From NCBI GenBank assembly GCA_947629645.1, contig CANREV010000016.1, positions 1 to 64,000 on the forward strand: DNA of 64,000 bases, given 5' to 3'. The stretch comes from an uncultured Acetatifactor sp. (GTDB lineage Bacteria > Bacillota > Clostridia > Lachnospirales > Lachnospiraceae). Shown here one piece after another: positions 1 through 64,000 of the stretch (position 1 is its first letter; each line of letters starts with the position of its first letter). The position numbers and the translations under genes were made by a program. Below the pieces are notes generated by a model that made no database searches, was not told the origin of the DNA, and was given only the letters and a program-made list of their open reading frames with translations.

Positions 1-111
1 GCCGAGGGTTAATTCCAACAGTTGCTTACAGTTCTCCGGCTCCGACATCACCGCCGCGAAAAGAAAGTTGTCTTTTAGCGTCAGTTTTTGGAGCGTTTTT
101 CTTTCTGTCAT
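1..111 (-). CDS. PD-(D/E)XK nuclease family putative transposase, copy 0 (N-terminus only, cut by window edge)
   Basis: Only the first 37 codons are inside the window; the gene continues beyond base 1. The protein start (MTERKTLQKLTLKDNF) is identical to the four complete copies to the right. ATG is at 111-109, with an AGGAGG ribosome binding site at 115-120 read on the minus strand. Family assignment rests on the full-length copies. Whether this copy is intact cannot be told from here. Confidence 0.8.
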   Translation of the reverse strand, partial: MTERKTLQKLTLKDNFLFAAVMSEPENCKQLLELTLG

Positions 112-125
112 GTTTCCTCCTGTCC

Positions 126-319
126 CAGAGGAATCCCAAGTTCAGGGTAGCACGATTATGACGGTATGTCAACCATTTCTACACAGTTTAAGGCGCATTC
201 ATAACAATTCAGTAACTGCGCAGCCAAATATGAAAAACCACCCTCCAGAGCATGTAGTGTGTCACGGATGGTAAAAAAATGTCCAAAATGGCATTTTTTT
301 TGATTTCAGGATTCCTCTG
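126..319. repeat. 11-bp inverted repeat bounding the intergenic leader (unit 1)
   Basis: CAGAGGAATCC at 126-136 and its exact reverse complement GGATTCCTCTG at 309-319 bracket the promoter and far-upstream region of copy 0. The same pair occurs at 1467-1477/1652-1662, 2989-2999/3155-3165 and 4169-4179/4353-4363; copy 4 keeps only the gene-proximal arm (5653-5663). The gene-proximal arm lies between the -10 and the ribosome binding site. It could be a regulator site, ends of a small inserted element, or a long-range RNA pairing; the sequence does not decide. Confidence 0.6.
144..172 (-). promoter_or_regulatory. Promoter of nuclease copy 0
   Basis: On the minus strand, -35 TTGACA (172-167), 17-bp spacer, and -10 TACCCT (149-144) preceded by TG at the extended -10 position. 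The same element recurs before every copy. The -35 is perfect, the -10 is poor apart from the TG. Confidence 0.5.
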
Positions 320-365
320 TATAAAAGATTGATTGTTCGGCCGATTTGGCCTGATATTTGTTACA

Positions 366-480
366 GATGTTAAAGATATTACATATTACAGAAATTGCGT
401 ATTATAGAGACCTCATATACATATAATAGAGACTTTGTGTTATAGAGACTAAATGTTATTATAGAAACCACATATGAAAG
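366..480. repeat. Degenerate AT-rich short tandem repeats downstream of copy 1
   Basis: The stretch between the inverted repeat and the end of copy 1 (320-588) holds no gene. About 366-480 consists of decayed repeats of a TATAGAGAC-type word spaced roughly 16-20 bp apart, related to the better preserved 16-bp array at 1785-1848. I see no terminator hairpin for copy 1 here. Confidence 0.45.
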
Positions 481-588
481 ATATTACGTGACAGCTTGGT
501 TTCCAGCCTGACTGTTACGTTCATATACGCGAAATATTCAAATGTTTTGAATTGTTTCGTATAAATCTGTTTCGCAATGCTGCAGAAA

Positions 589-1452
589 TTATAAATCCGT
601 TACAGATTCAAATTCAGAAATACTCTTTACCTGTGCGGCTTTTTTCAGCAGATGTCTCAACGCGGCGACATCCTTCACAGACCGTATACGATTCGTGAGG
701 TCTGCAGGGACTTCCCCGTAAACCGTCAGCAGTTCCAAGACCGCTTCTGACAAGCCGCTGGCCAGCCCCTCCGCTCTGCCTTCCGCACGTTCATCCTTCA
801 GCATTTCCTCAAGCAGCATATACCTTTCCCCCATTTCCCTGTCAGACTTGATCCGCCGGATAGAACGCTGGAGACGCCTGACATAATCGTCCCCGAAATC
901 TCCTCTGCTTTCCATCTCCTCGGCAGAAAGGAATTTTAAAAACCTTACTAGGGCTTCCGGCACTTCTTTTTCATTCTTTCCCTTCGTGCTTAAAAAGACC
1001 GTGTGGCTTCCGTCCTCGTAGCAGAAAGAACCATCTTCTGCCAAAACACATTTTACCGTGTAGCGGTATTTCCCCAGCAGGAAAGGATCGAAGTCGCACA
1101 GAAACACCACATAGCTGTCCGGCAGTTCCCCGTAGGGGACGCCTGACAGAAGCAGGTCCATGTCCATCTGGCTGTGGTAGTAACGGCACCGCCTTTCCAG
1201 CGGTTGGCCCGCAACCTGCATCTCCACATTGAAGCGGGTACCTTTTTCATCCCTGGCAAATACGTCAAGACGTATGCCTTTGTACTGCGGGTGGTACACG
1301 ATGCTTTTCTCTGTGTCCACCTCCACACGGTCAACGGCGATGCCGAGGGTTAATTCCAACAGTTGCTTACAGTTCTCCGGCTCCGACATCACCGCCGCGA
1401 AAAGAAAGTTGTCTTTTAACGTCAGTTTTTGGAGCGTTTTTCTTTCTGTCAT
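589..1452 (-). CDS. PD-(D/E)XK nuclease family putative transposase, copy 1 (shortest)
   Basis: A 287-residue protein of the TIGR01784/PDDEXK_2 family (Rpn-like recombination-promoting nuclease or putative transposase), thought to cut DNA with a PD-(D/E)XK fold. The core signature is visible as RLDVFARDEKGTRFNVEMQ near residues 60-78: an acidic D after a beta strand, then E-x-Q. A conserved RCRYYHSQMD follows. The C-terminal region has only about three tetrapeptide repeats (RAEG RAEG LASG) before diverging from the other copies, and its last 50 residues differ most. Start ATG is preceded by AGGAGG five bases upstream. Direct paralogue of the three genes to its right. Confidence 0.85.
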   Translation of the reverse strand: MTERKTLQKLTLKDNFLFAAVMSEPENCKQLLELTLGIAVDRVEVDTEKSIVYHPQYKGIRLDVFARDEKGTRFNVEMQVAGQPLERRCRYYHSQMDMDLLLSGVPYGELPDSYVVFLCDFDPFLLGKYRYTVKCVLAEDGSFCYEDGSHTVFLSTKGKNEKEVPEALVRFLKFLSAEEMESRGDFGDDYVRRLQRSIRRIKSDREMGERYMLLEEMLKDERAEGRAEGLASGLSEAVLELLTVYGEVPADLTNRIRSVKDVAALRHLLKKAAQVKSISEFESVTDL

Positions 1453-1484
1453 GTTTCCTCCCGTCCCAGAGGAATCCCAAGTTC

Positions 1485-1513
1485 AGGGTAGCACGATTGT
1501 GACGGTATGTCAA
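1485..1513 (-). promoter_or_regulatory. Promoter of nuclease copy 1
   Basis: Minus-strand TTGACA (1513-1508), 17 bp, extended TGC plus TACCCT (1490-1485); identical arrangement to the other units. Confidence 0.5.
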
Positions 1514-1720
1514 CCATTTCTACACAGTTTAAGACGCATTCATAACAATTCAGTAACTGCGCAGCCAAATATGAAAACCACCATCCAAGGCATGCATTGT
1601 GTCATGGCTGGCTAAAAAATGTCCAAAATGGCAGTTTTTTTTAAAATTTCAGGATTCCTCTGCATAAAAGATTGATTGTGCGGCCGATTTGGCCTGATAT
1701 TTGTTACAGATGTTAAAGAT

Positions 1721-1864
1721 ATTGTGTATTACAGAAACAATGTGCTATAGAAACGGTGTGCTAAAAAACTGTGTATCATAAAGACTGCACATTATAAAGG
1801 CTGCACATTATAAAGGCTGCACATTATAAAGACTGCACATTATAGAAACTTCATGAATATAAAA
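1721..1864. repeat. 16-bp tandem repeat array between nuclease copies 1 and 2
   Basis: Four head-to-tail 16-bp units occupy 1785-1848 (CTGCACATTATAAAGG twice, then one and a few changes), flanked on the left by decayed units back to about 1721. The gap 1453-1990 contains no gene: it holds the copy-1 promoter, the inverted repeat and this array. Related but shorter arrays lie at 366-480 and 4421-4530; the 2975-3230 gap lacks one. There are no spacers between units, so this is not CRISPR. Confidence 0.75.
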
Positions 1865-1990
1865 ACTTCATGGGAAAAATAATACTTGGCCGCCCAGCTT
1901 ACGGCCTGATTGTTACGCCCATATACGCAGCAGCAAAAAAATTTGTTTCGGATTGTTTCGTATAGCCCCGTTTCGCGTATGCTGCGAAAA

Positions 1991-2974
1991 TTACAGTTCC
2001 GTTAATGATTCAAATTCAGAAATACTTTTTACCTGGGCGGCTTTTTTCAGCAGTTGCCCCAGCGCGGCGGTATCCTTCACGGAACGGATACGCTCCCCAA
2101 GGTCCGCGGGAACTTCCCCGTAAAGTGACAGCAGTTCAAAGATCATCTCCTGTGCACCCTCTATCCTGCCCTGCGCATGGCCCTGCGTCCTGCCTTCAAC
2201 CAGACCTTCCGCTCTGCCTTCCGCCAATCCTTCTGTTTTGCCCTCGACCAGTCCTTTCGCCTTGCCTTCTGCCAGACCCGATGCTCTGCCTTCTTCCCAG
2301 CCTTCCGTGCGTTCATCCTTCAGCATTTCCTCAAACAGCATATATCTTTCCCCCATTTCCCTGTCAGACTTGATCCGCCGGATAGTAAGCTGGAGACACC
2401 TGACATAATCGTCTCCGAAATCCCCCATGCTTTCTGCTTCCTCGGCAGACAGGAATTTTAAAAACCTTACCAGGGCTTCCGGCACTTCCTCCTCGTTCTT
2501 TCCCTTCGTGCTTAAAAAGACCGTGTGGCTTCCGTCCTCGTAGTGGAAAGAACCGTCCTCCGCAAAGACATGCTTTACCGTGTAACGGTACTTCCCCAGC
2601 AGAAAAGGATCGAAGTCACACAGAAACACCACATAACTGTCCGGCAGTTCCCCGTAGGGGACGCCTGACAGAAGCAGGTCCATGTCCATCTGGCTGTGGT
2701 AGTAGCGGCACCGCCTTTCCAGCGGTTGGCCCGCAACCTGCATCTCCACGTTGAAGCGGGTGCCTTTTTCATCCCTGGCAAATACGTCAAGACGTATGCC
2801 TTTGTACTGCGGGTGGTACACGATGCTTTTCTCCGTGTCCACCTCCACATGGTCAACGGCGATGCCGAGGGTTAATTCCAACAGTTGCTTACAGTTCTCC
2901 GGCTCCGACATCACCGCCGCGAAAAGAAAGTTGTCTTTTAGCGTCAGTTTTTGGAGCGTTTTTCTTTCTGTCAT
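1991..2974 (-). CDS. PD-(D/E)XK nuclease family putative transposase, copy 2
   Basis: 327 residues, near-identical to copy 1 over the first 220 residues, with the same D...E-x-Q nuclease signature (RLDVFA, then FNVEMQ). The C-terminal third carries about eleven tetrapeptide repeats of the form [LKR]xEG (for example LAEG, KAKG, LVEG, RTQG), followed by a conserved tail starting GAQEMIFELLSLYGE. Such E/G-rich repeats are common between the nuclease core and the tail of this family and probably form a long helix. ATG is preceded by AGGAGG. The repeat count differs from copies 3 and 4 by whole units, pointing to slippage of a 12-bp DNA repeat. Confidence 0.87.
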   Translation of the reverse strand: MTERKTLQKLTLKDNFLFAAVMSEPENCKQLLELTLGIAVDHVEVDTEKSIVYHPQYKGIRLDVFARDEKGTRFNVEMQVAGQPLERRCRYYHSQMDMDLLLSGVPYGELPDSYVVFLCDFDPFLLGKYRYTVKHVFAEDGSFHYEDGSHTVFLSTKGKNEEEVPEALVRFLKFLSAEEAESMGDFGDDYVRCLQLTIRRIKSDREMGERYMLFEEMLKDERTEGWEEGRASGLAEGKAKGLVEGKTEGLAEGRAEGLVEGRTQGHAQGRIEGAQEMIFELLSLYGEVPADLGERIRSVKDTAALGQLLKKAAQVKSISEFESLTEL

Positions 2975-3006
2975 GTTTCCTCCTGTCCCAGAGGAATCCC
3001 AAGTTC

Positions 3007-3035
3007 AGGGTAGCACGATTATGACGGTATGTCAA
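3007..3035 (-). promoter_or_regulatory. Promoter of nuclease copy 2
   Basis: Minus-strand TTGACA (3035-3030), 17 bp, TGC plus TACCCT (3012-3007). Confidence 0.5.
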
Positions 3036-3230
3036 CCATTTCTGCACAGTTTAAGGTGAAGCCAAAATTGAAATCTTAAATTCCGCTCTCAAAATGCAGG
3101 CATTGTGTCATACCTAATATAAAAGTGTCCAAAATGGCAGTTCTTTTAATTTCAGGATTCCTCTGTTTAAATGTTGATTTTCTGACCGATTTGGCCCGAT
3201 AATTGTTACAGATGTTATAGAACTAAAAAA

Positions 3231-4154
3231 TTACAGATTCGTTACAGATTCAAATTCAGAAATACTTTTTACCTGGGCGGCTTTTTTCAGCAGTTGTCCC
3301 AGCGCGGCGGTATCCTCCACGGAACGGATACGCTTCCCGAGGTCTGCGGGGACTTCCCCGTACAGTGACAGCAGTTCAAAGATCATCTCCTGTGCACCCT
3401 CTATTCTGCCCTGCGCTTGTCCCTGCGTCCTGCCTTTAACCAGTCCTTCTGCCAGACCCGATGCTCTGCCTTCTTCCCAGCCTTCCGTGCGTTCATCCTT
3501 CAGCATTTCCTCAAACAGCATATATCTTTCCCCCATTTCCCTGTCAGACTTGATTCGCCGGATAGTAAGCTGGAGATGCCTGACATAATCGTCTCCGAAA
3601 TCCCCCATGCTTTCCGCTTCCCCGGCAGAAAGAAATTTTAAAAACCTTACTAGGGATTCCGGCACTTCCTCCTCGTTCTTTCTCTTCGTGCTTAAAAATA
3701 CCGTGTGGCTCCCGTCTTCGTAGTGGAAAGAGCCGTCCTCCGTAAAGACATGCTTTACCGTGTAACGGTACTTCCCCAGCAGAAAAGGATCGAAGTCACA
3801 CAGAAACACCACATAACTGTCCGGCAGTTCCCCGTAGGGGACGCCTGACAGAAGCAGGTCCATGTCCATCTGGCTGTGGTAGTAGCGGCACCGCCTTTCC
3901 AGCGGTTGGCCCGCAACCTGCATCTCCACGTTGAAGCGGGTGCCTTTTTCATCCCTGGCAAATACGTCAAGACGTATGCCTTTGTACTGCGGGTGGTACA
4001 CGATGCTTTTCTCCGTGTCCACCTCCACATGGTCAACGGCGATGCCGAGGGTTAATTCCAACAGTTGCTTACAGTTCTCCGGCTCCGACATCACCGCCGC
4101 GAAAAGAAAGTTGTCTTTTAACGTCAGTTTTTGGAGCGTTTTTCTTTCTGTCAT
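3231..4154 (-). CDS. PD-(D/E)XK nuclease family putative transposase, copy 3
   Basis: 307 residues; same nuclease core as its neighbours. Only about six tetrapeptide repeats are present, exactly five (20 residues) fewer than in copy 2, and the length difference of the two proteins is also 20 residues. The tail is otherwise nearly identical to copy 2. The spacer to copy 2 is the shortest of the array (256 bp) and lacks the 16-bp repeats. ATG with AGGAGG upstream. A TIGR01784-type mobile or host-adapted nuclease; no DDE transposase signature. Confidence 0.87.
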   Translation of the reverse strand: MTERKTLQKLTLKDNFLFAAVMSEPENCKQLLELTLGIAVDHVEVDTEKSIVYHPQYKGIRLDVFARDEKGTRFNVEMQVAGQPLERRCRYYHSQMDMDLLLSGVPYGELPDSYVVFLCDFDPFLLGKYRYTVKHVFTEDGSFHYEDGSHTVFLSTKRKNEEEVPESLVRFLKFLSAGEAESMGDFGDDYVRHLQLTIRRIKSDREMGERYMLFEEMLKDERTEGWEEGRASGLAEGLVKGRTQGQAQGRIEGAQEMIFELLSLYGEVPADLGKRIRSVEDTAALGQLLKKAAQVKSISEFESVTNL

Positions 4155-4186
4155 GTTTCCTCCCGTCCCAGAGGAATCCCAAGTTC

Positions 4187-4215
4187 AGGGTAGCACGATT
4201 GTGACGGTATGTCAA
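4187..4215 (-). promoter_or_regulatory. Promoter of nuclease copy 3
   Basis: Minus-strand TTGACA (4215-4210), 17 bp, TGC plus TACCCT (4192-4187). Confidence 0.5.
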
Positions 4216-4420
4216 CTGTTTCTACACAGTTTAAGGCGCATTCATAACAATTCAGTAACTGCGCAGACAAATATGAAAATCCACCCTCCAGGGTATGCAT
4301 TGTGTCACGGCTGGTAAAAAAACGTCCAAAATGGCAGTTTTTTTTAATTTCAGGATTCCTCTGTATAAAAGATCGATTGTGCGGCCGATTTGGCCTGATA
4401 TTTGTTACAGATGTTAAAGA

Positions 4421-4530
4421 TATTGTGTATTGCAAAAACAATGTGCTATAGAAACGGTGTGCTATAAAAACCGTGTATCATAGAGACTGCACATTATAGG
4501 AACAGCATAAATATAAAAACTGCATATGAA
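4421..4530. repeat. Degenerate 16-bp tandem repeats between copies 3 and 4
   Basis: Decayed units such as TGTGCTATAGAAACGG and CTGCACATTATAGGAA repeat with a period near 16 bp. The whole gap 4155-4642 is non-coding and otherwise holds the copy-3 promoter and the inverted repeat (4169-4179/4353-4363). Confidence 0.5.
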
Positions 4531-4642
4531 AAATAATACTTGGCAGCCCGGCTTACGGTCCGAATGTTACGCCCATATACGCAGCAGCAAAAAATTGCTT
4601 CGGATTGTTTCGTATAGCCCTGTTTCGCGTATGCTGTAAAAA

Positions 4643-5638
4643 TTACAGTTCCGTTAATGATTCAAATTCAGAAATACTTTTTACCTGGGCGGCTTTTTTC
4701 AGCAGTTGTCCCAGCGCGGCGGTATCCTCCACGGAACGGATACGCTTCCCGAGGTCTGCGGGGACTTCCCCGTACAGTGACAGCAGTTCAAAGATCATTT
4801 CCTGTGCACCTTCTATCCTGCCCTGCGCATGACCCTGCGTTCTGCCTTCAACCAGTCCCTGGGCTTTACCTTCAACCAGACCTTCCGCTTTACCCTCAAT
4901 CAGTCCTTTCGCCTTGCCTTCCGCCAGACCCTCCGCTCTGCCTTCTTCTCTGCCTTGTTCCCAGCCTTCCGTGCGCTCATCCTTCAGCATTTCCTCAAAC
5001 AGCATATACCGTTCCCCCATTTCTCTGTCAGATTTGATCCGCCGGATAGAACGCTGGAGACGCCTGACATAATCGTCCCCGAAATCCCCCATGCTTTCCG
5101 CCTCCTCGGCGGAAAGGAATCTTAAAAACCTTACCAGGGCTTCCGGTACTTCCTCCCCGTTCTTTCCCTTCGTGCTTAAAAAGACCGTGTGGCTCCCGTC
5201 CTCGTAGCGGAAAGAGCCGTCCTCCGTAAAGACATGCTTTACCGTGTAGCGGTATTTCCCCAGCAGAAAGGGATCGAAGTCGCATAGGAACACCACATAG
5301 CTGTCCGGCAGTTCCCCGTAAGGGACGCCTGACAGAAGCAGGTCCATGTCCATCTGGCTGTGGTAGTAACGGCACCGCCTTTCCAGCGGTCGGCCCGCGA
5401 CCTGCATCTCCACATTGAAGCGGGTGCCTTTTTCGTCCCTGGCGAACACGTCAAGGCGTATGCCTTTGTACTGCGGGTGGTACACGATGCTTTTCTCCGT
5501 GTCCACCTCCACATGGTCAACGGCAACGCCGAGGGCCAGTTCCAGCAGCTGTTTACAGTTCTCCGGCTCCGACATCACCGCCGCGAAAAGAAAGTTGTCT
5601 TTTAGCGTCAGTTTTTGGAGCGTTTTTCTTTCTGTCAT
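4643..5638 (-). CDS. PD-(D/E)XK nuclease family putative transposase, copy 4 (longest)
   Basis: 331 residues, the most promoter-distal unit of the array and slightly more divergent at base level (for example LALGVAVD instead of LTLGIAVD near residue 35). Nuclease signature RLDVFA...FNVEMQ is intact. About twelve C-terminal tetrapeptide repeats, one more than copy 2, matching the four-residue length difference. ATG follows AGGAGG. The family is known from experiments on E. coli RpnA as Mg-dependent DNA endonucleases that promote RecA-independent recombination; that activity here is inferred from family only. Confidence 0.87.
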   Translation of the reverse strand: MTERKTLQKLTLKDNFLFAAVMSEPENCKQLLELALGVAVDHVEVDTEKSIVYHPQYKGIRLDVFARDEKGTRFNVEMQVAGRPLERRCRYYHSQMDMDLLLSGVPYGELPDSYVVFLCDFDPFLLGKYRYTVKHVFTEDGSFRYEDGSHTVFLSTKGKNGEEVPEALVRFLRFLSAEEAESMGDFGDDYVRRLQRSIRRIKSDREMGERYMLFEEMLKDERTEGWEQGREEGRAEGLAEGKAKGLIEGKAEGLVEGKAQGLVEGRTQGHAQGRIEGAQEMIFELLSLYGEVPADLGKRIRSVEDTAALGQLLKKAAQVKSISEFESLTEL

Positions 5639-5670
5639 GTTTCCTCCTGTCTCAGAGGAATCCCAAGTTC

Positions 5671-5699
5671 AGGGTAGCACGATTATAACGAAATGTCAA
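5671..5699 (-). promoter_or_regulatory. Promoter of nuclease copy 4
   Basis: Minus-strand TTGACA (5699-5694), 17 bp, TACCCT (5676-5671) with TG upstream. The conserved repeat ends a few bases beyond, so this is the right edge of the array. Confidence 0.5.
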
Positions 5700-5822
5700 C
5701 CGATTCTGTACCATTTCATGAGCAGAAAAAGGCGCATAGAGCCGGAAAGCGCGGCAGCGCGACTTTGCGAATGGCGCTGGATGAACTGTTTCTCATCTCA
5801 TGTCATTGATTCAATAAAATAC

Positions 5823-5851
5823 TTTAAAAATCGATAGTTTTATGGTATAAG
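5823..5851 (+). promoter_or_regulatory. Promoter of the FKBP lipoprotein-asnS operon
   Basis: Weak -35 TTTAAA (5823-5828), 17-bp spacer, -10 TATAAG (5846-5851) with an extended TG. It lies 60 bp before the start codon and immediately before a palindrome at 5882. Confidence 0.5.
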
Positions 5852-5881
5852 TATAAAATAAGTAGTAAAAAGTAAACGGGT

Positions 5882-5897
5882 TGTTGTCCGGACAACA
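5882..5897. promoter_or_regulatory. 16-bp perfect palindrome, possible operator
   Basis: TGTTGTCCGGACAACA is a perfect 8+8 palindrome without spacer, placed between the predicted transcription start and the ribosome binding site. That position fits a repressor operator. The binding protein is unknown. Confidence 0.5.
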
Positions 5898-5912
5898 GAA
5901 AAGAGGAGAAAA

Positions 5913-6980
5913 TTGAAAATACAAATATCAGAAAGAATATGGAAGAAGATGTCTGTTTTATTTCTGACTGCGGCGCTGGCTGTGGGACTTATGGCAGGCT
6001 GCGGACAGGAAGAGGAAAACGCGCTGAGGGATCTGGATGCGGAAAACTATGTTACATTGTGTGATTATCAGAATTTAAGCGTTGAGGTAGAGCCTGTCAC
6101 GATCAGCGAAGAAGATCAGCTGTTTTATGTCATGGACGGCTACAGCCGTTACGCAACCATGGAAAACTGCGGCATCACGGACCGGGCCGTAGCCAACGGA
6201 GACACTATCAATCTTGCTTACGAAGGAAAAGTGGACGGCGAGGTGTTTGACAACGGATCTTCCTCCAACGCCTTTCTGCTGGTGGGTTCCAACAGTTATA
6301 TTGACGGCTTTGAAGAGGGGCTGGTGGGCGTCATGCCGGGAGAAACGGTAGTTCTGAATCTGCAGTTTCCCGCTAAATACAGCAATCCGGAACTGGCCGG
6401 AAAAGATGTGGAATTTACAGTTACGGTCAATTATATTCTGGAGCTGAGGGATGACGTGATCGCCTCTATGGGGATTGAAAATGTCAATACGGTGGAAGAA
6501 TATAAGCAGTATATTTACGATACGCTCTACGCAAAGGAAGAGCCCGGGTATCTGGAAGACTTAAAGAACGCCATTATGCAGAAGCTGCTGGAGCAGTGCG
6601 TCTACAAAGAACTGCCGGAAGAGATCCTGCAGAGCAATATAGAGTATGTGAGCGGGATTGTCAATTCCGCCGCGGAATACGGCCTGGACGCGGACACTTA
6701 TACCCAGTCCCTTTACAACATGGATTCCGAGACGTATATCAATGAATACGCGGCAGACCTGACGAAACAGGATATTACCATGCAGGCCATCGCAAACCGC
6801 GAGAATCTGACGGTGGGAAACCGGGAATTGAAGAAGACTTTGCAGCAGTACGCAAAGGACGAGGGTTACAGTACTGTGGAAGAGTATCTGGGAGATACCT
6901 CGATAGAAGATTACCGCAATTATCTGATGACGGAAAAAGTCATGGATTATCTTGCGGAACAGGTAAAAGTAAACAATTAG
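5913..6980 (+). CDS. FKBP-type peptidyl-prolyl isomerase lipoprotein, trigger-factor-like
   Basis: 355 residues. Signal peptide with lipobox MAGC (lipidated C30), so anchored outside the membrane. An FKBP-type domain spans about residues 95-178 (GDTINLAYEGKVDGEVFDNG, then YIDGFEEGLVGVMPGE), followed by a helical C-terminal region resembling the trigger-factor chaperone arm. Probable role: folding of exported proteins, analogous to PrsA although PrsA uses a parvulin domain. Start is TTG at 5913 with AGGAG four bases upstream; the next internal ATG (5949) would remove the n-region of the signal. It is 21 bp upstream of asnS and probably co-transcribed. Confidence 0.82.
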   Translation: MKIQISERIWKKMSVLFLTAALAVGLMAGCGQEEENALRDLDAENYVTLCDYQNLSVEVEPVTISEEDQLFYVMDGYSRYATMENCGITDRAVANGDTINLAYEGKVDGEVFDNGSSSNAFLLVGSNSYIDGFEEGLVGVMPGETVVLNLQFPAKYSNPELAGKDVEFTVTVNYILELRDDVIASMGIENVNTVEEYKQYIYDTLYAKEEPGYLEDLKNAIMQKLLEQCVYKELPEEILQSNIEYVSGIVNSAAEYGLDADTYTQSLYNMDSETYINEYAADLTKQDITMQAIANRENLTVGNRELKKTLQQYAKDEGYSTVEEYLGDTSIEDYRNYLMTEKVMDYLAEQVKVNN

Positions 6981-7001
6981 CGTCTGAAAGGAAGGAAGAA
7001 G

Positions 7002-8393
7002 ATGAATTTAACGGACATCCGCGATCTTTATCGCAATCGTGAGGAGTACGCCGGAAAGGAAGTCACAGTCGGCGGATGGGTGAGAAACAACAGGGATTCT
7101 AAAAATTTTGGCTTTTTGGTGATAAACGATGGCACGTTTTTTGAACCGCTTCAGGTCGTTTACGGCGACCAGCTCGCTAATTTTGAAGAACTGTGCAGAA
7201 TCAATGTAGGCGCGGCCGTGATCGTCAGGGGACAGATCGTTGCCACTCCCGATGCAAAGCAGCCCTTTGAGATGCAGGCGGCGGAAGTGACTGTGGAAGG
7301 GGCGTCCGCGGCGGATTATCCTCTGCAGAAAAAACGCCATTCGTTTGAATATCTGCGCTCGATCTCTCATCTGCGTCCCAGAACCAACACTTTCCAGGCT
7401 GTATTCAGGGTGCGTTCTCTGATCGCATACGCCATTCACACCTTCTTTATGGATCGGGGATTTGTGTATGTTCATACGCCTATCATCACAGGCAGCGACT
7501 GCGAGGGCGCCGGTGAAATGTTTCAGGTGACCACATTGGATCTGGAAAACCTGCCCCGCAATGACGATGGCAGTGTGGATTATTCCCGGGATTTCTTTGG
7601 CAGACCCACCAATCTGACGGTCAGCGGACAGCTCAATGTGGAGACGTACGCTTTCGCTTTTAAAAACGTCTATACCTTTGGTCCGACGTTTCGCGCTGAA
7701 AATTCCAATACCACCAGACATGCGGCGGAATTCTGGATGATTGAGCCGGAGATGGCGTTTGCGGATCTGAAAGACGATATGCTGCTGGCGGAGAGTATGC
7801 TAAAGTATGTGATCCGCTATGTGCTGGATAATGCCCCTGAGGAGATGGCGTTTTTTAATCAGTTTGTGGACAAGGGCCTGATCGAGAGATTGGAGCATGT
7901 GGCGAATTCTGACTTTGGCCATGTGACTTATACGGAAGCGGTGGAGATCCTGGAAAAGCACAATGACGCGTTCGATTATAAGGTACACTGGGGCTGCGAC
8001 CTGCAGACAGAGCACGAGAGGTATCTGACGGAGGAGGTCTTTAAGCGCCCTGTGTTTGTCACGGATTATCCAAAGGAGATCAAAGCGTTTTATATGAAGC
8101 TCAATGAGGATGGCAGGACGGTAGCGGCTATGGACTGCCTGGTGCCGGGGATCGGTGAGATCATCGGCGGCAGCCAGCGGGAGGACCGGCTGGATATTTT
8201 GGAACAAAGGATGGAAGAACTGGGCCTGAAGAAAGAAGATTATGAGTTTTATCTGGATCTGAGAAGGTACGGCTCCGTGCGGCACGCCGGATTCGGACTT
8301 GGATTTGAGAGATGTGTGATGTACCTGACAGGTATGGGCAATATCAGGGATGTCATTCCTTTCCCCAGAACGGTCCGCACATGTGATCTGTAA
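7002..8393 (+). CDS. asnS: Asparagine--tRNA ligase
   Basis: 463 residues, the usual length for bacterial AsnRS, a class IIb cytoplasmic aminoacyl-tRNA synthetase that charges tRNA-Asn. The N-terminal OB-fold anticodon-binding domain ([19 protein letters not shown]) is followed by the class II catalytic core: motif 2 around [21 protein letters not shown] and motif 3 [15 protein letters not shown] ending in IPFPRT. AsnRS is distinguished from AspRS by the lack of a GAD insertion. ATG is preceded by GGAAGGAAG. A terminator follows at 8405. Confidence 0.97.
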
Positions 8394-8404
8394 GACTGTA
8401 AAAG

Positions 8405-8437
8405 AAGACGCATTCGTTTCCTGGGTGTGTCTTTTTT
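8405..8437 (+). terminator. Rho-independent terminator after asnS
   Basis: Stem AAGACGCA (8405-8412) pairs with TGTGTCTT (8426-8433) with one G-U, followed by a T run to 8437. Confidence 0.7.
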
Positions 8438-8502
8438 GCTTTTTGCGCGGGATTTATAATAACTTAAGTTTTTTAGGGGTGAAAAAAGGGGAAAAGTATG
8501 GT

Positions 8503-9783
8503 ATGCTTGTAGGTATGGATGAAAAAAAGAGAATCTCCCATAATTTAACAGGAATGTCCAAAATAGCCGTAATGGCGGTAATAGCCGTATTGTGCTGTCC
8601 TTTGGTAACAAAAGCTTCCTCGATTTCAGGGATCCAGAATAATATTAATAATTATCAGCAACAGCTCGATAAGATCAACAGCCAGATCGCCGAGCTGGAA
8701 AATGAACAGGATCTGATTCAGGAAGAGCTCGATGATTTTAACGCGGAGCTGGTCAACACGATGACAAGCATCAACCTGCTGGAAGACCAGATCGCGCAAA
8801 AACAGGCGCAGATCGAGGACAAGCAGAAGCAGGTCGAGGAGACGCAGAAAGAATATGACGCTGCCGTGCAAAAGGAGGAAGATCAGAAAAAAAGCATGGC
8901 GGCGCAGGTACGTCTGATTTACGAAAACGGCGATGATTCTTATCTGAACGTACTGCTCAAAGGCGGCGGCATCGGAGATGTCTTAAATAACATGGACTAT
9001 ATTGAAAAAGTCTATGAGTATAATAAAAAGATGCTGAACGACTATATTGAGACGAAAGAGATGGTGCTGGCACTGTGGAATCAGCTGGAGGCGGAAAAAG
9101 CCGAACTGGAACAGGATATGCAGCAGCTTGCATCGGATAAGCAGGAACTGGACAAGCAGAAGGACGATCTGAATGTGATGATCGCCAGAAAGAAGCAGGA
9201 ATCCGCCAATTATGCGGCGGAGCTGGATCAGGCGCGGCAGCAGGCGGCAGTGAATAAGACATTGCTGCAGCGGGAACAGAAAAAACTGGAGGAAGCCAGG
9301 GCTGCGGCAGCGGCGGCGGCTGCAGCAGCCGCCGCGCGGCAGGATAAACCGGCAGGAAACAGTGCGGTGACCACGCCCAGTACCTCCCAAACGGATTATA
9401 CGCCGGTGGTCAACGGTTCTTCCGGCAGCGATCAGGGGAAGCAGATCGCCAATTATGCCTGTCAGTTTGTGGGGAATCCCTATGTGGCGGGGGGAACCAG
9501 CCTGACGACAGGAGCGGATTGTTCAGGTTTTACATACAGGGTATTTGCCGATTTTGGCTATAGTCTGCCCAGAACTTCCACCCAGCAGAGGAGCGTTGGT
9601 ACCGGCATCAGCCTTGACGAGGCGCAGCCGGGGGATCTGGTCTGCTACGAGGGTCATGTGGCGATTTATATCGGCAGCGGGCTGATCGTCCATGCCAGCA
9701 ACAGCAGCCCTTATCCCAGAGGCGGGATCAAGATCGGGAACGTGCAGTATAAGCCTGTTGTATGCGTAAGGCGGATTGTCTAA
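8503..9783 (+). CDS. Secreted coiled-coil NlpC/P60 peptidoglycan endopeptidase (CwlO/PcsB-like)
   Basis: 426 residues from ATG 8503 (GGGG 12 bases upstream; the ATG at 8515 is an alternative). Signal peptide about residues 15-40 ending near TKASS. Residues 45-265 are a long coiled coil rich in Q, E, D and K, followed by an Ala/Gly/Pro/Thr linker with a run of alanines. The C-terminal NlpC/P60 domain has catalytic Cys340 in GADCSGF and His385 in GHVAIYI. This is the CwlO/PcsB layout, in which the coiled coil docks on FtsEX and controls the hydrolase; the target is stem-peptide bonds in the wall. An FtsEX partner is not in this window. Confidence 0.88.
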   Translation: MLVGMDEKKRISHNLTGMSKIAVMAVIAVLCCPLVTKASSISGIQNNINNYQQQLDKINSQIAELENEQDLIQEELDDFNAELVNTMTSINLLEDQIAQKQAQIEDKQKQVEETQKEYDAAVQKEEDQKKSMAAQVRLIYENGDDSYLNVLLKGGGIGDVLNNMDYIEKVYEYNKKMLNDYIETKEMVLALWNQLEAEKAELEQDMQQLASDKQELDKQKDDLNVMIARKKQESANYAAELDQARQQAAVNKTLLQREQKKLEEARAAAAAAAAAAAARQDKPAGNSAVTTPSTSQTDYTPVVNGSSGSDQGKQIANYACQFVGNPYVAGGTSLTTGADCSGFTYRVFADFGYSLPRTSTQQRSVGTGISLDEAQPGDLVCYEGHVAIYIGSGLIVHASNSSPYPRGGIKIGNVQYKPVVCVRRIV

Positions 9784-9820
9784 AGGCGAGGAACCTTAAA
9801 TCAATGCAGGAGGATTTCTT

Positions 9821-10651
9821 ATGTTACGGATTGGATGCCATTTATCTTCTTCCAAGGGCTTTTTGGATATGGCCAGGACGGCTCGGTCTATCGGAGCCAC
9901 TACGTTTCAGTACTTTACCAGAAATCCGCGGGGAGGAGCCGCGAAAGAATGGAATGCGGCCGATATAGAAGCCATGCTGATGCTGTTTGAGCAGACGGGA
10001 ATCGGCAGCCCGCTGGCGCATGCGCCTTATACCATCAATGCCTGCGCAAAAGAGGAACGCACAAGGCAGTTTGCTCTGGAAACGCTGGCAGACGATATCC
10101 GGCGGCTTGAAATGATTCCCGATGCGCTCTATAATTTCCATCCCGGCAGTCATGTGGGGCAGGGTGCGGAAAAAGGAATTGAACTGATTGCAGACGCGCT
10201 GGATCAGGTGTTGAAACCGGATCAGCACACAACGGTGCTTTTGGAAACCATGGCGGGAAAGGGCACGGAGGTCGGCAGAACGTTTGAGGAGCTTCGCAGT
10301 ATCATTGATAAAGTGAAACTTTCCGAAAAAGTAGGAGTCTGTCTGGATACCTGTCATGTCTGGGACGGCGGTTATGATATTGTGGACCATCTGGACGATG
10401 TGATAGAAGAATTTGACAAGGTGATCGGTCTGGACCGGTTGAAGGCGATCCATATCAACGATTCCATGAATCCCTGCGGCGCCCATAAAGACAGGCACCA
10501 GAAGATAGGGCAGGGATATATCGGGACGGAGGCTTTCGGCAGGATCGTGAATCATCCAGCTCTGAAAGATCTGCCCTTTTATCTGGAGACGCCCAATGAA
10601 CTGGAGGGGTATCAGGAGGAGATCGCCTTGCTGCGAAGCCTGGCGCGGTAA
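9821..10651 (+). CDS. nfo: Deoxyribonuclease IV (AP endonuclease)
   Basis: 276 residues, full length for endonuclease IV, a three-zinc TIM-barrel enzyme cutting 5' to abasic sites in base excision repair. Seen: N-terminus [12 protein letters not shown], metal-ligand motifs [52 protein letters not shown] and the late FYLETP. Start ATG at 9821 has AGGAGG eight bases upstream. It sits 37 bp after the NlpC/P60 gene and could be co-transcribed with it. Confidence 0.96.
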
Positions 10652-10823
10652 AGCCGTTTATAAGAAGCGGATGGAAACGGGGGCATTTGGAAAGTTCTTA
10701 AAATTGGTAGTATTGCGGGGAGCTTTGGCGTAGAATGTATGGCGGGATGCGAGTTGGAGAACCGACTGGCCGCCTGTGTTTGCAAAAAAGAAAGAGGAAA
10801 GCGGAAAGGATGGAAGATCCGAT

Positions 10824-11675
10824 ATGAAAGCGATCGCTGCTAAGACCGTGGTTTCTCTTCGGGCAAAGCCCTCCCTGCGGATCTGCCTGGATGATGAATT
10901 ACTGTACGGTATGACTGCGGACATTTTGGAAGAGGTTTCCGATGCGGATGGGGCGGAAACGGAATGGGTACATATCAGAACGGAATACCGGCATGAAGCG
11001 TATTGCAGGAAAGAAGATCTGCTGATCGGGCGGGACAGGGCAGTCCGCTGGGACAGCGGGCCGTTATGTACGGTGACGCAGGCTTACGCGGATGTGCTTT
11101 CGGAACCTGAAGTACAGGGAATCTGCAGGGAATCCCTGACCCGGGGAGGACGACTGATCAGGATAGGAGAAGCGTTCGGGCGGGAAGGCTGGACGGAAGT
11201 GGAATTGGCGGACGGCAGAAAAGGATATACGAAGGAGTCGTTTTTAGGTCCCTGTTACAGGCATCCCTTTACAACTGATGAAGAGGAATTTCGCCGGAAA
11301 CTGACAGAGACGGCCAAGGGATATCTGGGCACCCAATACCGATGGGGCGGGAAAAGTCCTCTGGGTATTGACTGTTCGGGATTGACCAGTATGTGTTATA
11401 TGCTCTGCGGCGTCTTTATTTACCGCAATGCCCGCCTGATGGAAGGATTTCCGATCAGGGAGATCGGAAAAGAAGAGATGAAACCAGGAGATCTGCTTTA
11501 TTTTCCGGGACATATCGCCATGTATCTGGGAAATGACAGGTATATCCATTCCACGGGGAAAAACGGCAGTGATGGCGTGGTGATCAACAGTCTGAATCCG
11601 GCCCATGAGGATTTCAGGCCGGATTTGCGGGGAATGCTGGAGCATGCGGGCAGTCTGTTCCCGCCAGGCGGCTGA
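10824..11675 (+). CDS. Bacterial SH3 / NlpC-P60 family peptidase
   Basis: 283 residues. Two SH3-like segments (about 1-75 and 85-140; VVSLRAKPSLR and GWTEVELADGRKGYTKESF) precede an NlpC/P60 domain with Cys184 in GIDCSGL and His230 in GHIAMYL. The layout resembles YkfC-type gamma-D-glutamyl-diamino-acid endopeptidases that process muropeptides. There is no signal peptide from ATG 10824, so a cytoplasmic muropeptide-recycling role is possible. ATG 10824 was chosen because GGAAG lies seven bases upstream; the GTG at 10776 lacks a well-placed ribosome binding site. Confidence 0.82.
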   Translation: MKAIAAKTVVSLRAKPSLRICLDDELLYGMTADILEEVSDADGAETEWVHIRTEYRHEAYCRKEDLLIGRDRAVRWDSGPLCTVTQAYADVLSEPEVQGICRESLTRGGRLIRIGEAFGREGWTEVELADGRKGYTKESFLGPCYRHPFTTDEEEFRRKLTETAKGYLGTQYRWGGKSPLGIDCSGLTSMCYMLCGVFIYRNARLMEGFPIREIGKEEMKPGDLLYFPGHIAMYLGNDRYIHSTGKNGSDGVVINSLNPAHEDFRPDLRGMLEHAGSLFPPGG

Positions 11676-11761
11676 GGAAGATCAGACATACCCGCGAGCC
11701 TTGCCGCCAAAAAAGCGGATAGACAGGAAGAAAGATTCGGAAACGGGAAGGAGCGTTATCT

Positions 11762-13123
11762 GTGAAAATAATCATTTCAGGGGACGGCAAGCTGGGCGCT
11801 GCACTGACCCGCCAGTTATCGGCTGAAGGCTACGATCTGACGCTGATCGATGCGAATTTGAAGGTGTTGGAGTCCAGCGAGGAGCGCTACGATATCATGG
11901 TGGTTCAGGGAAATTGCGCTTCTATGAGCGTATTGGAACAGGCGGGAGTAAGGGAAGCCGATCTTTTGATCGCGGTGACCGGCGCGGATGAGATCAATCT
12001 GCTCTGCTGCATGACCGCTCATGGGATGAATCCCGCGCTGCACACCATCGCCAGAGTTAGAAATCCTGAGTATACGGATCAGGTGTATAAGATGCGGGAT
12101 ATGTTTGCGCTTTCCATGGCGGTGAACCCGGAAATGCAGGCGGCGATAGAGATGGAGAGGCTGTTAAAGTATCCCGGGTTTTTAAAACGGGACACATTCG
12201 CCAAAGGACGGGTGGAGATCGTGGAGCTGCGGATCAACGCTGACAGCAAATTGTGCAATGTAGCGCTGAACGATATGAACAATATCGTGAAATGTCAGAT
12301 CCTGATCTGCGCCGTTCTGCGCAGCGGCAAGGCCATAGCGCCGGATGGAAATTTTGTGCTCCGGGAAGGGGACCGTATTTTTGTGACGGCGGCCGCCAGG
12401 GAGCTGGCTACGCTGTTAAAGAACCTGGAAATGATCACTCATAAAGTAAAGCACGCCATTTTGTGCGGCGGCGGACGGGTCAGCTATTATCTTGCGAAGC
12501 AGCTGCACAAGAGCGGCATCAATGTGAAAATTCTGGAAAGAGATCCCGCAAGATGCGTTCAGCTGGCAACTGTGCTGCCAGAGGCCGATATCATACAGGG
12601 AGATGCCAGCAGCCAGTTCCTGCTGGAGAAAGAAGGCATCTCCGACTGCGATGCGCTGGTGACGCTGACAGGGCTGGACGAGTTTAACATGATCATTTCC
12701 CTGTATGGTACAAGCTGCGGCGTTCCGCAGGTTATCACCAAATTAGGGCGTATTGATAATTCTAATATTCTGGGCGAATTGTCCATCGGCAGCATTATCA
12801 GCCCCAAGGAGCTGTGCAGCAATAGCATTGTCCGTTACGTCAGGGCTATGAACAATCAGACCGGCGCGGCGGTGTCGGTACATACCATTGCGGACGGGCA
12901 GGCGGAAGCCATGGAATTTCGGGTGGATGAGGCTGTCAGATATCGCGGTGTACCGCTAAAGCAGCTCCATGTCAAGAAAAATGTGCTGGTGGCCTGCATT
13001 ACCAAAGGGGCTACGCAGGAGATCCCTAACGGCGATTCTTATTTTGATACGGGCGATACCGTCATCATTGTTACCAACGGCGAAAAGGGTATCTTTCAGC
13101 TGAACGATATCTTTGAGTGGTAG
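11762..13123 (+). CDS. trkA: Trk potassium uptake system regulatory subunit TrkA
   Basis: 453 residues made of two RCK units. First TrkA-N Rossmann fold starts at residue 1 (IISGDGKLG) and the second near residue 233 (ILCGGGRVSYYL), each followed by a TrkA-C domain. It forms the NAD(H)/ATP-sensing cytoplasmic ring that gates the TrkH channel. GTG start at 11762 with AAGGAG eight bases upstream. trkH follows after 27 bp, so the pair is an operon. Confidence 0.95.
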   Translation: MKIIISGDGKLGAALTRQLSAEGYDLTLIDANLKVLESSEERYDIMVVQGNCASMSVLEQAGVREADLLIAVTGADEINLLCCMTAHGMNPALHTIARVRNPEYTDQVYKMRDMFALSMAVNPEMQAAIEMERLLKYPGFLKRDTFAKGRVEIVELRINADSKLCNVALNDMNNIVKCQILICAVLRSGKAIAPDGNFVLREGDRIFVTAAARELATLLKNLEMITHKVKHAILCGGGRVSYYLAKQLHKSGINVKILERDPARCVQLATVLPEADIIQGDASSQFLLEKEGISDCDALVTLTGLDEFNMIISLYGTSCGVPQVITKLGRIDNSNILGELSIGSIISPKELCSNSIVRYVRAMNNQTGAAVSVHTIADGQAEAMEFRVDEAVRYRGVPLKQLHVKKNVLVACITKGATQEIPNGDSYFDTGDTVIIVTNGEKGIFQLNDIFEW

Positions 13124-13150
13124 CAGGGCTGGGAAAGGCTTGGTATAATT

Positions 13151-14605
13151 ATGAATTATAAAATGGTGGGACGACTGATCGGGAAGATGCTGGTAGTGGA
13201 AGCGGTGTTTATGATCCCCGCGCTGTTCATCAGTTTGTTTGAAAGAGAGTACAGAGCGGTTCTGGGGTTCGCGGTCAGCATGGCCGTGATTTTTGTGATC
13301 GCGGGAGTATTGTCCCTTTTGTGCAGAGGATCGCAAAAGAAATTTTATGCCAGAGAGGGTCTGGTCTGTGTGGGACTCAGCTGGGGAATCTTAGGACTGC
13401 TGGGAGGGCTGCCTTTTTATCTTTCCGGAGAAATCCCTGATTTTGTGGACGCTTTTTTTGAAATTGTGTCAGGGTTTACCACCACAGGGGCTTCTATTGT
13501 GCCGGAGGTTGAAAAGTTGTCCAAGGGCATCCTGTATTGGCGCAGCTTCAGCCATTGGCTGGGCGGAATGGGCGTTCTGGTGTTTTTGCTGGCTGTCACT
13601 TCCGCGGGGGGAGGCGACAACGGTTTTACCATGCATCTGCTGCGTGCGGAAAGCCCGGGCCCCAATGTGGGAAAACTGGTGCCTAAGATGCGCAAAACGG
13701 CTGAGATACTCTATGCCCTGTATATTTTGCTGACTGTTTTGAACGTGATCTTTCTGCTGGCGGGAGGTATGCCTGTGTTTGACGCGGTATGCACCGCTTT
13801 CGGAACGGCGGGCACGGGAGGCTTTGGCGTCAAGAATGACAGCATAGCGGGATACAGCTCTTATCTGCAGAATGTCTGCACGGTGTTTATGATGCTGTTC
13901 GGTGTCAATTTTACCTGTTATTATCTGCTGCTTTTAAGACAGTTTAGGAATGTGTTTCGGGATGAAGAACTGAGAATGTATCTGGGAGTAGCGTTAGGAA
14001 GCGTTGTCCTGATCACGCTGGATCTGAAGGGTTTTTATCCTACATTTGGCGAGACGCTGCGTCACGCGGCGTTTCAGGTGGCCAGTATTATGACCACCAC
14101 CGGGTTTGCCACTACGGATTTCGACTTATGGCCAGCGTTTTCCAAGGCTATTCTGCTTGGCCTCATGGTAATAGGCGCCTGTGCGGGCAGTACCGGAGGC
14201 GGTTTTAAGTGCGGACGGGCGCTGTTAGCGCTAAAGAGTCTGCGCCGGAGCGTGCGTCAGGTCATCCATCCGGAGAGAGTGCAGGTAGTGCGCTCCAACG
14301 GTCATCCGGTAGACGAAAAAATCCTTCAGAATGTCAACGCGTACCTGGCCGCGTATGTGCTTGTCATCATTCTGAGTTTCCTTCTGATCTCCATAGACGG
14401 TTTTTCCGTGACAACGAATCTGTCCGCTGTGCTGGCGTGTTTTAATAATATAGGCCCCGGCCTTGAGGCCGTAGGCCCATCGTGCAATTTCTCCGGATTT
14501 GGCTGGTTTTCCAAACTGGTACTGATCATGGATATGCTGGCGGGAAGGCTGGAGATTTTTCCGATCCTGATCCTGTTTTCCAAGTATACGTGGAAGCGCA
14601 GATAA
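13151..14605 (+). CDS. trkH: Trk/Ktr-type potassium transporter membrane subunit
   Basis: 484 residues, polytopic membrane protein with the four M1-P-M2 repeats of the superfamily of K+ transporters. Pore filters are visible as FTTTGASIV (near residue 115), TAGTGGFGV (near 221), TTTGFATTDF (near 317) and FNNIGPGLE (near 435). It moves K+ inward together with TrkA encoded just upstream. ATG 13151 has only a modest GGGAAAGG-type ribosome binding site. It ends 20 bp from the convergent AEC transporter gene. Confidence 0.95.
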   Translation: MNYKMVGRLIGKMLVVEAVFMIPALFISLFEREYRAVLGFAVSMAVIFVIAGVLSLLCRGSQKKFYAREGLVCVGLSWGILGLLGGLPFYLSGEIPDFVDAFFEIVSGFTTTGASIVPEVEKLSKGILYWRSFSHWLGGMGVLVFLLAVTSAGGGDNGFTMHLLRAESPGPNVGKLVPKMRKTAEILYALYILLTVLNVIFLLAGGMPVFDAVCTAFGTAGTGGFGVKNDSIAGYSSYLQNVCTVFMMLFGVNFTCYYLLLLRQFRNVFRDEELRMYLGVALGSVVLITLDLKGFYPTFGETLRHAAFQVASIMTTTGFATTDFDLWPAFSKAILLGLMVIGACAGSTGGGFKCGRALLALKSLRRSVRQVIHPERVQVVRSNGHPVDEKILQNVNAYLAAYVLVIILSFLLISIDGFSVTTNLSAVLACFNNIGPGLEAVGPSCNFSGFGWFSKLVLIMDMLAGRLEIFPILILFSKYTWKRR

Positions 14606-14624
14606 AGCCACGCTTTGGAGCGCC

Positions 14625-15641
14625 TTACAGAAGCCCAAGCGTGCGCAGGGACAATATGGAAAGAAAGATGGTAAAGATGGACGCGATGGAGGTCCAGACC
14701 ACTAACTGTCCCGCGAGGACGCCATCGTTGTCCATTTCCTGCGCCATGATGGCGCTGGCGACCGCCACGGGAGAACCGAAGAGAGCTACCAGCGCGGGAT
14801 AGACCGTGGCGTCAAAGTGGAGAAGATCCGTATGAGCGGAAAGAATGACGGCAAGACCAATGACCGCCAAGGGAACCACTACTACTCGGGCAACGGTTCC
14901 GATAAGGATTTCTTTTAACAGGCCTCTGACCGCGGAAAAGTCAAACAGCCCGCCCAGGATCACCAGAGCCAGCGGAGAACAGATTTTTGCAAGGTTATTG
15001 AGGGCTTCATAGAGAAAAGGAAGGCTGCCTGAGAGAGAAAAAACGGGATTTCCGTCTGCGTTCACAGGGATAAAAGACCGGATCCCCAGGACGATCAGAC
15101 CGCATACCACACCGATGATCAGGGGGTTTTTGGCGATTTTCACCAGGACCTCCTTCAGATTTGCTTTTTGCCCCCCTTCTCCCTCTAAAAACATGGTCAG
15201 GGAAATGACGGCGAGGATATTGAAGGTAGGGATGGAGAAAGCGCTTAATACCGCGGCGATGCCCCTGCCAGTCACACCGCCCAGAGATTCCGCAAGCGTC
15301 AGTCCGATGATGGCGAAATTAGAGCGGAAAACGCATTGCAGTACAACGCCTTTTTGCCGATTGTCGGGCACGGTCAGCTTTACTGTCAGAAGCCCTAGGA
15401 AAAATACTATAAGAATAGCGATCTCCGAATAGATGACCACCGACCAGTTGATGTCGGTAAAAGATTCAATGTTATATACATTGATGAACAACATACAGGG
15501 CAGACAGACGCGGAAGATCAGTTTGTTTCCCTTTTTAAACCAGCCTTCGTCTAAAAAATTCTTCCTTTTCAGCAGATAGCCCAGCAAAATCAGTAAGATG
15601 ATGGGCAGTATGGCGTTTAACGCAAATAATAAAGTATCCAT
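14625..15641 (-). CDS. AEC (auxin efflux carrier) family transporter
   Basis: 338 residues with about ten hydrophobic helices in two inverted halves, typical of the AEC/PIN-like family (for example MleP-type malate or other organic-acid exporters). Opening ILPIILLILLGYLLKRKNF and the terminal half GSPVAVASAIMAQEMDNDG match the family. Substrate cannot be read from sequence. ATG at 15641 with AAGGAGA upstream and a strong promoter at 15715-15743. It is transcribed divergently from spoIIID. Confidence 0.88.
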   Translation of the reverse strand: MDTLLFALNAILPIILLILLGYLLKRKNFLDEGWFKKGNKLIFRVCLPCMLFINVYNIESFTDINWSVVIYSEIAILIVFFLGLLTVKLTVPDNRQKGVVLQCVFRSNFAIIGLTLAESLGGVTGRGIAAVLSAFSIPTFNILAVISLTMFLEGEGGQKANLKEVLVKIAKNPLIIGVVCGLIVLGIRSFIPVNADGNPVFSLSGSLPFLYEALNNLAKICSPLALVILGGLFDFSAVRGLLKEILIGTVARVVVVPLAVIGLAVILSAHTDLLHFDATVYPALVALFGSPVAVASAIMAQEMDNDGVLAGQLVVWTSIASIFTIFLSILSLRTLGLL

Positions 15642-15714
15642 GTCAATTCTCCTTTACTTCTTCCACAATCCGGCTTGAAAAGTTTTCCAGGCCGGCCGCT
15701 GCCTTTTTGCTTTT

Positions 15715-15743
15715 ATTATATTTGATATGTCAGGGAAGGACAA
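15715..15743 (-). promoter_or_regulatory. Promoter of the AEC transporter gene
   Basis: Minus-strand TTGTCC (15743-15738), 17-bp spacer, perfect TATAAT (15720-15715). Confidence 0.65.
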
Positions 15744-15762
15744 GCTTTTGTTTTGGATACCG

Positions 15763-15792
15763 CGCATATCTCCCCCAGTCTCATCATAAGAT
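15763..15792 (+). promoter_or_regulatory. Sigma-E-like promoter of spoIIID
   Basis: CGCATATC (15763-15770) closely matches the B. subtilis sigma-E -35 consensus and CATAAGAT (15785-15792) matches 6 of 8 positions of its -10, with 14 bp between. The predicted start is about 22 bp before the TTG start codon of spoIIID. In B. subtilis spoIIID is transcribed by sigma-E. Assigned by eye, not tested against background. Confidence 0.55.
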
Positions 15793-15820
15793 GTAAAAAA
15801 GATTCTTAAGGGGTTTTCTT

Positions 15821-16015
15821 TTGAAGGATTATATTGAGGAACGCGCTGTGAGCATCGCCAATTATATCATTGAAAACAATGCCACAGTGCGTCAAACGGC
15901 AAAGGCCTTTGGGGTTAGCAAGTCTACCGTACATACGGTAGTAACAAAACAGAGCGGTTCTGCTGGCTGGTGCATTGATGTGAATGACAATGTGATACGG
16001 TCAATAAAATACTAA
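15821..16015 (+). CDS. spoIIID: SpoIIID, N-terminal half (gene interrupted by recombinase element)
   Basis: The first 38 codons match the sporulation regulator SpoIIID (B. subtilis begins MHDYIKERTIKIGKYIVE; here MKDYIEERAVSIANYIIE) up to GVSKSTVH in the recognition helix of the helix-turn-helix. From codon 39 the reading frame runs into element DNA and ends after 64 residues with an unrelated tail (TVVTKQSGS...). The missing C-terminal half is at 20394-20534. SpoIIID is the mother-cell DNA-binding regulator of the sigma-E stage. As it stands the product has half a recognition helix and should not bind DNA. TTG start with AAGGGG seven bases upstream. Confidence 0.9.
   Translation: MKDYIEERAVSIANYIIENNATVRQTAKAFGVSKSTVHTVVTKQSGSAGWCIDVNDNVIRSIKY
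15924..15941. other. Left attachment site (attL) of the spoIIID element
   Basis: The 10-bp repeat ACCGTACATA occupies 15926-15935. Around it lies an 18-bp inverted repeat: CTACCGTA, central CA (15932-15933), TACGGTAG. Large serine recombinases act on short shared cores with a central two-base crossover; CA is the natural candidate. Confidence 0.75.
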
Positions 16016-16047
16016 CGGCAGGCCCATTATGAGCCTGCCGCGTTTTT
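16016..16047 (+). terminator. Rho-independent terminator just inside the element
   Basis: CGGCAGGC (16016-16023) and GCCTGCCG (16033-16040) form a perfect 8-bp stem with a 9-base loop, followed by CG and a T run (16043-16047). It starts one base after the stop of the truncated spoIIID frame and would end the transcript of the unexcised gene. Confidence 0.85.
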
Positions 16048-16064
16048 ATGCTTATAGATACTTT

Positions 16065-16943
16065 TTATTTGTTATCTTTATAGATCAGAGCAAATGCATA
16101 ATAGGTGTCGGTTTCAAAAGTAATTGTATTCTGATCAGAATCTAAATCCTTCAATACGATAGGCCTGCCATTTTCCGTTACGCTGATCATCCTGAAATCC
16201 CTGTTATCTTTCTGCAAAGCCGTTGGAATATTCAAAGTAATGCGCGCTTTACTGTCCATCTGATAAATAATCTGATCAGAAGGCAGGATATTGTATGTTC
16301 TTCCGATCACATAGTTACCGAGCACAGCTTCAAAAGAATCAAAGCACAAAGGCCCTTGTACCGCATTATAGATGCTTACCGGATAGCTGTTCTTTGCATC
16401 CGTGGTAAAATCCACCTTCTCATTGCTGTATGCGGCATACCGCTTTAATTCATCCGGCGTAGACGGCTCCCATGCTTCGGGCTTATCTTCTTCAGGTACT
16501 GAAGATTGGTCTTTGATTATGGTCGCGGGAGGATAAGAAGACCAGTGATCGCTGCCTTTTTGTTTTGACACATTCCAAATCTGCATTTTTCCGGGTTCGA
16601 TGATCTTGTATATGACTGCATCGGCATATTCGTCTACAGAAACATCTTCTATCTTTTCGCCTCTCCAGAGATCATAATCCACCGTTACGGTTTCTCCTGT
16701 ACCGCCGGACTTGTCATAGGTTATTGCAAGGGATCCGGATTCCATGGTATAGGATCTTGTATTAAAATAATCCTGTGCCGTCCCGTCTTCATAAAAGATG
16801 ACAGGGTTGTAAGGGAAGGGCCCATACCAGGCTCCCAATACATCTTCCTCCTCAGCGGCATTTGCAGTTACCGGCGTACATACTAATATGCCTGTTGCGC
16901 ATAACGCCGCTGCAATTTTTTTAAAACATCCTTTTCTTTTCAC
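16065..16943 (-). CDS. Secreted protein of unknown function (element cargo)
   Basis: 292 residues. An N-terminal signal peptide (KKIAAALCATGILVCTPVTANAA) predicts export; there is no lipobox and no other membrane segment. The mature part begins with a GAWYGPF...VIFYEDGTAQDYF segment reminiscent of small lipocalin-like or beta-rich domains that compare a measured value with a blank, but I do not recognise a family. No catalytic motif seen. GTG start at 16943 with AAGGAAGG upstream. Upstream DNA carries four short direct repeats and a TTGACA (17047-17107). Why a recombinase element carries it is unknown. Confidence 0.75.
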   Translation of the reverse strand: MKRKGCFKKIAAALCATGILVCTPVTANAAEEEDVLGAWYGPFPYNPVIFYEDGTAQDYFNTRSYTMESGSLAITYDKSGGTGETVTVDYDLWRGEKIEDVSVDEYADAVIYKIIEPGKMQIWNVSKQKGSDHWSSYPPATIIKDQSSVPEEDKPEAWEPSTPDELKRYAAYSNEKVDFTTDAKNSYPVSIYNAVQGPLCFDSFEAVLGNYVIGRTYNILPSDQIIYQMDSKARITLNIPTALQKDNRDFRMISVTENGRPIVLKDLDSDQNTITFETDTYYAFALIYKDNK

Positions 16944-17059
16944 GCATTTCGCCTTCCTTTCTGTTTTCTGCCTCTTTGTTTGCGCCGGACACCTTAAAAA
17001 TTTTTATAATGTCCGACTATTTAATATTCTCACAGACAAGCTCTGTTGTCAATGTCGAT

Positions 17060-17107
17060 TTAATCTCAAAATTTACTCTCAATTGAATCTTAAAATGTAA
17101 TCTCAAA
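17060..17107 (-). repeat. Four short direct repeats upstream of the secreted-protein gene
   Basis: Read on the minus strand, TTGAGATT-like words (TTGAGATTAC, TTAAGATTCA, TTGAGAGTAA, TTGAGATTAA) occur four times at spacings of 13, 11 and 13 bp. They end just before a TTGACA (17052-17047) that could be the -35 of the gene at 16065-16943. Such helical-phase direct repeats often bind an activator. Confidence 0.45.
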
Positions 17108-17160
17108 CCGCAGATTAGGAAAAAAATTTTTTTATAAAATACGGTCTGAAAACTTCCTCT

Positions 17161-17352
17161 ATTTATGTTCCCGCAAGGATTAGCAGAGAAAAGCGTAATG
17201 AAATCCGCAATGAAATCCGGTTGACGGCACAAAAAATTTGCAGAATATTAGATTGCTGTGATTTTGCGCAGTTTGGTTCGCCTCTGGGGAAAGCGATCGG
17301 TATTCCATTTAGGCAGCCGTCTGAACAGAATAGTATGCTGACACAGCCTTAG
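17161..17352 (+). other. Possible coding remnant inside the element
   Basis: The 638-bp stretch 16944-17581 has no convincing complete gene. One plus-strand frame from about 17161 to TAG at 17352 reads like protein (VPARISREKRNEIRNEIRL ... GSPLGKAIGIPF) and is followed by a real-looking terminator at 17411, but it has no start codon with a ribosome binding site. It may be the 3' end of a decayed gene, or chance. Confidence 0.25.
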
Positions 17353-17410
17353 AATTTTTGTGAAACCGGAGAGCATATTGCACCTGAAAATTCATCGGCA
17401 CAGCGCGAGG

Positions 17411-17450
17411 GCAGTCACAGACTTATGGAAAAGTCTGGGCTGTCTTTTTT
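17411..17450 (+). terminator. Terminator hairpin inside the element
   Basis: CAGACTT (17418-17424) and AAGTCTG (17431-17437) with a 6-base loop, extended by weaker outer pairs back to 17411, followed by six T (17445-17450). Confidence 0.65.
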
Positions 17451-17581
17451 GTGTGTTTAAAAAGATTTTCAATATATGCAGGGTAGTGAGGGCTATAAAA
17501 TCTTATAAAAAGGGTTAATAATTTCAAGTTGCTTTTCATAGAATGGACAAAGACCATGAGGGCGGGGAGGTGTTTCCCACC

Positions 17582-17794
17582 ATGAATTATTTTTCTGATG
17601 AAAAAAAACGAAAGTTGAATTACGTGATACATAATCCGAATACAGTGGAAGAAACGGCCAGGGTGTTGCTGGAGGTATTTATGCAGGCGAATACTGGGAA
17701 GGTGGAGAGAAGGTTACAAAAGTCATTGGAATCACTGCATGATGAAGTGGATCATTTTGAAAATGACGCTGGGCAAAAAGTCCGTCTCGCCTGA
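17582..17794 (+). CDS. Small protein of unknown function; candidate recombination directionality factor
   Basis: 70 residues from ATG 17582 (GGGGAGG 11 bases upstream); an ATG at 17543 would add 13 residues but has no ribosome binding site. Charged, mostly helical (EETARVLLEVFMQANTGKVERRL, KSLESLHDEVDHFEND). No family recognised. Serine recombinases usually need a small accessory protein to excise, and the C. difficile skin element encodes one (CD1234). Among the element's products this is the only small plus-strand protein without another evident role, so it is the best RDF candidate by position and size only. Confidence 0.5.
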   Translation: MNYFSDEKKRKLNYVIHNPNTVEETARVLLEVFMQANTGKVERRLQKSLESLHDEVDHFENDAGQKVRLA

Positions 17795-17796
17795 TT

Positions 17797-18231
17797 TTAC
17801 GGGATGCGCTTTTGTGAATTCTTTCCGTCTAAGATATCAAGCATCTGCCGGGCAGTAACAATGAAGGGTTCAGCAGGAAAATGTTTTAAGTTGCCAGTGA
17901 CCAGATAAGTTTCGTCCTTGCGCTTTTCCATGACTACTTCGTAGAAGGGTAAATCTTTCATGTCCGGTAAAGTCACACCGATAGCGCCAGGATTCACTAA
18001 GATCCCATATTTCCTGATTGCGGACAAGATATAGTTTATCATTTTTGGTTCTAATTTAAACTTCTTCCTGCTAAGCACTTCATGATACTCCTGCATGATC
18101 TCGCTGCTGTAGACAGGTATGATTTCTCCGCCGAACAATCGACCTATTACCTGGACTGTGGCAGCGTCAGCATGACTGGAGAGCAGGGCAGAGACAAGCA
18201 CATTCGTATCAATTACCGCGTAACAAGTCAT
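17797..18231 (-). CDS. PIN-domain toxin of a toxin-antitoxin pair
   Basis: 144 residues, TIGR00305-type PIN domain, a metal-dependent RNase fold. Acidic residues are visible in the opening CYAVIDTNVLVSALL (D8), EIMQEYHEVLSR (central Glu) and RKDETYLVTGNLKHF (late Asp). Its start overlaps the stop of the upstream antitoxin by four bases, showing translational coupling. Expected to cleave RNA when the antitoxin is lost. The target is unknown. Confidence 0.86.
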   Translation of the reverse strand: MTCYAVIDTNVLVSALLSSHADAATVQVIGRLFGGEIIPVYSSEIMQEYHEVLSRKKFKLEPKMINYILSAIRKYGILVNPGAIGVTLPDMKDLPFYEVVMEKRKDETYLVTGNLKHFPAEPFIVTARQMLDILDGKNSQKRIP

Positions 18232-18533
18232 TCCGCATTTTCCTCCCCGTATCTGGATTTATGAATTTCTTCATTTATCTCTTCTAAAGTCATTCCTTGC
18301 GGAAAATTTTCTGCCGCCTGTGCCCTGAGTGACAGAAATGCCTGCATAGCTCCCTCTCTTGTGATTTCCGGTTCGGGAGAAGCGATTTCGAAGGGAATTC
18401 TACGTTCACGTACAACGGCTCGGGCAAACACATTAATTGCCGTTGATGCAGTCATGCCGAAATCGGAACATAGAGCATCAAATTGCCTTTTTAACGTCTC
18501 GTCCATACGAACACTAAATGTTGATTGTGCCAT
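18228..18533 (-). CDS. RelB/DinJ-family antitoxin
   Basis: 101 residues. The ribbon-helix-helix N-terminus (STFSVRMDETLKRQFDALCSDFGMTASTAINVFARAVV) is typical of RelB/DinJ antitoxins, which dimerise, bind their own promoter and neutralise the toxin with the C-terminal part. ATG 18533 chosen because AGGAGG ends eight bases upstream; a GTG at 18542 would overlap the ribosome binding site. Operon partner of the PIN toxin. A RelB-type antitoxin with a PIN toxin is a mixed but known pairing. Confidence 0.86.
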   Translation of the reverse strand: MAQSTFSVRMDETLKRQFDALCSDFGMTASTAINVFARAVVRERRIPFEIASPEPEITREGAMQAFLSLRAQAAENFPQGMTLEEINEEIHKSRYGEENAE

Positions 18534-18558
18534 GTTTAGCACCTCCTATTTTCGATTT

Positions 18559-18587
18559 ATTATAAACCAATATTCACAAAAAGTAAA
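18559..18587 (-). promoter_or_regulatory. Promoter of the toxin-antitoxin operon
   Basis: Minus-strand TTTACT (18587-18582), 17-bp spacer, perfect TATAAT (18564-18559). Confidence 0.65.
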
Positions 18588-18605
18588 TAATATGCACCTG
18601 ATGTG

Positions 18606-18646
18606 TGCGATTGTTCGCATATCCTTTATGTGGATACTAATACCAA
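18606..18646 (+). promoter_or_regulatory. Recombinase upstream region: short dyad and sigma-E-like promoter candidate
   Basis: TGCGA-TTGT-TCGCA (18606-18619) is a 14-bp dyad. It overlaps GCATATC (18617-18623), identical to the -35 word before spoIIID; a partial -10 match (AATACCAA, 18639-18646) lies 15 bp on. TTGTTC-16-GATACT is a weak sigma-A alternative in the same place. Confidence 0.3.
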
Positions 18647-18736
18647 TATATTATATGTAGAAGCCTGTTGTTTTCTGACGTACAAAGTATAATTTAAACA
18701 GTAACTGAGAGATAATAATGTAACGGAGAGGTTTTT

Positions 18737-20395
18737 ATGAATATAGCCGCGTATTGCCGTGTTTCCACCGACAAAGCTGATCAACTCAATAGTCTGGAAG
18801 CACAGAAAGAATTTTTTGGAGAATATACTAAACGAACTGGCGATGAATTAGTCTGTCTCTACGCTGACGAGGGCATCTCCGGCACAAAAACTAAAAACCG
18901 CAAGGAATTTCTGCGTATGATGGCCGATGCGGAGCGTGGTCTGTTTGACATGGTGGTGGTAAAGGATATTTCCCGCTTTGCCAGAAATACGGTGGACTTG
19001 CTTCAAAATATCCGCAGGTTAAAAGCTCTCGGCATAGAAACACAATTTCTCACAGCCAATATGGCCAGCATGGGTAACAGTGAGTTTGTCCTGACTGTTT
19101 TCGGGGCATTGGCGCAGGAGGAAAGCGCCAACACCTCCAAACGTGTGAAGTTTGGCAAAAAGATTAACGCAGAAAAAGGACGCGTCCCTAACATCGTCTA
19201 TGGTTATGACAAAACCATAGGTGACTATTTCAATCTGGAGATCAACAAACAGGAAGCGGAAGTAGTCAAACAGATTTATAAGTGGTATCTGCAGGAGGGG
19301 TATGGTGCGGCTAAAATTGCAAATATGCTGAATGAAAGAGGATTAAAAACAAAGCGGAATTGCAACTTTAGCCAGAATGCGGTCTGCCGGATCCTGACCA
19401 ACGAACTCTACACCGGAAAAGTAATCAACGGAAAGCAGGAGGTTGAGGATTTTCTGACCGGAAAGCGAAAAGAGAAGGATGAAACGGAATGGATAGTCGC
19501 TGAGCGCCCTGATTTAAAAATCATAGAGCCAAAAGACTTTGAAAAAGCGCAGCAGATCCTTCATGGCAGACATGCCTCTTTTAACATGAACAGAGAGCGG
19601 CAGAGCAATAAGTATCTTTTCTCCACATTGATCCGCTGTAAGGAATGTGGCTGGTCTTTTCGCAGAACGGTGCGCACATACAAAAACACTTATGTCCGCT
19701 GGGTATGCTCGGGACATAACGGAAAGGGGGCGGATAGCTGCCCTAATGCAGTCACGGTGGATGAGGACGAGCTGATCGATGTGCTGCAGGAGTATTTTAG
19801 TCACATTCTCAGCCAGCGAAAGAAAGTGGTAAAGTATGTGGTGGATGAATTTCAGCGTGTTTACAGGGCGAAGGATGAGAATCTGGAATATGAAAAGGAA
19901 TTGAAAAGTCGGTTGAATAAGCTGACGAAGGCCAGACAGAAATATATGGATATGTATGCGGATGATCTGATCACAAGGCAGGAGTTGAATGATAAGATCG
20001 GCGGTTCCAGAAAGGAGATGGAGCGGCTGGAAAACGAATTGAAAATGGCGTCTTATCATCTGACAAAGGGAGAGCAGCTTGAAAATGTTTTAAATCGTAC
20101 CTTCAAAGAGATAGAGGACATCACAGATATTCGTGAAATGACGAATGCCCAGCTAAAACGTATCATTCAGAAGATAGAGGTGGACAAAGAGGGGAATGTG
20201 GAAATCTTCCTGCGCCTGTTTGGAGATCTGGGATTGGAAGAGACGGTCCTGATTGAGGAAAAATACGCTACAGATGCGGATATTCCGGATATTAGCAGTT
20301 TGGCAGAACCGGACGAATCGGCAAAGTGTGACTTCCGTGCGCAGGCCGATAAAAATCCTGCCCAAAACGCTCCAAATTGTCATAACCGTACATAA
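18737..20395 (+). CDS. Large serine recombinase (site-specific integrase/excisionase of the spoIIID element)
   Basis: 552 residues. Resolvase catalytic domain at the N-terminus with nucleophile Ser10 in YCRVSTDK and the conserved KDISRFARN segment near residue 77; recombinase domain about 160-275; zinc ribbon with Cys301, Cys304, Cys324 and Cys335; coiled coil about 360-460. This is the SpoIVCA/phiC31 layout. It would cut both attachment sites and join spoIIID. ATG 18737 with GGAGAGG upstream. The TAA stop (20393-20395) overlaps the right repeat, so in the excised circle the frame would instead continue 14 codons (YGSNKTERFCWLVH) to a stop in left-end DNA. Confidence 0.95.
   Translation: MNIAAYCRVSTDKADQLNSLEAQKEFFGEYTKRTGDELVCLYADEGISGTKTKNRKEFLRMMADAERGLFDMVVVKDISRFARNTVDLLQNIRRLKALGIETQFLTANMASMGNSEFVLTVFGALAQEESANTSKRVKFGKKINAEKGRVPNIVYGYDKTIGDYFNLEINKQEAEVVKQIYKWYLQEGYGAAKIANMLNERGLKTKRNCNFSQNAVCRILTNELYTGKVINGKQEVEDFLTGKRKEKDETEWIVAERPDLKIIEPKDFEKAQQILHGRHASFNMNRERQSNKYLFSTLIRCKECGWSFRRTVRTYKNTYVRWVCSGHNGKGADSCPNAVTVDEDELIDVLQEYFSHILSQRKKVVKYVVDEFQRVYRAKDENLEYEKELKSRLNKLTKARQKYMDMYADDLITRQELNDKIGGSRKEMERLENELKMASYHLTKGEQLENVLNRTFKEIEDITDIREMTNAQLKRIIQKIEVDKEGNVEIFLRLFGDLGLEETVLIEEKYATDADIPDISSLAEPDESAKCDFRAQADKNPAQNAPNCHNRT
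20385..20394. other. Right attachment site (attR) of the spoIIID element
   Basis: ACCGTACATA, identical to 15926-15935. Unlike the left site it has no extended symmetry here (AACCGTA-CA-TAAAGAT). Joining the sites gives an excised-circle junction ACCGTA-CA-TACGGT that is symmetric over 14 bp. Confidence 0.75.
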
Positions 20396-20534
20396 AGATG
20401 TAACCGACAGGCTCGTGCAGATCAATCCCACTCTGGCGAAACAGGCGAGACAGGTGTTGGATGTCAATAAATCTGAACGCCATATCAGGGGAGGCATGGC
20501 TACAAAAGAAAAATATCTGCACATACATAATTGA
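20385..20534 (+). CDS. spoIIID: SpoIIID, C-terminal half (gene interrupted by recombinase element)
   Basis: Reading on from the shared codons Thr-Val-His, this frame gives KDVTDRLVQINPTLAKQ and then the family hallmark SERHIRGGMATKEKY, ending after HIHN (TGA 20532-20534). B. subtilis SpoIIID has KDLTERLPEINPDLAN and RHLRGGEATKLKY at the same place. There is no ribosome binding site or start of its own, so it is not expected to be made unless joined to the 5' half at 15821. Joined product: 84 residues. No stop, frameshift or gap is present in either half, which argues against a long-dead pseudogene. Confidence 0.9.
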   Translation, partial: TVHKDVTDRLVQINPTLAKQARQVLDVNKSERHIRGGMATKEKYLHIHN

Positions 20535-20547
20535 CGAATGCGCCTGA

Positions 20548-20574
20548 TATATGGGGCTTAAACAGCCCCATATA
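20548..20574 (+). terminator. Strong hairpin after spoIIID
   Basis: An 11-bp perfect stem TATATGGGGCT / AGCCCCATATA with loop TAAAC lies 14 bp after the spoIIID stop. No T run follows, so it may act as an RNA 3' stabiliser or an atypical terminator. Confidence 0.5.
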
Positions 20575-20644
20575 GAAGTCTCGCACAAACCATATCTTAT
20601 CTTGTATCGTTCCTGCCTTCTTTTACGCTCTTCTAACCTTTCGG

Positions 20645-20673
20645 TTTACTTTTCCTTCCGCAAGAGCTAAAAT
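20645..20673 (+). promoter_or_regulatory. Promoter of the VWA-AAA-LRR operon
   Basis: TTTACT (20645-20650), 17 bp, TAAAAT (20668-20673), with an adjacent TAGAAT one step downstream. Confidence 0.55.
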
Positions 20674-20788
20674 AGAATTAGTGTACCGCTTCCCTCAAAC
20701 GCCCTGTATAAGGAAATTTAGGACAATCTGCTTTGCGATTTGGTTTCCGCAGCGGAAAATGGGAAAAGAAAATGATAGGAGAAGCTTC

Positions 20789-22132
20789 ATGAAAAAAGCT
20801 TTGACGGAGGAAGAAAGCAAAGTCCTGGCTCTGGCCGGTCAGATATTGGCGCTTGCCCATGATGATATACTGATGCATCTGCGTTTTTTTGATACGGCGT
20901 TAGCCGGATTAAAGCGCAGGGAGCGGGCGGGAATCAATTGTCTTGCCACTGACGGGGAGACTCTTCTTTTCGATCCTGTTTATGTGTTGAAAATGTATCA
21001 GGAAGATCCTAAATCTGTTACAAGATGTTACCTTCATATCCTTTTGCACTGCATTTTCTCACATGGTTTTAAGTACGATAAAATGGACAGTGATACATGG
21101 GATCTGGCTGTGGATATAGCGGTTGAGAATGTGATACTGGATATGCAGCTTGAGAGCGTCTCTCTGGAGCGGGATGCGGATGCGATGAGGAAGCTGAAGG
21201 TATTGCGGGAAGATATCGGCCCGTTGACGGCAGAGCGGATTTACCGATATTTTCGCCATGAACCGATCACACCCAAAGAGCGAGAGACATTAAAGGAGCT
21301 GTTTGCAAGAGATGTTCATAGTTTTTGGAAGAGGTCGGATATACGTTCTAAAGAACAACTGGAGATTACGCAGGAGCAGTGGAAAAAGATCAGTGAGCGT
21401 GTGAAAGCGGATCTGAAGTCCTTTACGAAGAATAAAAAAGGCGCTGAAAGTCTTGAGAAAAATCTGGAAGAGACCACCAGAGAACGCTATGATTACAGTG
21501 AGATCCTGCGCAGATTTACGGTCATGGGAGAAGATATCACTGTAAATGACGATGAGTTTGACTATATTTACTATACTTATGGGTTGGAACACTATGGGAA
21601 TCTGCCTCTGATCGAGCCTTTAGAGTATAAGGAAACCAATAAGGTCAGAGAATTTGTGATAGCGCTGGATACCTCCGCATCCTGTCGCGGCGCGGTGGTG
21701 AAAGCTTTTCTGAATAAGACTTACTCGATCTTAAAGAGCAGCGAGAATTTTTTTCATCATATCAATGTCCATATCCTGCAGTGCGATCATCAGGTGCAGA
21801 GCGATACCAGGATCACCTGTGATGAAGACTTTGATGCTTTTATGCGGTATGGCAAACTGACAGGTTTTGGAGCAACGGATTTCAGACCGGTTTTTGAATA
21901 TGTTGAAAAATTGCAGAGTCAGGGAGAATTTGAAAATCTGAAGGGATTGATCTATTTTACGGACGGCTACGGGATTTATCCCCGGAAAAAGCCGAAATAT
22001 GACGTGATTTTCGCTTTTTTGGACGAAGATGAGAACCGGGCGCCGGTGCCGCCCTGGAGTATGAAGGTAGTGTTGGAGAGCGAAACTTTGGAAGAAGAGA
22101 CCAATCCGCAGGGAAACGAGGGTGGACAATGA
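20789..22132 (+). CDS. VWA-like domain protein (DUF2201, putative metallopeptidase plus VWA)
   Basis: 447 residues. N-terminal putative metallopeptidase region (to about residue 270) contains HILLHCIFSH, an HxxxHxxxxH arrangement. The C-terminal VWA-like domain has the MIDAS motif DTSAS (in VIALDTSASCRG) and the late YFTDGYG. Proteins of this type work with MoxR AAA+ ATPases, as the next gene encodes. ATG 20789 chosen because AGGAGA lies six bases upstream; a longer in-frame ATG at 20681 lacks one. Stop overlaps the start of the ATPase gene (ATGA). Confidence 0.85.
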   Translation: MKKALTEEESKVLALAGQILALAHDDILMHLRFFDTALAGLKRRERAGINCLATDGETLLFDPVYVLKMYQEDPKSVTRCYLHILLHCIFSHGFKYDKMDSDTWDLAVDIAVENVILDMQLESVSLERDADAMRKLKVLREDIGPLTAERIYRYFRHEPITPKERETLKELFARDVHSFWKRSDIRSKEQLEITQEQWKKISERVKADLKSFTKNKKGAESLEKNLEETTRERYDYSEILRRFTVMGEDITVNDDEFDYIYYTYGLEHYGNLPLIEPLEYKETNKVREFVIALDTSASCRGAVVKAFLNKTYSILKSSENFFHHINVHILQCDHQVQSDTRITCDEDFDAFMRYGKLTGFGATDFRPVFEYVEKLQSQGEFENLKGLIYFTDGYGIYPRKKPKYDVIFAFLDEDENRAPVPPWSMKVVLESETLEEETNPQGNEGGQ

Positions 22133-23661
22133 ACATCAGACAGGCCAAGGAGTATATTAAAGATTCCGTAAATCTATATTTAAAGAAAGATGAATTTGGA
22201 GAGTATCGTGTGTCCGTTGTGCGGCAGCGTCCCATTTTTCTGCTGGGAGCGCCGGGGATCGGCAAAACGGCGATCATGGAGCAGATCGCGCAGGAGATGG
22301 GGATCGCTCTGGTTTCTTATTCCATGACCCACCATACCAGGCAGTCGGCGCTGGGCCTGCCCTATATCACTCGTAAATCTTACGGAGGACAGGAATTTAG
22401 TGTATCGGAATATACCATGAGCGAGATCATCGCTTCTGTCTATGATACGATGGAGGCCAGCGGTATCAGAGAGGGAATCTTGTTTTTGGATGAGATCAAC
22501 TGCGTGTCTGAGACGCTGGCGCCGTCCATGCTTCAGTTTTTACAGTATAAAGTATTTGGGCGCCACAGAGTTCCGGAAGGGTGGATTATCGTCACCGCGG
22601 GGAACCCTCCAGAGTACAATAAATCGGTCAGAGAGTTTGACGTGGTGACTCTGGACCGCCTGAAAGTACTGGAGGTTGAACCGGATTACCGTATCTGGAA
22701 AGAGTATGCGGCCGAGAAGAGGATCCACAGCGCGGTGGTGAATTATCTGGACTTAAAAAAGGATCATTTTTACTGTATGGAAATGACGGTCAAAGGGCGC
22801 AGCTATGTGACTGCCAGAGGCTGGGAAGATTTGTCGCAGATTCTGACTCTTTATGAGGAGGAGCAGCTTCCGGTAGATGAGACATTGGTGGGACAGTATC
22901 TGCGCAATGAGAAGGTAGTCAGGGAATTTACCGCGTATTATGATCTGTATAATAAATATAAGAAAGATTATCAGATCGGCGAGATCCTGAGCGGAAAACC
23001 ATCTGTCCAGGCCATTGCCCGCGCCAGGGAAGCGGCTTTTGACGAGAGATTATCGCTGCTGGGTATGCTGCTCGATAAGGTGCAGTCGGATATGAAGGAG
23101 ATCATGGAGCAGGCAGCCTTTTTGTCAGACTTAAGAAATCCCTTGAAAATGATCGGAAATAATGCCTCGCAGGTTCAGCCGGAGCAGATCATGGATATGT
23201 TGGAAAAACAGGCGGAGGGACGAAAAAAAATTCTGGAGAATCTGCAGGCGGCTAATACCTTGTCCGATGGAGACCGAAAGAAACACCGCAGCGTCATCGC
23301 TTTTTTGGAAGAGAGCAAAAAAGATCTGTATACGTCTGGCGTGCGAACCGGTGAAGAAGCGTATGATTTTCTGAAAGAGCGCTACGGCAGAAAAGTGGAA
23401 AAGATGAAACGGGAGACTGCCAGGGTGCAGCAGGAGCTTCATGCGTTGTTTTCCTTTGCGGAGGAGGCTTTTTCCGGTAAGGACTTATCATCGGGGAATG
23501 AGATGCTGATTCTGGTGACGGAGCTTACCGTAAATAGTTACAGCTCCCAGTTCATCGCTTCTTTTGGAAGCCCCGATTACAAAAAACATAATGAAGAATT
23601 GATGCTGACGGAGCGGGGGAATGATATCAGGGCGCAGATCGCGGAGCTGAACCTGGATTAG
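22129..23661 (+). CDS. MoxR-type AAA+ ATPase
   Basis: 510 residues. Walker A GAPGIGKT (residues 40-47), Walker B ILFLDEIN near residue 122, sensor region IIVTAGNPPEYN. The C-terminal 200 residues are charged, helical and longer than in a minimal MoxR. MoxR ATPases act as chaperones that remodel or load cofactors into client complexes using a VWA partner, encoded immediately upstream with a four-base overlap. Client unknown. Confidence 0.87.
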   Translation: MNIRQAKEYIKDSVNLYLKKDEFGEYRVSVVRQRPIFLLGAPGIGKTAIMEQIAQEMGIALVSYSMTHHTRQSALGLPYITRKSYGGQEFSVSEYTMSEIIASVYDTMEASGIREGILFLDEINCVSETLAPSMLQFLQYKVFGRHRVPEGWIIVTAGNPPEYNKSVREFDVVTLDRLKVLEVEPDYRIWKEYAAEKRIHSAVVNYLDLKKDHFYCMEMTVKGRSYVTARGWEDLSQILTLYEEEQLPVDETLVGQYLRNEKVVREFTAYYDLYNKYKKDYQIGEILSGKPSVQAIARAREAAFDERLSLLGMLLDKVQSDMKEIMEQAAFLSDLRNPLKMIGNNASQVQPEQIMDMLEKQAEGRKKILENLQAANTLSDGDRKKHRSVIAFLEESKKDLYTSGVRTGEEAYDFLKERYGRKVEKMKRETARVQQELHALFSFAEEAFSGKDLSSGNEMLILVTELTVNSYSSQFIASFGSPDYKKHNEELMLTERGNDIRAQIAELNLD

Positions 23662-23791
23662 TGTGCCGTTTTCCAAAATGTGAATGTGTCGGCGCATCGG
23701 CGTCTGATTTTGTGATCTGTGAGATCGTAAAGTTACGATCAGATCAGGATCGGAGAGAAAACTTGTTGCAGGGAGAAGTCAGAGACAGGAT

Positions 23792-24697
23792 ATGCAGGAA
23801 AAAGAATGGCAGTTGACAGACGGTAGTCTTTATTATGAAACGCAGGGAAAAGAAGTGTGGATCACGCGGTTTCAGGGGCCTGCTTCCCGCGTGGAGGTGC
23901 CTTGCCGGCTGGATGGCCTTCCTGTGACCACCATTGCCAGAAAAGCTTTTTTAAGCAAGAAAAATTTAAGGCGTGTGACGCTGCCGGACACAGTGGAAGA
24001 AGTTGGGGACTGGGCATTTGCATACTGCGGCCAACTGGCGGAGGTGTCCTTGCCGGATCGCGGCATTCGGTTCGGAAAGTCCGTTTTTATGGAGTGCGGA
24101 CAGCTGCAGCGGATCGCGGCCAGATCACGTTTTGAGCATCCGCGTGTGGAAGCGTTTCCATCGGAGCTTCTGGCCGCTGCTGTGACGCGGATGGATGCCG
24201 CTTATCTGCTTGATGTGGAAGGCGCGGGAACGAAGGAGTGGCTTGGAAAGTGGGATGCCCGATTGTGCACGCTTCTTCATACGTCCGATCAGGAAGGATA
24301 TTCCAGACAGGTGCTGTGTGGGGAAGAAGATTATGGGAGCACGGATCTGGCGGCCTATATGAGCGGTATGCGCAAGGAGAAAGTGCGGCTTATCCTGCTC
24401 AGGCTTCTGTTCTGCCAGGGGCTTTCGCCGGAGTTAAAACAGGAGCTGGAGGACTATTTGCGCGCCCATACGAAAGGGAAAGAAAGTGAAGAAACGTGGC
24501 AGGTGGTTTTGACGGAATATGGAACCAGGAGAGAGTATTATCAGCTTTTTACCTCTCTTGGATGCGTCACTGGGGAGAACCTGAAGGATATTCTGGCGGA
24601 CATTGGAGAAGATTATCCTGAAATGAAGGCTTTTTTCCTTCGGTATCAGGAGGAAACTGTGGGCACGCCGGATTTCTTTGCGGGCTTGGAACTGTAA
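23792..24697 (+). CDS. Leucine-rich repeat (BspA-type) protein
   Basis: 301 residues, no signal peptide. Two to three BspA-like repeats at residues 30-110 (VTTIARKAFLSKKNLRRVTLP, VEEVGDWAFAYCGQLAEVSLP, IRFGKSVFMECGQLQRI). The rest is helical and unlike surface BspA proteins. It follows the AAA+ gene by 130 bp and may be the third member of that operon, possibly an adaptor or client recogniser. ATG 23792 has a weak ribosome binding site (ACAGGAT). Confidence 0.75.
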   Translation: MQEKEWQLTDGSLYYETQGKEVWITRFQGPASRVEVPCRLDGLPVTTIARKAFLSKKNLRRVTLPDTVEEVGDWAFAYCGQLAEVSLPDRGIRFGKSVFMECGQLQRIAARSRFEHPRVEAFPSELLAAAVTRMDAAYLLDVEGAGTKEWLGKWDARLCTLLHTSDQEGYSRQVLCGEEDYGSTDLAAYMSGMRKEKVRLILLRLLFCQGLSPELKQELEDYLRAHTKGKESEETWQVVLTEYGTRREYYQLFTSLGCVTGENLKDILADIGEDYPEMKAFFLRYQEETVGTPDFFAGLEL

Positions 24698-24824
24698 AGA
24701 CGGTTTCTTATCATTTTCTGAATCCATGTGACGGTTTTGTAACAGTTCAGCCATACGGCGCCGCACGGTCAAAATCGCGTCTCTGTGCGATTTTAAAGGT
24801 TTTCTTAAATTGGAGGCTTTGGCA

Positions 24825-24853
24825 TTGAATCAGCCTTGGAATTTTGTTATACT
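24825..24853 (+). promoter_or_regulatory. Promoter of the UDPGP gene
   Basis: TTGAAT (24825-24830), 17 bp, TATACT (24848-24853) with an extended TG. Confidence 0.7.
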
Positions 24854-24912
24854 GGTGCTCATATCAGTGAAAGAATCAACAGAAGATTGAAGTAAAGGGG
24901 ATTGACGGGACT

Positions 24913-26145
24913 ATGGCAATGACTTTAGAACAGGCGAAGGAAAAACTGGCAAGATACGGTCAGGAACATGTATTGCGGTATTATGAAGAACTTTCCGAAC
25001 AGGAGAAACAGGGGCTGCTGGATCAGATCGAAGCTACGGATATGACTATGCTGGATGCCTGTAAGCACAGGGAAGAGCTGGCGAAAAAAGGCGTTATCAC
25101 TCCGCTGGCTGCTCTGCAGCTGGATGAGATCGATGCACAGAGAGATACTTTTACGGCGGAGGGCCTGAAAGCTGTCAAGGCAGGGAAGGTAGGAGCCGTT
25201 TTACTGGCGGGAGGCATGGGAACCCGTCTGGGTTCTGAAGATCCCAAGGGGATGTATAATGTAGGCATCACCAGAAAACTCTATATTTTTGAATGCCTGA
25301 TCCGCAATCTGATGGATGTGGTGCGGCAGGCGGATACATGGATCCACTTATTTATCATGACCAGCGATAAAAATCACGCGGCGACCATTTCCTTTTTGAA
25401 AGAACAGGATTATTTTGGTTACAACGCGGAATATATTCATTTTTTTCAGCAGGAGATGGCGGCAGCTACGGATTACGAAGGAAAGATCTATCTGGAGGAG
25501 AAGGGAAAGCTGTCTACTTCGCCAAACGGAAACGGCGGCTGGTTTGTTTCCCTGAAAAATGCGGGACTGTTGGATGTGGTGCACGATGAGGGCATCGAGT
25601 GGCTGAATATCTTTGCGGTGGACAATGTGCTGCAGAGGATCGCCGATCCCTGTTTTGTGGGCGCGGTGTTAAAGAAAAACTGTGCGGTAGGCGCCAAAGT
25701 GGTGCGAAAAAATGCGCCGGACGAGAAAGTGGGCGTCATGTGTCTTGAGGACGGCAGGCCTTCCATTGTAGAATATTATGAATTATCGGAAGAAATGATG
25801 AATGCCAGGGATGAAAACGGCGATCCGGCGTACAATTTCGGCGTGATCTTAAATTATCTCTTCCGCGTTGCGGATCTGGAGGAGATGGCCGCGGGAAGTC
25901 TGCCGCTTCATATTGTGGAAAAAAAGATTCCGTTTCTTGACGCTAACGGCAATCTGGTAAAGCCTGAGGAGCCCAACGGTTACAAGTACGAAAATCTGGT
26001 TCTGGACATGATCCATAAGCTTGACAGCTGTCTGCCCTTTGAGGTGGTGCGGGAAAGGGAGTTTGCTCCAATCAAAAATAAGACGGGCGTGGATTCGGTA
26101 GAAAGTGCAAGAGCGCTCCTTGAGAAGAATGGCGTAATACTGTAG
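24913..26145 (+). CDS. UTP--sugar-1-phosphate uridylyltransferase (UDPGP type 1, UDP-GlcNAc pyrophosphorylase-like)
   Basis: 410 residues. The nucleotide-binding loop LLAGGMGTRLGSEDPKGMYNVG near residue 98 is the eukaryote-style UAP/UGP signature, different from GlmU or GalU. Later motifs SPNGNGGWF and DNVLQRIADPCFVG also fit. It makes a UDP-activated sugar (UDP-GlcNAc, UDP-GalNAc or UDP-glucose) from UTP and sugar-1-phosphate in the cytoplasm. galE follows, so the two probably supply UDP-hexoses for envelope glycans. ATG 24913 with a modest GGGGATTG leader. Confidence 0.88.
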   Translation: MAMTLEQAKEKLARYGQEHVLRYYEELSEQEKQGLLDQIEATDMTMLDACKHREELAKKGVITPLAALQLDEIDAQRDTFTAEGLKAVKAGKVGAVLLAGGMGTRLGSEDPKGMYNVGITRKLYIFECLIRNLMDVVRQADTWIHLFIMTSDKNHAATISFLKEQDYFGYNAEYIHFFQQEMAAATDYEGKIYLEEKGKLSTSPNGNGGWFVSLKNAGLLDVVHDEGIEWLNIFAVDNVLQRIADPCFVGAVLKKNCAVGAKVVRKNAPDEKVGVMCLEDGRPSIVEYYELSEEMMNARDENGDPAYNFGVILNYLFRVADLEEMAAGSLPLHIVEKKIPFLDANGNLVKPEEPNGYKYENLVLDMIHKLDSCLPFEVVREREFAPIKNKTGVDSVESARALLEKNGVIL

Positions 26146-26180
26146 TTAACATTTCGACAGGTTTTTGTAACAAATATGTA

Positions 26181-26209
26181 TTGAGAGGACCGCTCTTTTC
26201 CGGTATCCT
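26181..26209 (+). promoter_or_regulatory. Promoter of galE
   Basis: TTGAGA (26181-26186), 17 bp, TATCCT (26204-26209). Confidence 0.5.
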
Positions 26210-26319
26210 TAAATTAAATGAATGGGTCCTGCGGGGAACCATGGAGAGTACTGCGCGGGGGAATCCCTCGGGTGTGCAAAATAATGATGCGCGAATTCAG
26301 CGCGGAAGCGAGGATGATT

Positions 26320-27336
26320 ATGAAAATACTGGTGACAGGCGGCGCCGGTTTTATCGGCAGCCATACGGTGGTTGAGCTTCAGCAGGCAGGATACGAGGTG
26401 GTGGTGCTGGATAATCTGAGCAATTCCAGCGAAAAGTCGCTGCAGCGTGTGGAGGCCATCACAGGTAAGAAAGTTCCCTTTTATAAGGCCGATATTTTGG
26501 ACAGGGAAGCGCTGGAAGCTATATTTTCCAAGGAAAACATTGACGCGGTGATTCATTTCGCGGGGCTTAAGGCGGTAGGCGAATCGGTGAAGAAACCCTG
26601 GGAGTATTATGAAAACAATATTGCAGGTACTCTGACGCTGACAGACGTGATGAGAAAGCATAATGTAAAAAACATTATCTTCTCCTCCAGCGCCACGGTT
26701 TATGGAAATCCCGCTTTTGTCCCTATCACAGAGGAATGTCCCAAGGGACAGTGCACCAATCCTTACGGTTGGACGAAATCCATGCTGGAGCAGATCCTTA
26801 CCGATATCCAGAAGGCGGATCCCGAATGGAACGTGATTCTGCTTCGTTATTTCAATCCGATCGGCGCGCATAAGAGCGGCACTATAGGAGAGAACCCCAA
26901 TGGTATCCCCAACAATCTGATGCCCTATATCACACAGGTCGCGGTTGGAAAATTAAAGGAACTGGGCGTGTTCGGGAACGACTATGATACCCACGACGGC
27001 ACTGGTGTAAGGGATTATATTCATGTGGTGGATCTTGCGATCGGACATGTGAAAGCTTTAAAGAAAATCGAGGAGAAAGCCGGATTAAAGATTTATAATC
27101 TGGGCACCGGTACAGGATATAGCGTGCTGGACATCGTAAAGAACTTTGAGGAAGCTACGGGCGTAAAGATTCCTTATGTGATTAAGGAGCGCCGCGCAGG
27201 CGATATTGCCACCTGCTATGCCGATGCCAGTCTGGCAAAAAAAGAGCTGGGCTGGGAGGCGCAGTACGGTATCAAAGAAATGTGTGAGGATTCCTGGAGA
27301 TGGCAGAAAAATAATCCGAACGGATATGACGAGTAG
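26320..27336 (+). CDS. galE: UDP-glucose 4-epimerase
   Basis: 338 residues, the classical GalE length. NAD-binding GGAGFIGSH at the N-terminus, catalytic Ser in SSSATVYG and Tyr-x-x-x-Lys in YGWTK (residues about 149-153), RYFNPIGAH and late GVRDYIHV. Interconverts UDP-glucose and UDP-galactose, possibly the N-acetyl forms. ATG 26320 chosen for its GCGAGG six bases upstream and the family length; ATG 26314 would add two residues. A long hairpin follows. Confidence 0.96.
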
Positions 27337-27347
27337 CGAATGGTTCT

Positions 27348-27396
27348 GACTGACAGCCGCCGCAATGTTTGGAATTGTGGCGGCTGTCAGTCTTTA
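27348..27396 (+). terminator. Long terminator hairpin after galE
   Basis: A 14-bp perfect stem (27348-27361 with 27379-27392) extends to 19 bp with inner pairs around the loop GTTTGGA. The T run is short (TCTTT), so some read-through to the next gene is likely. Confidence 0.7.
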
Positions 27397-27419
27397 CGGA
27401 TGCACGGGAGAGGAAAAAA

Positions 27420-28190
27420 ATGGGACTTGAAAAATTTATAGAGATAGCGGGACAGCAGTTTGTGCGGGAAAATCTGATGTCGGATGACTTTCTGGATTTT
27501 CTGCAGGAGAACAGGAGGCCCTACGAAACCATGATCGCTTATTATCGGTGCGCCATCATGGAGATCGAGACAAAATTCAAAGTGCTGAACGAGCAGTTTT
27601 CTTTGCAGTATGACCGCAATCCGATCGAAAGCATTAAGACCCGTATCAAATCCATGGAGAGTCTGCTGAAAAAGGCGAGAAACAAGGGTATCGCGCTGAA
27701 CATGGCAGCTTTTGAGGAAGAGATACGGGACATTGCCGGTGTCAGGGTGGTCTGCTCCTTTTTGGACGATATCTATATGTTGGCGGACTGTCTTTTGAGT
27801 CAGGATGATATCACCCTGATCGAGAGGAAGGATTATATTGAGAATCCTAAGCCCAGCGGCTACAGAAGCCTTCACCTGATCGTGGAAGTCCCGATTTTTC
27901 TGCAGGATGAAAAGCGCTCTATGAAAGTGGAAGTCCAGCTTCGCACCATTGCCATGGATTTTTGGGCCAGCCTGGAACACAAGCTGCGCTATAAGAAGAA
28001 TATTCCGGATTCTGAGGCGGAACTTTTAGCTACGGAACTGACGGAGTGTGCTCAGGTCAGCGCCGCTCTCGATGTGCGGATGAAGGAAATCCGAAACAGG
28101 ATCGCTTTGGCGGAGGCGGAGCATGAAGAGGAAAAGAAAAAGCCTCAGACGATAGGGGATGTGCTTTTGAAAAAAACCATATATCATTAA
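27420..28190 (+). CDS. Small alarmone synthetase 1 (GTP pyrophosphokinase, RelA/SpoT domain)
   Basis: 256 residues with a synthetase-only RelA_SpoT domain; no HD hydrolase, TGS or ACT domain. Conserved segments: RIKSMESLLKK, DIAGVRVVCSF, NPKPSGYRSLHLIVEVP and VEVQLRTIAMDFWASLEHKLRYK. It makes (p)ppGpp or pGpp from ATP and GDP/GTP/GMP. ATG 27420 is preceded by GAGAGG at six bases; an upstream ATG at 27369 lies within the galE terminator and was rejected. A second enzyme of the same class is at 30205. Confidence 0.92.
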   Translation: MGLEKFIEIAGQQFVRENLMSDDFLDFLQENRRPYETMIAYYRCAIMEIETKFKVLNEQFSLQYDRNPIESIKTRIKSMESLLKKARNKGIALNMAAFEEEIRDIAGVRVVCSFLDDIYMLADCLLSQDDITLIERKDYIENPKPSGYRSLHLIVEVPIFLQDEKRSMKVEVQLRTIAMDFWASLEHKLRYKKNIPDSEAELLATELTECAQVSAALDVRMKEIRNRIALAEAEHEEEKKKPQTIGDVLLKKTIYH

Positions 28191-28257
28191 AGCGGATATA
28201 AGATGAAGTTAAGGTAATCATGTAATGGCAGGGGATTTTGAAAAGGAGCGGATTACA

Positions 28258-28929
28258 GTGGGAAAGATCGTGATACAAAAAGAGACTACGCCGGACCCCG
28301 TCAGCCTCATTGGCAGGGAGGCAGGCGTGTGCTGGGGAGCGGATATAGAAGACAACGAAAAAAATTATAAAAGAGGTCTGGACTGTCTGGCATCGGGCCA
28401 TGGAAGGACCTGGGAGTATCCGCAGGCGTATGTGGTGCTGGAAGGATATTCGGCGAGAGTTATCAGAGAGCTGTATACCCATATTGGAGGAGGACCGACG
28501 AGGCTGCAGGCGTCTACCAGATATATTGATTATCAAAAAGGCTTTGGTTATGTGATACCGCCAGCGGTGTCAAACAATCCTGGGGCAAAAGAGATCTATA
28601 CGCGTGCCATGGATGAGATCAGGGAGGCTATGCAGCGCCTGGAAGCCTTGGAAATTCCCAGAGAAGACTGCGGGATGCTGCTTCCCTTGGGAATGGAGAG
28701 CAAAGTGGTGCTTCGCACCAACCTTCGGAATCTGATTGATATGGCGCACCAGCGTCTCTGTACGCGAGCCTACTGGGAGTACAGAGGCCTGATGAACGAT
28801 CTGAAGAAGGAGCTGAGCGCTTATTCGGAAGAATGGAAATATCTTGTGGACCATTATTTTGTGGCAAAGTGCGAGGTGTCAGGCTTTTGCACGGAAAAGA
28901 GATCCTGCGGCAGGATGCCTAAAAGGTGA
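28258..28929 (+). CDS. thyX: Flavin-dependent thymidylate synthase, divergent THI-type
   Basis: 223 residues from GTG 28258, which has AAGGAG nine bases upstream; ATG 28225 would add eleven residues but has a weak ribosome binding site. The usual ThyX motif RHRxxSxNxxSxRY is replaced by THIGGGPTRLQASTRY (near residue 80), keeping only the S-x-RY end. It matches a Clostridia subgroup annotated as ThyX by similarity. Later RTNLRNLIDMAHQRLCTRAYW fits the family substrate-binding region. The tail holds several Cys (CEVSGFC, RSC). Makes dTMP from dUMP with FAD and methylene-THF if active. Confidence 0.82.
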   Translation: MGKIVIQKETTPDPVSLIGREAGVCWGADIEDNEKNYKRGLDCLASGHGRTWEYPQAYVVLEGYSARVIRELYTHIGGGPTRLQASTRYIDYQKGFGYVIPPAVSNNPGAKEIYTRAMDEIREAMQRLEALEIPREDCGMLLPLGMESKVVLRTNLRNLIDMAHQRLCTRAYWEYRGLMNDLKKELSAYSEEWKYLVDHYFVAKCEVSGFCTEKRSCGRMPKR

Positions 28930-28936
28930 GCACCTT

Positions 28937-29587
28937 TCAGGCCACATACAGGTACATAAAAATAAAATGGCAAATGCTCCCGCCCATGACGAACAGGTGA
29001 AATACTTCGTGGGAACCGAAGCCTTTGTGCTTTGCATTGAAGATGGGCAGTTTCAGGGCGTAGATGATGCCGCCCGCGGTATAAATGATGCCGCCGGACA
29101 AAAGCCATAAAAAGGCGGCTGTGGACAGCGTGTCAAAAAGCTGTCCGAAAACGAGGACGCAGACCCATCCCATGGAGATATAGATCAAAGAGGAGAACCA
29201 TTTGGGACAGGTAATCCAGCAGGCGTTGATCAACATGCCTCCGAGGGCGATTCCCCAGACGATGGCCAGAAGCCTGTATCCGATTTCCCTGTTCAGGACG
29301 ATCAGACAAACCGGCGTGTACGAACCGGCGATCAGTACAAAGATCATCATGTGGTCAAGCTTTTGGAAGATCTGCAGCGCCTTTCCCGTCAGATTCACGG
29401 AATGATATGCGGCGCTGGCGCCGTAGAGCAGGATCATGCTGGCCATAAAGACTGTCATCGCGGTGAAACTGCGGCCGCCGGAAGTAACGCCTGCTTTCAC
29501 CAACAGCGGTACTGCGGCAAAAACGGCAAGAAGCATACCAATAAAATGTGTGATGGCGCTGGCGGGTTCCCTGATTGTGATCTGCAT
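28937..29587 (-). CDS. Hemolysin III / PAQR family membrane protein
   Basis: 216 residues with seven predicted membrane helices. Family motifs: REPASAITHFIGM near the N-terminus, SAAYHSVN, and GSHEVFHLFVMGGSICHF near the C-terminus carrying the conserved His residues thought to bind a metal. Bacterial members (YqfA, TrhA) affect membrane lipid homeostasis; haemolytic activity is seldom shown. Convergent with thyX (8 bp apart). Confidence 0.92.
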   Translation of the reverse strand: MQITIREPASAITHFIGMLLAVFAAVPLLVKAGVTSGGRSFTAMTVFMASMILLYGASAAYHSVNLTGKALQIFQKLDHMMIFVLIAGSYTPVCLIVLNREIGYRLLAIVWGIALGGMLINACWITCPKWFSSLIYISMGWVCVLVFGQLFDTLSTAAFLWLLSGGIIYTAGGIIYALKLPIFNAKHKGFGSHEVFHLFVMGGSICHFIFMYLYVA

Positions 29588-29700
29588 AGATAAACCTCCT
29601 GTTATTTACTGTGAATGTCAAAATAACTTAACAAAAACCACAATATAAATCAATGGTATTATGTGACGTAGTTTTAAAAACTATGTATGGATAAAAAGAT

Positions 29701-29727
29701 ATTATATCAGAATAAAAGAAATGTCAA
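29701..29727 (-). promoter_or_regulatory. Promoter of the hemolysin III-like gene
   Basis: Minus-strand TTGACA (29727-29722) and extended TG-A-TATAAT (29706-29701) with a short 15-bp spacer; both hexamers are perfect. Confidence 0.6.
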
Positions 29728-29729
29728 TA

Positions 29730-29996
29730 CTAATCTTCTTCGATTATTTGGATCTCAAGATAATCGAAGTCTATATTTTCTATAAAATTATCCTGCGTGA
29801 AACGCGCCTTGCTGTGGCGCTTGAAATCGGAAATGGTCTTGTCCAGCCAGATGGGCTTTCCCAGATCGAACTGATAACACACTTCCTCAAGAGCGTGAAA
29901 AACTTTATGAGTGCGGGTGTCCTCGCCGGCATCTGTGATACAGGTATCGCGCAGCATATGATTGTCCCGAAAAATTTTCGCCCACATACGAAACAT
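29730..29996 (-). CDS. Small protein of unknown function
   Basis: 88 residues from ATG 29996, with AAAGGAG about ten bases upstream; a longer frame to 30017 has no ribosome binding site. Basic N-terminal half (FRMWAKIFRDNHMLRD) and acidic C-terminus (EIQIIEED); no membrane segment, no known motif. Preceded by a good promoter at 30030-30058. Its stop lies three bases before the -35 of the next gene. Confidence 0.65.
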   Translation of the reverse strand: MFRMWAKIFRDNHMLRDTCITDAGEDTRTHKVFHALEEVCYQFDLGKPIWLDKTISDFKRHSKARFTQDNFIENIDFDYLEIQIIEED

Positions 29997-30029
29997 AATG
30001 AATCCGCTCCTTTGCAAAGTGTTTTCTTG

Positions 30030-30058
30030 ATTTTACCTTTTTAAAACATGGTTTGCAA
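30030..30058 (-). promoter_or_regulatory. Promoter of the small unknown gene
   Basis: Minus-strand TTGCAA (30058-30053), 17 bp, TAAAAT (30035-30030). Confidence 0.55.
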
Positions 30059-30204
30059 TAGGAATATTTCAGGTATGTCCTCATATATATAGAAAGGTAT
30101 GGATAAAAAAGGATTAAATATTTGTGAATAATATACATTTTCAATACACTTTATGTTATACTGAATGTGAAATAGTACAGAAGGATTCCGACAAAGGAGT
30201 AATT

Positions 30205-30867
30205 ATGGAACTGAAAGTGGACAATGGAGAGGGAGTTGACAGCTGGAAAGAGGTTACGTTAATTTATAACGCAGCATTGCGCCAGGTCCAGACAAAGATG
30301 GAGATACTCAACGATGAATTTCAGCATGTGCATCAGTATAATCCCATCGAACATATCAAAGCCCGTATCAAGACGCCGGAAAGCATTGTAAAGAAGCTGA
30401 AGCGGCACGGTTATGATTCTACCATAGACAATATGGTAAAATATGTGAATGATATAGCGGGAATACGGATTATCTGTTCTTTTACATCTGATATTTTCCG
30501 CATTGCGGATATGATTCGCGAGCAGCGGGATATCAAAGTGATTGCCGTGAAAGATTATATTACTTTCCCGAAAGCCAGCGGGTATAAGAGTTATCACATG
30601 ATCATAACGGTGCCAGTGTATCTGTCTGACCGGAAAGTAGACACCAAAGTAGAAATCCAGATCCGCACTGTAGCTATGGACTTCTGGGCCAGTCTGGAGC
30701 ACAAAATACATTATAAATTCGAGGGAGATGCGCCGGAGCACATCAAGAGCGAATTGGTAGAGTGCGCGAAACTGGTGTCTGATCTGGATGCCAGAATGTT
30801 GTCTCTCAATGATGAAGTCCTGGCCATCGCGCGGGAGGTCGGGGCCGCGGAAAGGAATGTGGTATAG
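30205..30867 (+). CDS. Small alarmone synthetase 2 (GTP pyrophosphokinase, RelQ-like)
   Basis: 220 residues, close to RelQ/YjbM length. Same motif series as the enzyme at 27420: RIKTPESIVKKLKRHG, DIAGIRIICSF, FPKASGYKSYHMIITVP, VEIQIRTVAMDFWASLEHKIHYK, then a C-terminal helix as in tetrameric RelQ. ATG 30205 chosen for AAAGGAG five bases upstream. An extended -10 (TG-T-TATACT, 30157-30162) lies upstream and a terminator follows, so it is a single-gene unit. Confidence 0.92.
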   Translation: MELKVDNGEGVDSWKEVTLIYNAALRQVQTKMEILNDEFQHVHQYNPIEHIKARIKTPESIVKKLKRHGYDSTIDNMVKYVNDIAGIRIICSFTSDIFRIADMIREQRDIKVIAVKDYITFPKASGYKSYHMIITVPVYLSDRKVDTKVEIQIRTVAMDFWASLEHKIHYKFEGDAPEHIKSELVECAKLVSDLDARMLSLNDEVLAIAREVGAAERNVV

Positions 30868-30913
30868 AGTTTTACATAAACTTTATGAAAGATTTATCAT
30901 CACAGAGAAAAGT

Positions 30914-30956
30914 CGCCTGCTTTGAGAAGGGATTCTTAAGGCAGGCGTCCTTTTTT
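30914..30956 (+). terminator. Terminator after small alarmone synthetase 2
   Basis: CGCCTGC (30914-30920) pairs with GCAGGCG (30941-30947), then CC and six T. Confidence 0.75.
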
Positions 30957-31332
30957 ATACAGCCTGTGCACCGGAAAGACGCATACAGGTATGAATTTAT
31001 GTCCGGTGACAAATACGGCGTAAGACGGTATAAATGAGGAGTGCCCAGACACCTTTCGGCGCCTGGGCTATTATGAAAAAATCATCTAAAAGTCTGTTGC
31101 TTAACTATGATTAAAGTATACTGTTTAAATATGAATAAACTATGAACAACGTGTAAATAGTTGATGAATCTTACAAAAGAATCTGAAAAGAGAAAAATAA
31201 ATTATGCAAATTATACAAAAATGGGAATGCGGAAGGATACAGGCAGAAAATTATGATATACTTATGGAAATATTTGACTGCAATGTTTAGGAATGCCTGA
31301 GGGAGCCGGGCGCGGAAAAAGAAAGATGCGGA
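30957..31332. other. Non-coding stretch with two hairpins before the DUF6020 gene
   Basis: No gene seen. CACCGGA/TCCGGTG (30969-30975 with 31002-31008) encloses an inner CATAC/GTATG, and GCCCAG/CTGGGC (31043-31048 with 31063-31068) is a second hairpin; neither matches a riboswitch class I know. An extended -10 (TG-A-TATACT, 31257-31262) may be the promoter of the next gene. Confidence 0.4.
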
Positions 31333-33303
31333 ATGAAAGATAAGAAGGGGCGGGCTATGGGAAGCGGAAATGAAAATAAAAAAGGCATAAACGTCAAAGG
31401 CATCATTGAAAAGGACACAGGCTTGAAAATGGGCGGACGGGAGAAAATCAGACGGCAGGCTATTCTGATTGTGCTGTCCTTTTTGGGAACTTACGGGGTA
31501 TGTTATCTGCTGGAACTGACCGGCAGCACATATCCTGACTACAGCGTAATGTCATTGTTTGTCTGGACGGCAGTGTATCTGATGCTTGGGCATGTAAAAA
31601 AAGATCAGCCGAAACGTCATTTTGTTTTTGTGACGGCGGTCAGTTTTTGTTTTGCGCTGATCATGATCCTGGGATATCAGCTGGATAAATACGGCATGAC
31701 GGAATGCGGCGTAAAGGGAAAGGGGCTGATCCTGATACGGTCGTTTTGCCTGGCGGCGGCGGTATTGCCTTTTTGGGACATGCTCTTTCGGCTGATCGGG
31801 AAAATCCCTGTGGGCCTGAAAAGCGAAGACAAACCGTGGAAACAGCGCAATGTCTTTTGGACTTGTTTTGAGGTGATCTTTCTGCTTTGGCTTCCGGTGT
31901 GGATGGCATATTATCCTATTGTCATGTCCTATGACTTTCACAGGCAGGTTAATGAGGCCTATAAGGGGTGGATCTGGTTCAATTCCTACCAGCCGCTGAT
32001 CCACACATGGCTGATATGGCTGTTTCTGCAGATTGGCGGCGCGCTGGGTTCCAATGAACTGGGCATGGGACTGTTTACGCTGTTTCAGATGCTGATCGTA
32101 TCGGCTGCCATGGCGTATGCGTGCTCTGTGATCTACAGGATCGTAAAGCGCAAGTGGGTCGTAGTCCTGACAGTGCTGTTTTACGGGATCCTGCCCTTTT
32201 GCTCCGTCTCTGTGATGGTGGGTACGAAAGACGCGATTTTCAGCGCTTTATTTCTGACTTTTGTCATTTTGTCCGCGGAGCGCTGCTTATATTGCGGGAA
32301 GCGCAGATGGATCATGGAAATTCCCATGGTGGTCACGGCGGTGCTCATGATGATGTTCCGTTATAACGCGCTGTATGCCGTGGCGGCTTTCGGCGTGCTC
32401 TCCCTGATCTTTGCAAAAGGAAGGGAAAAACTCAGGATCTTTCTGCTCTGCGCGCTTATGACGGTCGGCGGCAAGGCGGCGCAGGAGGGAATCCAGCACG
32501 GTCTCGGCACGCAGATCAGGGGGAGCGCGGTAGAAAAATACAGCCTGCTGATTCAGCAGTTTGCGCGGGTCGGATATTATCATGCCGAAGATATGGCGCC
32601 GGAGATCTATAAGCTGGTGGATAAGTATGTGACCGAGGAGTCGTGGCCTAAATATATGCCGGCGTTAGCGGACGCGTCCCGTTCGACCGGAGTGGATTTC
32701 GCCGCCGTCTGGGAAGTTGATATGGGACAGGTTTTCAGGGATTGGTTCAAAGTGGGGCTGGAATACCCCAATGAGTATATAGATGCTTTTTTATGCGTGA
32801 CGGAAGGATTCTGGTTCCCTGATGACAGAACCTGGTGCGAGATGCAGGGATGGGGCAACGGGGACAGACATGGCGCCATCTTTACCAACAATTCCTCCGC
32901 TTCCGATACCTATGAGGGAATACAGCACCTTTCCAAATTCCCCTGGCTGGAGGAGCGGCTGGAGGATATTGTCAGCAACAATGCGTTTTATCATTGGCCG
33001 GTGATCTCCGTACTGTTTAAGTCTTCCACCTACACGTTGGGACTTTTGCTCATCACAGTGGCGCTGCTTTATAGAAAACAGAAAAAACAGGCTTTTATCT
33101 GCCTGTTTCCTCTGACCTATTTTGGAACGATGCTTCTGGGTCCCACCGTACAGTTCCGCTATGTGGTGCCTTTAATGATCACGCTTCCTGTGCTGGCCGC
33201 TTTGACCTGCGCCTCAGAGAAGCAAGAGAAAGACAGCAGCAAAGCGCCGCGGCCGTCAGAAGAGAAACCGCTTCCGCTATCCTCCAATGGACAGGCTCTT
33301 TAA
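31333..33303 (+). CDS. DUF6020-type polytopic membrane protein (GT-C glycosyltransferase-like)
   Basis: 656 residues, about 12-14 membrane helices with a large extracytoplasmic loop around residues 400-560. The first loop holds YDFHRQVNEAYKG, an acidic aromatic motif in the position of the GT-C catalytic Asp. Consistent with a polyprenyl-phosphate-sugar-dependent transferase acting on the outer face; substrate unknown. ATG 31333 with weak upstream signals; ATG 31357 is possible. The last 125 bp overlap the end of the opposite-strand gene. Confidence 0.72.
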   Translation: MKDKKGRAMGSGNENKKGINVKGIIEKDTGLKMGGREKIRRQAILIVLSFLGTYGVCYLLELTGSTYPDYSVMSLFVWTAVYLMLGHVKKDQPKRHFVFVTAVSFCFALIMILGYQLDKYGMTECGVKGKGLILIRSFCLAAAVLPFWDMLFRLIGKIPVGLKSEDKPWKQRNVFWTCFEVIFLLWLPVWMAYYPIVMSYDFHRQVNEAYKGWIWFNSYQPLIHTWLIWLFLQIGGALGSNELGMGLFTLFQMLIVSAAMAYACSVIYRIVKRKWVVVLTVLFYGILPFCSVSVMVGTKDAIFSALFLTFVILSAERCLYCGKRRWIMEIPMVVTAVLMMMFRYNALYAVAAFGVLSLIFAKGREKLRIFLLCALMTVGGKAAQEGIQHGLGTQIRGSAVEKYSLLIQQFARVGYYHAEDMAPEIYKLVDKYVTEESWPKYMPALADASRSTGVDFAAVWEVDMGQVFRDWFKVGLEYPNEYIDAFLCVTEGFWFPDDRTWCEMQGWGNGDRHGAIFTNNSSASDTYEGIQHLSKFPWLEERLEDIVSNNAFYHWPVISVLFKSSTYTLGLLLITVALLYRKQKKQAFICLFPLTYFGTMLLGPTVQFRYVVPLMITLPVLAALTCASEKQEKDSSKAPRPSEEKPLPLSSNGQAL

Positions 33304-35494
33304 AATAGATAGAAATATCGCTGTCAAAGCCCGCGGGGAAAGTAACGCGGATCCTGTTGTTGTAGCCGGAAGAAATTTCCAGGGGAATTTTTGTCTGCGT
33401 GTCTACACAGGTATAATATTTATATCGCGTCAGGGGAAAGTCGATAAATCCCGCCTCCCCGGAGGCCGTGACATGGCAGGAGAGGGAGGTGCCGTTTTTC
33501 ACATAGTCCGTGTAAGAAATGCTTTCCGAGGGCGCGACCAGGTTGCTCTCAAAATTTTCCAAATCTGTACCTGTGGGAAGATATTCGCAGGAATACAGGG
33601 TCATGGAATTTAAGTCGTTGGTATCGTACACCCGATAGGGATCCTGAGAGAACATGTAGTCGTAAAAATACCAGCCGCAATTTACCGCAAGCAGCGTCAG
33701 CGCAGAAAGCAACACGGGCATGGCTGCGGTTTTGCCGTAACAGGCAAAAAAGGATTTCACGGAGAAACAACATGTGAAAGTAAGGAGCGCTATGGAAGGA
33801 GCCAGCAGCCTCCAGGGAAACTGCAGGGAATCAACAACAATCTTCGCCCAGCCGTTCCGGGAGGCGATGGCGTCCCAGGGGAAATAGCAGGTACTCATAT
33901 ACAGAAACAGACACCCGAACGCGGTGCAGACGCAGGCGGGTATAAATTCTCTGCGGCTGCGGCATTCTTTCAAGTGGCACAGCAGCAGATAGCAGAATAA
34001 AAACAGCCCCAGCAGGGGAAATATCCCAACGGATACGGTACATTCGTACGCGGCGCCGGAGGCGGTGACCAGCGTGGTGCCCGTACCGTGGCCGAAGAGA
34101 GAGAAAAGCTGGAGAGGGAAAACACCCAGTTCCTGAAAACGGTCCGCGTTGCTTCCCGTCCATTGACCGGAGACAATGTAGAGATCCGTGTTGTAGTAAT
34201 CCAGAAAGGGTACCAGAAATCCCAGATTGAGAAGCACGGAAAGAAGCCCGGCCAAAACCAGCGGTTTGATCGTGTGGCGGCTTAAGGCAAACAGGCATAC
34301 CGGCAGTATGATAAAAGCGGCCATCTCACAGCTCAGCACATGGCTCTGCACCAGACCGGTCAGGCCCAGAGCGGTGAGAACCGCATATCTGCGCCAATTT
34401 CCTTTTTCGCTTTCCGTCAGGATCAGATAAAAGCCGCAGAGGACGACTGGGAAGAACATCATGGCGGTGTATTCTCCCACAGCGGCTCTGGTGTATGTGT
34501 CGATCAGGCGGTATACAGACAGGGAATAGACTGCGCAGCCCAGCAGACCGATCTTTTTGCTGCGAAACATTCTTTTAAACATAAAATAGCTGAGCACCAC
34601 CGTCCCCAGATTTACCGCCGCGGCATAAAGCTTGTAGGCCGCCTGCACGGAATAGCCGAAACGGCGGAGCAGCGCCGGAAAATACAGAAATGTATTGCTA
34701 TACATAACGCCCACCGCATACCCGTAATCTTTTGCCCATACGGGATGGATCCTGACGGGAAATATGTGGTCGGACAGTCCTTTGGCGATGCCTTCGATCC
34801 GTAGCAGATGGAAAGGAATATCATGTCCCACGGGAAGATAGTCCGCATACAGCGGGTAGCAGCTGATTCCAAAGATCATACCCAGCGCAAGGATCACCCG
34901 GCGGGACGATCTGCCGCTTTTTAAAAAAAGCAGGCACAGATCCAAAAGCAGACACAGGCCCAGGGCGCGAACCAGATTTCGCTTATATCGGTCTGTGTTT
35001 TCTGTAATGCTGACGCCTGTGATACTGAGATAACCCTTGCCGGAAAAGGAGGCGCTCACTGTCAGGTCCGTAACGTTGCGGGCGATCTCCAGTTTTAGGG
35101 ATTCGGTGTGGTAAGCAGGATCCAAGGCCCTGTCCTGACAGTGCAGTTCCAGAGAATTGAGCTGTGAACTGGATACGGATATCGTGTTTTCGTCCATGTT
35201 GGCGTTATAGTCGATGCGGATCGTGTAGGTCCCTTTGTCCAGGGACAGCTGGGGCGTTGTCAGGAAAACGCCGCCTTCGCTCATGGTATCGTCTGTTGTG
35301 ACATCTTCGGCCACTACGGTGTTTTCAGAAACGATATACTCGTCCAGAGCGATGGCGCGGCTGTAAAGGTTACCCCGGTGGAGGAGCCACACAAAGAGCG
35401 CCGCCCCCAGGATGAACAGTTGGATTGCTGACAATAGTAAAAATGGTGATAGTTGTGTTTTGATCCTGTCATGTAAACGCATAAGATTCTCCAT
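33179..35494 (-). CDS. Large polytopic membrane protein, YfhO/GT-C-like
   Basis: 771 residues. One N-terminal helix, an extracytoplasmic beta-rich segment (residues about 50-165), then 11-12 helices, a second soluble domain (about 640-740) and a last helix. HDIPFHLLRIEGIAKGL near residue 225 is the GT-C first-loop acidic motif. Probably transfers or polymerises sugars at the outer membrane face. Two start codons are possible: ATG 35494 and ATG 35482, the latter with GGAG at six bases. Its 3' end is antisense to the last 125 bp of the gene at 31333. Confidence 0.72.
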   Translation of the reverse strand: MENLMRLHDRIKTQLSPFLLLSAIQLFILGAALFVWLLHRGNLYSRAIALDEYIVSENTVVAEDVTTDDTMSEGGVFLTTPQLSLDKGTYTIRIDYNANMDENTISVSSSQLNSLELHCQDRALDPAYHTESLKLEIARNVTDLTVSASFSGKGYLSITGVSITENTDRYKRNLVRALGLCLLLDLCLLFLKSGRSSRRVILALGMIFGISCYPLYADYLPVGHDIPFHLLRIEGIAKGLSDHIFPVRIHPVWAKDYGYAVGVMYSNTFLYFPALLRRFGYSVQAAYKLYAAAVNLGTVVLSYFMFKRMFRSKKIGLLGCAVYSLSVYRLIDTYTRAAVGEYTAMMFFPVVLCGFYLILTESEKGNWRRYAVLTALGLTGLVQSHVLSCEMAAFIILPVCLFALSRHTIKPLVLAGLLSVLLNLGFLVPFLDYYNTDLYIVSGQWTGSNADRFQELGVFPLQLFSLFGHGTGTTLVTASGAAYECTVSVGIFPLLGLFLFCYLLLCHLKECRSRREFIPACVCTAFGCLFLYMSTCYFPWDAIASRNGWAKIVVDSLQFPWRLLAPSIALLTFTCCFSVKSFFACYGKTAAMPVLLSALTLLAVNCGWYFYDYMFSQDPYRVYDTNDLNSMTLYSCEYLPTGTDLENFESNLVAPSESISYTDYVKNGTSLSCHVTASGEAGFIDFPLTRYKYYTCVDTQTKIPLEISSGYNNRIRVTFPAGFDSDISIYFKEPVHWRIAEAVSLLTAAALCCCLSLASLRRRSKRPAQEA

Positions 35495-35590
35495 TCTTCT
35501 TCCTTCGGATTTCTGACATCAGATTGTTGAACGCCCACAGGCTGCAATCCCGATAAAATTATAATCAGGAGCGTGAGAAAATGCAAGATG

Positions 35591-35633
35591 CACTTTGGGA
35601 CGTCCTGTAACACACTTTGGGACGTCCTGTAAC
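35591..35633. promoter_or_regulatory. Two tandem 22-bp repeats with palindromic GGACGTCC cores
   Basis: CACTTTGGGACGTCCTGTAACA (22 bp) occurs twice head to tail (35591-35612 and 35613-35633, last base differing). Each has the perfect palindrome GGACGTCC, so two sites sit on one DNA face two turns apart, between divergent genes and just before a -35. Confidence 0.6.
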
Positions 35634-35639
35634 TGTTAC

Positions 35640-35668
35640 TTGTAATGAAAAAGAAAAAATGATAAAAT
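35640..35668 (+). promoter_or_regulatory. Promoter of the coiled-coil protein gene
   Basis: TTGTAA (35640-35645), 17 bp, TAAAAT (35663-35668); a perfect TATAAT follows at 35674-35679. Confidence 0.5.
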
Positions 35669-35711
35669 GACAATATAATTAGTAAAAAGCCGCAGTACTG
35701 GAGGAAAATGG

Positions 35712-36551
35712 ATGGATACTTTTATGGACAGGCTGACACAGCGTTTGACCGCACAGGAAATGATCAGGGCAAACACAGCTGCAGACACGGAAGAGATGAA
35801 TAAATTAAAGGCACAGGTCGCAGAGTATAATCAGTGTCTGGAACAATTACGGAAATTGTTGGATGAGGAGATACAAAAACTAAAAAATACTCAGGTAAAC
35901 GGTGAGAATATCAACCGCCTGACAGAGGAAGCCATTGCCAAAATCAGAGCCATACAGCAGGACAGCACCGGATCCCGGGAGATTCAGAAGCAGCTGTCCG
36001 AGCAATTGAATTCCCTGGAGAGACAGACAGGCAACACTCTGGGAGTCCTGGGAAAGCAGACCGATGAGAGACTGGGCTCCTTGCAGAAAATGACAGAGGA
36101 AAAACTGGGCGTGCTGGAAGGTCAGATCGGAGAAAAGCTGAATGAGCTGGAGAGCCGGATCGCGGAGCAGCTTGACACGCTGGAAAAACAGCTTGGAGCC
36201 TTGGAACAGCTGGCAAATGACCCTGCCGGCAATCTGGAAAAGCAGGTGTCGGAGAAACTTGGTTCGCTGGAAAAACAGGTGGGTGAAACGCTGGGACAGA
36301 CGGACAAGCAGCTGGCCGAAAAATTCACCACACTGGAAGAGAATGTGCACAAGGAATGTGTCAAAGTGTATCGCAACGTGCAGGCTGTTGTGGTAGAAGA
36401 GAGCAGCAAGCAGAGCGAGACGGTGTCGGGCAGCGTATCCGGCGTAAAAAAGATGGGCGGCAAAGTAGGCGCTATTCTGGGGATTTCTGTTGGCGCGCTG
36501 ATAGTTTCGCTGGGCAGCCTGATTCTGCAGATTATGCAGATGGCCCATTAG
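35712..36551 (+). CDS. Coiled-coil protein with C-terminal membrane anchor
   Basis: 279 residues. Residues 15-225 are almost continuous heptad-like helix with repeating E-K-L-G-x-L-E-x-Q units (LGSLQKMTEEKLGVLEGQI, KLGSLEKQVGETLGQ), resembling apolipoprotein- or kinesin-stalk-like repeats. One hydrophobic helix near the C-terminus (VGAILGISVGALIVSLGSLI) leaves only a short tail, so it is tail-anchored with the coiled coil probably in the cytoplasm. No enzyme motif. ATG 35712 with TGGAGGAA upstream. No close family recognised. Confidence 0.75.
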   Translation: MDTFMDRLTQRLTAQEMIRANTAADTEEMNKLKAQVAEYNQCLEQLRKLLDEEIQKLKNTQVNGENINRLTEEAIAKIRAIQQDSTGSREIQKQLSEQLNSLERQTGNTLGVLGKQTDERLGSLQKMTEEKLGVLEGQIGEKLNELESRIAEQLDTLEKQLGALEQLANDPAGNLEKQVSEKLGSLEKQVGETLGQTDKQLAEKFTTLEENVHKECVKVYRNVQAVVVEESSKQSETVSGSVSGVKKMGGKVGAILGISVGALIVSLGSLILQIMQMAH

Positions 36552-36567
36552 CAGGGGATATTGATTT

Positions 36568-37131
36568 ATGGCGAAAGAATTGTGGAAAGCGGGAAATATG
36601 TTGTATCCGCTGCCGGTGGTCATGGTCAGCATGGCGGACAGGGATGGTAAATTTAATATTATCACGATTGCATGGGCGGGGACGGTTTGTACCAATCCGC
36701 CCATGGTCAGTATATCGGTCCGGCCGGAAAGGTATTCGTATCCCATCTTAAAAGAAACCGGGGAATTTGTGATTAACCTGACAACGAAAGATCTGGCCTT
36801 TGCCACCGATTTCTGCGGGGTAAAGAGCGGCCGGGATCTGGACAAGTTTAAGGAACTGGGACTGACGCCCCTTGCGGGAACGCAGGTGAGGGCGCCGCTT
36901 ATCGCTGAAAGTCCGGTTAATATTGAATGCAGGGTGCGCGAGGTCATGCCTCTGGGGTCCCATGACATGTTTCTGTCGGATGTGGTGGCTGTCCATGCGG
37001 ATGAGAAATACATGGATCAGAAGCGGAAGTTCCATCTGGAACAGGCAAATCCCATCGTATATTCCCACGGGGCTTATTTGTGCTGCGGGGAGCAGCTGGG
37101 CACTTTTGGCTACAGCGTAAAAAAGAAGTGA
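36568..37131 (+). CDS. Flavin reductase-like domain protein
   Basis: 187 residues, full-length flavin reductase-like (FMN-binding split barrel) domain. Motifs PLPVVMVSMADRDGKFNIITIAWAG and NPPMVSISVRPERYSY mark the FMN site. These proteins bind FMN and often reduce flavin for a partner or serve as flavoredoxins. It lies 16 bp after the coiled-coil gene but the functional link is unclear. C-terminal CC pair (YLCCGEQLG). Confidence 0.88.
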   Translation: MAKELWKAGNMLYPLPVVMVSMADRDGKFNIITIAWAGTVCTNPPMVSISVRPERYSYPILKETGEFVINLTTKDLAFATDFCGVKSGRDLDKFKELGLTPLAGTQVRAPLIAESPVNIECRVREVMPLGSHDMFLSDVVAVHADEKYMDQKRKFHLEQANPIVYSHGAYLCCGEQLGTFGYSVKKK

Positions 37132-37189
37132 CAGTTTGGCTAGAACGATGAATTGTTACAAAAAGAGAGAGCGGAGGCACAGGATCATA

Positions 37190-38440
37190 ATGGAGCAGGA
37201 GAAAAAGAGGCGGAAAGAATGGATAAATTATGCTTTCTTCGGCATCCTTCTGGCACTGTATTCCCTGATGACGCTGCGGCTGTTTTACAGGCAGGCAACG
37301 GAGTATCAGGGAATTTATTATTCTGATATGAAGGCATATATCCTGGAGACGCAGGGGCTGGAAAGCGGTTTTAATTTTCCTTATCGCCTGTTTTTCTGGG
37401 TTTCCAGAGTGTGGATGCTTGCGGTATCGCCCGAAGCGGCGGTTGCCTTTACTACGATGCTGTTTAATTCGCTGGGTGTTTTTTTAGTAAAATATTATTT
37501 TGATGCTTTTTTGTCGGATTACGCGAAAAAGGAAGGGCTGCGCTGGAGCCTGTTCTGGCAGTTTATGTCTACGCTGGCAGTCTTTTCTCTGTTTTTTATG
37601 TCCATGGTTTATTCCCCCAGAGGAACTACTTTTTGGGGTTTTGACTACATCTATCGGTGTAACGGCATACTGACGCCCAATCCTTATTGGAACGCTACTT
37701 ATCTGGCGGTGCGCCCTTTTACGGTGCTGGCCTTTTTTTTGTCGGCCAGGGTACTTTCGGAGTATGAGGAGCATTTTTCCGTCAAAGACGGGACCGCGCT
37801 GGGCGTTTCCGTGTTCCTTTCCACCTTTACCAAACCCAGCTTTACTTTCGTGCTCGCACCGGTATTGGCTGTTACCGTTTTTTGGAGGTTGTTCGCAAAA
37901 CGGTTTGCGTGCTGGAAAAATACGGCGGCGCTCTGCTGTTTTTTCCTTCCCACGGCGCTTTTGCTGGTATATCAGTTTTTGGGGGTGTTCGTTGGAACCA
38001 ATTCCAAAGGGGAGGAGACGGGCATCGGATTGGAGATTGGGAAAGCCTGGCATGTGTATTCGGCAAATATTCCTTTAAGCATCGTCATGGCCCAGCTGTT
38101 CCCGCTGACGGTTCTTGCGCTCAATTGGAAAGAATGGAAGAAAAACGGAGCATTCCGGCTGGCGTGGCAGATCATGCTGGCAGGTTTTTTGTCATTTTTG
38201 ATTTTGTATGAAAAGGGATTTCGCTTTGAACATATGAATTTCTCGTGGGGTTATATGCACGGCCTGTTTTTTGTGTTCATGATCTCCCTGCTGCAGATGA
38301 TAAAAAATATGATGAAACGAGAATATACGTTATATAAAGTCCTTCTGGCGCCCCAGCTTGCGACCTGTTTTTATCATCTGATCTGCGGCATCATCTTTTT
38401 TTGCTATTTGTATCAGGGAAATAATGCGGGGTGGTTTTGA
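37190..38440 (+). CDS. Polytopic membrane protein, glycosyltransferase-like
   Basis: 416 residues with about ten helices. After the first helix an extracytoplasmic loop has YYSDMKAYILETQGLESGF, an acidic motif as in GT-C transferases. A large family of Lachnospiraceae envelope proteins of unknown substrate. ATG 37190 chosen (AGGA six bases and GGAGG twelve bases upstream); frames from 37136 lack a ribosome binding site. Its TGA overlaps the ATG of the next gene, so the two are translationally coupled. Confidence 0.7.
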   Translation: MEQEKKRRKEWINYAFFGILLALYSLMTLRLFYRQATEYQGIYYSDMKAYILETQGLESGFNFPYRLFFWVSRVWMLAVSPEAAVAFTTMLFNSLGVFLVKYYFDAFLSDYAKKEGLRWSLFWQFMSTLAVFSLFFMSMVYSPRGTTFWGFDYIYRCNGILTPNPYWNATYLAVRPFTVLAFFLSARVLSEYEEHFSVKDGTALGVSVFLSTFTKPSFTFVLAPVLAVTVFWRLFAKRFACWKNTAALCCFFLPTALLLVYQFLGVFVGTNSKGEETGIGLEIGKAWHVYSANIPLSIVMAQLFPLTVLALNWKEWKKNGAFRLAWQIMLAGFLSFLILYEKGFRFEHMNFSWGYMHGLFFVFMISLLQMIKNMMKREYTLYKVLLAPQLATCFYHLICGIIFFCYLYQGNNAGWF

Positions 38441-40029
38441 TGAAGAGAGAATGGAGATCGGAAGATAAAAAAAGGCTGCTCGCTTTTTGGGGGATTTTTC
38501 TGTTTGCAATTGTGGTCCGCTGTATCGGTTTTGGATCCGTGCCGGAAGGCGTCAACCAGGATGAGGCCATGGGAGCGATGGATGGCTGGGCGTTAGCGCA
38601 GTATGGCACAGATCGGTTCGGCACCAGACTGCCCGTGCACTTTGGCGCATGGCAGGTGAGTCAGATGAGCGTGCTGCTGTCTTACTGCATGATTCCCTTT
38701 ATCAGGTTGTTTGGATTTCATATTCTGTCCATACGGCTCCCCATGCTGTTGATCAGCTGCGCGGGAGTGGCTCTTGTCTATCTGGTGGGTAAGGAACTGT
38801 TCGAGGAAAAGCTTGCTTTGGCGGTGATGGCGCTGACGGCTATCAACCCGTGGCATTTTATGCAGAGCAGATGGGCGTTGGACTGCAATTTGTTTCCCCA
38901 TGTGTTTTTGATGGGATTTTATTTGCTGCTTCGGGGATTGAGGCAACGCAGATATTTATATCTGTCCATGGTCTTTTTCGGGCTGACGTTTTACTGTTAC
39001 GGCATTGCGGTGTATTCCGTGCTTCCTTTTTTGGTGGTTTATGGAGCCTGGTGCCTTTGGAAAAGACAGCTTAAATTTCGGGAGATCCTGCTCTGCGGGC
39101 TGGTATTTGGCATGGTGGCGTTGCCGGAGATCCTGGTCATGGCGATCAATCTGTTTCACTGGGATACGATAGAAACGCCCCTGTTTACCATGAGCCGTTT
39201 TCCGGAGAGCACCCGCGGCAATGATATCCTGTTTTTGAATTTTTCGTTTGCCCAGCTGGGGAAAAATATCTGGGCCACGGTTAAAACCTGTCTTTTACAA
39301 CTGCCGGATCATCTGTTTAACACGCTGCCTTTGTTTGGCCCGCTGTATCATATTTCCATCCCTTTTCTGGCAGCGGGGACAGTGATGTATACGCGCAGGC
39401 TGTTTCGGGAGCAGGACAGGGCGCGGCAGACAAAGCTGTTGGCGCTGTGGGGATTTCTGGTGATGGGGCTCTGGGTAGGGCTCATCACTTCAGATGTCAA
39501 TGTGAACCGCATCAATATCATATTTTACCCATTGCTTTTTTTCTGCGGCTTCGGTTTGCAGGCTGCGTGTCGGCGCTGCCCCGGACTGCTGCCTGTAACG
39601 GCTGTTGCATATGCTCTTTGCTTTTTGTTGTTTTTAGGAAATTATTTCACTTCTTTCAGGGAAGAGATCAAAACATATTTCAATGTGAATTTTCTGGAGG
39701 CAGTGCGTGAAGCCGATGGAATGGACGGATATGAAAGGCTTTATATTACAGGAAATATGGACTGGCAGTATAATCTGGCGATGTCGGAGATCCTGACGCA
39801 GTATGCCTGCCGGATTGATGCTCTGTATTATCAGGGGAGGACAGATGACAACGATGGCAGAAAATTGCTGCCCTACTCGGAGCGCTATCATTTTATTGAT
39901 GTGAAGTATCTTCAAAGCGCGGATCAGGAGGGATTGTATCTGATTCATGCATCGGAGCGGGAAAAACTGCCCTTTGAATCGGAAGTGATCGAAAAAATAG
40001 GGCGGTATCTACTTTTACAGCCGCGTTAG
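38440..40029 (+). CDS. Glycosyltransferase family 39-like (ArnT/PMT-type) membrane protein
   Basis: 529 residues, 11-12 helices plus a small C-terminal soluble domain. After the first helix, VNQDEAMGAMDGWALAQYG is the ArnT/PMT first-loop motif with the Asp-Glu pair that binds the acceptor. Predicted to transfer a sugar from a polyprenyl-phosphate donor to an envelope acceptor on the outer face. Start ATG 38440 overlaps the upstream stop (TGATG). Convergent with the polymerase gene, overlapping it by four bases. Confidence 0.82.
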   Translation: MKREWRSEDKKRLLAFWGIFLFAIVVRCIGFGSVPEGVNQDEAMGAMDGWALAQYGTDRFGTRLPVHFGAWQVSQMSVLLSYCMIPFIRLFGFHILSIRLPMLLISCAGVALVYLVGKELFEEKLALAVMALTAINPWHFMQSRWALDCNLFPHVFLMGFYLLLRGLRQRRYLYLSMVFFGLTFYCYGIAVYSVLPFLVVYGAWCLWKRQLKFREILLCGLVFGMVALPEILVMAINLFHWDTIETPLFTMSRFPESTRGNDILFLNFSFAQLGKNIWATVKTCLLQLPDHLFNTLPLFGPLYHISIPFLAAGTVMYTRRLFREQDRARQTKLLALWGFLVMGLWVGLITSDVNVNRINIIFYPLLFFCGFGLQAACRRCPGLLPVTAVAYALCFLLFLGNYFTSFREEIKTYFNVNFLEAVREADGMDGYERLYITGNMDWQYNLAMSEILTQYACRIDALYYQGRTDDNDGRKLLPYSERYHFIDVKYLQSADQEGLYLIHASEREKLPFESEVIEKIGRYLLLQPR

Positions 40030-41234
40030 AGGCGGTGGGGGGAGTCTAACAGGCTCCCTCTTTTTACGGCGTCTTTTCCGAACTTTTGCCGGATAGAATC
40101 CAATGCGGCGTCCAATTTCTGCTGTTTTTCCGAGACAGGGGCGGCATAGTCGAACAGACTTAGCTGAACCGGCTCGCTGTCGGGAATCAGTTTTCCGGTG
40201 CGCAGGCCCAGCAGGCGGATGGGAGAATGATCCCACAATTCATCAAACAACGCCAATGATTGACGATAGATGATGTCCGTGGAGGCGGTAGGGGTCTCAA
40301 GAACCGCCTGATGGGATACGGAGCGGAAGGTGCTGTACTTGATCTCGGTACAGACCAGTCCGGCCCTGCTTTCTGCGGCCCGCAGCCTGCGGCCAACGGA
40401 CTCCGCCAGCGTAAGAAGGATTCTGGCGGCATCCTGTCTGGTGACCACATCGCTTTCCAGAGTGGTAGAATTGCCGATTCCCTTCATTTTGGCCGGCTCT
40501 GGGAAAACGGCAGAATCATCCAGTCCGTTAGCATAACGCCAGAGAGTGGTGCCGTGGCTTTTGAGGTGGGACTCCAGTATGGCCGGATCGGCGGCGGCCA
40601 GGTCACCGATGGTCAGGATACCCAGCTTGCGCAGGGTATCCGCACTGGATTTTCCGCACATAAATAAAGAAGATACGGGCAGAGGCCACATCTTGTCCTG
40701 AATTTCCCAAGAGTACAGTGTGTGCACGAGATTGGGCTTTTTGAAATCGGAAGCCATCTTTGCCAATATCTTACGGTCGGAAATTCCTACGTTTACAGTA
40801 AAACCGAATTTTTGACAGACAGTGTCCCTGATCAGTGCCGCCGCGGCTTTTGGCGAAGTATATTTGGAAGAAACCGGGGAATAATTCATATAGCACTCAT
40901 CGATGCTCACCTGTTCGATATCAGGACAAATACCTGCCAGATATTCCATCAGCAGGGAGCTCTTTTGATGGTAGAGAGCGTGGTCGGGAGGTACCAAAAC
41001 CAGATTTGGACACTTGCGCAGGGCGTTCACCACCGGCTCTCCGGTGACAATACCGTAAGCTTTGGCAGGAATGGATTTCGCCAGTACCACGCCTTTTCGT
41101 TTGCTGATATCTCCGCCCACAATGGAGGGAATCAGACGCAGATCCGTATCACTTCCGGCTTCCAGCCGCGCAAGCGCAGACCAGCTTAGAAAAGCGGAAT
41201 TGACATCAATATGGAAAATGACAGGTGCGTTCAT
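40026..41234 (-). CDS. dinB: Y-family DNA polymerase (Pol IV-like)
   Basis: 402 residues. Palm motifs HIDVNSAFLSW (Asp10) and SIDECYMNY (Asp-Glu) provide the metal ligands; the little-finger domain follows from about residue 230. The late PVQLSLFDY contains QLSLF, an exact beta-clamp-binding pentapeptide, so it should be recruited to the sliding clamp for translesion synthesis. ATG 41234 has AGGAGG eight bases upstream; a longer frame to 41261 runs over that ribosome binding site. No SOS box recognised. Confidence 0.92.
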   Translation of the reverse strand: MNAPVIFHIDVNSAFLSWSALARLEAGSDTDLRLIPSIVGGDISKRKGVVLAKSIPAKAYGIVTGEPVVNALRKCPNLVLVPPDHALYHQKSSLLMEYLAGICPDIEQVSIDECYMNYSPVSSKYTSPKAAAALIRDTVCQKFGFTVNVGISDRKILAKMASDFKKPNLVHTLYSWEIQDKMWPLPVSSLFMCGKSSADTLRKLGILTIGDLAAADPAILESHLKSHGTTLWRYANGLDDSAVFPEPAKMKGIGNSTTLESDVVTRQDAARILLTLAESVGRRLRAAESRAGLVCTEIKYSTFRSVSHQAVLETPTASTDIIYRQSLALFDELWDHSPIRLLGLRTGKLIPDSEPVQLSLFDYAAPVSEKQQKLDAALDSIRQKFGKDAVKRGSLLDSPHRL

Positions 41235-41424
41235 ACCGGAAACCTCCTGCATTTTTCGCAAAATCGCATAGAACCGCGATTTTGGCTTCGCGGCGCGTAT
41301 GGCCGAACTGTTACAATCTGATTATACAGCATCGAAAAGCTACTTTACAAGCCCCTGAAATGCTGATAGAATAAAACCTGTTACGAAAATTGATCCGGAA
41401 AAATTAAGCAAAATTGGAAAACTT

Positions 41425-43002
41425 ATGAAAAACATGAAGCCCAGTCATATAAAGTACAAATTTACATATATTAAAGTTACCGTATTGACCTTGTTTTGCT
41501 GTACCCTGTTTTTGAAGGGATATACGCCTTTTGAAAAGACCGGTGAAAATTACTTTCATGTGTCGGTGAACGGGGAGGACGTAGGGATTCTGGGGGATGC
41601 CCGGAGAGCGGAAGAACTCCTGACGCAGGCTCGTAAAAGTATTGCGATGGAAAGTGATGAACTGATTTTTATGGACTCTGATCTGCAGATGGAAAGGGAA
41701 GAGGTCCTTTGGGGAAAAGTGGATAAGGAAAGCGATATCCTGGAGCGTATGACTGCTGCATTGCAGGGAAGTGTGCATGAGACCATGCACCGTTCTTATA
41801 CGCTGAAAGTAAACGAATATATGGTGAATTTGTCCAGCGTTGAAGAGGTTCAGGAATTGCTGCAGGCAGCCATCGATCAGTACGATGGCGAGGATAAATT
41901 CCGGGTGGAGTTACTCTATGCGCCTGACAGAGAGTTCAGTGTGCTCACAGCCAGAGTGGAGGACTCTTCCATTGCCGAAAAGGATAGCGCCGAACTCTAT
42001 CTGGAGGGAGGAGTGCAGCCGGTTTTGTCCAACATGGGAACAAAAAAGGTTTTGCCGGAGGCGGAAAAAGATTTTGACGATTATGATCTGGGGATCCTGG
42101 ATATGGGTTTTGCGGAGAAGGTGGAGATCGTGGAGGCATACCTTCCGGAGAGTCAGCTGACCCCGGTTTCAGAGGCCATTGACCAGGTTACCAGTAAGCA
42201 GGAAACTCCGGGCGTATATGAGGTAGTACAGGGGGATACGCTGTCGGAGATCGCTATTAAGGTGGATATTCCGATCGACCGCATTATCGAGATGAACGAC
42301 AGCCTGGAAGATGAAAATTCCACGCTGCAGATCGGTCAGAAACTGGTGATCACCGTTCCGGAGCCGGAGTTGTCTGTGGTCAGGGTAGAAGAAAATTACT
42401 ATGAGGAAACGTATGATGCTGACGTAGTCTATATTGAGAACGATAACTGGTATACCAATCAGACAGTGGTACATCAGCAGCCTTCCGCCGGTTTCCGCAA
42501 AGTGGTGGCGGATGTTTCTTATTTAAATGACGAGGAAGTATCGAGAGAGATCCTGAAGGAAGAGATCGTCATGGAGGCGGTGGCGAAAGTGGTGGAACGC
42601 GGAACGAAGACGCCGCCGACTTATATCAAACCCATATCGGGAGGCCGCCAGAGTTCCGGTTTTGGAAGACGTTCGGCGCCTACCAGGGGAGCCAGCACCT
42701 ATCATAAGGGCATCGACTGGGCAACGCCCACCGGAACTCCCGTTTACGCTTCCTGCGGCGGGAAGGTATCCAGAGCCGGATGGGGAAGCGGCTACGGATA
42801 TGTGGTATATATCGACCATGAGGATGGCAGACAGACCCGTTACGGACATCTGAGCAAGATCCTGGTGAAAGTGGGAGATACGGTAAAACAGGGTGAAAAG
42901 ATCGCGCTGAGCGGTAATACCGGCGTCACCACAGGACCTCATCTGCACTTCGAGATTCTGATCAACGGAACGCAGGTGAATCCTCTGAAATACCTTCAGT
43001 AA
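41425..43002 (+). CDS. Secreted M23 (LytM) peptidase with LysM and G5 domains
   Basis: 525 residues. N-terminal signal anchor (VTVLTLFCCTLFLKG); helical region to about 270; LysM at about 268-314 (YEVVQGDTLSEIAIKVDIPIDRI); G5-like region about 345-395; M23 metallopeptidase at about 400-520 with HKGIDWATPTGTPV and the HxH ligand GPHLHFEI. Cuts peptidoglycan cross-bridges or stem peptides outside the cell. ATG 41425 has only a GGAAAA-type signal. Followed by murA after 130 bp. Confidence 0.92.
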   Translation: MKNMKPSHIKYKFTYIKVTVLTLFCCTLFLKGYTPFEKTGENYFHVSVNGEDVGILGDARRAEELLTQARKSIAMESDELIFMDSDLQMEREEVLWGKVDKESDILERMTAALQGSVHETMHRSYTLKVNEYMVNLSSVEEVQELLQAAIDQYDGEDKFRVELLYAPDREFSVLTARVEDSSIAEKDSAELYLEGGVQPVLSNMGTKKVLPEAEKDFDDYDLGILDMGFAEKVEIVEAYLPESQLTPVSEAIDQVTSKQETPGVYEVVQGDTLSEIAIKVDIPIDRIIEMNDSLEDENSTLQIGQKLVITVPEPELSVVRVEENYYEETYDADVVYIENDNWYTNQTVVHQQPSAGFRKVVADVSYLNDEEVSREILKEEIVMEAVAKVVERGTKTPPTYIKPISGGRQSSGFGRRSAPTRGASTYHKGIDWATPTGTPVYASCGGKVSRAGWGSGYGYVVYIDHEDGRQTRYGHLSKILVKVGDTVKQGEKIALSGNTGVTTGPHLHFEILINGTQVNPLKYLQ

Positions 43003-43132
43003 CAGTAAAAGAAAGCTGAACTGTTACCCTTTCAGTAAGCGGGAACAGGCATTCGATTTACAAAAAGTGAAAAATATGGTAAAGTGGTTAAAAGTGTAAA
43101 AAGAATATGACCTTAAGCAGAGGAATAAATAG

Positions 43133-44425
43133 ATGGAACAATATGCAATAAAGGGCGGTAACCCGTTGGTGGGAGACGTGGAGATAGGTGGTGCGAAAAA
43201 TGCAGCGCTTCCTATTCTTGCTGCTTCTATCATGACGGATGAGACCGTATATATAGATAATATGCCCGATGTCAGGGATACCAACGTGCTGTTGGATGCC
43301 ATGGGCAGTATCGGGATTATGGTAAAGCGTCCCGACAGGCACAAAGTCGTGCTCAATGCCGGAAATGTGAATAGTCTGGTGGTGGATGACGAATCCCTCA
43401 AAAAGATCAGGGCTTCCTACTACTTTTTGGGAGCGTTTTTAGCAAAATATAAGCATGCGGAAGTGGTTTTGCCCGGAGGGTGCGACATCGGATTCAGAGC
43501 CATTGATCAGCATATTAAAGGATTTCGTGCCCTGGGAGCGGTGGTAACTATAGAGCACGGCCTTATCAAGGCGCATGCCGATCGGCTGGTGGGCAGCCAT
43601 ATTTATATGGATGGCGTCAGCGTGGGCGCCACGATCAATGTAATGATGGCTGCAACCCTGGCGGAGGGCGTGACGATCATTGAAAATTCCGCGAAAGAGC
43701 CTCATGTGGTGGATCTGGCCAACTTTTTGAATAGCATGGGGGCCAATATCAAGGGTGCGGGTACGGATGTAATCCGTATCAAAGGCGTACAGAAACTGCA
43801 CAGCACGGAGTATACCATTATACCCGACCAGATCGAGGCAGGCACTTTTATGTTCGCGGCCGCCGTCACGAAAGGTGATGTGACGGTAAAGAATGTGATC
43901 CCCAAGCATCTGGAATCTATCACAGCTAAACTTTTGGAGATCGGATGCGAGGTGGAAGAAATAGACGACTGTATCAGAGTGGTGGCATCCAAGCCGTTAA
44001 TCCACACCCATGTAAAAACGCTTCCCTATCCCGGATTTCCCACAGATATGCAGCCGCAGATCACGGTGGCGCTTGCTTTGTCAAAGGGCACCAGCATTGT
44101 GACGGAGACGATTTTTGAAAATCGTTTTAAGTATGTGGACGAGCTGACCAGAATGGGAGCCAACATTAAAGTGGAAGGGACTACTGCCATTATAGACGGG
44201 GTGGAAAAGTATACCGGAGCCAGCATTTCCGCACCGGATCTTCGGGCGGGCGCAGCCCTTGTCATTGCGGCTCTGGCGGCGGAGGGCACGTCCACGGTGG
44301 ATGACATCAGATACATCCAGCGCGGCTACGAGGATTTCCATCTCAAACTGCAGAATCTGGGAGCCCAGATCGAACTGGTACAGACGGAGAAAGATTTCCA
44401 GAAATTTAAGTTAAAGATCGGTTAA
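43133..44425 (+). CDS. murA: UDP-N-acetylglucosamine 1-carboxyvinyltransferase
   Basis: 430 residues, full-length MurA/EPSP-synthase fold. IGGAKNAALPILAAS at the N-terminus; the catalytic loop LPGGCDIGFR keeps the fosfomycin-sensitive Cys117; later GFPTDMQPQ and RYIQRGYEDF match. First committed step of peptidoglycan synthesis: enolpyruvyl transfer from PEP to UDP-GlcNAc in the cytoplasm. ATG 43133 follows AGAGGAATAAATAG. Many Firmicutes have two MurA paralogues; which one this is cannot be told. Confidence 0.95.
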   Translation: MEQYAIKGGNPLVGDVEIGGAKNAALPILAASIMTDETVYIDNMPDVRDTNVLLDAMGSIGIMVKRPDRHKVVLNAGNVNSLVVDDESLKKIRASYYFLGAFLAKYKHAEVVLPGGCDIGFRAIDQHIKGFRALGAVVTIEHGLIKAHADRLVGSHIYMDGVSVGATINVMMAATLAEGVTIIENSAKEPHVVDLANFLNSMGANIKGAGTDVIRIKGVQKLHSTEYTIIPDQIEAGTFMFAAAVTKGDVTVKNVIPKHLESITAKLLEIGCEVEEIDDCIRVVASKPLIHTHVKTLPYPGFPTDMQPQITVALALSKGTSIVTETIFENRFKYVDELTRMGANIKVEGTTAIIDGVEKYTGASISAPDLRAGAALVIAALAAEGTSTVDDIRYIQRGYEDFHLKLQNLGAQIELVQTEKDFQKFKLKIG

Positions 44426-44432
44426 AAAGCTG

Positions 44433-44461
44433 TTGACAGCGCAGGCTGTTTATAGTACTGT
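44433..44461 (+). promoter_or_regulatory. Promoter of the metK leader
   Basis: Perfect TTGACA (44433-44438), 17 bp, weak TACTGT (44456-44461); it starts RNA just before the SAM riboswitch. Confidence 0.5.
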
Positions 44462-44484
44462 AGTGATAGCAATTAAATAGAGTT

Positions 44485-44586
44485 CTCTTATTCAGAGTTG
44501 GTGGAGATACATAGGATCGATGAAGCCACGGCAACCCCCCTGCAGGAAGGTGCCCACCTGAGCGAATGTGAGTCGAACAATAAGAG
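44485..44586 (+). promoter_or_regulatory. SAM-I (S-box) riboswitch before metK
   Basis: P1 is formed by CTCTTA (44485-44490) and TAAGAG (44581-44586). Inside are the S-box hallmarks: AGAGTTGGTGGAG, GATCGATGAAGCCACGGCAACC and AAGGTGCC with AGCGAATGTGAGTCGAACAA before P1 closes. SAM binding stabilises P1 and lets the terminator at 44610 form. AATAAGAGG (44579-44587) can instead pair with CCGCTTATT (44611-44619), eight of nine bases, as antiterminator. Confidence 0.95.
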
Positions 44587-44609
44587 GATGGTGATCGAAA
44601 GATTTAAAG

Positions 44610-44635
44610 TCCGCTTATTCGTAAGCGGATTTTTT
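44610..44635 (+). terminator. Riboswitch expression-platform terminator
   Basis: TCCGCTTA (44610-44617), tetraloop TTCG, TAAGCGGA (44622-44629), then six T (44630-44635). Controls metK. Confidence 0.92.
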
Positions 44636-44692
44636 AGTTTCTTTCGACAGATTCAGTTACCGTAAACTATTTTCAAGGAAAGGAAATTACAA

Positions 44693-45880
44693 ATGGAAAA
44701 ACACTTATTTACATCAGAATCCGTAACGGAAGGACATCCTGACAAAGTCTGTGATGCCGTATCCGATGCGATCCTTGACGCCTGCATGGCGCAGGATCCC
44801 ATGAGCCGTGTGGCTTGCGAAACCGCATGCTGTACCGGGTTTGTGCTGGTGACCGGAGAGATCACTACAAAAGCTAATCTGGATATTCCCGCTATCGTGC
44901 GGGACACTGTAAACGAGATCGGTTATAATGATGCCAAAACCGGATTTGACGGACATACCTGTGCTGTTATGGTGGCGCTGGATAAACAATCCCCCGATAT
45001 CGCCATGGGGGTTGACAAGGCGCTGGAGGCAAGGGAACTTAAGATGAGTGATGCTCAGATCGAGGCCATCGGAGCGGGAGATCAGGGCATGATGTTCGGT
45101 TATGCTTCCAATGAGACTCCGGAACTGATGCCTTATCCTATCTCACTGGCTCATAAGCTTACAAAGCAGTTGACTAAAGTCCGCAAGGACGGCACTTTGA
45201 AATATCTTCGTCCGGACGGCAAGAGTCAGGTTTCTGTAGAGTATGATGAGAACGGTAAGCCGCTGCGTCTGGAAGCGGTAGTGCTCTCTACCCAGCACGA
45301 TGAGGATGTGACACAGGAGCAGATCCGCAAAGACATCCAAAAGTATGTGTTTGATCCGGTGCTTCCTCAGGAAATGATCGATGATAAGACGAAGTTCTTT
45401 ATCAATCCTACCGGCCGTTTTGTGATTGGGGGACCTCACGGCGATGCTGGCCTTACGGGACGTAAGATCATCGTAGACACTTACGGCGGATATGCCCGTC
45501 ACGGCGGCGGCGCTTTCTCCGGCAAGGACTGCACCAAGGTGGACAGAAGCGCGGCTTATGCGGCCCGTTATGTGGCAAAGAATATTGTGGCGGCAGGGCT
45601 TGCAGAGAAGTGTGAGATCCAACTGTCCTATGCGATCGGCGTTGCCCAGCCGACATCTGTTGCCGTAGACACCTTTGGCACCGGAAAACTGTCCAATGAA
45701 AAGCTGGTGGATGTGATCCGCGAGAACTTTGACCTTCGTCCTGCGGGCATCATCAAAATGCTGGATCTGCGCAGGCCCATTTACAGGCAGACAGCGGCTT
45801 ATGGCCACTTTGGCCGGGATGATCTGTCCCTTCCCTGGGAGGCTTGTGATAAAGCGGAAGTTCTGAAAAAGTACATATAG
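44693..45880 (+). CDS. metK: S-adenosylmethionine synthase
   Basis: 395 residues, full length. N-terminal [15 protein letters not shown], the hexapeptide GAGDQG and the P-loop-like [17 protein letters not shown] with GGGAFSGKD are diagnostic. Makes SAM from methionine and ATP in the cytoplasm. ATG 44693 has AAGGAAA upstream. Controlled by feedback through the SAM-I riboswitch in its leader, and followed by its own terminator at 45898. Confidence 0.98.
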
Positions 45881-45897
45881 GCTGGTGTCCTGTTACA

Positions 45898-45936
45898 GGG
45901 TGCGGCCATCGCCTTTGCGATGACCGCGCCCTTTTT
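45898..45936 (+). terminator. Terminator after metK
   Basis: A 15-pair stem (45898-45912 with 45917-45931, one G-U and one mismatch), loop CTTT, then five T. Confidence 0.85.
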
Positions 45937-46013
45937 CGGTAATAAGCCCTTCGCGCTGTAAAGGCGAGGCTTAAAACGTATGCGGCCGCAAAGCCCGAAT
46001 CGTGTTTTGTTCC

Positions 46014-46042
46014 TTTACAAAACTTTTAAATTTCAGTATATT
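46014..46042 (+). promoter_or_regulatory. Promoter of dnaE
   Basis: TTTACA (46014-46019), 17 bp, TATATT (46037-46042). Confidence 0.6.
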
Positions 46043-46108
46043 AAAAGAATAAAGGTTAAGAAAATTCAGCATATCGAAGGAATAAAGGTAAAGAAAAGGA
46101 GCGCAGGA

Positions 46109-49100
46109 ATGGCATTTGCACATCTTCACGTCCATACGGAGTATTCCCTTCTGGACGGTTCCAATAAAATCAAAGAGTATGTCGCACGGGTAAAGGAACT
46201 GGGTATGAACAGCGCGGCCATCACGGATCACGGCGTCATGTACGGCGTTATCGATTTTTACCGGGCGGCCAGGGCGGAAGGCATCAATCCTATTCTGGGC
46301 TGTGAAGTTTATGTGGCGCCAAATTCCCGCTTTGACAAAGAGCTGACGGGCGGTGAGGACAGGTATTATCATCTGGTGCTGTTGGCGGAAAACAACAAAG
46401 GCTATGCCAATCTGATGAAGATCGTCAGCAAGGGCTTTACGGAAGGTTATTATTACAGACCCCGGGTGGATATGGAGGTGCTGGAGCGGTATCACGAGGG
46501 AATCATAGCGCTTTCCGCCTGTCTGGCGGGGGAAGTGCAGCGGTATATTGTCAAAGGACTGACGTCTGAAGCGCGAAAAGTGGCGGAAAAATATGAGAGC
46601 TGCTTCGGCAAGGGGAATTTTTTTCTGGAATTGCAGGATCACGGTCTTCCGGAGCAGAGAATGGTCAATACGGAACTGTTGAAAATGAGCAGGGAATTGG
46701 ACATTCCGCTGGTTGTCACCAACGATGTCCATTACACCTATGCGGAGGATGCGGATTCCCATGATATCCTTCTGTGCCTTCAGACAGGTAAGAAGCTTGC
46801 CGATGAGGATCGGATGCGCTATGAGGGCGGCCAGTATTACGTCAAAAGCGAAGAAGAGATGAAGGCTCTTTTTCCCTACGCGTGGGAAGCTGTGGAAAAT
46901 ACGCAGAGGATCGCGGACCGGTGTCATGTGGAGATCGAGTTCGGCGTCACCAAACTGCCGCATTATGAAGTGCCGGACGGCTACGATTCCTGGACCTATC
47001 TGAACAAGCTCTGCGATGACGGTATGAAAGAGCGTTACGGCGATGGAACCCAGCCCGCGGGAGACACAGGACAGACGCTGCAGGAAAGGCTTCATTATGA
47101 ACTGGACGTTATCCGCACCATGGGATATGTGGATTATTTCCTGATCGTGTGGGACTTTATCAATTACGCGAAATCCAACGGTATCCCTGTGGGACCCGGC
47201 AGAGGGTCGGCGGCGGGCAGCATCGTCTCCTATTGTCTGAAGATCACCAATATCGATCCCATCAGATATAATCTGCTGTTTGAGCGTTTTCTGAATCCGG
47301 AGCGCGTTTCCATGCCGGATATTGATATTGACTTTTGCTTTAACAGGCGGCAGGAGGTCATTGATTATGTGTGCAGGAAATACGGCGCGGACAGGGTGGT
47401 GCAGATCGTAACATTCGGTACTTTGGCCGCCAAGGGCGTCATCCGTGATGTGGGGCGTGTCATGGACCTGCCTTACGCCTTTGTGGATTCCATTGCCAAA
47501 ATGATTCCCAATGAGCTCAATATCACGATTGACCGCGCGCTGGAGATGAATCCGGAATTTCGCAGGCTTGTCCAGGAGGACGAACAGGTTCATCATCTGA
47601 TTCAGATGTGTAAACGCCTGGAGGGACTGCCGAGGCACACGTCCATGCACGCGGCGGGAGTAGTCATATGTCCTAAGCCCGCCGATGAGTTCGTCCCTCT
47701 GTCCAGGGGAAGCGATGGTTCTATCACCACTCAGTTTACCATGACTACGCTGGAAGAACTGGGATTGCTTAAAATGGATTTTCTGGGACTGCGAACGCTG
47801 ACTGTAATCCAGGATGCGGTAAAGTTTGTGGAGAAGCGTACGGGAAAGCATATCGATATCGACAATATTGATTACAACGACCCGCAGGTGCTGGCATCGA
47901 TCGGTTCCGGCAAAACGGACGGCGTATTTCAGCTGGAAAGTACGGGGATGAAGAATTTTATGAAAGAGCTGCGCCCGCAGAATCTGGAAGATATCATTGC
48001 GGGAATCTCATTGTATCGTCCCGGTCCCATGGACTTTATTCCTAAGTATATCAAGGGCAAGAACAATCACAAGGATGTGGCGTATTCCTGTCCTCAGCTG
48101 GAACCCATACTGAAACCAACCTACGGCTGCATTGTTTATCAGGAGCAGGTTATGCAGATCGTGCGGGACCTGGGCGGATACACGCTGGGCAGGAGCGATC
48201 TGGTGCGCCGGGCGATGAGCAAAAAAAAGCAGTCGGTTATGGAAAAGGAGCGTGCGAATTTTATTTACGGCAATGAGGAGGAAAACGTTCCGGGATGTGT
48301 GGCAAAAGGCATTGATGAAAAAATAGCAAGTGGTATTTATGATGATATGATGGACTTTGCTAAATATGCATTTAATAAATCCCATGCAGCGTGCTATGCA
48401 GTGGTGGCATTACAGACAGCCTATTTAAAATATTATTATCCTGTAGAATTTATGGCGGCTTTAATGACATCTGTTATAGATAATCCGAAGAAAGTTTCCG
48501 AGTATATCCTGACCTGCAGGAATATGGGGATCCGTATGCTTCCGCCGGATATCAACGTAGGCGAGAGCGACTTTTCCGTGACAGGGGATGGTATCCGGTA
48601 TGCACTGACGGCAATCAAGAGCATCGGAAAGCAGTTTACAGATGATATCGTGGCGGAAAGGGAACAGAGAGGAAGTTTTGCCAACCTTCAGGATTTTATC
48701 ACCAGAACCGCGGATATGGATTTAAACAGGCGGCTGATCGAGAATCTGATCAAAGCGGGGGCGCTGGACAGTCTGGGAGGGACCAGAAAACAGTTCATGA
48801 GCGTCTATGTTCAGATTCTGGATCACGTTGTCAGGGATAAAAAAAATAATCTTGCCGGACAGATTTCTCTCTTTGACATTGCCGGGGAAAATCAGAAGGA
48901 CGAGTTTGATATCCGGCTGCCTGATGTAGGTGAATATTCCAAGGAAATGCTGCTGGCTTTTGAAAAGGAGGTTCTGGGGATCTATCTGAGCGGCCATCCT
49001 CTGGAAACGTATGAAAAGCTTTGGAGAAGCTATATTACAAATACGACAAACGATTTTGCGCTGGATGAGGAGAGCCAGACGGTTTCCGTGGCGGATCAGT

Positions 49101-49702
49101 CCGGCGTGGTGGTAGGCGGGCTGATCGCAAATAAGACTATCAAGTACACAAAAAACGATAAGGTAATGGCTTTCTTAAATCTGGAAGATCTGGTGGGTAA
49201 TGTGGAGGTTGTGATCTTTCCCAGAGATTATGAAAAGTATAGCAGTATCCTCCGGGAAGACGCCAAGATCTTTATCAAAGGGCATGCCTCCGTGGAAGAG
49301 GAACGGGACGGGAAGGTGATCTGCGAGCAGATTGTCACCTTTGAGGAAGCGGAGCTGGCTGGCGGGAAGCCCATCTTCCGGGGCCAGAGAAGGGTTCAGG
49401 GAGCCGGAGGAGGCGGTCCGGCCTCTGACGGCAGCCACACCGCTGGCGCTTCCAAAGGAAAGGCCCGGTCCATACCAAAGGGCGTCTGGATCCAGTTTCC
49501 GGATATACAGGATTATAACGCCAGAAAGCAGGAATTATTTTCCGCCATCGCGTCATCGGAGGGCAGCGATAATGTGGTTGTCTATCTGAAAGATACGAAG
49601 GGGTACAAACTGCTTCCCCCAGACAGCAGAGTGTCCGCGGACAGCGGGCTGTTGGAAAAGCTGGGTGGACTGTTTGGGGAAGAAAATGTAAAAATCAGGT
49701 GA
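46109..49702 (+). CDS. dnaE: DNA polymerase III subunit alpha (DnaE)
   Basis: 1197 residues. PHP domain at the N-terminus (HLHVHTEYSLLDG), palm with GPGRGSAAGS and the catalytic MPDIDIDF, finger/HhH regions, and an OB-fold near 1000-1080 (VVGGLIANKTIKYTKNDKVM). A Gly/Ser-rich linker (GAGGGGPASDG) precedes the tail. In Firmicutes DnaE works with PolC in replication, extending primers. ATG 46109 chosen (AAGGAG seven bases upstream); the longer frame from 45980 lies upstream of the promoter -10. Confidence 0.96.
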   Translation: MAFAHLHVHTEYSLLDGSNKIKEYVARVKELGMNSAAITDHGVMYGVIDFYRAARAEGINPILGCEVYVAPNSRFDKELTGGEDRYYHLVLLAENNKGYANLMKIVSKGFTEGYYYRPRVDMEVLERYHEGIIALSACLAGEVQRYIVKGLTSEARKVAEKYESCFGKGNFFLELQDHGLPEQRMVNTELLKMSRELDIPLVVTNDVHYTYAEDADSHDILLCLQTGKKLADEDRMRYEGGQYYVKSEEEMKALFPYAWEAVENTQRIADRCHVEIEFGVTKLPHYEVPDGYDSWTYLNKLCDDGMKERYGDGTQPAGDTGQTLQERLHYELDVIRTMGYVDYFLIVWDFINYAKSNGIPVGPGRGSAAGSIVSYCLKITNIDPIRYNLLFERFLNPERVSMPDIDIDFCFNRRQEVIDYVCRKYGADRVVQIVTFGTLAAKGVIRDVGRVMDLPYAFVDSIAKMIPNELNITIDRALEMNPEFRRLVQEDEQVHHLIQMCKRLEGLPRHTSMHAAGVVICPKPADEFVPLSRGSDGSITTQFTMTTLEELGLLKMDFLGLRTLTVIQDAVKFVEKRTGKHIDIDNIDYNDPQVLASIGSGKTDGVFQLESTGMKNFMKELRPQNLEDIIAGISLYRPGPMDFIPKYIKGKNNHKDVAYSCPQLEPILKPTYGCIVYQEQVMQIVRDLGGYTLGRSDLVRRAMSKKKQSVMEKERANFIYGNEEENVPGCVAKGIDEKIASGIYDDMMDFAKYAFNKSHAACYAVVALQTAYLKYYYPVEFMAALMTSVIDNPKKVSEYILTCRNMGIRMLPPDINVGESDFSVTGDGIRYALTAIKSIGKQFTDDIVAEREQRGSFANLQDFITRTADMDLNRRLIENLIKAGALDSLGGTRKQFMSVYVQILDHVVRDKKNNLAGQISLFDIAGENQKDEFDIRLPDVGEYSKEMLLAFEKEVLGIYLSGHPLETYEKLWRSYITNTTNDFALDEESQTVSVADQSGVVVGGLIANKTIKYTKNDKVMAFLNLEDLVGNVEVVIFPRDYEKYSSILREDAKIFIKGHASVEEERDGKVICEQIVTFEEAELAGGKPIFRGQRRVQGAGGGGPASDGSHTAGASKGKARSIPKGVWIQFPDIQDYNARKQELFSAIASSEGSDNVVVYLKDTKGYKLLPPDSRVSADSGLLEKLGGLFGEENVKIR

Positions 49703-49719
49703 TTCTGCGGCACAACCTA

Positions 49720-49748
49720 TTGAAAACCGCTGTAAAAAGGATTAAAAT
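49720..49748 (+). promoter_or_regulatory. Promoter of pfkA
   Basis: TTGAAA (49720-49725), 17 bp, TAAAAT (49743-49748). Confidence 0.6.
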
Positions 49749-49757
49749 AGGGTCTTA

Positions 49758-49777
49758 GATATACTTTTAAGTATATC
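49758..49777. promoter_or_regulatory. 20-bp dyad at the pfkA transcription start
   Basis: GATATACTT, spacer TT, AAGTATATC. It begins about where transcription should start and ends just before AGGAGG, so it is either an operator or a 5' RNA hairpin. Confidence 0.5.
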
Positions 49778-49793
49778 CTCAGGAGGTAACATC

Positions 49794-50768
49794 ATGGCAA
49801 AAGAGATTAAAACGATTGCCGTTCTGACCAGCGGCGGAGATGCACCGGGAATGAATGCCGCTATCCGTGCAGTTGCCCGTACGGCGATCGCCAGAGGACT
49901 TAAGGTAAAAGGTATCAAGAAAGGCTATAACGGCCTTTTAAATGAAGAGATTATTGACCTGGAGGCACGCAACGTCTCCGATATTCTCCAGAGAGGCGGC
50001 ACTGTGCTCGGCACGGCAAGATGTCTGGAATTTAAAGAGTTGGAATATCAGAAAAAGGGAGCCGAGATCTGTAAAAAGCACGGGATTGACGGCATTGTAG
50101 TAATCGGCGGGGACGGTTCTTACCGCGGAGCGCAGGCGTTGTCCAGACAGGGGATCAACACCGTGGGGCTGCCGGGAACGATCGATCTGGATATTGCGTG
50201 CACCGATTATACGATCGGATTTGATACCGCTGTGAATACAGCCATGCAGGCGATCGACAAGGTAAAGGATACCTCATCTTCTCATGAGAGATGCAGTATC
50301 ATAGAAGTTATGGGACGTAATGCCGGCTATATCGCACTCTGGTGCAGTATCGCAAACGGGGCGGAAGATGTGCTGCTTCCCGAGAAATATGACTTCAACG
50401 AGCAGGAGATTATCAATCATATCATCGAGAGCCGCAAGAGAGGCAAGACCCACCATATCATCATCAACGCGGAAGGCATCGGGCATTCCACCTCTATGGC
50501 GCGAAGGATTGAGGCGGCCACCGGTATGGAGACCCGCGCTACCATCCTCGGCTACATGCAGCGTGGAGGAAGTCCTACCGCCATGGACCGCTACTATGCG
50601 TCCATCATGGGAGCATACGCGGTGGATATTATGCTTCAGGGTAAAACGAACAGAGTGGTAGGTTATAAGAACGGAGAGTTTGTGGATTTTGATATTGAAG
50701 AAGCATTGGCGATGAAGAAGAGTATTGATGAATATCAGTATGAAGTTTCACAGGTTCTGACAATTTAG
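49794..50768 (+). CDS. pfkA: ATP-dependent 6-phosphofructokinase
   Basis: 324 residues. N-terminal LTSGGDAPGMNAAIRA, ATP-site GGDGSYRGA (Gly rather than the Asp of PPi enzymes), and catalytic PGTIDLDIACTDYTIGFDTA. The usual TIDND has Leu instead of Asn here, while both Asp remain. Late MGRNAGYIAL and HIIINAEGIG fit. Commits fructose-6-phosphate to glycolysis. ATG 49794 with AGGAGG eight bases upstream, own promoter and terminator. Confidence 0.96.
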   Translation: MAKEIKTIAVLTSGGDAPGMNAAIRAVARTAIARGLKVKGIKKGYNGLLNEEIIDLEARNVSDILQRGGTVLGTARCLEFKELEYQKKGAEICKKHGIDGIVVIGGDGSYRGAQALSRQGINTVGLPGTIDLDIACTDYTIGFDTAVNTAMQAIDKVKDTSSSHERCSIIEVMGRNAGYIALWCSIANGAEDVLLPEKYDFNEQEIINHIIESRKRGKTHHIIINAEGIGHSTSMARRIEAATGMETRATILGYMQRGGSPTAMDRYYASIMGAYAVDIMLQGKTNRVVGYKNGEFVDFDIEEALAMKKSIDEYQYEVSQVLTI

Positions 50769-50799
50769 CATTGAAATGATATCCGATATCATTTATGAG

Positions 50800-50829
50800 A
50801 CGGCTGTTCCGATAAAGAGCAGCCGTTTT
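50800..50829 (+). terminator. Terminator after pfkA
   Basis: ACGGCTG (50800-50806) and CAGCCGT (50820-50826), then a T run to 50829. Confidence 0.75.
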
Positions 50830-50938
50830 CTAAATCGCGGATAAAAATTATATTTTATTGGGAAGCGGCGCACCAGGCCTGAAGGGTCTGTGTCAGAAGC
50901 AGGGATTCGGCCGGACTTTGCGTGAAAGGAGAGAGAAT

Positions 50939-51730
50939 GTGATTACCAGCAATTCCAACCCTAAAGTCAGACAGATTATACAGTGGCAGAATAAAGCGGG
51001 CGAGAGACGCAGCGCGAACATTTTTCTGATCGAGGGGTTTAAGATGTTTGAGGAAGCGCCGGAACAAAAGATCCGACAAGTATTTGTTTCTTCAGACGCT
51101 TCAGAGAGAATTGGAGCGGACCCTGTTTTGAGGGAACGGTTGGAACGAATCGGATATGAGGAGGTAGCGGGAGATGTCTTTGCGCGGATGTCGGACACCC
51201 GGACGCCGCAGGGAATCCTGTGTGTGGTCGAACGGCCGCAATATTCTCTGGAGCAGCTATTGCAGACAGAGGATCCCCTGCTGGTGGTATTAGAAGACCT
51301 TCAGGATCCGGGAAACCTGGGAACTATCATCAGAACGGGAGAAGGCGCAGGAATAACAGGCGTTATAATGAGCGGTCATACAGTGGATCTCTTTAATCCG
51401 AAAACGATACGCGCTACCATGGGATCTGTTTTCAGAGTTCCTTTTGTGTATGTGGAGGATCTTTTGCATACCATACAGCGCTTGGATCAAAAGGGGATCC
51501 ATACCTATGCGGCCTGCCTGCAGGAGAGTATGTATTACGATTGTTATTCTTATAAGGAAGGAACAGCTTTCCTGATAGGCAACGAAGGAAAGGGGCTGAC
51601 GCAGGAGATTGCGGCGCAGGCACGGCATCATTTGAAAATCCCCATGGAAGGGGAAGTGGAATCTCTTAACGCGGCAGTTGCCGCCGCACTGCTGGTATAT
51701 GAGGCGCACCGGCAGAGAAAAGGGAGATAG
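50939..51730 (+). CDS. TrmH-family RNA 2'-O-methyltransferase (SpoU)
   Basis: 263 residues. N-terminal substrate-binding domain, then the knotted SpoU methyltransferase with its three motifs: LEDLQDPGNLGTIIRTGEGAG, LIGNEGKGL and IPMEGEVESLNAAVAAALLVYE. Uses SAM to methylate a ribose 2'-OH in rRNA or tRNA; target not evident. GTG 50939 chosen because AAGGAG is seven bases upstream; the ATG at 50858 lies next to the pfkA terminator and has no signal. Confidence 0.93.
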   Translation: MITSNSNPKVRQIIQWQNKAGERRSANIFLIEGFKMFEEAPEQKIRQVFVSSDASERIGADPVLRERLERIGYEEVAGDVFARMSDTRTPQGILCVVERPQYSLEQLLQTEDPLLVVLEDLQDPGNLGTIIRTGEGAGITGVIMSGHTVDLFNPKTIRATMGSVFRVPFVYVEDLLHTIQRLDQKGIHTYAACLQESMYYDCYSYKEGTAFLIGNEGKGLTQEIAAQARHHLKIPMEGEVESLNAAVAAALLVYEAHRQRKGR

Positions 51731-51807
51731 CTGAAAGGAAAAGCATAAAAATTAAACTACGAATTAATTTTAACACAATAAAACCCTGACAGGCAGGAGG
51801 AGAGAAA

Positions 51808-52605
51808 ATGAAAATAGGATTTATAGGATTGGGAAATATGGCCGGAGCCATGATAGGAGGAATGTTAGAGAAAAAGATGGTGTCGCCGAAAGACGTGATC
51901 GGATCATCCAGAACGGCTGCCACAAGAGATAAAATTAAATGTAAATATAATATTAACACTACGGAAACCAACTGTGAGACAGCGGCGCAGTCGGATATTT
52001 TATTCCTTGCGGTAAAACCTGTTATTTTAAAAGATGTCATAGATGAGATCAGGGATGCGGTAAAACCTGACGCGTTGGTAGTCAGTATTGCGGCAGGGAG
52101 GGATCTTAATTTTTTAAAAGAGGCTTTCGGCAGGCCTGAGCTCAAAATTATCCGTTGTATGCCCAATACGCCGGCTTTGGTCTTGGAGGGATGTACCGGG
52201 GTCTGCGCCGGAGAAGAAGTGCCGCAGGCGGATTTGCAGCGTGTAGTGGATCTGATGGGATCCTTTGGCAGGGCTATCGTGGTGCCGGAGCGGCTGATGG
52301 ATGTGGTAGTAGGCGTCAGCGGCAGTTCGCCGGCGTATGTGTTTCTGTTTATTGAAGCCATGGCGGATCAGGCGGTGGCTGAGGGTATGCCCAGAAAGCA
52401 GGCATATGAATTTGCGGCGCAGGCTGTGCTGGGCAGCGCCAAGATGGTTCTGGAAACCGGAATGCATCCCGGAGAGCTGAAAGATATGGTATGTTCTCCT
52501 GCCGGAACCACCATTCAGGCGGTAAAAGTATTAGAAGAAACGGGTCTGCGCGCGGCTGTCATGAATGCTGTGGAGGCCTGCGTGGAGAAGTCAAGAAATA
52601 TGTAG
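51808..52605 (+). CDS. proC: Pyrroline-5-carboxylate reductase
   Basis: 265 residues, full length. NAD(P)-binding IGFIGLGNMAGAMIGG at the start and the signature tail region DMVCSPAGTTIQAVKVLEE. Catalyses the last step of proline synthesis in the cytoplasm. ATG 51808 is preceded by AGGAGGAGAG. It lies 77 bp after the methyltransferase gene. A long dyad follows. Confidence 0.96.
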   Translation: MKIGFIGLGNMAGAMIGGMLEKKMVSPKDVIGSSRTAATRDKIKCKYNINTTETNCETAAQSDILFLAVKPVILKDVIDEIRDAVKPDALVVSIAAGRDLNFLKEAFGRPELKIIRCMPNTPALVLEGCTGVCAGEEVPQADLQRVVDLMGSFGRAIVVPERLMDVVVGVSGSSPAYVFLFIEAMADQAVAEGMPRKQAYEFAAQAVLGSAKMVLETGMHPGELKDMVCSPAGTTIQAVKVLEETGLRAAVMNAVEACVEKSRNM

Positions 52606-52619
52606 CCGGCGCTCCCTCA

Positions 52620-52676
52620 GCCAGGCTCAAATGAGTTTCATTCATGCAGGCATGTTGTTGCTCATTTGAGTCTGGC
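52620..52676 (+). terminator. Long hairpin after proC
   Basis: A 16-pair stem (52620-52635 with 52661-52676, one G-U) encloses a 25-base loop with its own small CATGC/GCATG dyad. No T run follows, so termination is uncertain. Confidence 0.5.
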
Positions 52677-52719
52677 AGGCTGACCGGTTACAAATATGAT
52701 GCAATTCTGATGCAAAAAC

Positions 52720-52748
52720 TTGACAAATAGTTTTCACTTTGCTATGAT
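52720..52748 (+). promoter_or_regulatory. Strong promoter of the SleB-like hydrolase gene
   Basis: Perfect TTGACA (52720-52725), 17 bp, TATGAT (52743-52748); leaves a leader of about 80 bases. Confidence 0.75.
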
Positions 52749-52837
52749 GGGTTCCGTAACAAATTTAACAACTTTGTAATATTTATACCAAATGTAGGCA
52801 ATGCTATTGTTAATATTTGTTTTTGGAGGTAAATAGA

Positions 52838-53923
52838 ATGGCAAAGAGTAGAAAGCTGTTTGCTGCGTTGACGGGAATTACAATGTCATTTGTCATGCTG
52901 GCTGAGATGAGCGTGACCGCACAGGCGGCCGGCGCAGGCCAGATCGAAGATCTGCGGGGCGGGGTAGCGTCTATCCTGAATCCTGCTTCTGCAAATTCTG
53001 CGGAGATCGTGAATGCTACGGCAAAAGAGTTAAATGTGGATCTCGAGCATCAAAAAGAGGAGCAGATTGAGACTGGCACGCTGGTGATGGCAAACGTGCA
53101 GAACGCTTTAAACGTAAGAAGCGATGCCAATGAGGAAGCCTCAAAGGTCGGGAAATTATATAAGGACTGCGGAGGCACTATTCTGGAGAGGAGAGACGGC
53201 TGGACGAAGCTCCAGTCAGGCAATATTATTGGCTGGGCATCTGACGAATATCTTTTATTCGGGGAGGATGCGTTGACGCTTGCCAATGACGTCGGGCGAA
53301 TGATTGCCGTGGTCGATACGGAGACGCTGCGCGTCAGGACGCAGCCCGGTACGGATACCGGAGTGCTGGGGCTGCTTCCCAAGGGAGAGATTGTGGAAGT
53401 CCTGAGCAAAAGCGATGACGGCTGGGTGTGCATTGATTATGAAGGCGCAGACGGCTATGTGTCGTCCGAATATGTAGTCCTTGATTTTCAGATCGATGCG
53501 GGAGAAACCATGGAGGAGATCAAGGCCAGAGAAGAAGCGGAAGCTGAGGCAAAACGCCATGTCAACTATGGCGCATATACCACAGATGCCGATACGACCC
53601 TGCTGCTGGCGGCGCTGATCCAGTGTGAGGCAGGCGGAGAGTCCTACGATGGACAGCTTGCTGTAGGTGCGGTTGTCATGAACCGTGTCAGAAGCGGCGC
53701 ATATCCTGACAGTATTCACGGTGTCATCTATGCTTCGGGACAGTTTACGCCCGCTTTGAACGGCAAGGTAAACGCGCTGTATGAGTCCGGAAAAATCAAA
53801 TCCAGTTGTATTCAGGCCGCGCAAGAGGCTGTTTCCGGTGTGTCCAATGTGGGAGCATGTACGCATTTCCGCCGCAACAATGGGCGTGAGGGCATTGTGA
53901 TTGGCAACCATGTATTTTATTAA
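52838..53923 (+). CDS. Secreted SH3-domain cell wall hydrolase (SleB-like)
   Basis: 361 residues. Signal peptide (FAALTGITMSFVMLAEMSVTAQAA); two bacterial SH3 domains (about 78-138 and 155-210; NVQNALNVRSDANEE, DTETLRVRTQPGTD); a short charged helix; and a C-terminal Hydrolase_2/SleB domain (about 245-361) with LIQCEAGGESYDGQLAVGAVVMNRV, the Glu being the likely catalytic acid. A sigma-A-type promoter suggests vegetative expression rather than a cortex-only role. ATG 52838 with GGAGGT seven bases upstream. Confidence 0.92.
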   Translation: MAKSRKLFAALTGITMSFVMLAEMSVTAQAAGAGQIEDLRGGVASILNPASANSAEIVNATAKELNVDLEHQKEEQIETGTLVMANVQNALNVRSDANEEASKVGKLYKDCGGTILERRDGWTKLQSGNIIGWASDEYLLFGEDALTLANDVGRMIAVVDTETLRVRTQPGTDTGVLGLLPKGEIVEVLSKSDDGWVCIDYEGADGYVSSEYVVLDFQIDAGETMEEIKAREEAEAEAKRHVNYGAYTTDADTTLLLAALIQCEAGGESYDGQLAVGAVVMNRVRSGAYPDSIHGVIYASGQFTPALNGKVNALYESGKIKSSCIQAAQEAVSGVSNVGACTHFRRNNGREGIVIGNHVFY

Positions 53924-53988
53924 CCGGACGATTGCGCTTTGGCAACAGGCAATCAATAGAATTATTTTTGTAAGGGCATTCTGAAAAG

Positions 53989-54041
53989 AAGCTGCCGTCT
54001 TTACGGATGAGAATAAAATTCGTGAACCGGCAGCTTTCTTT
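53989..54041 (+). terminator. Terminator after the SleB-like gene
   Basis: AAGCTGCCG (53989-53997) and CGGCAGCTT (54028-54036), followed by T-rich CTTTTT. The loop has a small CCG/CGG hairpin. Confidence 0.7.
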
Positions 54042-54186
54042 TTATGGATCTGCAGGTCGGCTGTTGAATGGCAACGGCTCATCCATGCAGCGCCGAAAAG
54101 CGGGATGCAGATGTGTGTAGAAATGGCTTGCCTGAAAGGTATTTTTGTAGTAAACTAGGGCTAACATATAGATAAGGAGTGATGGA

Positions 54187-54723
54187 ATGTCCGAGATTAT
54201 GACTATGATGATGATCATCTGGCTGGTGGTTCTGATCATAGCTATCGTTGTAGAAGTGCTGACTATGGGATTGACAACGATCTGGTTTGCAGGAGGCGCT
54301 CTGATAGCTATTATTGCAACGTTGATCCATGCGCCTGTGGCGGTGCAGGTGATTCTGTTTTTTGCGGTTTCCCTGTTATTACTTTTCTTTACCAGACCTG
54401 TGGCGGTCAGATATTTTAACAGGGATCGTGTGAGGACAAATGTGGAGAGCCTGGTGGGCAGACAGGCGATCGTAGTCAGTGAGATCGACAATCTTCAGGG
54501 AATCGGGCAGGTGACGGTAAGCGGCCAGCAGTGGAGCGCCAGAAGCTTTCATGATAAGGTTACAATCCCTGTGGGCGCTGTCGTTAACGTAATGTCCATC
54601 CACGGTGTTAAACTGATCGTGAAGCCGGATGACCAGCTAAAGGATCTGAATCCTGCGCCTTCCCCTGTTCCTGAGCCTTTGAGTGTGTCACAGATGGAAG
54701 AGCTGGAGGAGAAGAATACCTGA
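54187..54723 (+). CDS. NfeD family membrane protein
   Basis: 178 residues. Two to three N-terminal membrane helices (about 5-75), then a small OB-fold (about 90-150; LVGRQAIVVSEIDNLQGIGQVTVSGQQWSARS). No ClpP-like protease part, so a short NfeD. Such proteins partner with SPFH proteins, and one is encoded 78 bp downstream. ATG 54187 with AAGGAGTGA upstream. Confidence 0.92.
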   Translation: MSEIMTMMMIIWLVVLIIAIVVEVLTMGLTTIWFAGGALIAIIATLIHAPVAVQVILFFAVSLLLLFFTRPVAVRYFNRDRVRTNVESLVGRQAIVVSEIDNLQGIGQVTVSGQQWSARSFHDKVTIPVGAVVNVMSIHGVKLIVKPDDQLKDLNPAPSPVPEPLSVSQMEELEEKNT

Positions 54724-54801
54724 CGGGCAGCGGCCAACGGGTAAACGGTTCCTTACAAGTAAGAAAGCGTTGTGAGAAAACAGCGCGGAAAGAGGTTAAG
54801 C

Positions 54802-55725
54802 ATGTATATCTTTTTTATTATCCTTGTCGTAGTGGTTCTTGTGATTGCAGTTTCCTGCTTTAAAATCGTACCTCAGGCGCAGGCATATGTGATTGAGCGC
54901 CTGGGCGCTTATCAGGGAACATGGTCTGTGGGATTTCATGTGAAGGCGCCCTTTGTCGATAAGGTGGCAAGAAGGGTAAATTTGAAAGAGCAGGTGGCTG
55001 ATTTCCCGCCTCAGCCCGTTATCACAAAGGATAACGTAACCATGAGAATTGACACGGTAGTATTCTATCAGATCACAGATCCCAAGCTGTTTACTTACGG
55101 CGTGGAGAATCCCATGATGGCGATCGAAAATCTGACGGCGACCACGCTCCGTAATATCATTGGTGATCTGGAGCTGGACCAGACTCTGACAAGCCGTGAG
55201 ACCATCAACACCAAGATGCGCGCCGCACTGGATATCGCAACTGACCCCTGGGGGATCAAGGTCAACCGCGTGGAGTTGAAAAATATTATTCCTCCCGCGG
55301 AGATCCAGAATGCTATGGAGAGACAGATGAAAGCCGAGCGTGAAAGACGTGAAGCTGTTACCAAGGCGGAAGGTGAGAAGAAGGCGAAGATTCTCGAGGC
55401 AGAAGGAGCAAAAGAATCGGCTATTCTGCGTGCGGAGGCAGATAAACAGTCAGCTATCCTGCGTGCGGAAGCTGAGAAAGAGAAGATGATCCGCGAAGCG
55501 GAAGGTGAGGCGGAAGCAATCCTGAAAGTCCAGCAGGCCAATGCGGAAGGTATCCGTCTGCTGAAAGATGCGGGTGCAGACGAGGCAGTATTGAAGATCA
55601 AGAGTCTTGAGGCATTTGAGAAAGTTGCGGATGGTCAGGCTACTACCATACTTCTTCCCGCGGAACTGGAAGGTATTGCAAGTCTGGGAACTGCTCTGAA
55701 AGAGGGCGCAAAAGCTGTCAGGTAA
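54802..55725 (+). CDS. SPFH/Band 7 (stomatin-like) membrane protein
   Basis: 307 residues. One N-terminal membrane anchor (YIFFIILVVVVLVIAVSCF), SPFH domain about 22-185, then a coiled coil of AEGEKKAK / AEGAKESA / RAEADKQSA repeats, and a helical tail. Forms oligomeric membrane platforms together with NfeD. ATG 54802 has AAAGAGG six bases upstream; a GTG 30 bp earlier lacks a signal. A 12-bp hairpin (55755-55766 with 55787-55798) follows, without T run. Confidence 0.94.
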   Translation: MYIFFIILVVVVLVIAVSCFKIVPQAQAYVIERLGAYQGTWSVGFHVKAPFVDKVARRVNLKEQVADFPPQPVITKDNVTMRIDTVVFYQITDPKLFTYGVENPMMAIENLTATTLRNIIGDLELDQTLTSRETINTKMRAALDIATDPWGIKVNRVELKNIIPPAEIQNAMERQMKAERERREAVTKAEGEKKAKILEAEGAKESAILRAEADKQSAILRAEAEKEKMIREAEGEAEAILKVQQANAEGIRLLKDAGADEAVLKIKSLEAFEKVADGQATTILLPAELEGIASLGTALKEGAKAVR

Positions 55726-55879
55726 GGCTGTCGGCCAATGATTGAGCCATTTTCCATAAGCGTGATAGCGGTGTTGTTTCACCGGTATCACGCTTATGTC
55801 TGTATGTGATGAAGCGATGTGACGGCTTAGCCAAAGACCGGACTGTTACGCTGCAATACACAGGGTAAGGAGAACATAC

Positions 55880-57373
55880 ATGAAGGGCAGACGGCAGGAT
55901 AGACGGAGAATTTTTTTTCTGCTTGGCGGGATCTTTATATTTTGCATTTTGTTGATGCTCATTTTTGTGGTCCGGTTTTACCACAGAACTCGTGGGATTA
56001 CTTCCAGTGCGGAGCGTGAAAAAGATTTTGCCGCTTTGCTTCAGGACGACTATGATGGTGTGATTTTGTCCACGTTTGCGCCAGACTGCTTCAATGTTGA
56101 GGATTTTTCGCATTATCGGGGTGTCTCCATGGTGCGGGCGGATCATGCGTTCGTCAATCTGGCGGATATCGGCGACTATTTGGATTGTTGTTTCGCGTCA
56201 AACGAAAAGGTTTCAACTGTCTATATCGGGCTGGACCCCTATCAGATCAGCGGATTGTACGGACATCACGCTTCTCTTTATGCGAGAGACTATAAAAAAT
56301 ATCTGACGGACCAGGTGAGCAGGCATCCCAAAGTAGCCTTTGAGGTATTGCTGCCCTTTTGTTCCTTGGAAGTTTTGCATACTCTGTCTGAAAGCGAACT
56401 TGCAAGGTTAGTGGAGGCATACCGCAATTTTGTGAATATCTGCGCTCCCTATGAAAATGTGACCATCTATTTTGCCGGATTTGAGGAGTGGCTGATCGCC
56501 AATCCCGGAAATTACGATGACGCCGGGGGATATCGCGCCGAGACTATCAGCGCTGTAGTGGTCAAGACGTTTGAAGGCGGTCGTTATGAATTGAACGGCG
56601 GCAATATGGAAGAACGGTTTGCCAGTATGACGGAGCTTGCGCAGGCGGCTCCCGCTAATGATATCCCTGATCTTTCCCAATGGTGTCTGATCTGTTTCGG
56701 CGACAGTATCTTTGAATATAACGCGGGCAGCTTTTCCGTACCCGGCGTTGTAGCGGGATTGTCGGGCGCGCGGGTCTATAATTGCGGGCAGGGAGGTACT
56801 CCGGCTGCGGAGACTTATGGAGAGAGATTGTCTCTTGGCCAGATGGTGTCGCATTTTTCCGAGAGGGATCTTTCCGGCCTGGAGGAGAAAGACAATTTTG
56901 TATCGGGACTGACAGCATATATGGAAGAGGCGCATGAGGAGAGAAATGTTTGCTTCATTCTGAACTTTGGCTTAAATGATTATTTTGAGGGCCATCCCAT
57001 CGAGGATCCTGCGGATCCGTATAACATTACAACTTTCGCCGGGGCGCTGCGTTCCGGCATCCGCGATTTACAAAAATCATATCCGGACGCAGAGATTCTG
57101 GTGCTGACGCCCACTTACACATCCTACTTTTCCGGAGGAAAAGATGTGATGGATGAAGGAGGCGGCGCGTTGACGGATTATGTGGACGCGGTGCTGCAGG
57201 TGGCGGAGGATATGGATGTTTATTGCGTGAATAACTATGCGGACAGCGGCATCAATGCAGAAAACGAAGAACAGTATCTGGCGGACGGTTGTCATCCCAA
57301 CGAGACGGGAGCCTTATTGCTGGGCCGTTGTATTTTGAAGGAAATGGTAAAGGTGGCTGCGGATGAAGAATAA
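55880..57373 (+). CDS. Membrane-anchored SGNH/GDSL hydrolase
   Basis: 497 residues. Basic N-terminus, one membrane helix (IFFLLGGIFIFCILLMLIFVV), an extracytoplasmic region of unknown fold (45-260), then an SGNH hydrolase domain: block I CFGDSIFEY (Ser276), block III LNFGLNDYF, block V DGCHPNETG (Asp469, His472). Probably an O-acetyl or acyl esterase on an envelope glycan. ATG 55880 with AAGGAG. Last 11 bp overlap the following GT-C-like gene, indicating an operon. Confidence 0.87.
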   Translation: MKGRRQDRRRIFFLLGGIFIFCILLMLIFVVRFYHRTRGITSSAEREKDFAALLQDDYDGVILSTFAPDCFNVEDFSHYRGVSMVRADHAFVNLADIGDYLDCCFASNEKVSTVYIGLDPYQISGLYGHHASLYARDYKKYLTDQVSRHPKVAFEVLLPFCSLEVLHTLSESELARLVEAYRNFVNICAPYENVTIYFAGFEEWLIANPGNYDDAGGYRAETISAVVVKTFEGGRYELNGGNMEERFASMTELAQAAPANDIPDLSQWCLICFGDSIFEYNAGSFSVPGVVAGLSGARVYNCGQGGTPAAETYGERLSLGQMVSHFSERDLSGLEEKDNFVSGLTAYMEEAHEERNVCFILNFGLNDYFEGHPIEDPADPYNITTFAGALRSGIRDLQKSYPDAEILVLTPTYTSYFSGGKDVMDEGGGALTDYVDAVLQVAEDMDVYCVNNYADSGINAENEEQYLADGCHPNETGALLLGRCILKEMVKVAADEE

Positions 57374-58535
57374 AAAAACTTTCTGGTTTCCTCTGGCCCT
57401 GAGTGTGATTTCCTTGGTGGGAATGGCGCTCAGATGGACGGGAATGTCTTTTGAGGGAGTGGATTATCTCAACAGTCTGCTGCCTTGGTATGAGGATCTG
57501 AAAGCAAACGGCAGTCTGCATGGTCTTGCGGAATATCACGGAGACTACAACCTGCCTTATGTAACACTATTGTACTTTTTGACATGGATTCCGGCATCGC
57601 CTTTGATCAGCATCAAGATGTCCTCTGTTTTGTTTGATTATCTGCTGGCCGCATTGACGGCTGTCATGGTGAGAGATGCAGCCGCCGGGGAACGGGGTAA
57701 ATTGTATGGCGTCATAGCGTACGGGCTGATCCTGCTGAACCCGGTAACGATCATCAACAGCGGATATCTGGCGCAGTGTGAGAGTGTGTGGGTCTTTTTT
57801 GCGCTTTGCGCATTTTGGCTGGTTTGGAAGGGACATCCCTCCTTTGGCATGTTGTTTTTGGGCTTTTCCTTTGCCATGAAGCCCCAGGGAATTTTTATCC
57901 TGCCTATCCTGTTAATGCTTTACTTTAAAGAAAAGAAATTTTCTGTTTTGCAGTTGTTTTGGGCGCCGGTGGGGATTCAGCTGACCTGTATTCCCGCGAT
58001 CATGGGCGGATGCAGCTTTGACGTTTTTTACCGTTTCCTGAACATGATGATGGGACATTATCCGTTTGTATACTATTATTACCCGAATATATGGACTTAT
58101 CTGCAGGAAGCGCCCTATTATGTGTACGGGAAAGTGGCAATTTTTTCTGCTTTTGTGGTCCTGCTTCTGTTCGCCGTGCTTTTTGTGAGAAGCCGGAAGC
58201 CCCAGACGCTTCAGGACATGCTCCTATATATCACATGGACGGCGATGACCTGCGCCATGGTGCTTCCCTGTATGCATGAGAGGTATAATTATATGTCTGA
58301 GATCCTGCTTACGGTGTGCGCCATCCGGCGGCGGGAGTACCGCCTGCCCGCGGTGGTTCTCTCCCTTGTGAGCGTTCAGTGCTGCGCCCAGAGCTATCTG
58401 GGATGGCCCTGGGTATCCCACTATGCGCTGGCGGCGGTTAATATTGCGATTTACTTCTATCTGACGAAAAACTGTGTGTCAGAGCTGTACCGGACGGGAC
58501 AGGGAGGAAAGGAGGCGGCTTATGCCGGGGATTGA
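57363..58535 (+). CDS. Polytopic membrane protein, mannosyltransferase-like (GT-C)
   Basis: 390 residues, about ten helices. First loop FEGVDYLNSLLPWYEDLKANG holds the Asp of a GT-C motif; QCESVWVFF and PCMHERYNYM resemble dolichol-phosphate-mannose-dependent transferases. Overlaps the SGNH gene upstream by 11 bp and the next gene by 14 bp. Likely extends or decorates an envelope glycan that the SGNH enzyme modifies. Confidence 0.75.
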   Translation: MKNKKTFWFPLALSVISLVGMALRWTGMSFEGVDYLNSLLPWYEDLKANGSLHGLAEYHGDYNLPYVTLLYFLTWIPASPLISIKMSSVLFDYLLAALTAVMVRDAAAGERGKLYGVIAYGLILLNPVTIINSGYLAQCESVWVFFALCAFWLVWKGHPSFGMLFLGFSFAMKPQGIFILPILLMLYFKEKKFSVLQLFWAPVGIQLTCIPAIMGGCSFDVFYRFLNMMMGHYPFVYYYYPNIWTYLQEAPYYVYGKVAIFSAFVVLLLFAVLFVRSRKPQTLQDMLLYITWTAMTCAMVLPCMHERYNYMSEILLTVCAIRRREYRLPAVVLSLVSVQCCAQSYLGWPWVSHYALAAVNIAIYFYLTKNCVSELYRTGQGGKEAAYAGD

Positions 58536-59403
58536 GCGTAAAATCCTTACGTTTGTGGAAAAGCATCTGCTTCTGATCGGAGCGCTGTTTTCCTCCGCGT
58601 TGGCTCTGTATCTGCGAAAAATCGCGGTATGGTGGTATTATGGGGCTGCTTCCTTTTATTTTGATATGCACCCCAACCATATCCAGACAACGTTTTATGA
58701 TCTGGTGGTCAGGCTGCTGCAATATCTGCCTGCGCTGCCTTTGCACAGCGTAAAATGGCTGGCTGGCCTGTCGGACTTTGGTGTGGCAGGATTGCTGGTC
58801 CTTGCGCTGGGAAAGGAGGCTTCCGGCCTGAAACGGCTCGCCTTTTATCTGGCCTGCCTGTATTCTCCCATACTGTTTTTGCGGGGCGTCACTTGGGGAC
58901 AGCTGGATTCTCTGGCGATTTTTCTGCTGCTGGCCGGGTATCTTCTATACAGAGACAGCGGGCCGGGGCATAAAAGGCTCAGAAGATGTGCCGCGCTTCT
59001 TACGGGATCCTGCGCCATCGCGCTCTGCCCCTGGTTTCTGGGCGCGGCGGTCTGGTATGTATGGATGCAGGAGAGACGGCAGCGGGATTTCTGGAAGACG
59101 GTGTCGGGTATGGCGGCGGTCGTGGTTGTTCTGCTTCTGTCCTGTGCGCTGGTCCTGCGGCTGCCCTGGCCGGAGGGCGTCTATTCGTTCACGCGCTTTC
59201 TGACCTATCATCCCGAGAGCGGTCTCCGGTATCAAAACGGGGCGGAATGGCTGTTCCAGATGTGTCTGCAGGGAGGATCCGGCGCGTCTGTTCTGACCAT
59301 GCTGGCGGCCGGAAGACGGAAGCTTTCCTACAGAGGAGCCATCCTGACACAGATTGTATCTGTGGTGCTTTGCGGAGCTTTTTTGTTTCGGGAAATCGGT
59401 TGA
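58522..59403 (+). CDS. Polytopic membrane protein, partner of the upstream GT-C-like protein
   Basis: 293 residues with seven to eight helices. After the first helix YYGAASFYFDMHPNHIQTTFYD is in the GT-C acidic-loop position; RGVTWGQLDSLAIFLLLAGY parallels the QCESVWVF motif of the preceding protein, so the two are probably distant paralogues. ATG 58522 chosen for AAGGAGG six bases upstream. Shorter than a typical GT-C protein. Confidence 0.65.
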   Translation: MPGIERKILTFVEKHLLLIGALFSSALALYLRKIAVWWYYGAASFYFDMHPNHIQTTFYDLVVRLLQYLPALPLHSVKWLAGLSDFGVAGLLVLALGKEASGLKRLAFYLACLYSPILFLRGVTWGQLDSLAIFLLLAGYLLYRDSGPGHKRLRRCAALLTGSCAIALCPWFLGAAVWYVWMQERRQRDFWKTVSGMAAVVVVLLLSCALVLRLPWPEGVYSFTRFLTYHPESGLRYQNGAEWLFQMCLQGGSGASVLTMLAAGRRKLSYRGAILTQIVSVVLCGAFLFREIG

Positions 59404-59502
59404 CGTTGACGCAGGGTCCGGATCAGGGAACATACAGTTTGTCCGGGGACGCCGGATTTCAGAAAAGTTTAACCGGGTATCAAGATAAGGAGGTATCATT
59501 CA

Positions 59503-60498
59503 GTGACAGTAAATTTAAGAGGACGCGATTTTTTAAAGCTTTTGGATTATACGCCGGAAGAGATCACTTACCTGATCGATCTGGCGGCGCAATTAAAAGA
59601 AAAGAAGAAAAAGGGAATCCCTGTGGACACGCTGCGGGGGAAAAATGTGGCGCTGATCTTTGAAAAGACAAGCACCCGCACCAGATGCGCGTTTGAAGTG
59701 GCGGCTCATGATCTGGGTATGGGAACCACATATCTTGATCCCGCAGGCTCCCAGATCGGAAAGAAGGAGAGTATCGCGGATACCGCGAGAGTCCTTTCCG
59801 GTATGTTTGAGGGGATCGAGTACCGCGGCTTCGGGCAGGAAATTGTGGAGGAACTGGCAAAATATTCCGAAGTTCCTGTATGGAACGGCCTGACCAATGA
59901 ATTCCATCCCACGCAGATGTTAGCGGATCTGCTGACGATCCGTGAGCATTTCGGACATCTGAAAGACATAAAGCTTACCTACATGGGAGACGCCAGATAC
60001 AATATGGGAAATTCCCTGATGGTGGCGTGCGCTAAGATGGGGATGCACTTTACCGCCTGCACTACCGCCAGGTATTTCCCTGAGAAAACGCTGGTGAATC
60101 AGTGCAGGGAGATCGCGGACAAGACGGGAGGCAGCATTACGCTGACGGAGGATGCGGCTGCCGGGACAAGGGGCGCGGACGTGATCTATACGGATGTCTG
60201 GGTATCCATGGGCGAGCCCGATGAAGTGTGGGAGGAACGCATCAGGGAGCTGACCCCCTATCAGGTCAACAGGAAAGTTATGGAAAATGCGGGCAGCAAC
60301 GCTATTTTCATGCACTGTCTGCCTGCTTTTCATGATCTGAAGACCCAGATCGGAGCAAAAATGGGAGAGCGGTTCGGCATCACGGAAATGGAGGTCACGG
60401 ATGAAGTGTTCGAGTCCTCCCGGTCTTTAGTGTTTGAGGAAGCGGAGAACCGCATGCACACCATCAAAGCCGTGATGTACGCCACGCTGCAGCCATGA
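59503..60498 (+). CDS. argF: Ornithine carbamoyltransferase
   Basis: 331 residues. Carbamoyl-phosphate motif STRTR in [17 protein letters not shown] in [12 protein letters not shown], ornithine motif near DVWVSMGE and catalytic HCLPAFHD. Forms citrulline from ornithine and carbamoyl phosphate. It could serve arginine synthesis or, in reverse, the deiminase pathway; no other arg or arc gene is near. GTG 59503 has AAGGAGGT eight bases upstream. Stop overlaps the birA start by four bases. Confidence 0.95.
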
Positions 60499-61478
60499 TG
60501 AAGTCGCAGATATTATCTTTGCTCAGACAGCGTGGAGATTTCATCTCCGGCCAGGAGTTGTGCGAGTATTTCGGCGTTTCCAGGACGGCTGTCTGGAAAG
60601 CGGTAGGACAGTTGAAAAAAGAGGGATTTTGTATTGAAGCGGTACAAAACCGCGGTTATCGGCTTGTCCAGGAAAAAGAGGTGTTTTGCCGGCATGAGTT
60701 GGAGAGCCGTATGGATACCCGCTGGGCAGGTCATCCCGTAAGTTTTTACGATGTTCTGGATTCTACTAATCTGAGAGCAAAGCTGGATGCGGAGAAAGGC
60801 GCGCCGCACGGCGCTTTGGTGGTAGCCGACATGCAGACGCAGGGGCGCGGCAGGCGGGGACGCGGCTGGAATAGTCCGGCAGGCACGAATCTCTATTTTA
60901 CTTTGATCCTGAAGCCGGACTTTGCGCCTGAAAAGGCTTCTATGCTGACGCTGGTGATGGCTATGGCGGTTTCCCAGGGCATCATGGACGTCTGTCAGGT
61001 CCGGGTGGGCATTAAGTGGCCAAATGACATTGTGGTGGATGGGAAAAAGGTCTGTGGGATGCTGACGGAACTCAGCGTGCAGCAGGAGTATATCCAGCAT
61101 GTGGTGATCGGCGTAGGGATCAATGTGGGATTACAGAATTTTCCGTCGGAGATCGCGGAAACGGCTGTCTGCCTGGAGCAGGTGTGCGGCAGGCAGGTCC
61201 CCAGAGCTTCCCTGGCGGTACGGATCATGCAGACTTTTGAAACATATTATGAAACTTTTTTGGAAACACAGGATTTTTCCCGTCTGAAAGAGCCCTATGA
61301 CAGGTTGTTGGTAAACTGCGGTAAGCAGGTGCGGGTGCTGGATCCCAAGGGAGAATACACCGGTATTTCCAAAGGGATCGATACCCTGGGAGAGTTGTTA
61401 GTAGAGCTTCCGGACGGTTCTGTGCGGGCTGTCTACGCGGGAGAAGTGTCCGTGCGCGGGATATACGGGTATGTGTGA
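60495..61478 (+). CDS. birA: Bifunctional biotin ligase / biotin operon repressor
   Basis: 327 residues. N-terminal winged helix (about 1-60; [29 protein letters not shown]), catalytic domain with [14 protein letters not shown] and [18 protein letters not shown], and a C-terminal SH3-like domain. Attaches biotin to acceptor proteins via biotinyl-AMP and can repress biotin genes. ATG 60495 overlaps the argF stop (ATGA). Confidence 0.96.
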
Positions 61479-61500
61479 CAGGCGGGAGGCGGTTTAGGCA

Positions 61501-61836
61501 ATGGATGAAAAAAAGACGGTACTCTGCGGGGCGAACGCCTATGAAATGAAATACTATTTTAATCAACAGTTCAATGGTATCCCGGAATCCATCAAGGAAG
61601 AACTTCACATTTTATGCGTGCTTTTTACAGAGGAGGTGGGAGGCGTTTTTACCATCGCTTTTGAGGAGGATGGAAATGTGGTTCTGGAGACCAATGCCGA
61701 TGAGGATGATATCTACTATGATGAGATCAGCAGCGGGCTGATGGTCGGGGAAGTGCGCAGAAGGCGTCAGGAGCTGTTTGAATCTTTGAGTCTGTATTAT
61801 AAAATATTTATTTTGAAAGAAGGGCTGGATTTATGA
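61501..61836 (+). CDS. DUF6145 family protein
   Basis: 111 residues, soluble and acidic. It matches the Lachnospiraceae family DUF6145 from memory ([38 protein letters not shown]). Function unknown. ATG 61501 is preceded by GGAGGCGG. Its stop overlaps the coaX start by four bases, so it is part of the operon. Confidence 0.8.
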
Positions 61837-62603
61837 TTCTGGTGATCGATGTGGGGAATACCAACATGACTTTGGGTGTTTATGAGGGAAAAGAGCTGAA
61901 AGCTACTTTCCGCATGACCACAAAGACACCCAGAACCTCTGATGAATACGGCGTTATGATCACACAGCTTCTGGAGAATAAAGGAATCGATCCCAAGATG
62001 CTGGAAGGTTCCATTGTGGCCAGCGTGGTACCGGATGTGATGCATTCTTTGATGAGCGGACTTGTCCGTTACACAGGGACGAAGCCTGTGAATGTAGGCC
62101 CCGGCATGAAGACGGGGATTCGTATCCTCACGGAGGATCCCAGAGCCATTGGTGCGGACCGGATCGTGGATGCCGTGGCGGCCTATGAAAAATATAAAGG
62201 GCCTGTGCTGGTACTGGATTTTGGTACTGCCACTACCTATGATCTGATAACGGAAAAGGGAGAATTCACAGCGGGCATCACCGCGCCCGGCATCCGCATC
62301 AGTTCAGAGGCGCTTTGGACCCAGGCAGCCAAGCTGCCCAATATTGAGATACGCAAGCCCAAATCTATCCTGGCACAGGAAACCATCAGCAGTATGCAGG
62401 CGGGACTTGTATACGGACAGATCGGGCAGACGGAATATATTATCAGAAAAGTAAAAGAGGAGAGCGGCATAGAAAATATTAAAGTAGTGGCAACCGGTGG
62501 GTTGGGAAGACTGATTGCAGACGAGACGGATTCCATCGATATCTATGACAGTTCATTGACTTTGGACGGGCTGAGAATCCTCTATGACAAGAACCGCCGT
62601 TGA
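61833..62603 (+). CDS. coaX: Type III pantothenate kinase
   Basis: 256 residues. ASKHA-fold motifs [32 protein letters not shown] and [13 protein letters not shown]. Phosphorylates pantothenate, the first step of CoA synthesis; not feedback-inhibited by CoA, unlike CoaA. ATG 61833 overlaps the preceding stop and the stop is followed after 14 bases by dusB. Confidence 0.96.
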
Positions 62604-62617
62604 CGAGGGGAGCGGTA

Positions 62618-63589
62618 ATGGGAAAACTAACGATCGGCAGTGTGACCCTGGACAATAATGTTATTCTGGCGCCCATGGCAGGCGTGACGGACTTACCCTT
62701 CAGGCTTCTGTGCAAAGAGCAGGGGGCAGGGCTGGTCTGTATGGAGATGGTCAGCGCTAAGGCGATCTATTATAACAATAGAAATACAGAGGAATTGCTC
62801 AGGGTTCATCCTGAGGAACATCCGGCTTCCCTGCAGCTGTTTGGCTCTGACCCGAAGGTCCTCGGGGAGATAGCCGGACGGATCGAGGACAGGCCTTTTG
62901 CCATACTGGATTTTAATATGGGATGTCCCGTGCCGAAGGTGGTCAATAATGGGGAAGGCTCTGCACTGATGAAAAATCCGGCGCTGGTCAGACAGATTCT
63001 GACATCTTTGGTTAAGGCGGTACAAAAACCGGTCACGGTAAAAATCCGCAAAGGTTTTGACGAAGAGCACTGCAATGCGGTGGAGATCGCCAGAATCGCG
63101 GAGGACTGCGGCGTGGCGGCGATCACCGTGCATGGAAGGACCAGGGAGCAGTATTACAGTGGTCAGGCTGACTGGGAGATCATCGCGAAAGTGAAGAATG
63201 CAGTCAGAATTCCCGTGATCGGAAACGGTGACATCGATACGCCCCATGCCGCGCTCAGCATGATCCGTCAGACAGGCTGCGATGGCGTGATGATCGGACG
63301 GGCTGCGCGGGGAAATCCTTGGATTTTTCGGGATACCGTGCAATTTTTGGAGAAGGGCGATATCCCCAAACCGCCTGATAGCGCAGAGAAAAGGAAGATG
63401 ATCCTCCGTCATGCCAGGCTGCAGCTGGAAATGAAGGGGGAATACACGGCGGTCAGGGAAATGCGGAAGCATTTGGCGTGGTATACCGTTGGCCTTCCGC
63501 ACTCTGCAAAGTTTCGACAAATGATCAATTCCATGGAAACCATGGAACAGCTTCTTCAGGGAGTGGAGACTATTTTTCCCAAAGAATGA
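62618..63589 (+). CDS. dusB: tRNA-dihydrouridine synthase
   Basis: 323 residues. FMN-binding TIM barrel: LAPMAGVTDLPFR, catalytic Cys in NMGCPVPKVVNN, ITVHGRTREQYYSG and GNGDIDTPHAA. Reduces uridine in tRNA D-loops. ATG 62618 has AGGGGAG five bases upstream and is adjacent to the family start GKLTIG; an ATG at 62600 overlapping coaX lacks a ribosome binding site. Last gene of the argF-birA-DUF6145-coaX-dusB run. Confidence 0.95.
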   Translation: MGKLTIGSVTLDNNVILAPMAGVTDLPFRLLCKEQGAGLVCMEMVSAKAIYYNNRNTEELLRVHPEEHPASLQLFGSDPKVLGEIAGRIEDRPFAILDFNMGCPVPKVVNNGEGSALMKNPALVRQILTSLVKAVQKPVTVKIRKGFDEEHCNAVEIARIAEDCGVAAITVHGRTREQYYSGQADWEIIAKVKNAVRIPVIGNGDIDTPHAALSMIRQTGCDGVMIGRAARGNPWIFRDTVQFLEKGDIPKPPDSAEKRKMILRHARLQLEMKGEYTAVREMRKHLAWYTVGLPHSAKFRQMINSMETMEQLLQGVETIFPKE

Positions 63590-63602
63590 ATACAATAGCA
63601 CT

Positions 63603-64000
63603 ATGGATACAATTCTCTATTTTTATAGTAAAAGAGGGTTGAAAGAACCCCTTGTGGAAGCGATCGGGCAGAAGTCTTTTCTGCTGATAAAGATCGGCAT
63701 TTCGCTGGATACCCGTCATTGGTGCGAGATTACCTCTCCTGAAAAGAAGGCTAAGCCGGATATGGAGGAAATTATTGGACGCAGCCTGTCCGGCTGGGAT
63801 TGGATCAATCCCGTATATGTGAGAGAGAGACTTCGTTACAGGCGGTGGAAGAAAGACTGGCAGGAATACGAGCGGTATATGAATTCGCTGACTCTGCGTT
63901 TTGGCACGCAGTTGGACAACGCTATTGACAATTTGACAGGATCGCTGCAAACCTGGATGACGGATTCTTCCGATTGTTACTGCGTCTATGATAAATCTGT
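63603..64000 (+). CDS. Protein of unknown function (3' end beyond window)
   Basis: A plus-strand frame from ATG 63603 stays open for 132 codons to the window edge. It reads MDTILYFYSKRGLKEPLVEA ... SLSGWDWINPVYVRERLRYRRWKKDW, with plausible composition and no membrane segment. No ribosome binding site stands out before the ATG, and dusB ends 13 bp upstream, so translation may be coupled. I do not recognise the family. Confidence 0.6.
   Translation, partial: MDTILYFYSKRGLKEPLVEAIGQKSFLLIKIGISLDTRHWCEITSPEKKAKPDMEEIIGRSLSGWDWINPVYVRERLRYRRWKKDWQEYERYMNSLTLRFGTQLDNAIDNLTGSLQTWMTDSSDCYCVYDKS

Follow-up and report, generated by a model that had tools for sequence, protein, structure and literature searches.

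In the skin element of C. difficile, a large serine recombinase is encoded within sigK together with CD1234, a small recombination directionality factor (RDF) behind a SigE promoter, and excision needs SpoIIID (PMC5025042). The skin element of B. subtilis is excised in the mother cell to rebuild a regulator gene, and its recombinase gene, spoIVCA, is activated by SigE and SpoIIID (PMC517825, PMC6957869). The gin element of B. cereus is a 28.6-kb non-phage element with three recombinases and a helper, GirX, which splits the late gene gerE (PMC5595907). SP-beta, phi3T and yin split spsM, kamA and yabG, respectively; the RDF is experimental in SP-beta and predicted in yin, which was reported from one strain (PMC6957869, PMC10747680). 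In the known skin switches the target is sigK and the trigger works through SpoIIID; a split spoIIID requires different wiring. We found no report of a split spoIIID in the literature searched, in agreement with the initial annotation of this DNA, which knew of no skin-like element in the gene. In the main text of a large survey of large serine recombinases (PMC10083194), the word sporulation occurs once, in the title of a reference.

We analyzed a 64,000-nucleotide stretch (the window) from the genome of an uncultured Acetatifactor sp., in which spoIIID is split. The insert, a mobile element of 4,459 bp with a serine recombinase, interrupts codon 38 of spoIIID, of which no other copy was found in the genome. 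As in the C. difficile skin, a large serine recombinase lies in the gene of a mother-cell regulator, the element encodes a small protein behind a SigE-type promoter (here a candidate RDF and a predicted promoter), and the host sigK seems to lack a pro-sequence (PMC5025042). The target is different, however: the C. difficile element splits sigK and depends on SpoIIID (PMC5025042), whereas here spoIIID is split and SigK is encoded by one uninterrupted frame of 211 aa, so that the element is not a skin in the strict sense of an insertion in sigK. As in B. subtilis, excision is predicted to rebuild a regulator gene in the mother cell, but activation of the recombinase gene by SigE plus SpoIIID is unavailable as a trigger here (PMC517825, PMC6957869). 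The gin element is also non-phage and splits the gene of a small DNA-binding regulator with a serine recombinase and a helper, its repeat being 9 bp against 10 bp here, but it differs in its size, its number of recombinases and its late target (PMC5595907). SP-beta, phi3T and yin likewise place an integrase with an RDF (here a candidate) in a split sporulation gene, but their targets are not regulators at this point of the mother-cell cascade (PMC6957869, PMC10747680). The features of the locus, in window coordinates, were as follows.

15766..15792, + strand: predicted SigE-type promoter of spoIIID; ATA (15766-15768), N16, CATAAGAT (15785-15792)
15821..15934, + strand: 5' half of spoIIID, codons 1-38 (PF12116, Pfam and NCBIfam matches)
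15926..15935, no strand: left direct repeat ACCGTACATA, core of attL (sequence and alignment of loci)
15935..15964, no strand: left inner arm, half of attP (locus alignment, attP symmetry)
16065..16943, - strand: cargo, 292-aa protein of unassigned function, signal-peptide-like start judged by eye (ORF)
17518..17544, + strand: SigE-like promoter of the small gene; ATA (17518-17520), N16, CATAGAAT (17537-17544)
17582..17794, + strand: 70-aa small protein, candidate RDF (linkage to the recombinase across elements)
17797..18231, - strand: cargo, PIN-domain toxin of a toxin-antitoxin pair (Pfam, NCBIfam)
18228..18542, - strand: cargo, RelB/DinJ-family antitoxin (Pfam, NCBIfam)
18737..20395, + strand: large serine recombinase, 552 aa (Resolvase, Recombinase and zinc-ribbon domains; phrog_95 integrase match; catalytic motif YCRVSTD)
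20364..20393, no strand: right inner arm, other half of attP (locus alignment, attP symmetry)
20385..20394, no strand: right direct repeat ACCGTACATA, core of attR (sequence)
20394..20534, + strand: 3' half of spoIIID, codons 39-84 and stop (PF12116, Pfam and NCBIfam matches)

Pfam and NCBIfam identified the two pieces as the two ends of SpoIIID, with both halves scoring below the cut-off of the NCBIfam SpoIIID model. The 5' half starts with TTG, as it does in many relatives. Joining position 15934 to 20394 gives 255 nt, that is, 84 codons and a stop, in the restored spoIIID frame. The initial annotation had described this repeat-to-repeat join, and the halves, the repeats and the recombinase were located again where it had placed them, except that codon 39 starts at 20394 instead of 20395. 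No other SpoIIID was detected by PF12116 in the 3.15-Mb genome (99.5% complete, 92 contigs). We regard the split as more than chance: both halves carry the repeat where homology puts the break, joining preserves the reading frame, and other genomes are broken at the same point.

The domains and the integrase match place the 552-aa protein among the large serine recombinases, and its stop codon overlaps the right copy of the repeat. No phage structural domain was found among the ORFs of the element (Pfam and NCBIfam on the ORFs, PHROGs on two of them); judged by structural genes, it would not be classed as a prophage. The 292-aa cargo protein had no Pfam or NCBIfam match and no relative in the other elements searched. 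The two ends of the element together form a conserved inverted-repeat attP, the centre of whose symmetry predicts crossover at the CA of TACATA. That such an attP also occurs uncut in viral contigs supports this assignment.

We consider it likely that, in the mother cell during sporulation, the element's own recombinase excises it precisely with the aid of a helper that SigE probably switches on; SpoIIID synthesis would then have to await excision. Such a system of developmental excision would be of the skin type, with SigE as its probable trigger, and would operate one step further upstream than the known sigK skins. Since spoIIID itself is split, SpoIIID cannot be the trigger, and SigE or another earlier signal would therefore have to start excision. 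The genome encodes SigE, SigK, SpoIVA and SpoIVB; the Spo0A matches in the genus were receiver-less only, which makes this organism a putative spore former.

The same arrangement was found in many other genomes. Of the closest relatives of the recombinase, 80 were examined in public genomes, and 76 have a detached spoIIID 3' half next to them. In all 22 loci with both halves, as in the window, precise removal would restore an open frame of the split sporulation gene, as expected of a skin-type element with a short direct repeat, attL and attR at its ends. In surveys based on SpoIIID, the sequence upstream was sufficient for 22 orphan 3' halves, and a serine recombinase lies beside 20 of them; no recombinase adjoins the orphan halves of G170 and G228. 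The search for the same insertion point in relatives, which the initial annotation had proposed, thus showed that the break recurs at the homologous site, and the spoIIID elements are a large mobile family, beyond what that annotation could see. Given the same-site splits in many related bacteria, element removal is likely a DNA-level switch during spore formation. Carriers of elements at this site belong to Lachnospiraceae and Oscillospiraceae and include cultured species (as named in the sequence records), and the idea is therefore soon testable. G303 was excluded from the tally of splits because neither of its two contigs, which break off at the junction, includes any element sequence. L040 (G115) and L058 (G048) were rejected as split genes, as in each an intact gene continues as far as the end of the contig.

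If spoIIID were merely a favoured landing site, insertion would block sporulation in the carriers, and the halves would look intact because the insertions are young. Distances between recombinases were unrelated to distances between the host 3' halves (rho 0.017), pointing to frequent movement of the elements between hosts, and four pairs had a nearly identical recombinase beside strongly diverged 3' halves; intact halves could therefore partly reflect recent insertion. Median dN/dS was also somewhat higher in the split set than in intact spoIIID (0.146 vs 0.089), and was 0.237 in 18 pairs compatible with long co-inheritance. The 90 distinct detached 3' halves, however, counted after removal of twelve duplicate loci (one contig under two ids), had no stop in 43 codons and aligned without frameshift. 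Degeneration was seen only in L201, where no recombinase adjoins the 3' half and an intact spoIIID lies about 8 kb away in the same genome, and in three genomes without a recombinase at the locus spoIIID is intact again next to the old half. The window and L094 fit long co-inheritance (3'-half dN 0.041, dS 1.13), and the small gene with its SigE-like promoter has been retained through cargo turnover. We therefore find the landing-site explanation unlikely. Two of the three outcomes that the initial annotation had named as refuting its interpretation, a second intact spoIIID and a decayed half in relatives, were examined; neither was observed beside a recombinase or, for the second copy, in the genome, and the interpretation is supported overall. 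The idea that the 3' half is untranslatable alone was dropped as evidence: a start codon follows the last in-frame stop in 40 of the 90 halves, the window's among them, and is absent there in the other 50.

In the reading we prefer, excision in the mother cell during sporulation, the helper would be the 70-aa protein. Of 22 complete elements, 21 encode such a protein together with the recombinase, a linkage that makes it a candidate RDF, and its predicted structure is one helix (pTM 0.43). An RDF is dispensable for excision by some serine recombinases of the TnpX/TndX kind. The start of the small protein was set at 17582 because the start of the longer ORF, at 17543, overlaps the -10 element. 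The promoter of the small gene gave a SigE-like match at p = 0.01 against 100 shuffles, and its ATA-N16-CATA layout is common to the predicted promoter of spoIIID, which is arranged in the same way in aligned upstream regions of other spoIIID genes. This layout is also that of the SigE promoter mapped for spoIIID in C. difficile, ATA-N16-CATATATA (PMC3789822). We infer the mother-cell timing of excision with the backing of this SigE-like promoter before the candidate RDF. The control of the SigE matrix (40/40) used promoters of its own training set, and therefore shows that the method runs rather than how accurate it is.

Excision could instead be random or stress-driven, so that only cells that had lost the element complete sporulation. 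Consistent with this, the SigE-like match of the small gene reached p <= 0.05 in 37 of 63 relatives and was weak in several clades, and uncut attP adjoins a related integrase in four viral contigs, which indicates that phages can use the system in their life cycle. Random loss would, however, strip the element from the spore line, yet the element is common, and the layout shared by the window small gene and spoIIID also argues for developmental control; we regard non-developmental excision as quite improbable. An assembly error or chimera can practically be discounted, even with a genome in 92 contigs, as both halves and the element lie on a single contig (C16) and the same layout occurs in the one-contig genome G232 and in Schaedlerella arabinosiphila DSM 106076 (L132).

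For developmental excision, we propose that SigE, once active, would drive transcription of the split spoIIID and of the small-protein gene from their predicted promoters. Linkage to the recombinase suggests that the small protein would make this enzyme carry out excision (attL x attR) in place of integration (attP x attB), and crossover at the CA of the shared TACATA, as predicted from symmetry, would rebuild the 84-codon gene. By analogy with skin, the forespore chromosome would keep the element and transmit it through the spore. Just past the -10 of the small gene, a conserved TGGACAA block was found in 38 of 63 related regions, against 0.58 expected; it resembles a SpoIIID site. Newly made SpoIIID may switch the helper gene off again through this block. 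We give an even chance to a wider reading, that spoIIID is a recurrent DNA-level checkpoint of Clostridia, where islands and stripped-down elements, themselves akin to phages and driven by several recombinase lineages without relation to each other, converged on codons 38-40, SigE-fired excision via the helper gates the mother-cell programme and SpoIIID may feed back on the helper.

Annotation with whole-gene models may miss or mislabel spoIIID in element-carrying genomes. These elements are also a source of serine integrases that come with their natural attB and attP sites and with a candidate RDF. Three-recombinase arrays were found at G076, G132 and G171, which are closer to gin than the window element is (PMC5595907). 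The 75-kb element of G106 was rejected as a classical prophage: one of ten proteins had a terminase-like PHROG match, which Pfam read as TraG-like, and there was no other structural family, so that it looks more like a conjugative island.

The initial annotation described spoIIID as split by a 4,459-bp element and placed its two parts at codons 1-38 and 39-84. The position of the first part was confirmed, while the second part begins at 20394, one base earlier than the 20395 assigned before. The direct repeat ACCGTACATA was found at both ends of the element, and joining the halves gave 84 codons with the frame kept, as had been claimed. The features are as follows.

15821-15934: spoIIID codons 1-38 (5' half)
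15926-15935 and 20385-20394: direct repeat ACCGTACATA
17582-17794: 70-aa small protein
17797-18542: RelB/PIN toxin-antitoxin pair (cargo)
18737-20395: large serine recombinase, with the three expected domains
20394-20534: spoIIID codons 39-84 (3' half)

A second intact spoIIID was also looked for; none was present in the 3.15-Mb, 99.5% complete genome, in which PF12116 matched only the two pieces in the window.

The split was then surveyed in other genomes. SpoIIID was matched in 155 of 250 family genomes, over the cut-off in 149. Twenty-five of these, picked for several or partial matches, were examined more closely, so that the split counts are lower bounds: at least 13 carried both halves and no intact gene (six of the 13 with the halves on one contig), at least three carried a single half only, and at least five carried an intact gene with an additional half. 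The split appearance of four others among the 25 was attributed to contig-end cuts or weak matches. In the genus, 51 of 61 genomes including the window's own had a match. Six had both halves without an intact copy, two further genomes had only a 5' half that ran into the left arm of the element, and one more, G303, was left as ambiguous. Two contigs of G303 (C63 and C67; L211 and L212) both end at the spoIIID junction, as might result from reads that mix the joined with the split allele. Over both surveys, a serine recombinase adjoined 20 of 22 orphan 3' halves with enough upstream sequence; the two without one were G170, in which the right arm remains, and G228, where an intact gene is present.

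As a second, independent approach, public genomes were searched with the recombinase, and its 80 nearest relatives were retrieved. The spoIIID 3' half lay at the recombinase end in 75 by tblastn, and its beginning was seen by eye in another (L096). Other sequence followed the recombinase in L114, L124 and L127, and L167 ran into the end of its contig. By record title, the carriers include Blautia, Schaedlerella, Extibacter, Flavonifractor, Agathobaculum and [Ruminococcus] torques.

The same insertion point in relatives, which the initial annotation had suggested looking for, was found: the 22 loci in which both halves are present have their elements (3.5 to 17.7 kb) at one and the same codon, and the CAT of codon 38 was inside every shared core. 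The joined frame was open in 22/22, counted from the aligned first codon, which is not a start in L137 and L192. Decay of the detached halves was also looked for, and none of 90 distinct 3' halves contained a stop within 43 codons. Median pairwise dN/dS of detached 3' halves was 0.146 (652 pairs passing the divergence filter), compared with 0.089 for intact genes (422 pairs). One of the 90, L201, had altered first codons and no adjoining recombinase. In G106 (L205-L208), the halves stand about 75 kb apart, divided by a very large element; its products include a TraG-like protein and a surface protein of 2,115 aa in which thioester and T-Q ester-bond domains are present.

The inner arms (15935-15964 and 20364-20393), the two halves of attP, are inverted repeats of each other, with the CA of TACATA as the centre of symmetry. 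In the window, 16 of 24 positions pair, and none of 2000 shuffles was as good; attB, the joined host site, lacks this symmetry, reaching at best 10/24 (p about 0.5). In four viral contigs (L173-L176, of which three are alike), an integrase of 70-71% identity is accompanied by similar arms that are fused and uncut, and by a relative of the small protein. When ten L173 and L176 proteins were compared with PHROG families, five matched, one of them a head maturation protease.

Among 74 recombinases, recombinase distance was unrelated to the distance of the adjacent 3' half (rho 0.017, p 0.37); therefore, the elements pass between hosts and re-land in spoIIID. Long co-inheritance fitted 18 of 2701 pairs (median 3'-half dN/dS 0.237), including the window and L094 (recombinase dS 1.36; 3' half dN 0.041, dS 1.13), and four pairs had the look of recent transfer. 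In G255, G305 and G022 (L185-L187), the old 5' half is kept with an intact spoIIID downstream and no full recombinase between them; element remains lie in this interval, in L187 with a recombinase relic. The bases preceding both copies are identical over 56 bp in L185 and 44 bp in L186. These loci are apparent repairs of spoIIID by duplication of the promoter and 5' half, an arrangement that selection for a working spoIIID would leave. L201, where a weak recombinase-like stretch precedes the intact copy, may be a further case. Other recombinase lineages also occupy this site; in G024 and G055 they are relatives of 46-47% identity. In G076, G132 and G171 (L217, L215 and L204), three distant serine recombinases form an array beside the 3' half, with the break about one codon further on; this is an independent kind of element at spoIIID.

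The element has a G+C content of 43% against 49% in the remaining window, and also encodes a 292-aa protein of unassigned function. The element's proteins were searched for in related elements, either complete or taken as 5 kb in front of the 3' half. Wide recurrence was limited to the recombinase and the small protein. RelB had a 30% match in three loci, and the 292-aa and PIN proteins had none. One may speculate that the RelB/PIN pair might penalize cells that lose the element at random, yet not matter in the dying mother cell.

By iterative search, the small protein was present in 69 of 90 split loci, many of the others having short upstream sequence. Among the 22 complete elements, 21 encode it, the single exception being L193 (recombinase 47% identical). 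It was not found in a few loci with at least 5 kb upstream, such as L098, L111, L149 and L159. Five residues were invariant in 56 sequences. No family was found in Pfam, NCBIfam or PHROG, and the 28 matches of a protein search, the window's own among them, were all unnamed. The predicted structure consists of an extended start followed by a single long helix (mean pLDDT 78.8, pTM 0.43). By its linkage, we propose the small protein as the recombination directionality factor (RDF).

Of 99 regions upstream of spoIIID, 96 could be aligned by a -10 resembling CATACAAT. Within these 96, an ATA lies 19 nt before the -10, each of its bases being kept in 93-96%. This layout is that mapped for SigE in C. 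difficile (PMC3789822). A matrix built from these promoters was run on 63 distinct small-gene upstream regions with 100 shuffles each. The match reached p <= 0.05 in 37 regions; the median p was 0.03, and the window had p = 0.01. The matrix control (40/40) was drawn from its own training set. Beyond the window's clade, CATA and the spacing were mostly retained and the match was weaker. TGGACAA directly followed the small-gene -10 (window:17545-17552 and relatives) in 38 of the 63 regions, which are related and hence not independent, against 0.58 expected in shuffles.

In the skin elements, SpoIIID activates spoIVCA in B. subtilis (PMC517825) and the RDF gene CD1234 in C. difficile (PMC5025042). 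Those elements fire via SpoIIID, whereas here that trigger is unavailable because spoIIID itself is split; SigE acting on the small gene would be the simplest replacement. In the window's own genome, sigK runs without interruption and apparently encodes no pro-sequence; therefore, spoIIID excision may take over the timing role that skin has elsewhere. Sporulation genes named as split in PMC5595907, PMC6957869 and PMC10747680 include sigK, spoVFB, spoVR, spsM, gerE, kamA and yabG. No report of a split spoIIID was found in searches of an open-access library, which takes in few subscription papers and no preprints.

Spo0A matched at its DNA-binding end only in 30 of 31 genus genomes, and none was matched in the other one. 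The window's own genome has two proteins with this end and no receiver match (G000:C19:22101-22472, L230; C17:65105-65506, L231). Twelve other genomes of the family were checked (ten where spoIIID is split or present as a half, two where it is intact); in 11, Spo0A was full-length. The genus, if it sporulates, may enter sporulation without phosphorylated Spo0A. The spo0A gene is often located just downstream of spoIVB; on contig C48 of the window's own genome, a short ORF directly downstream of spoIVB (L242:481-729) resembles a serine-recombinase fragment by eye.
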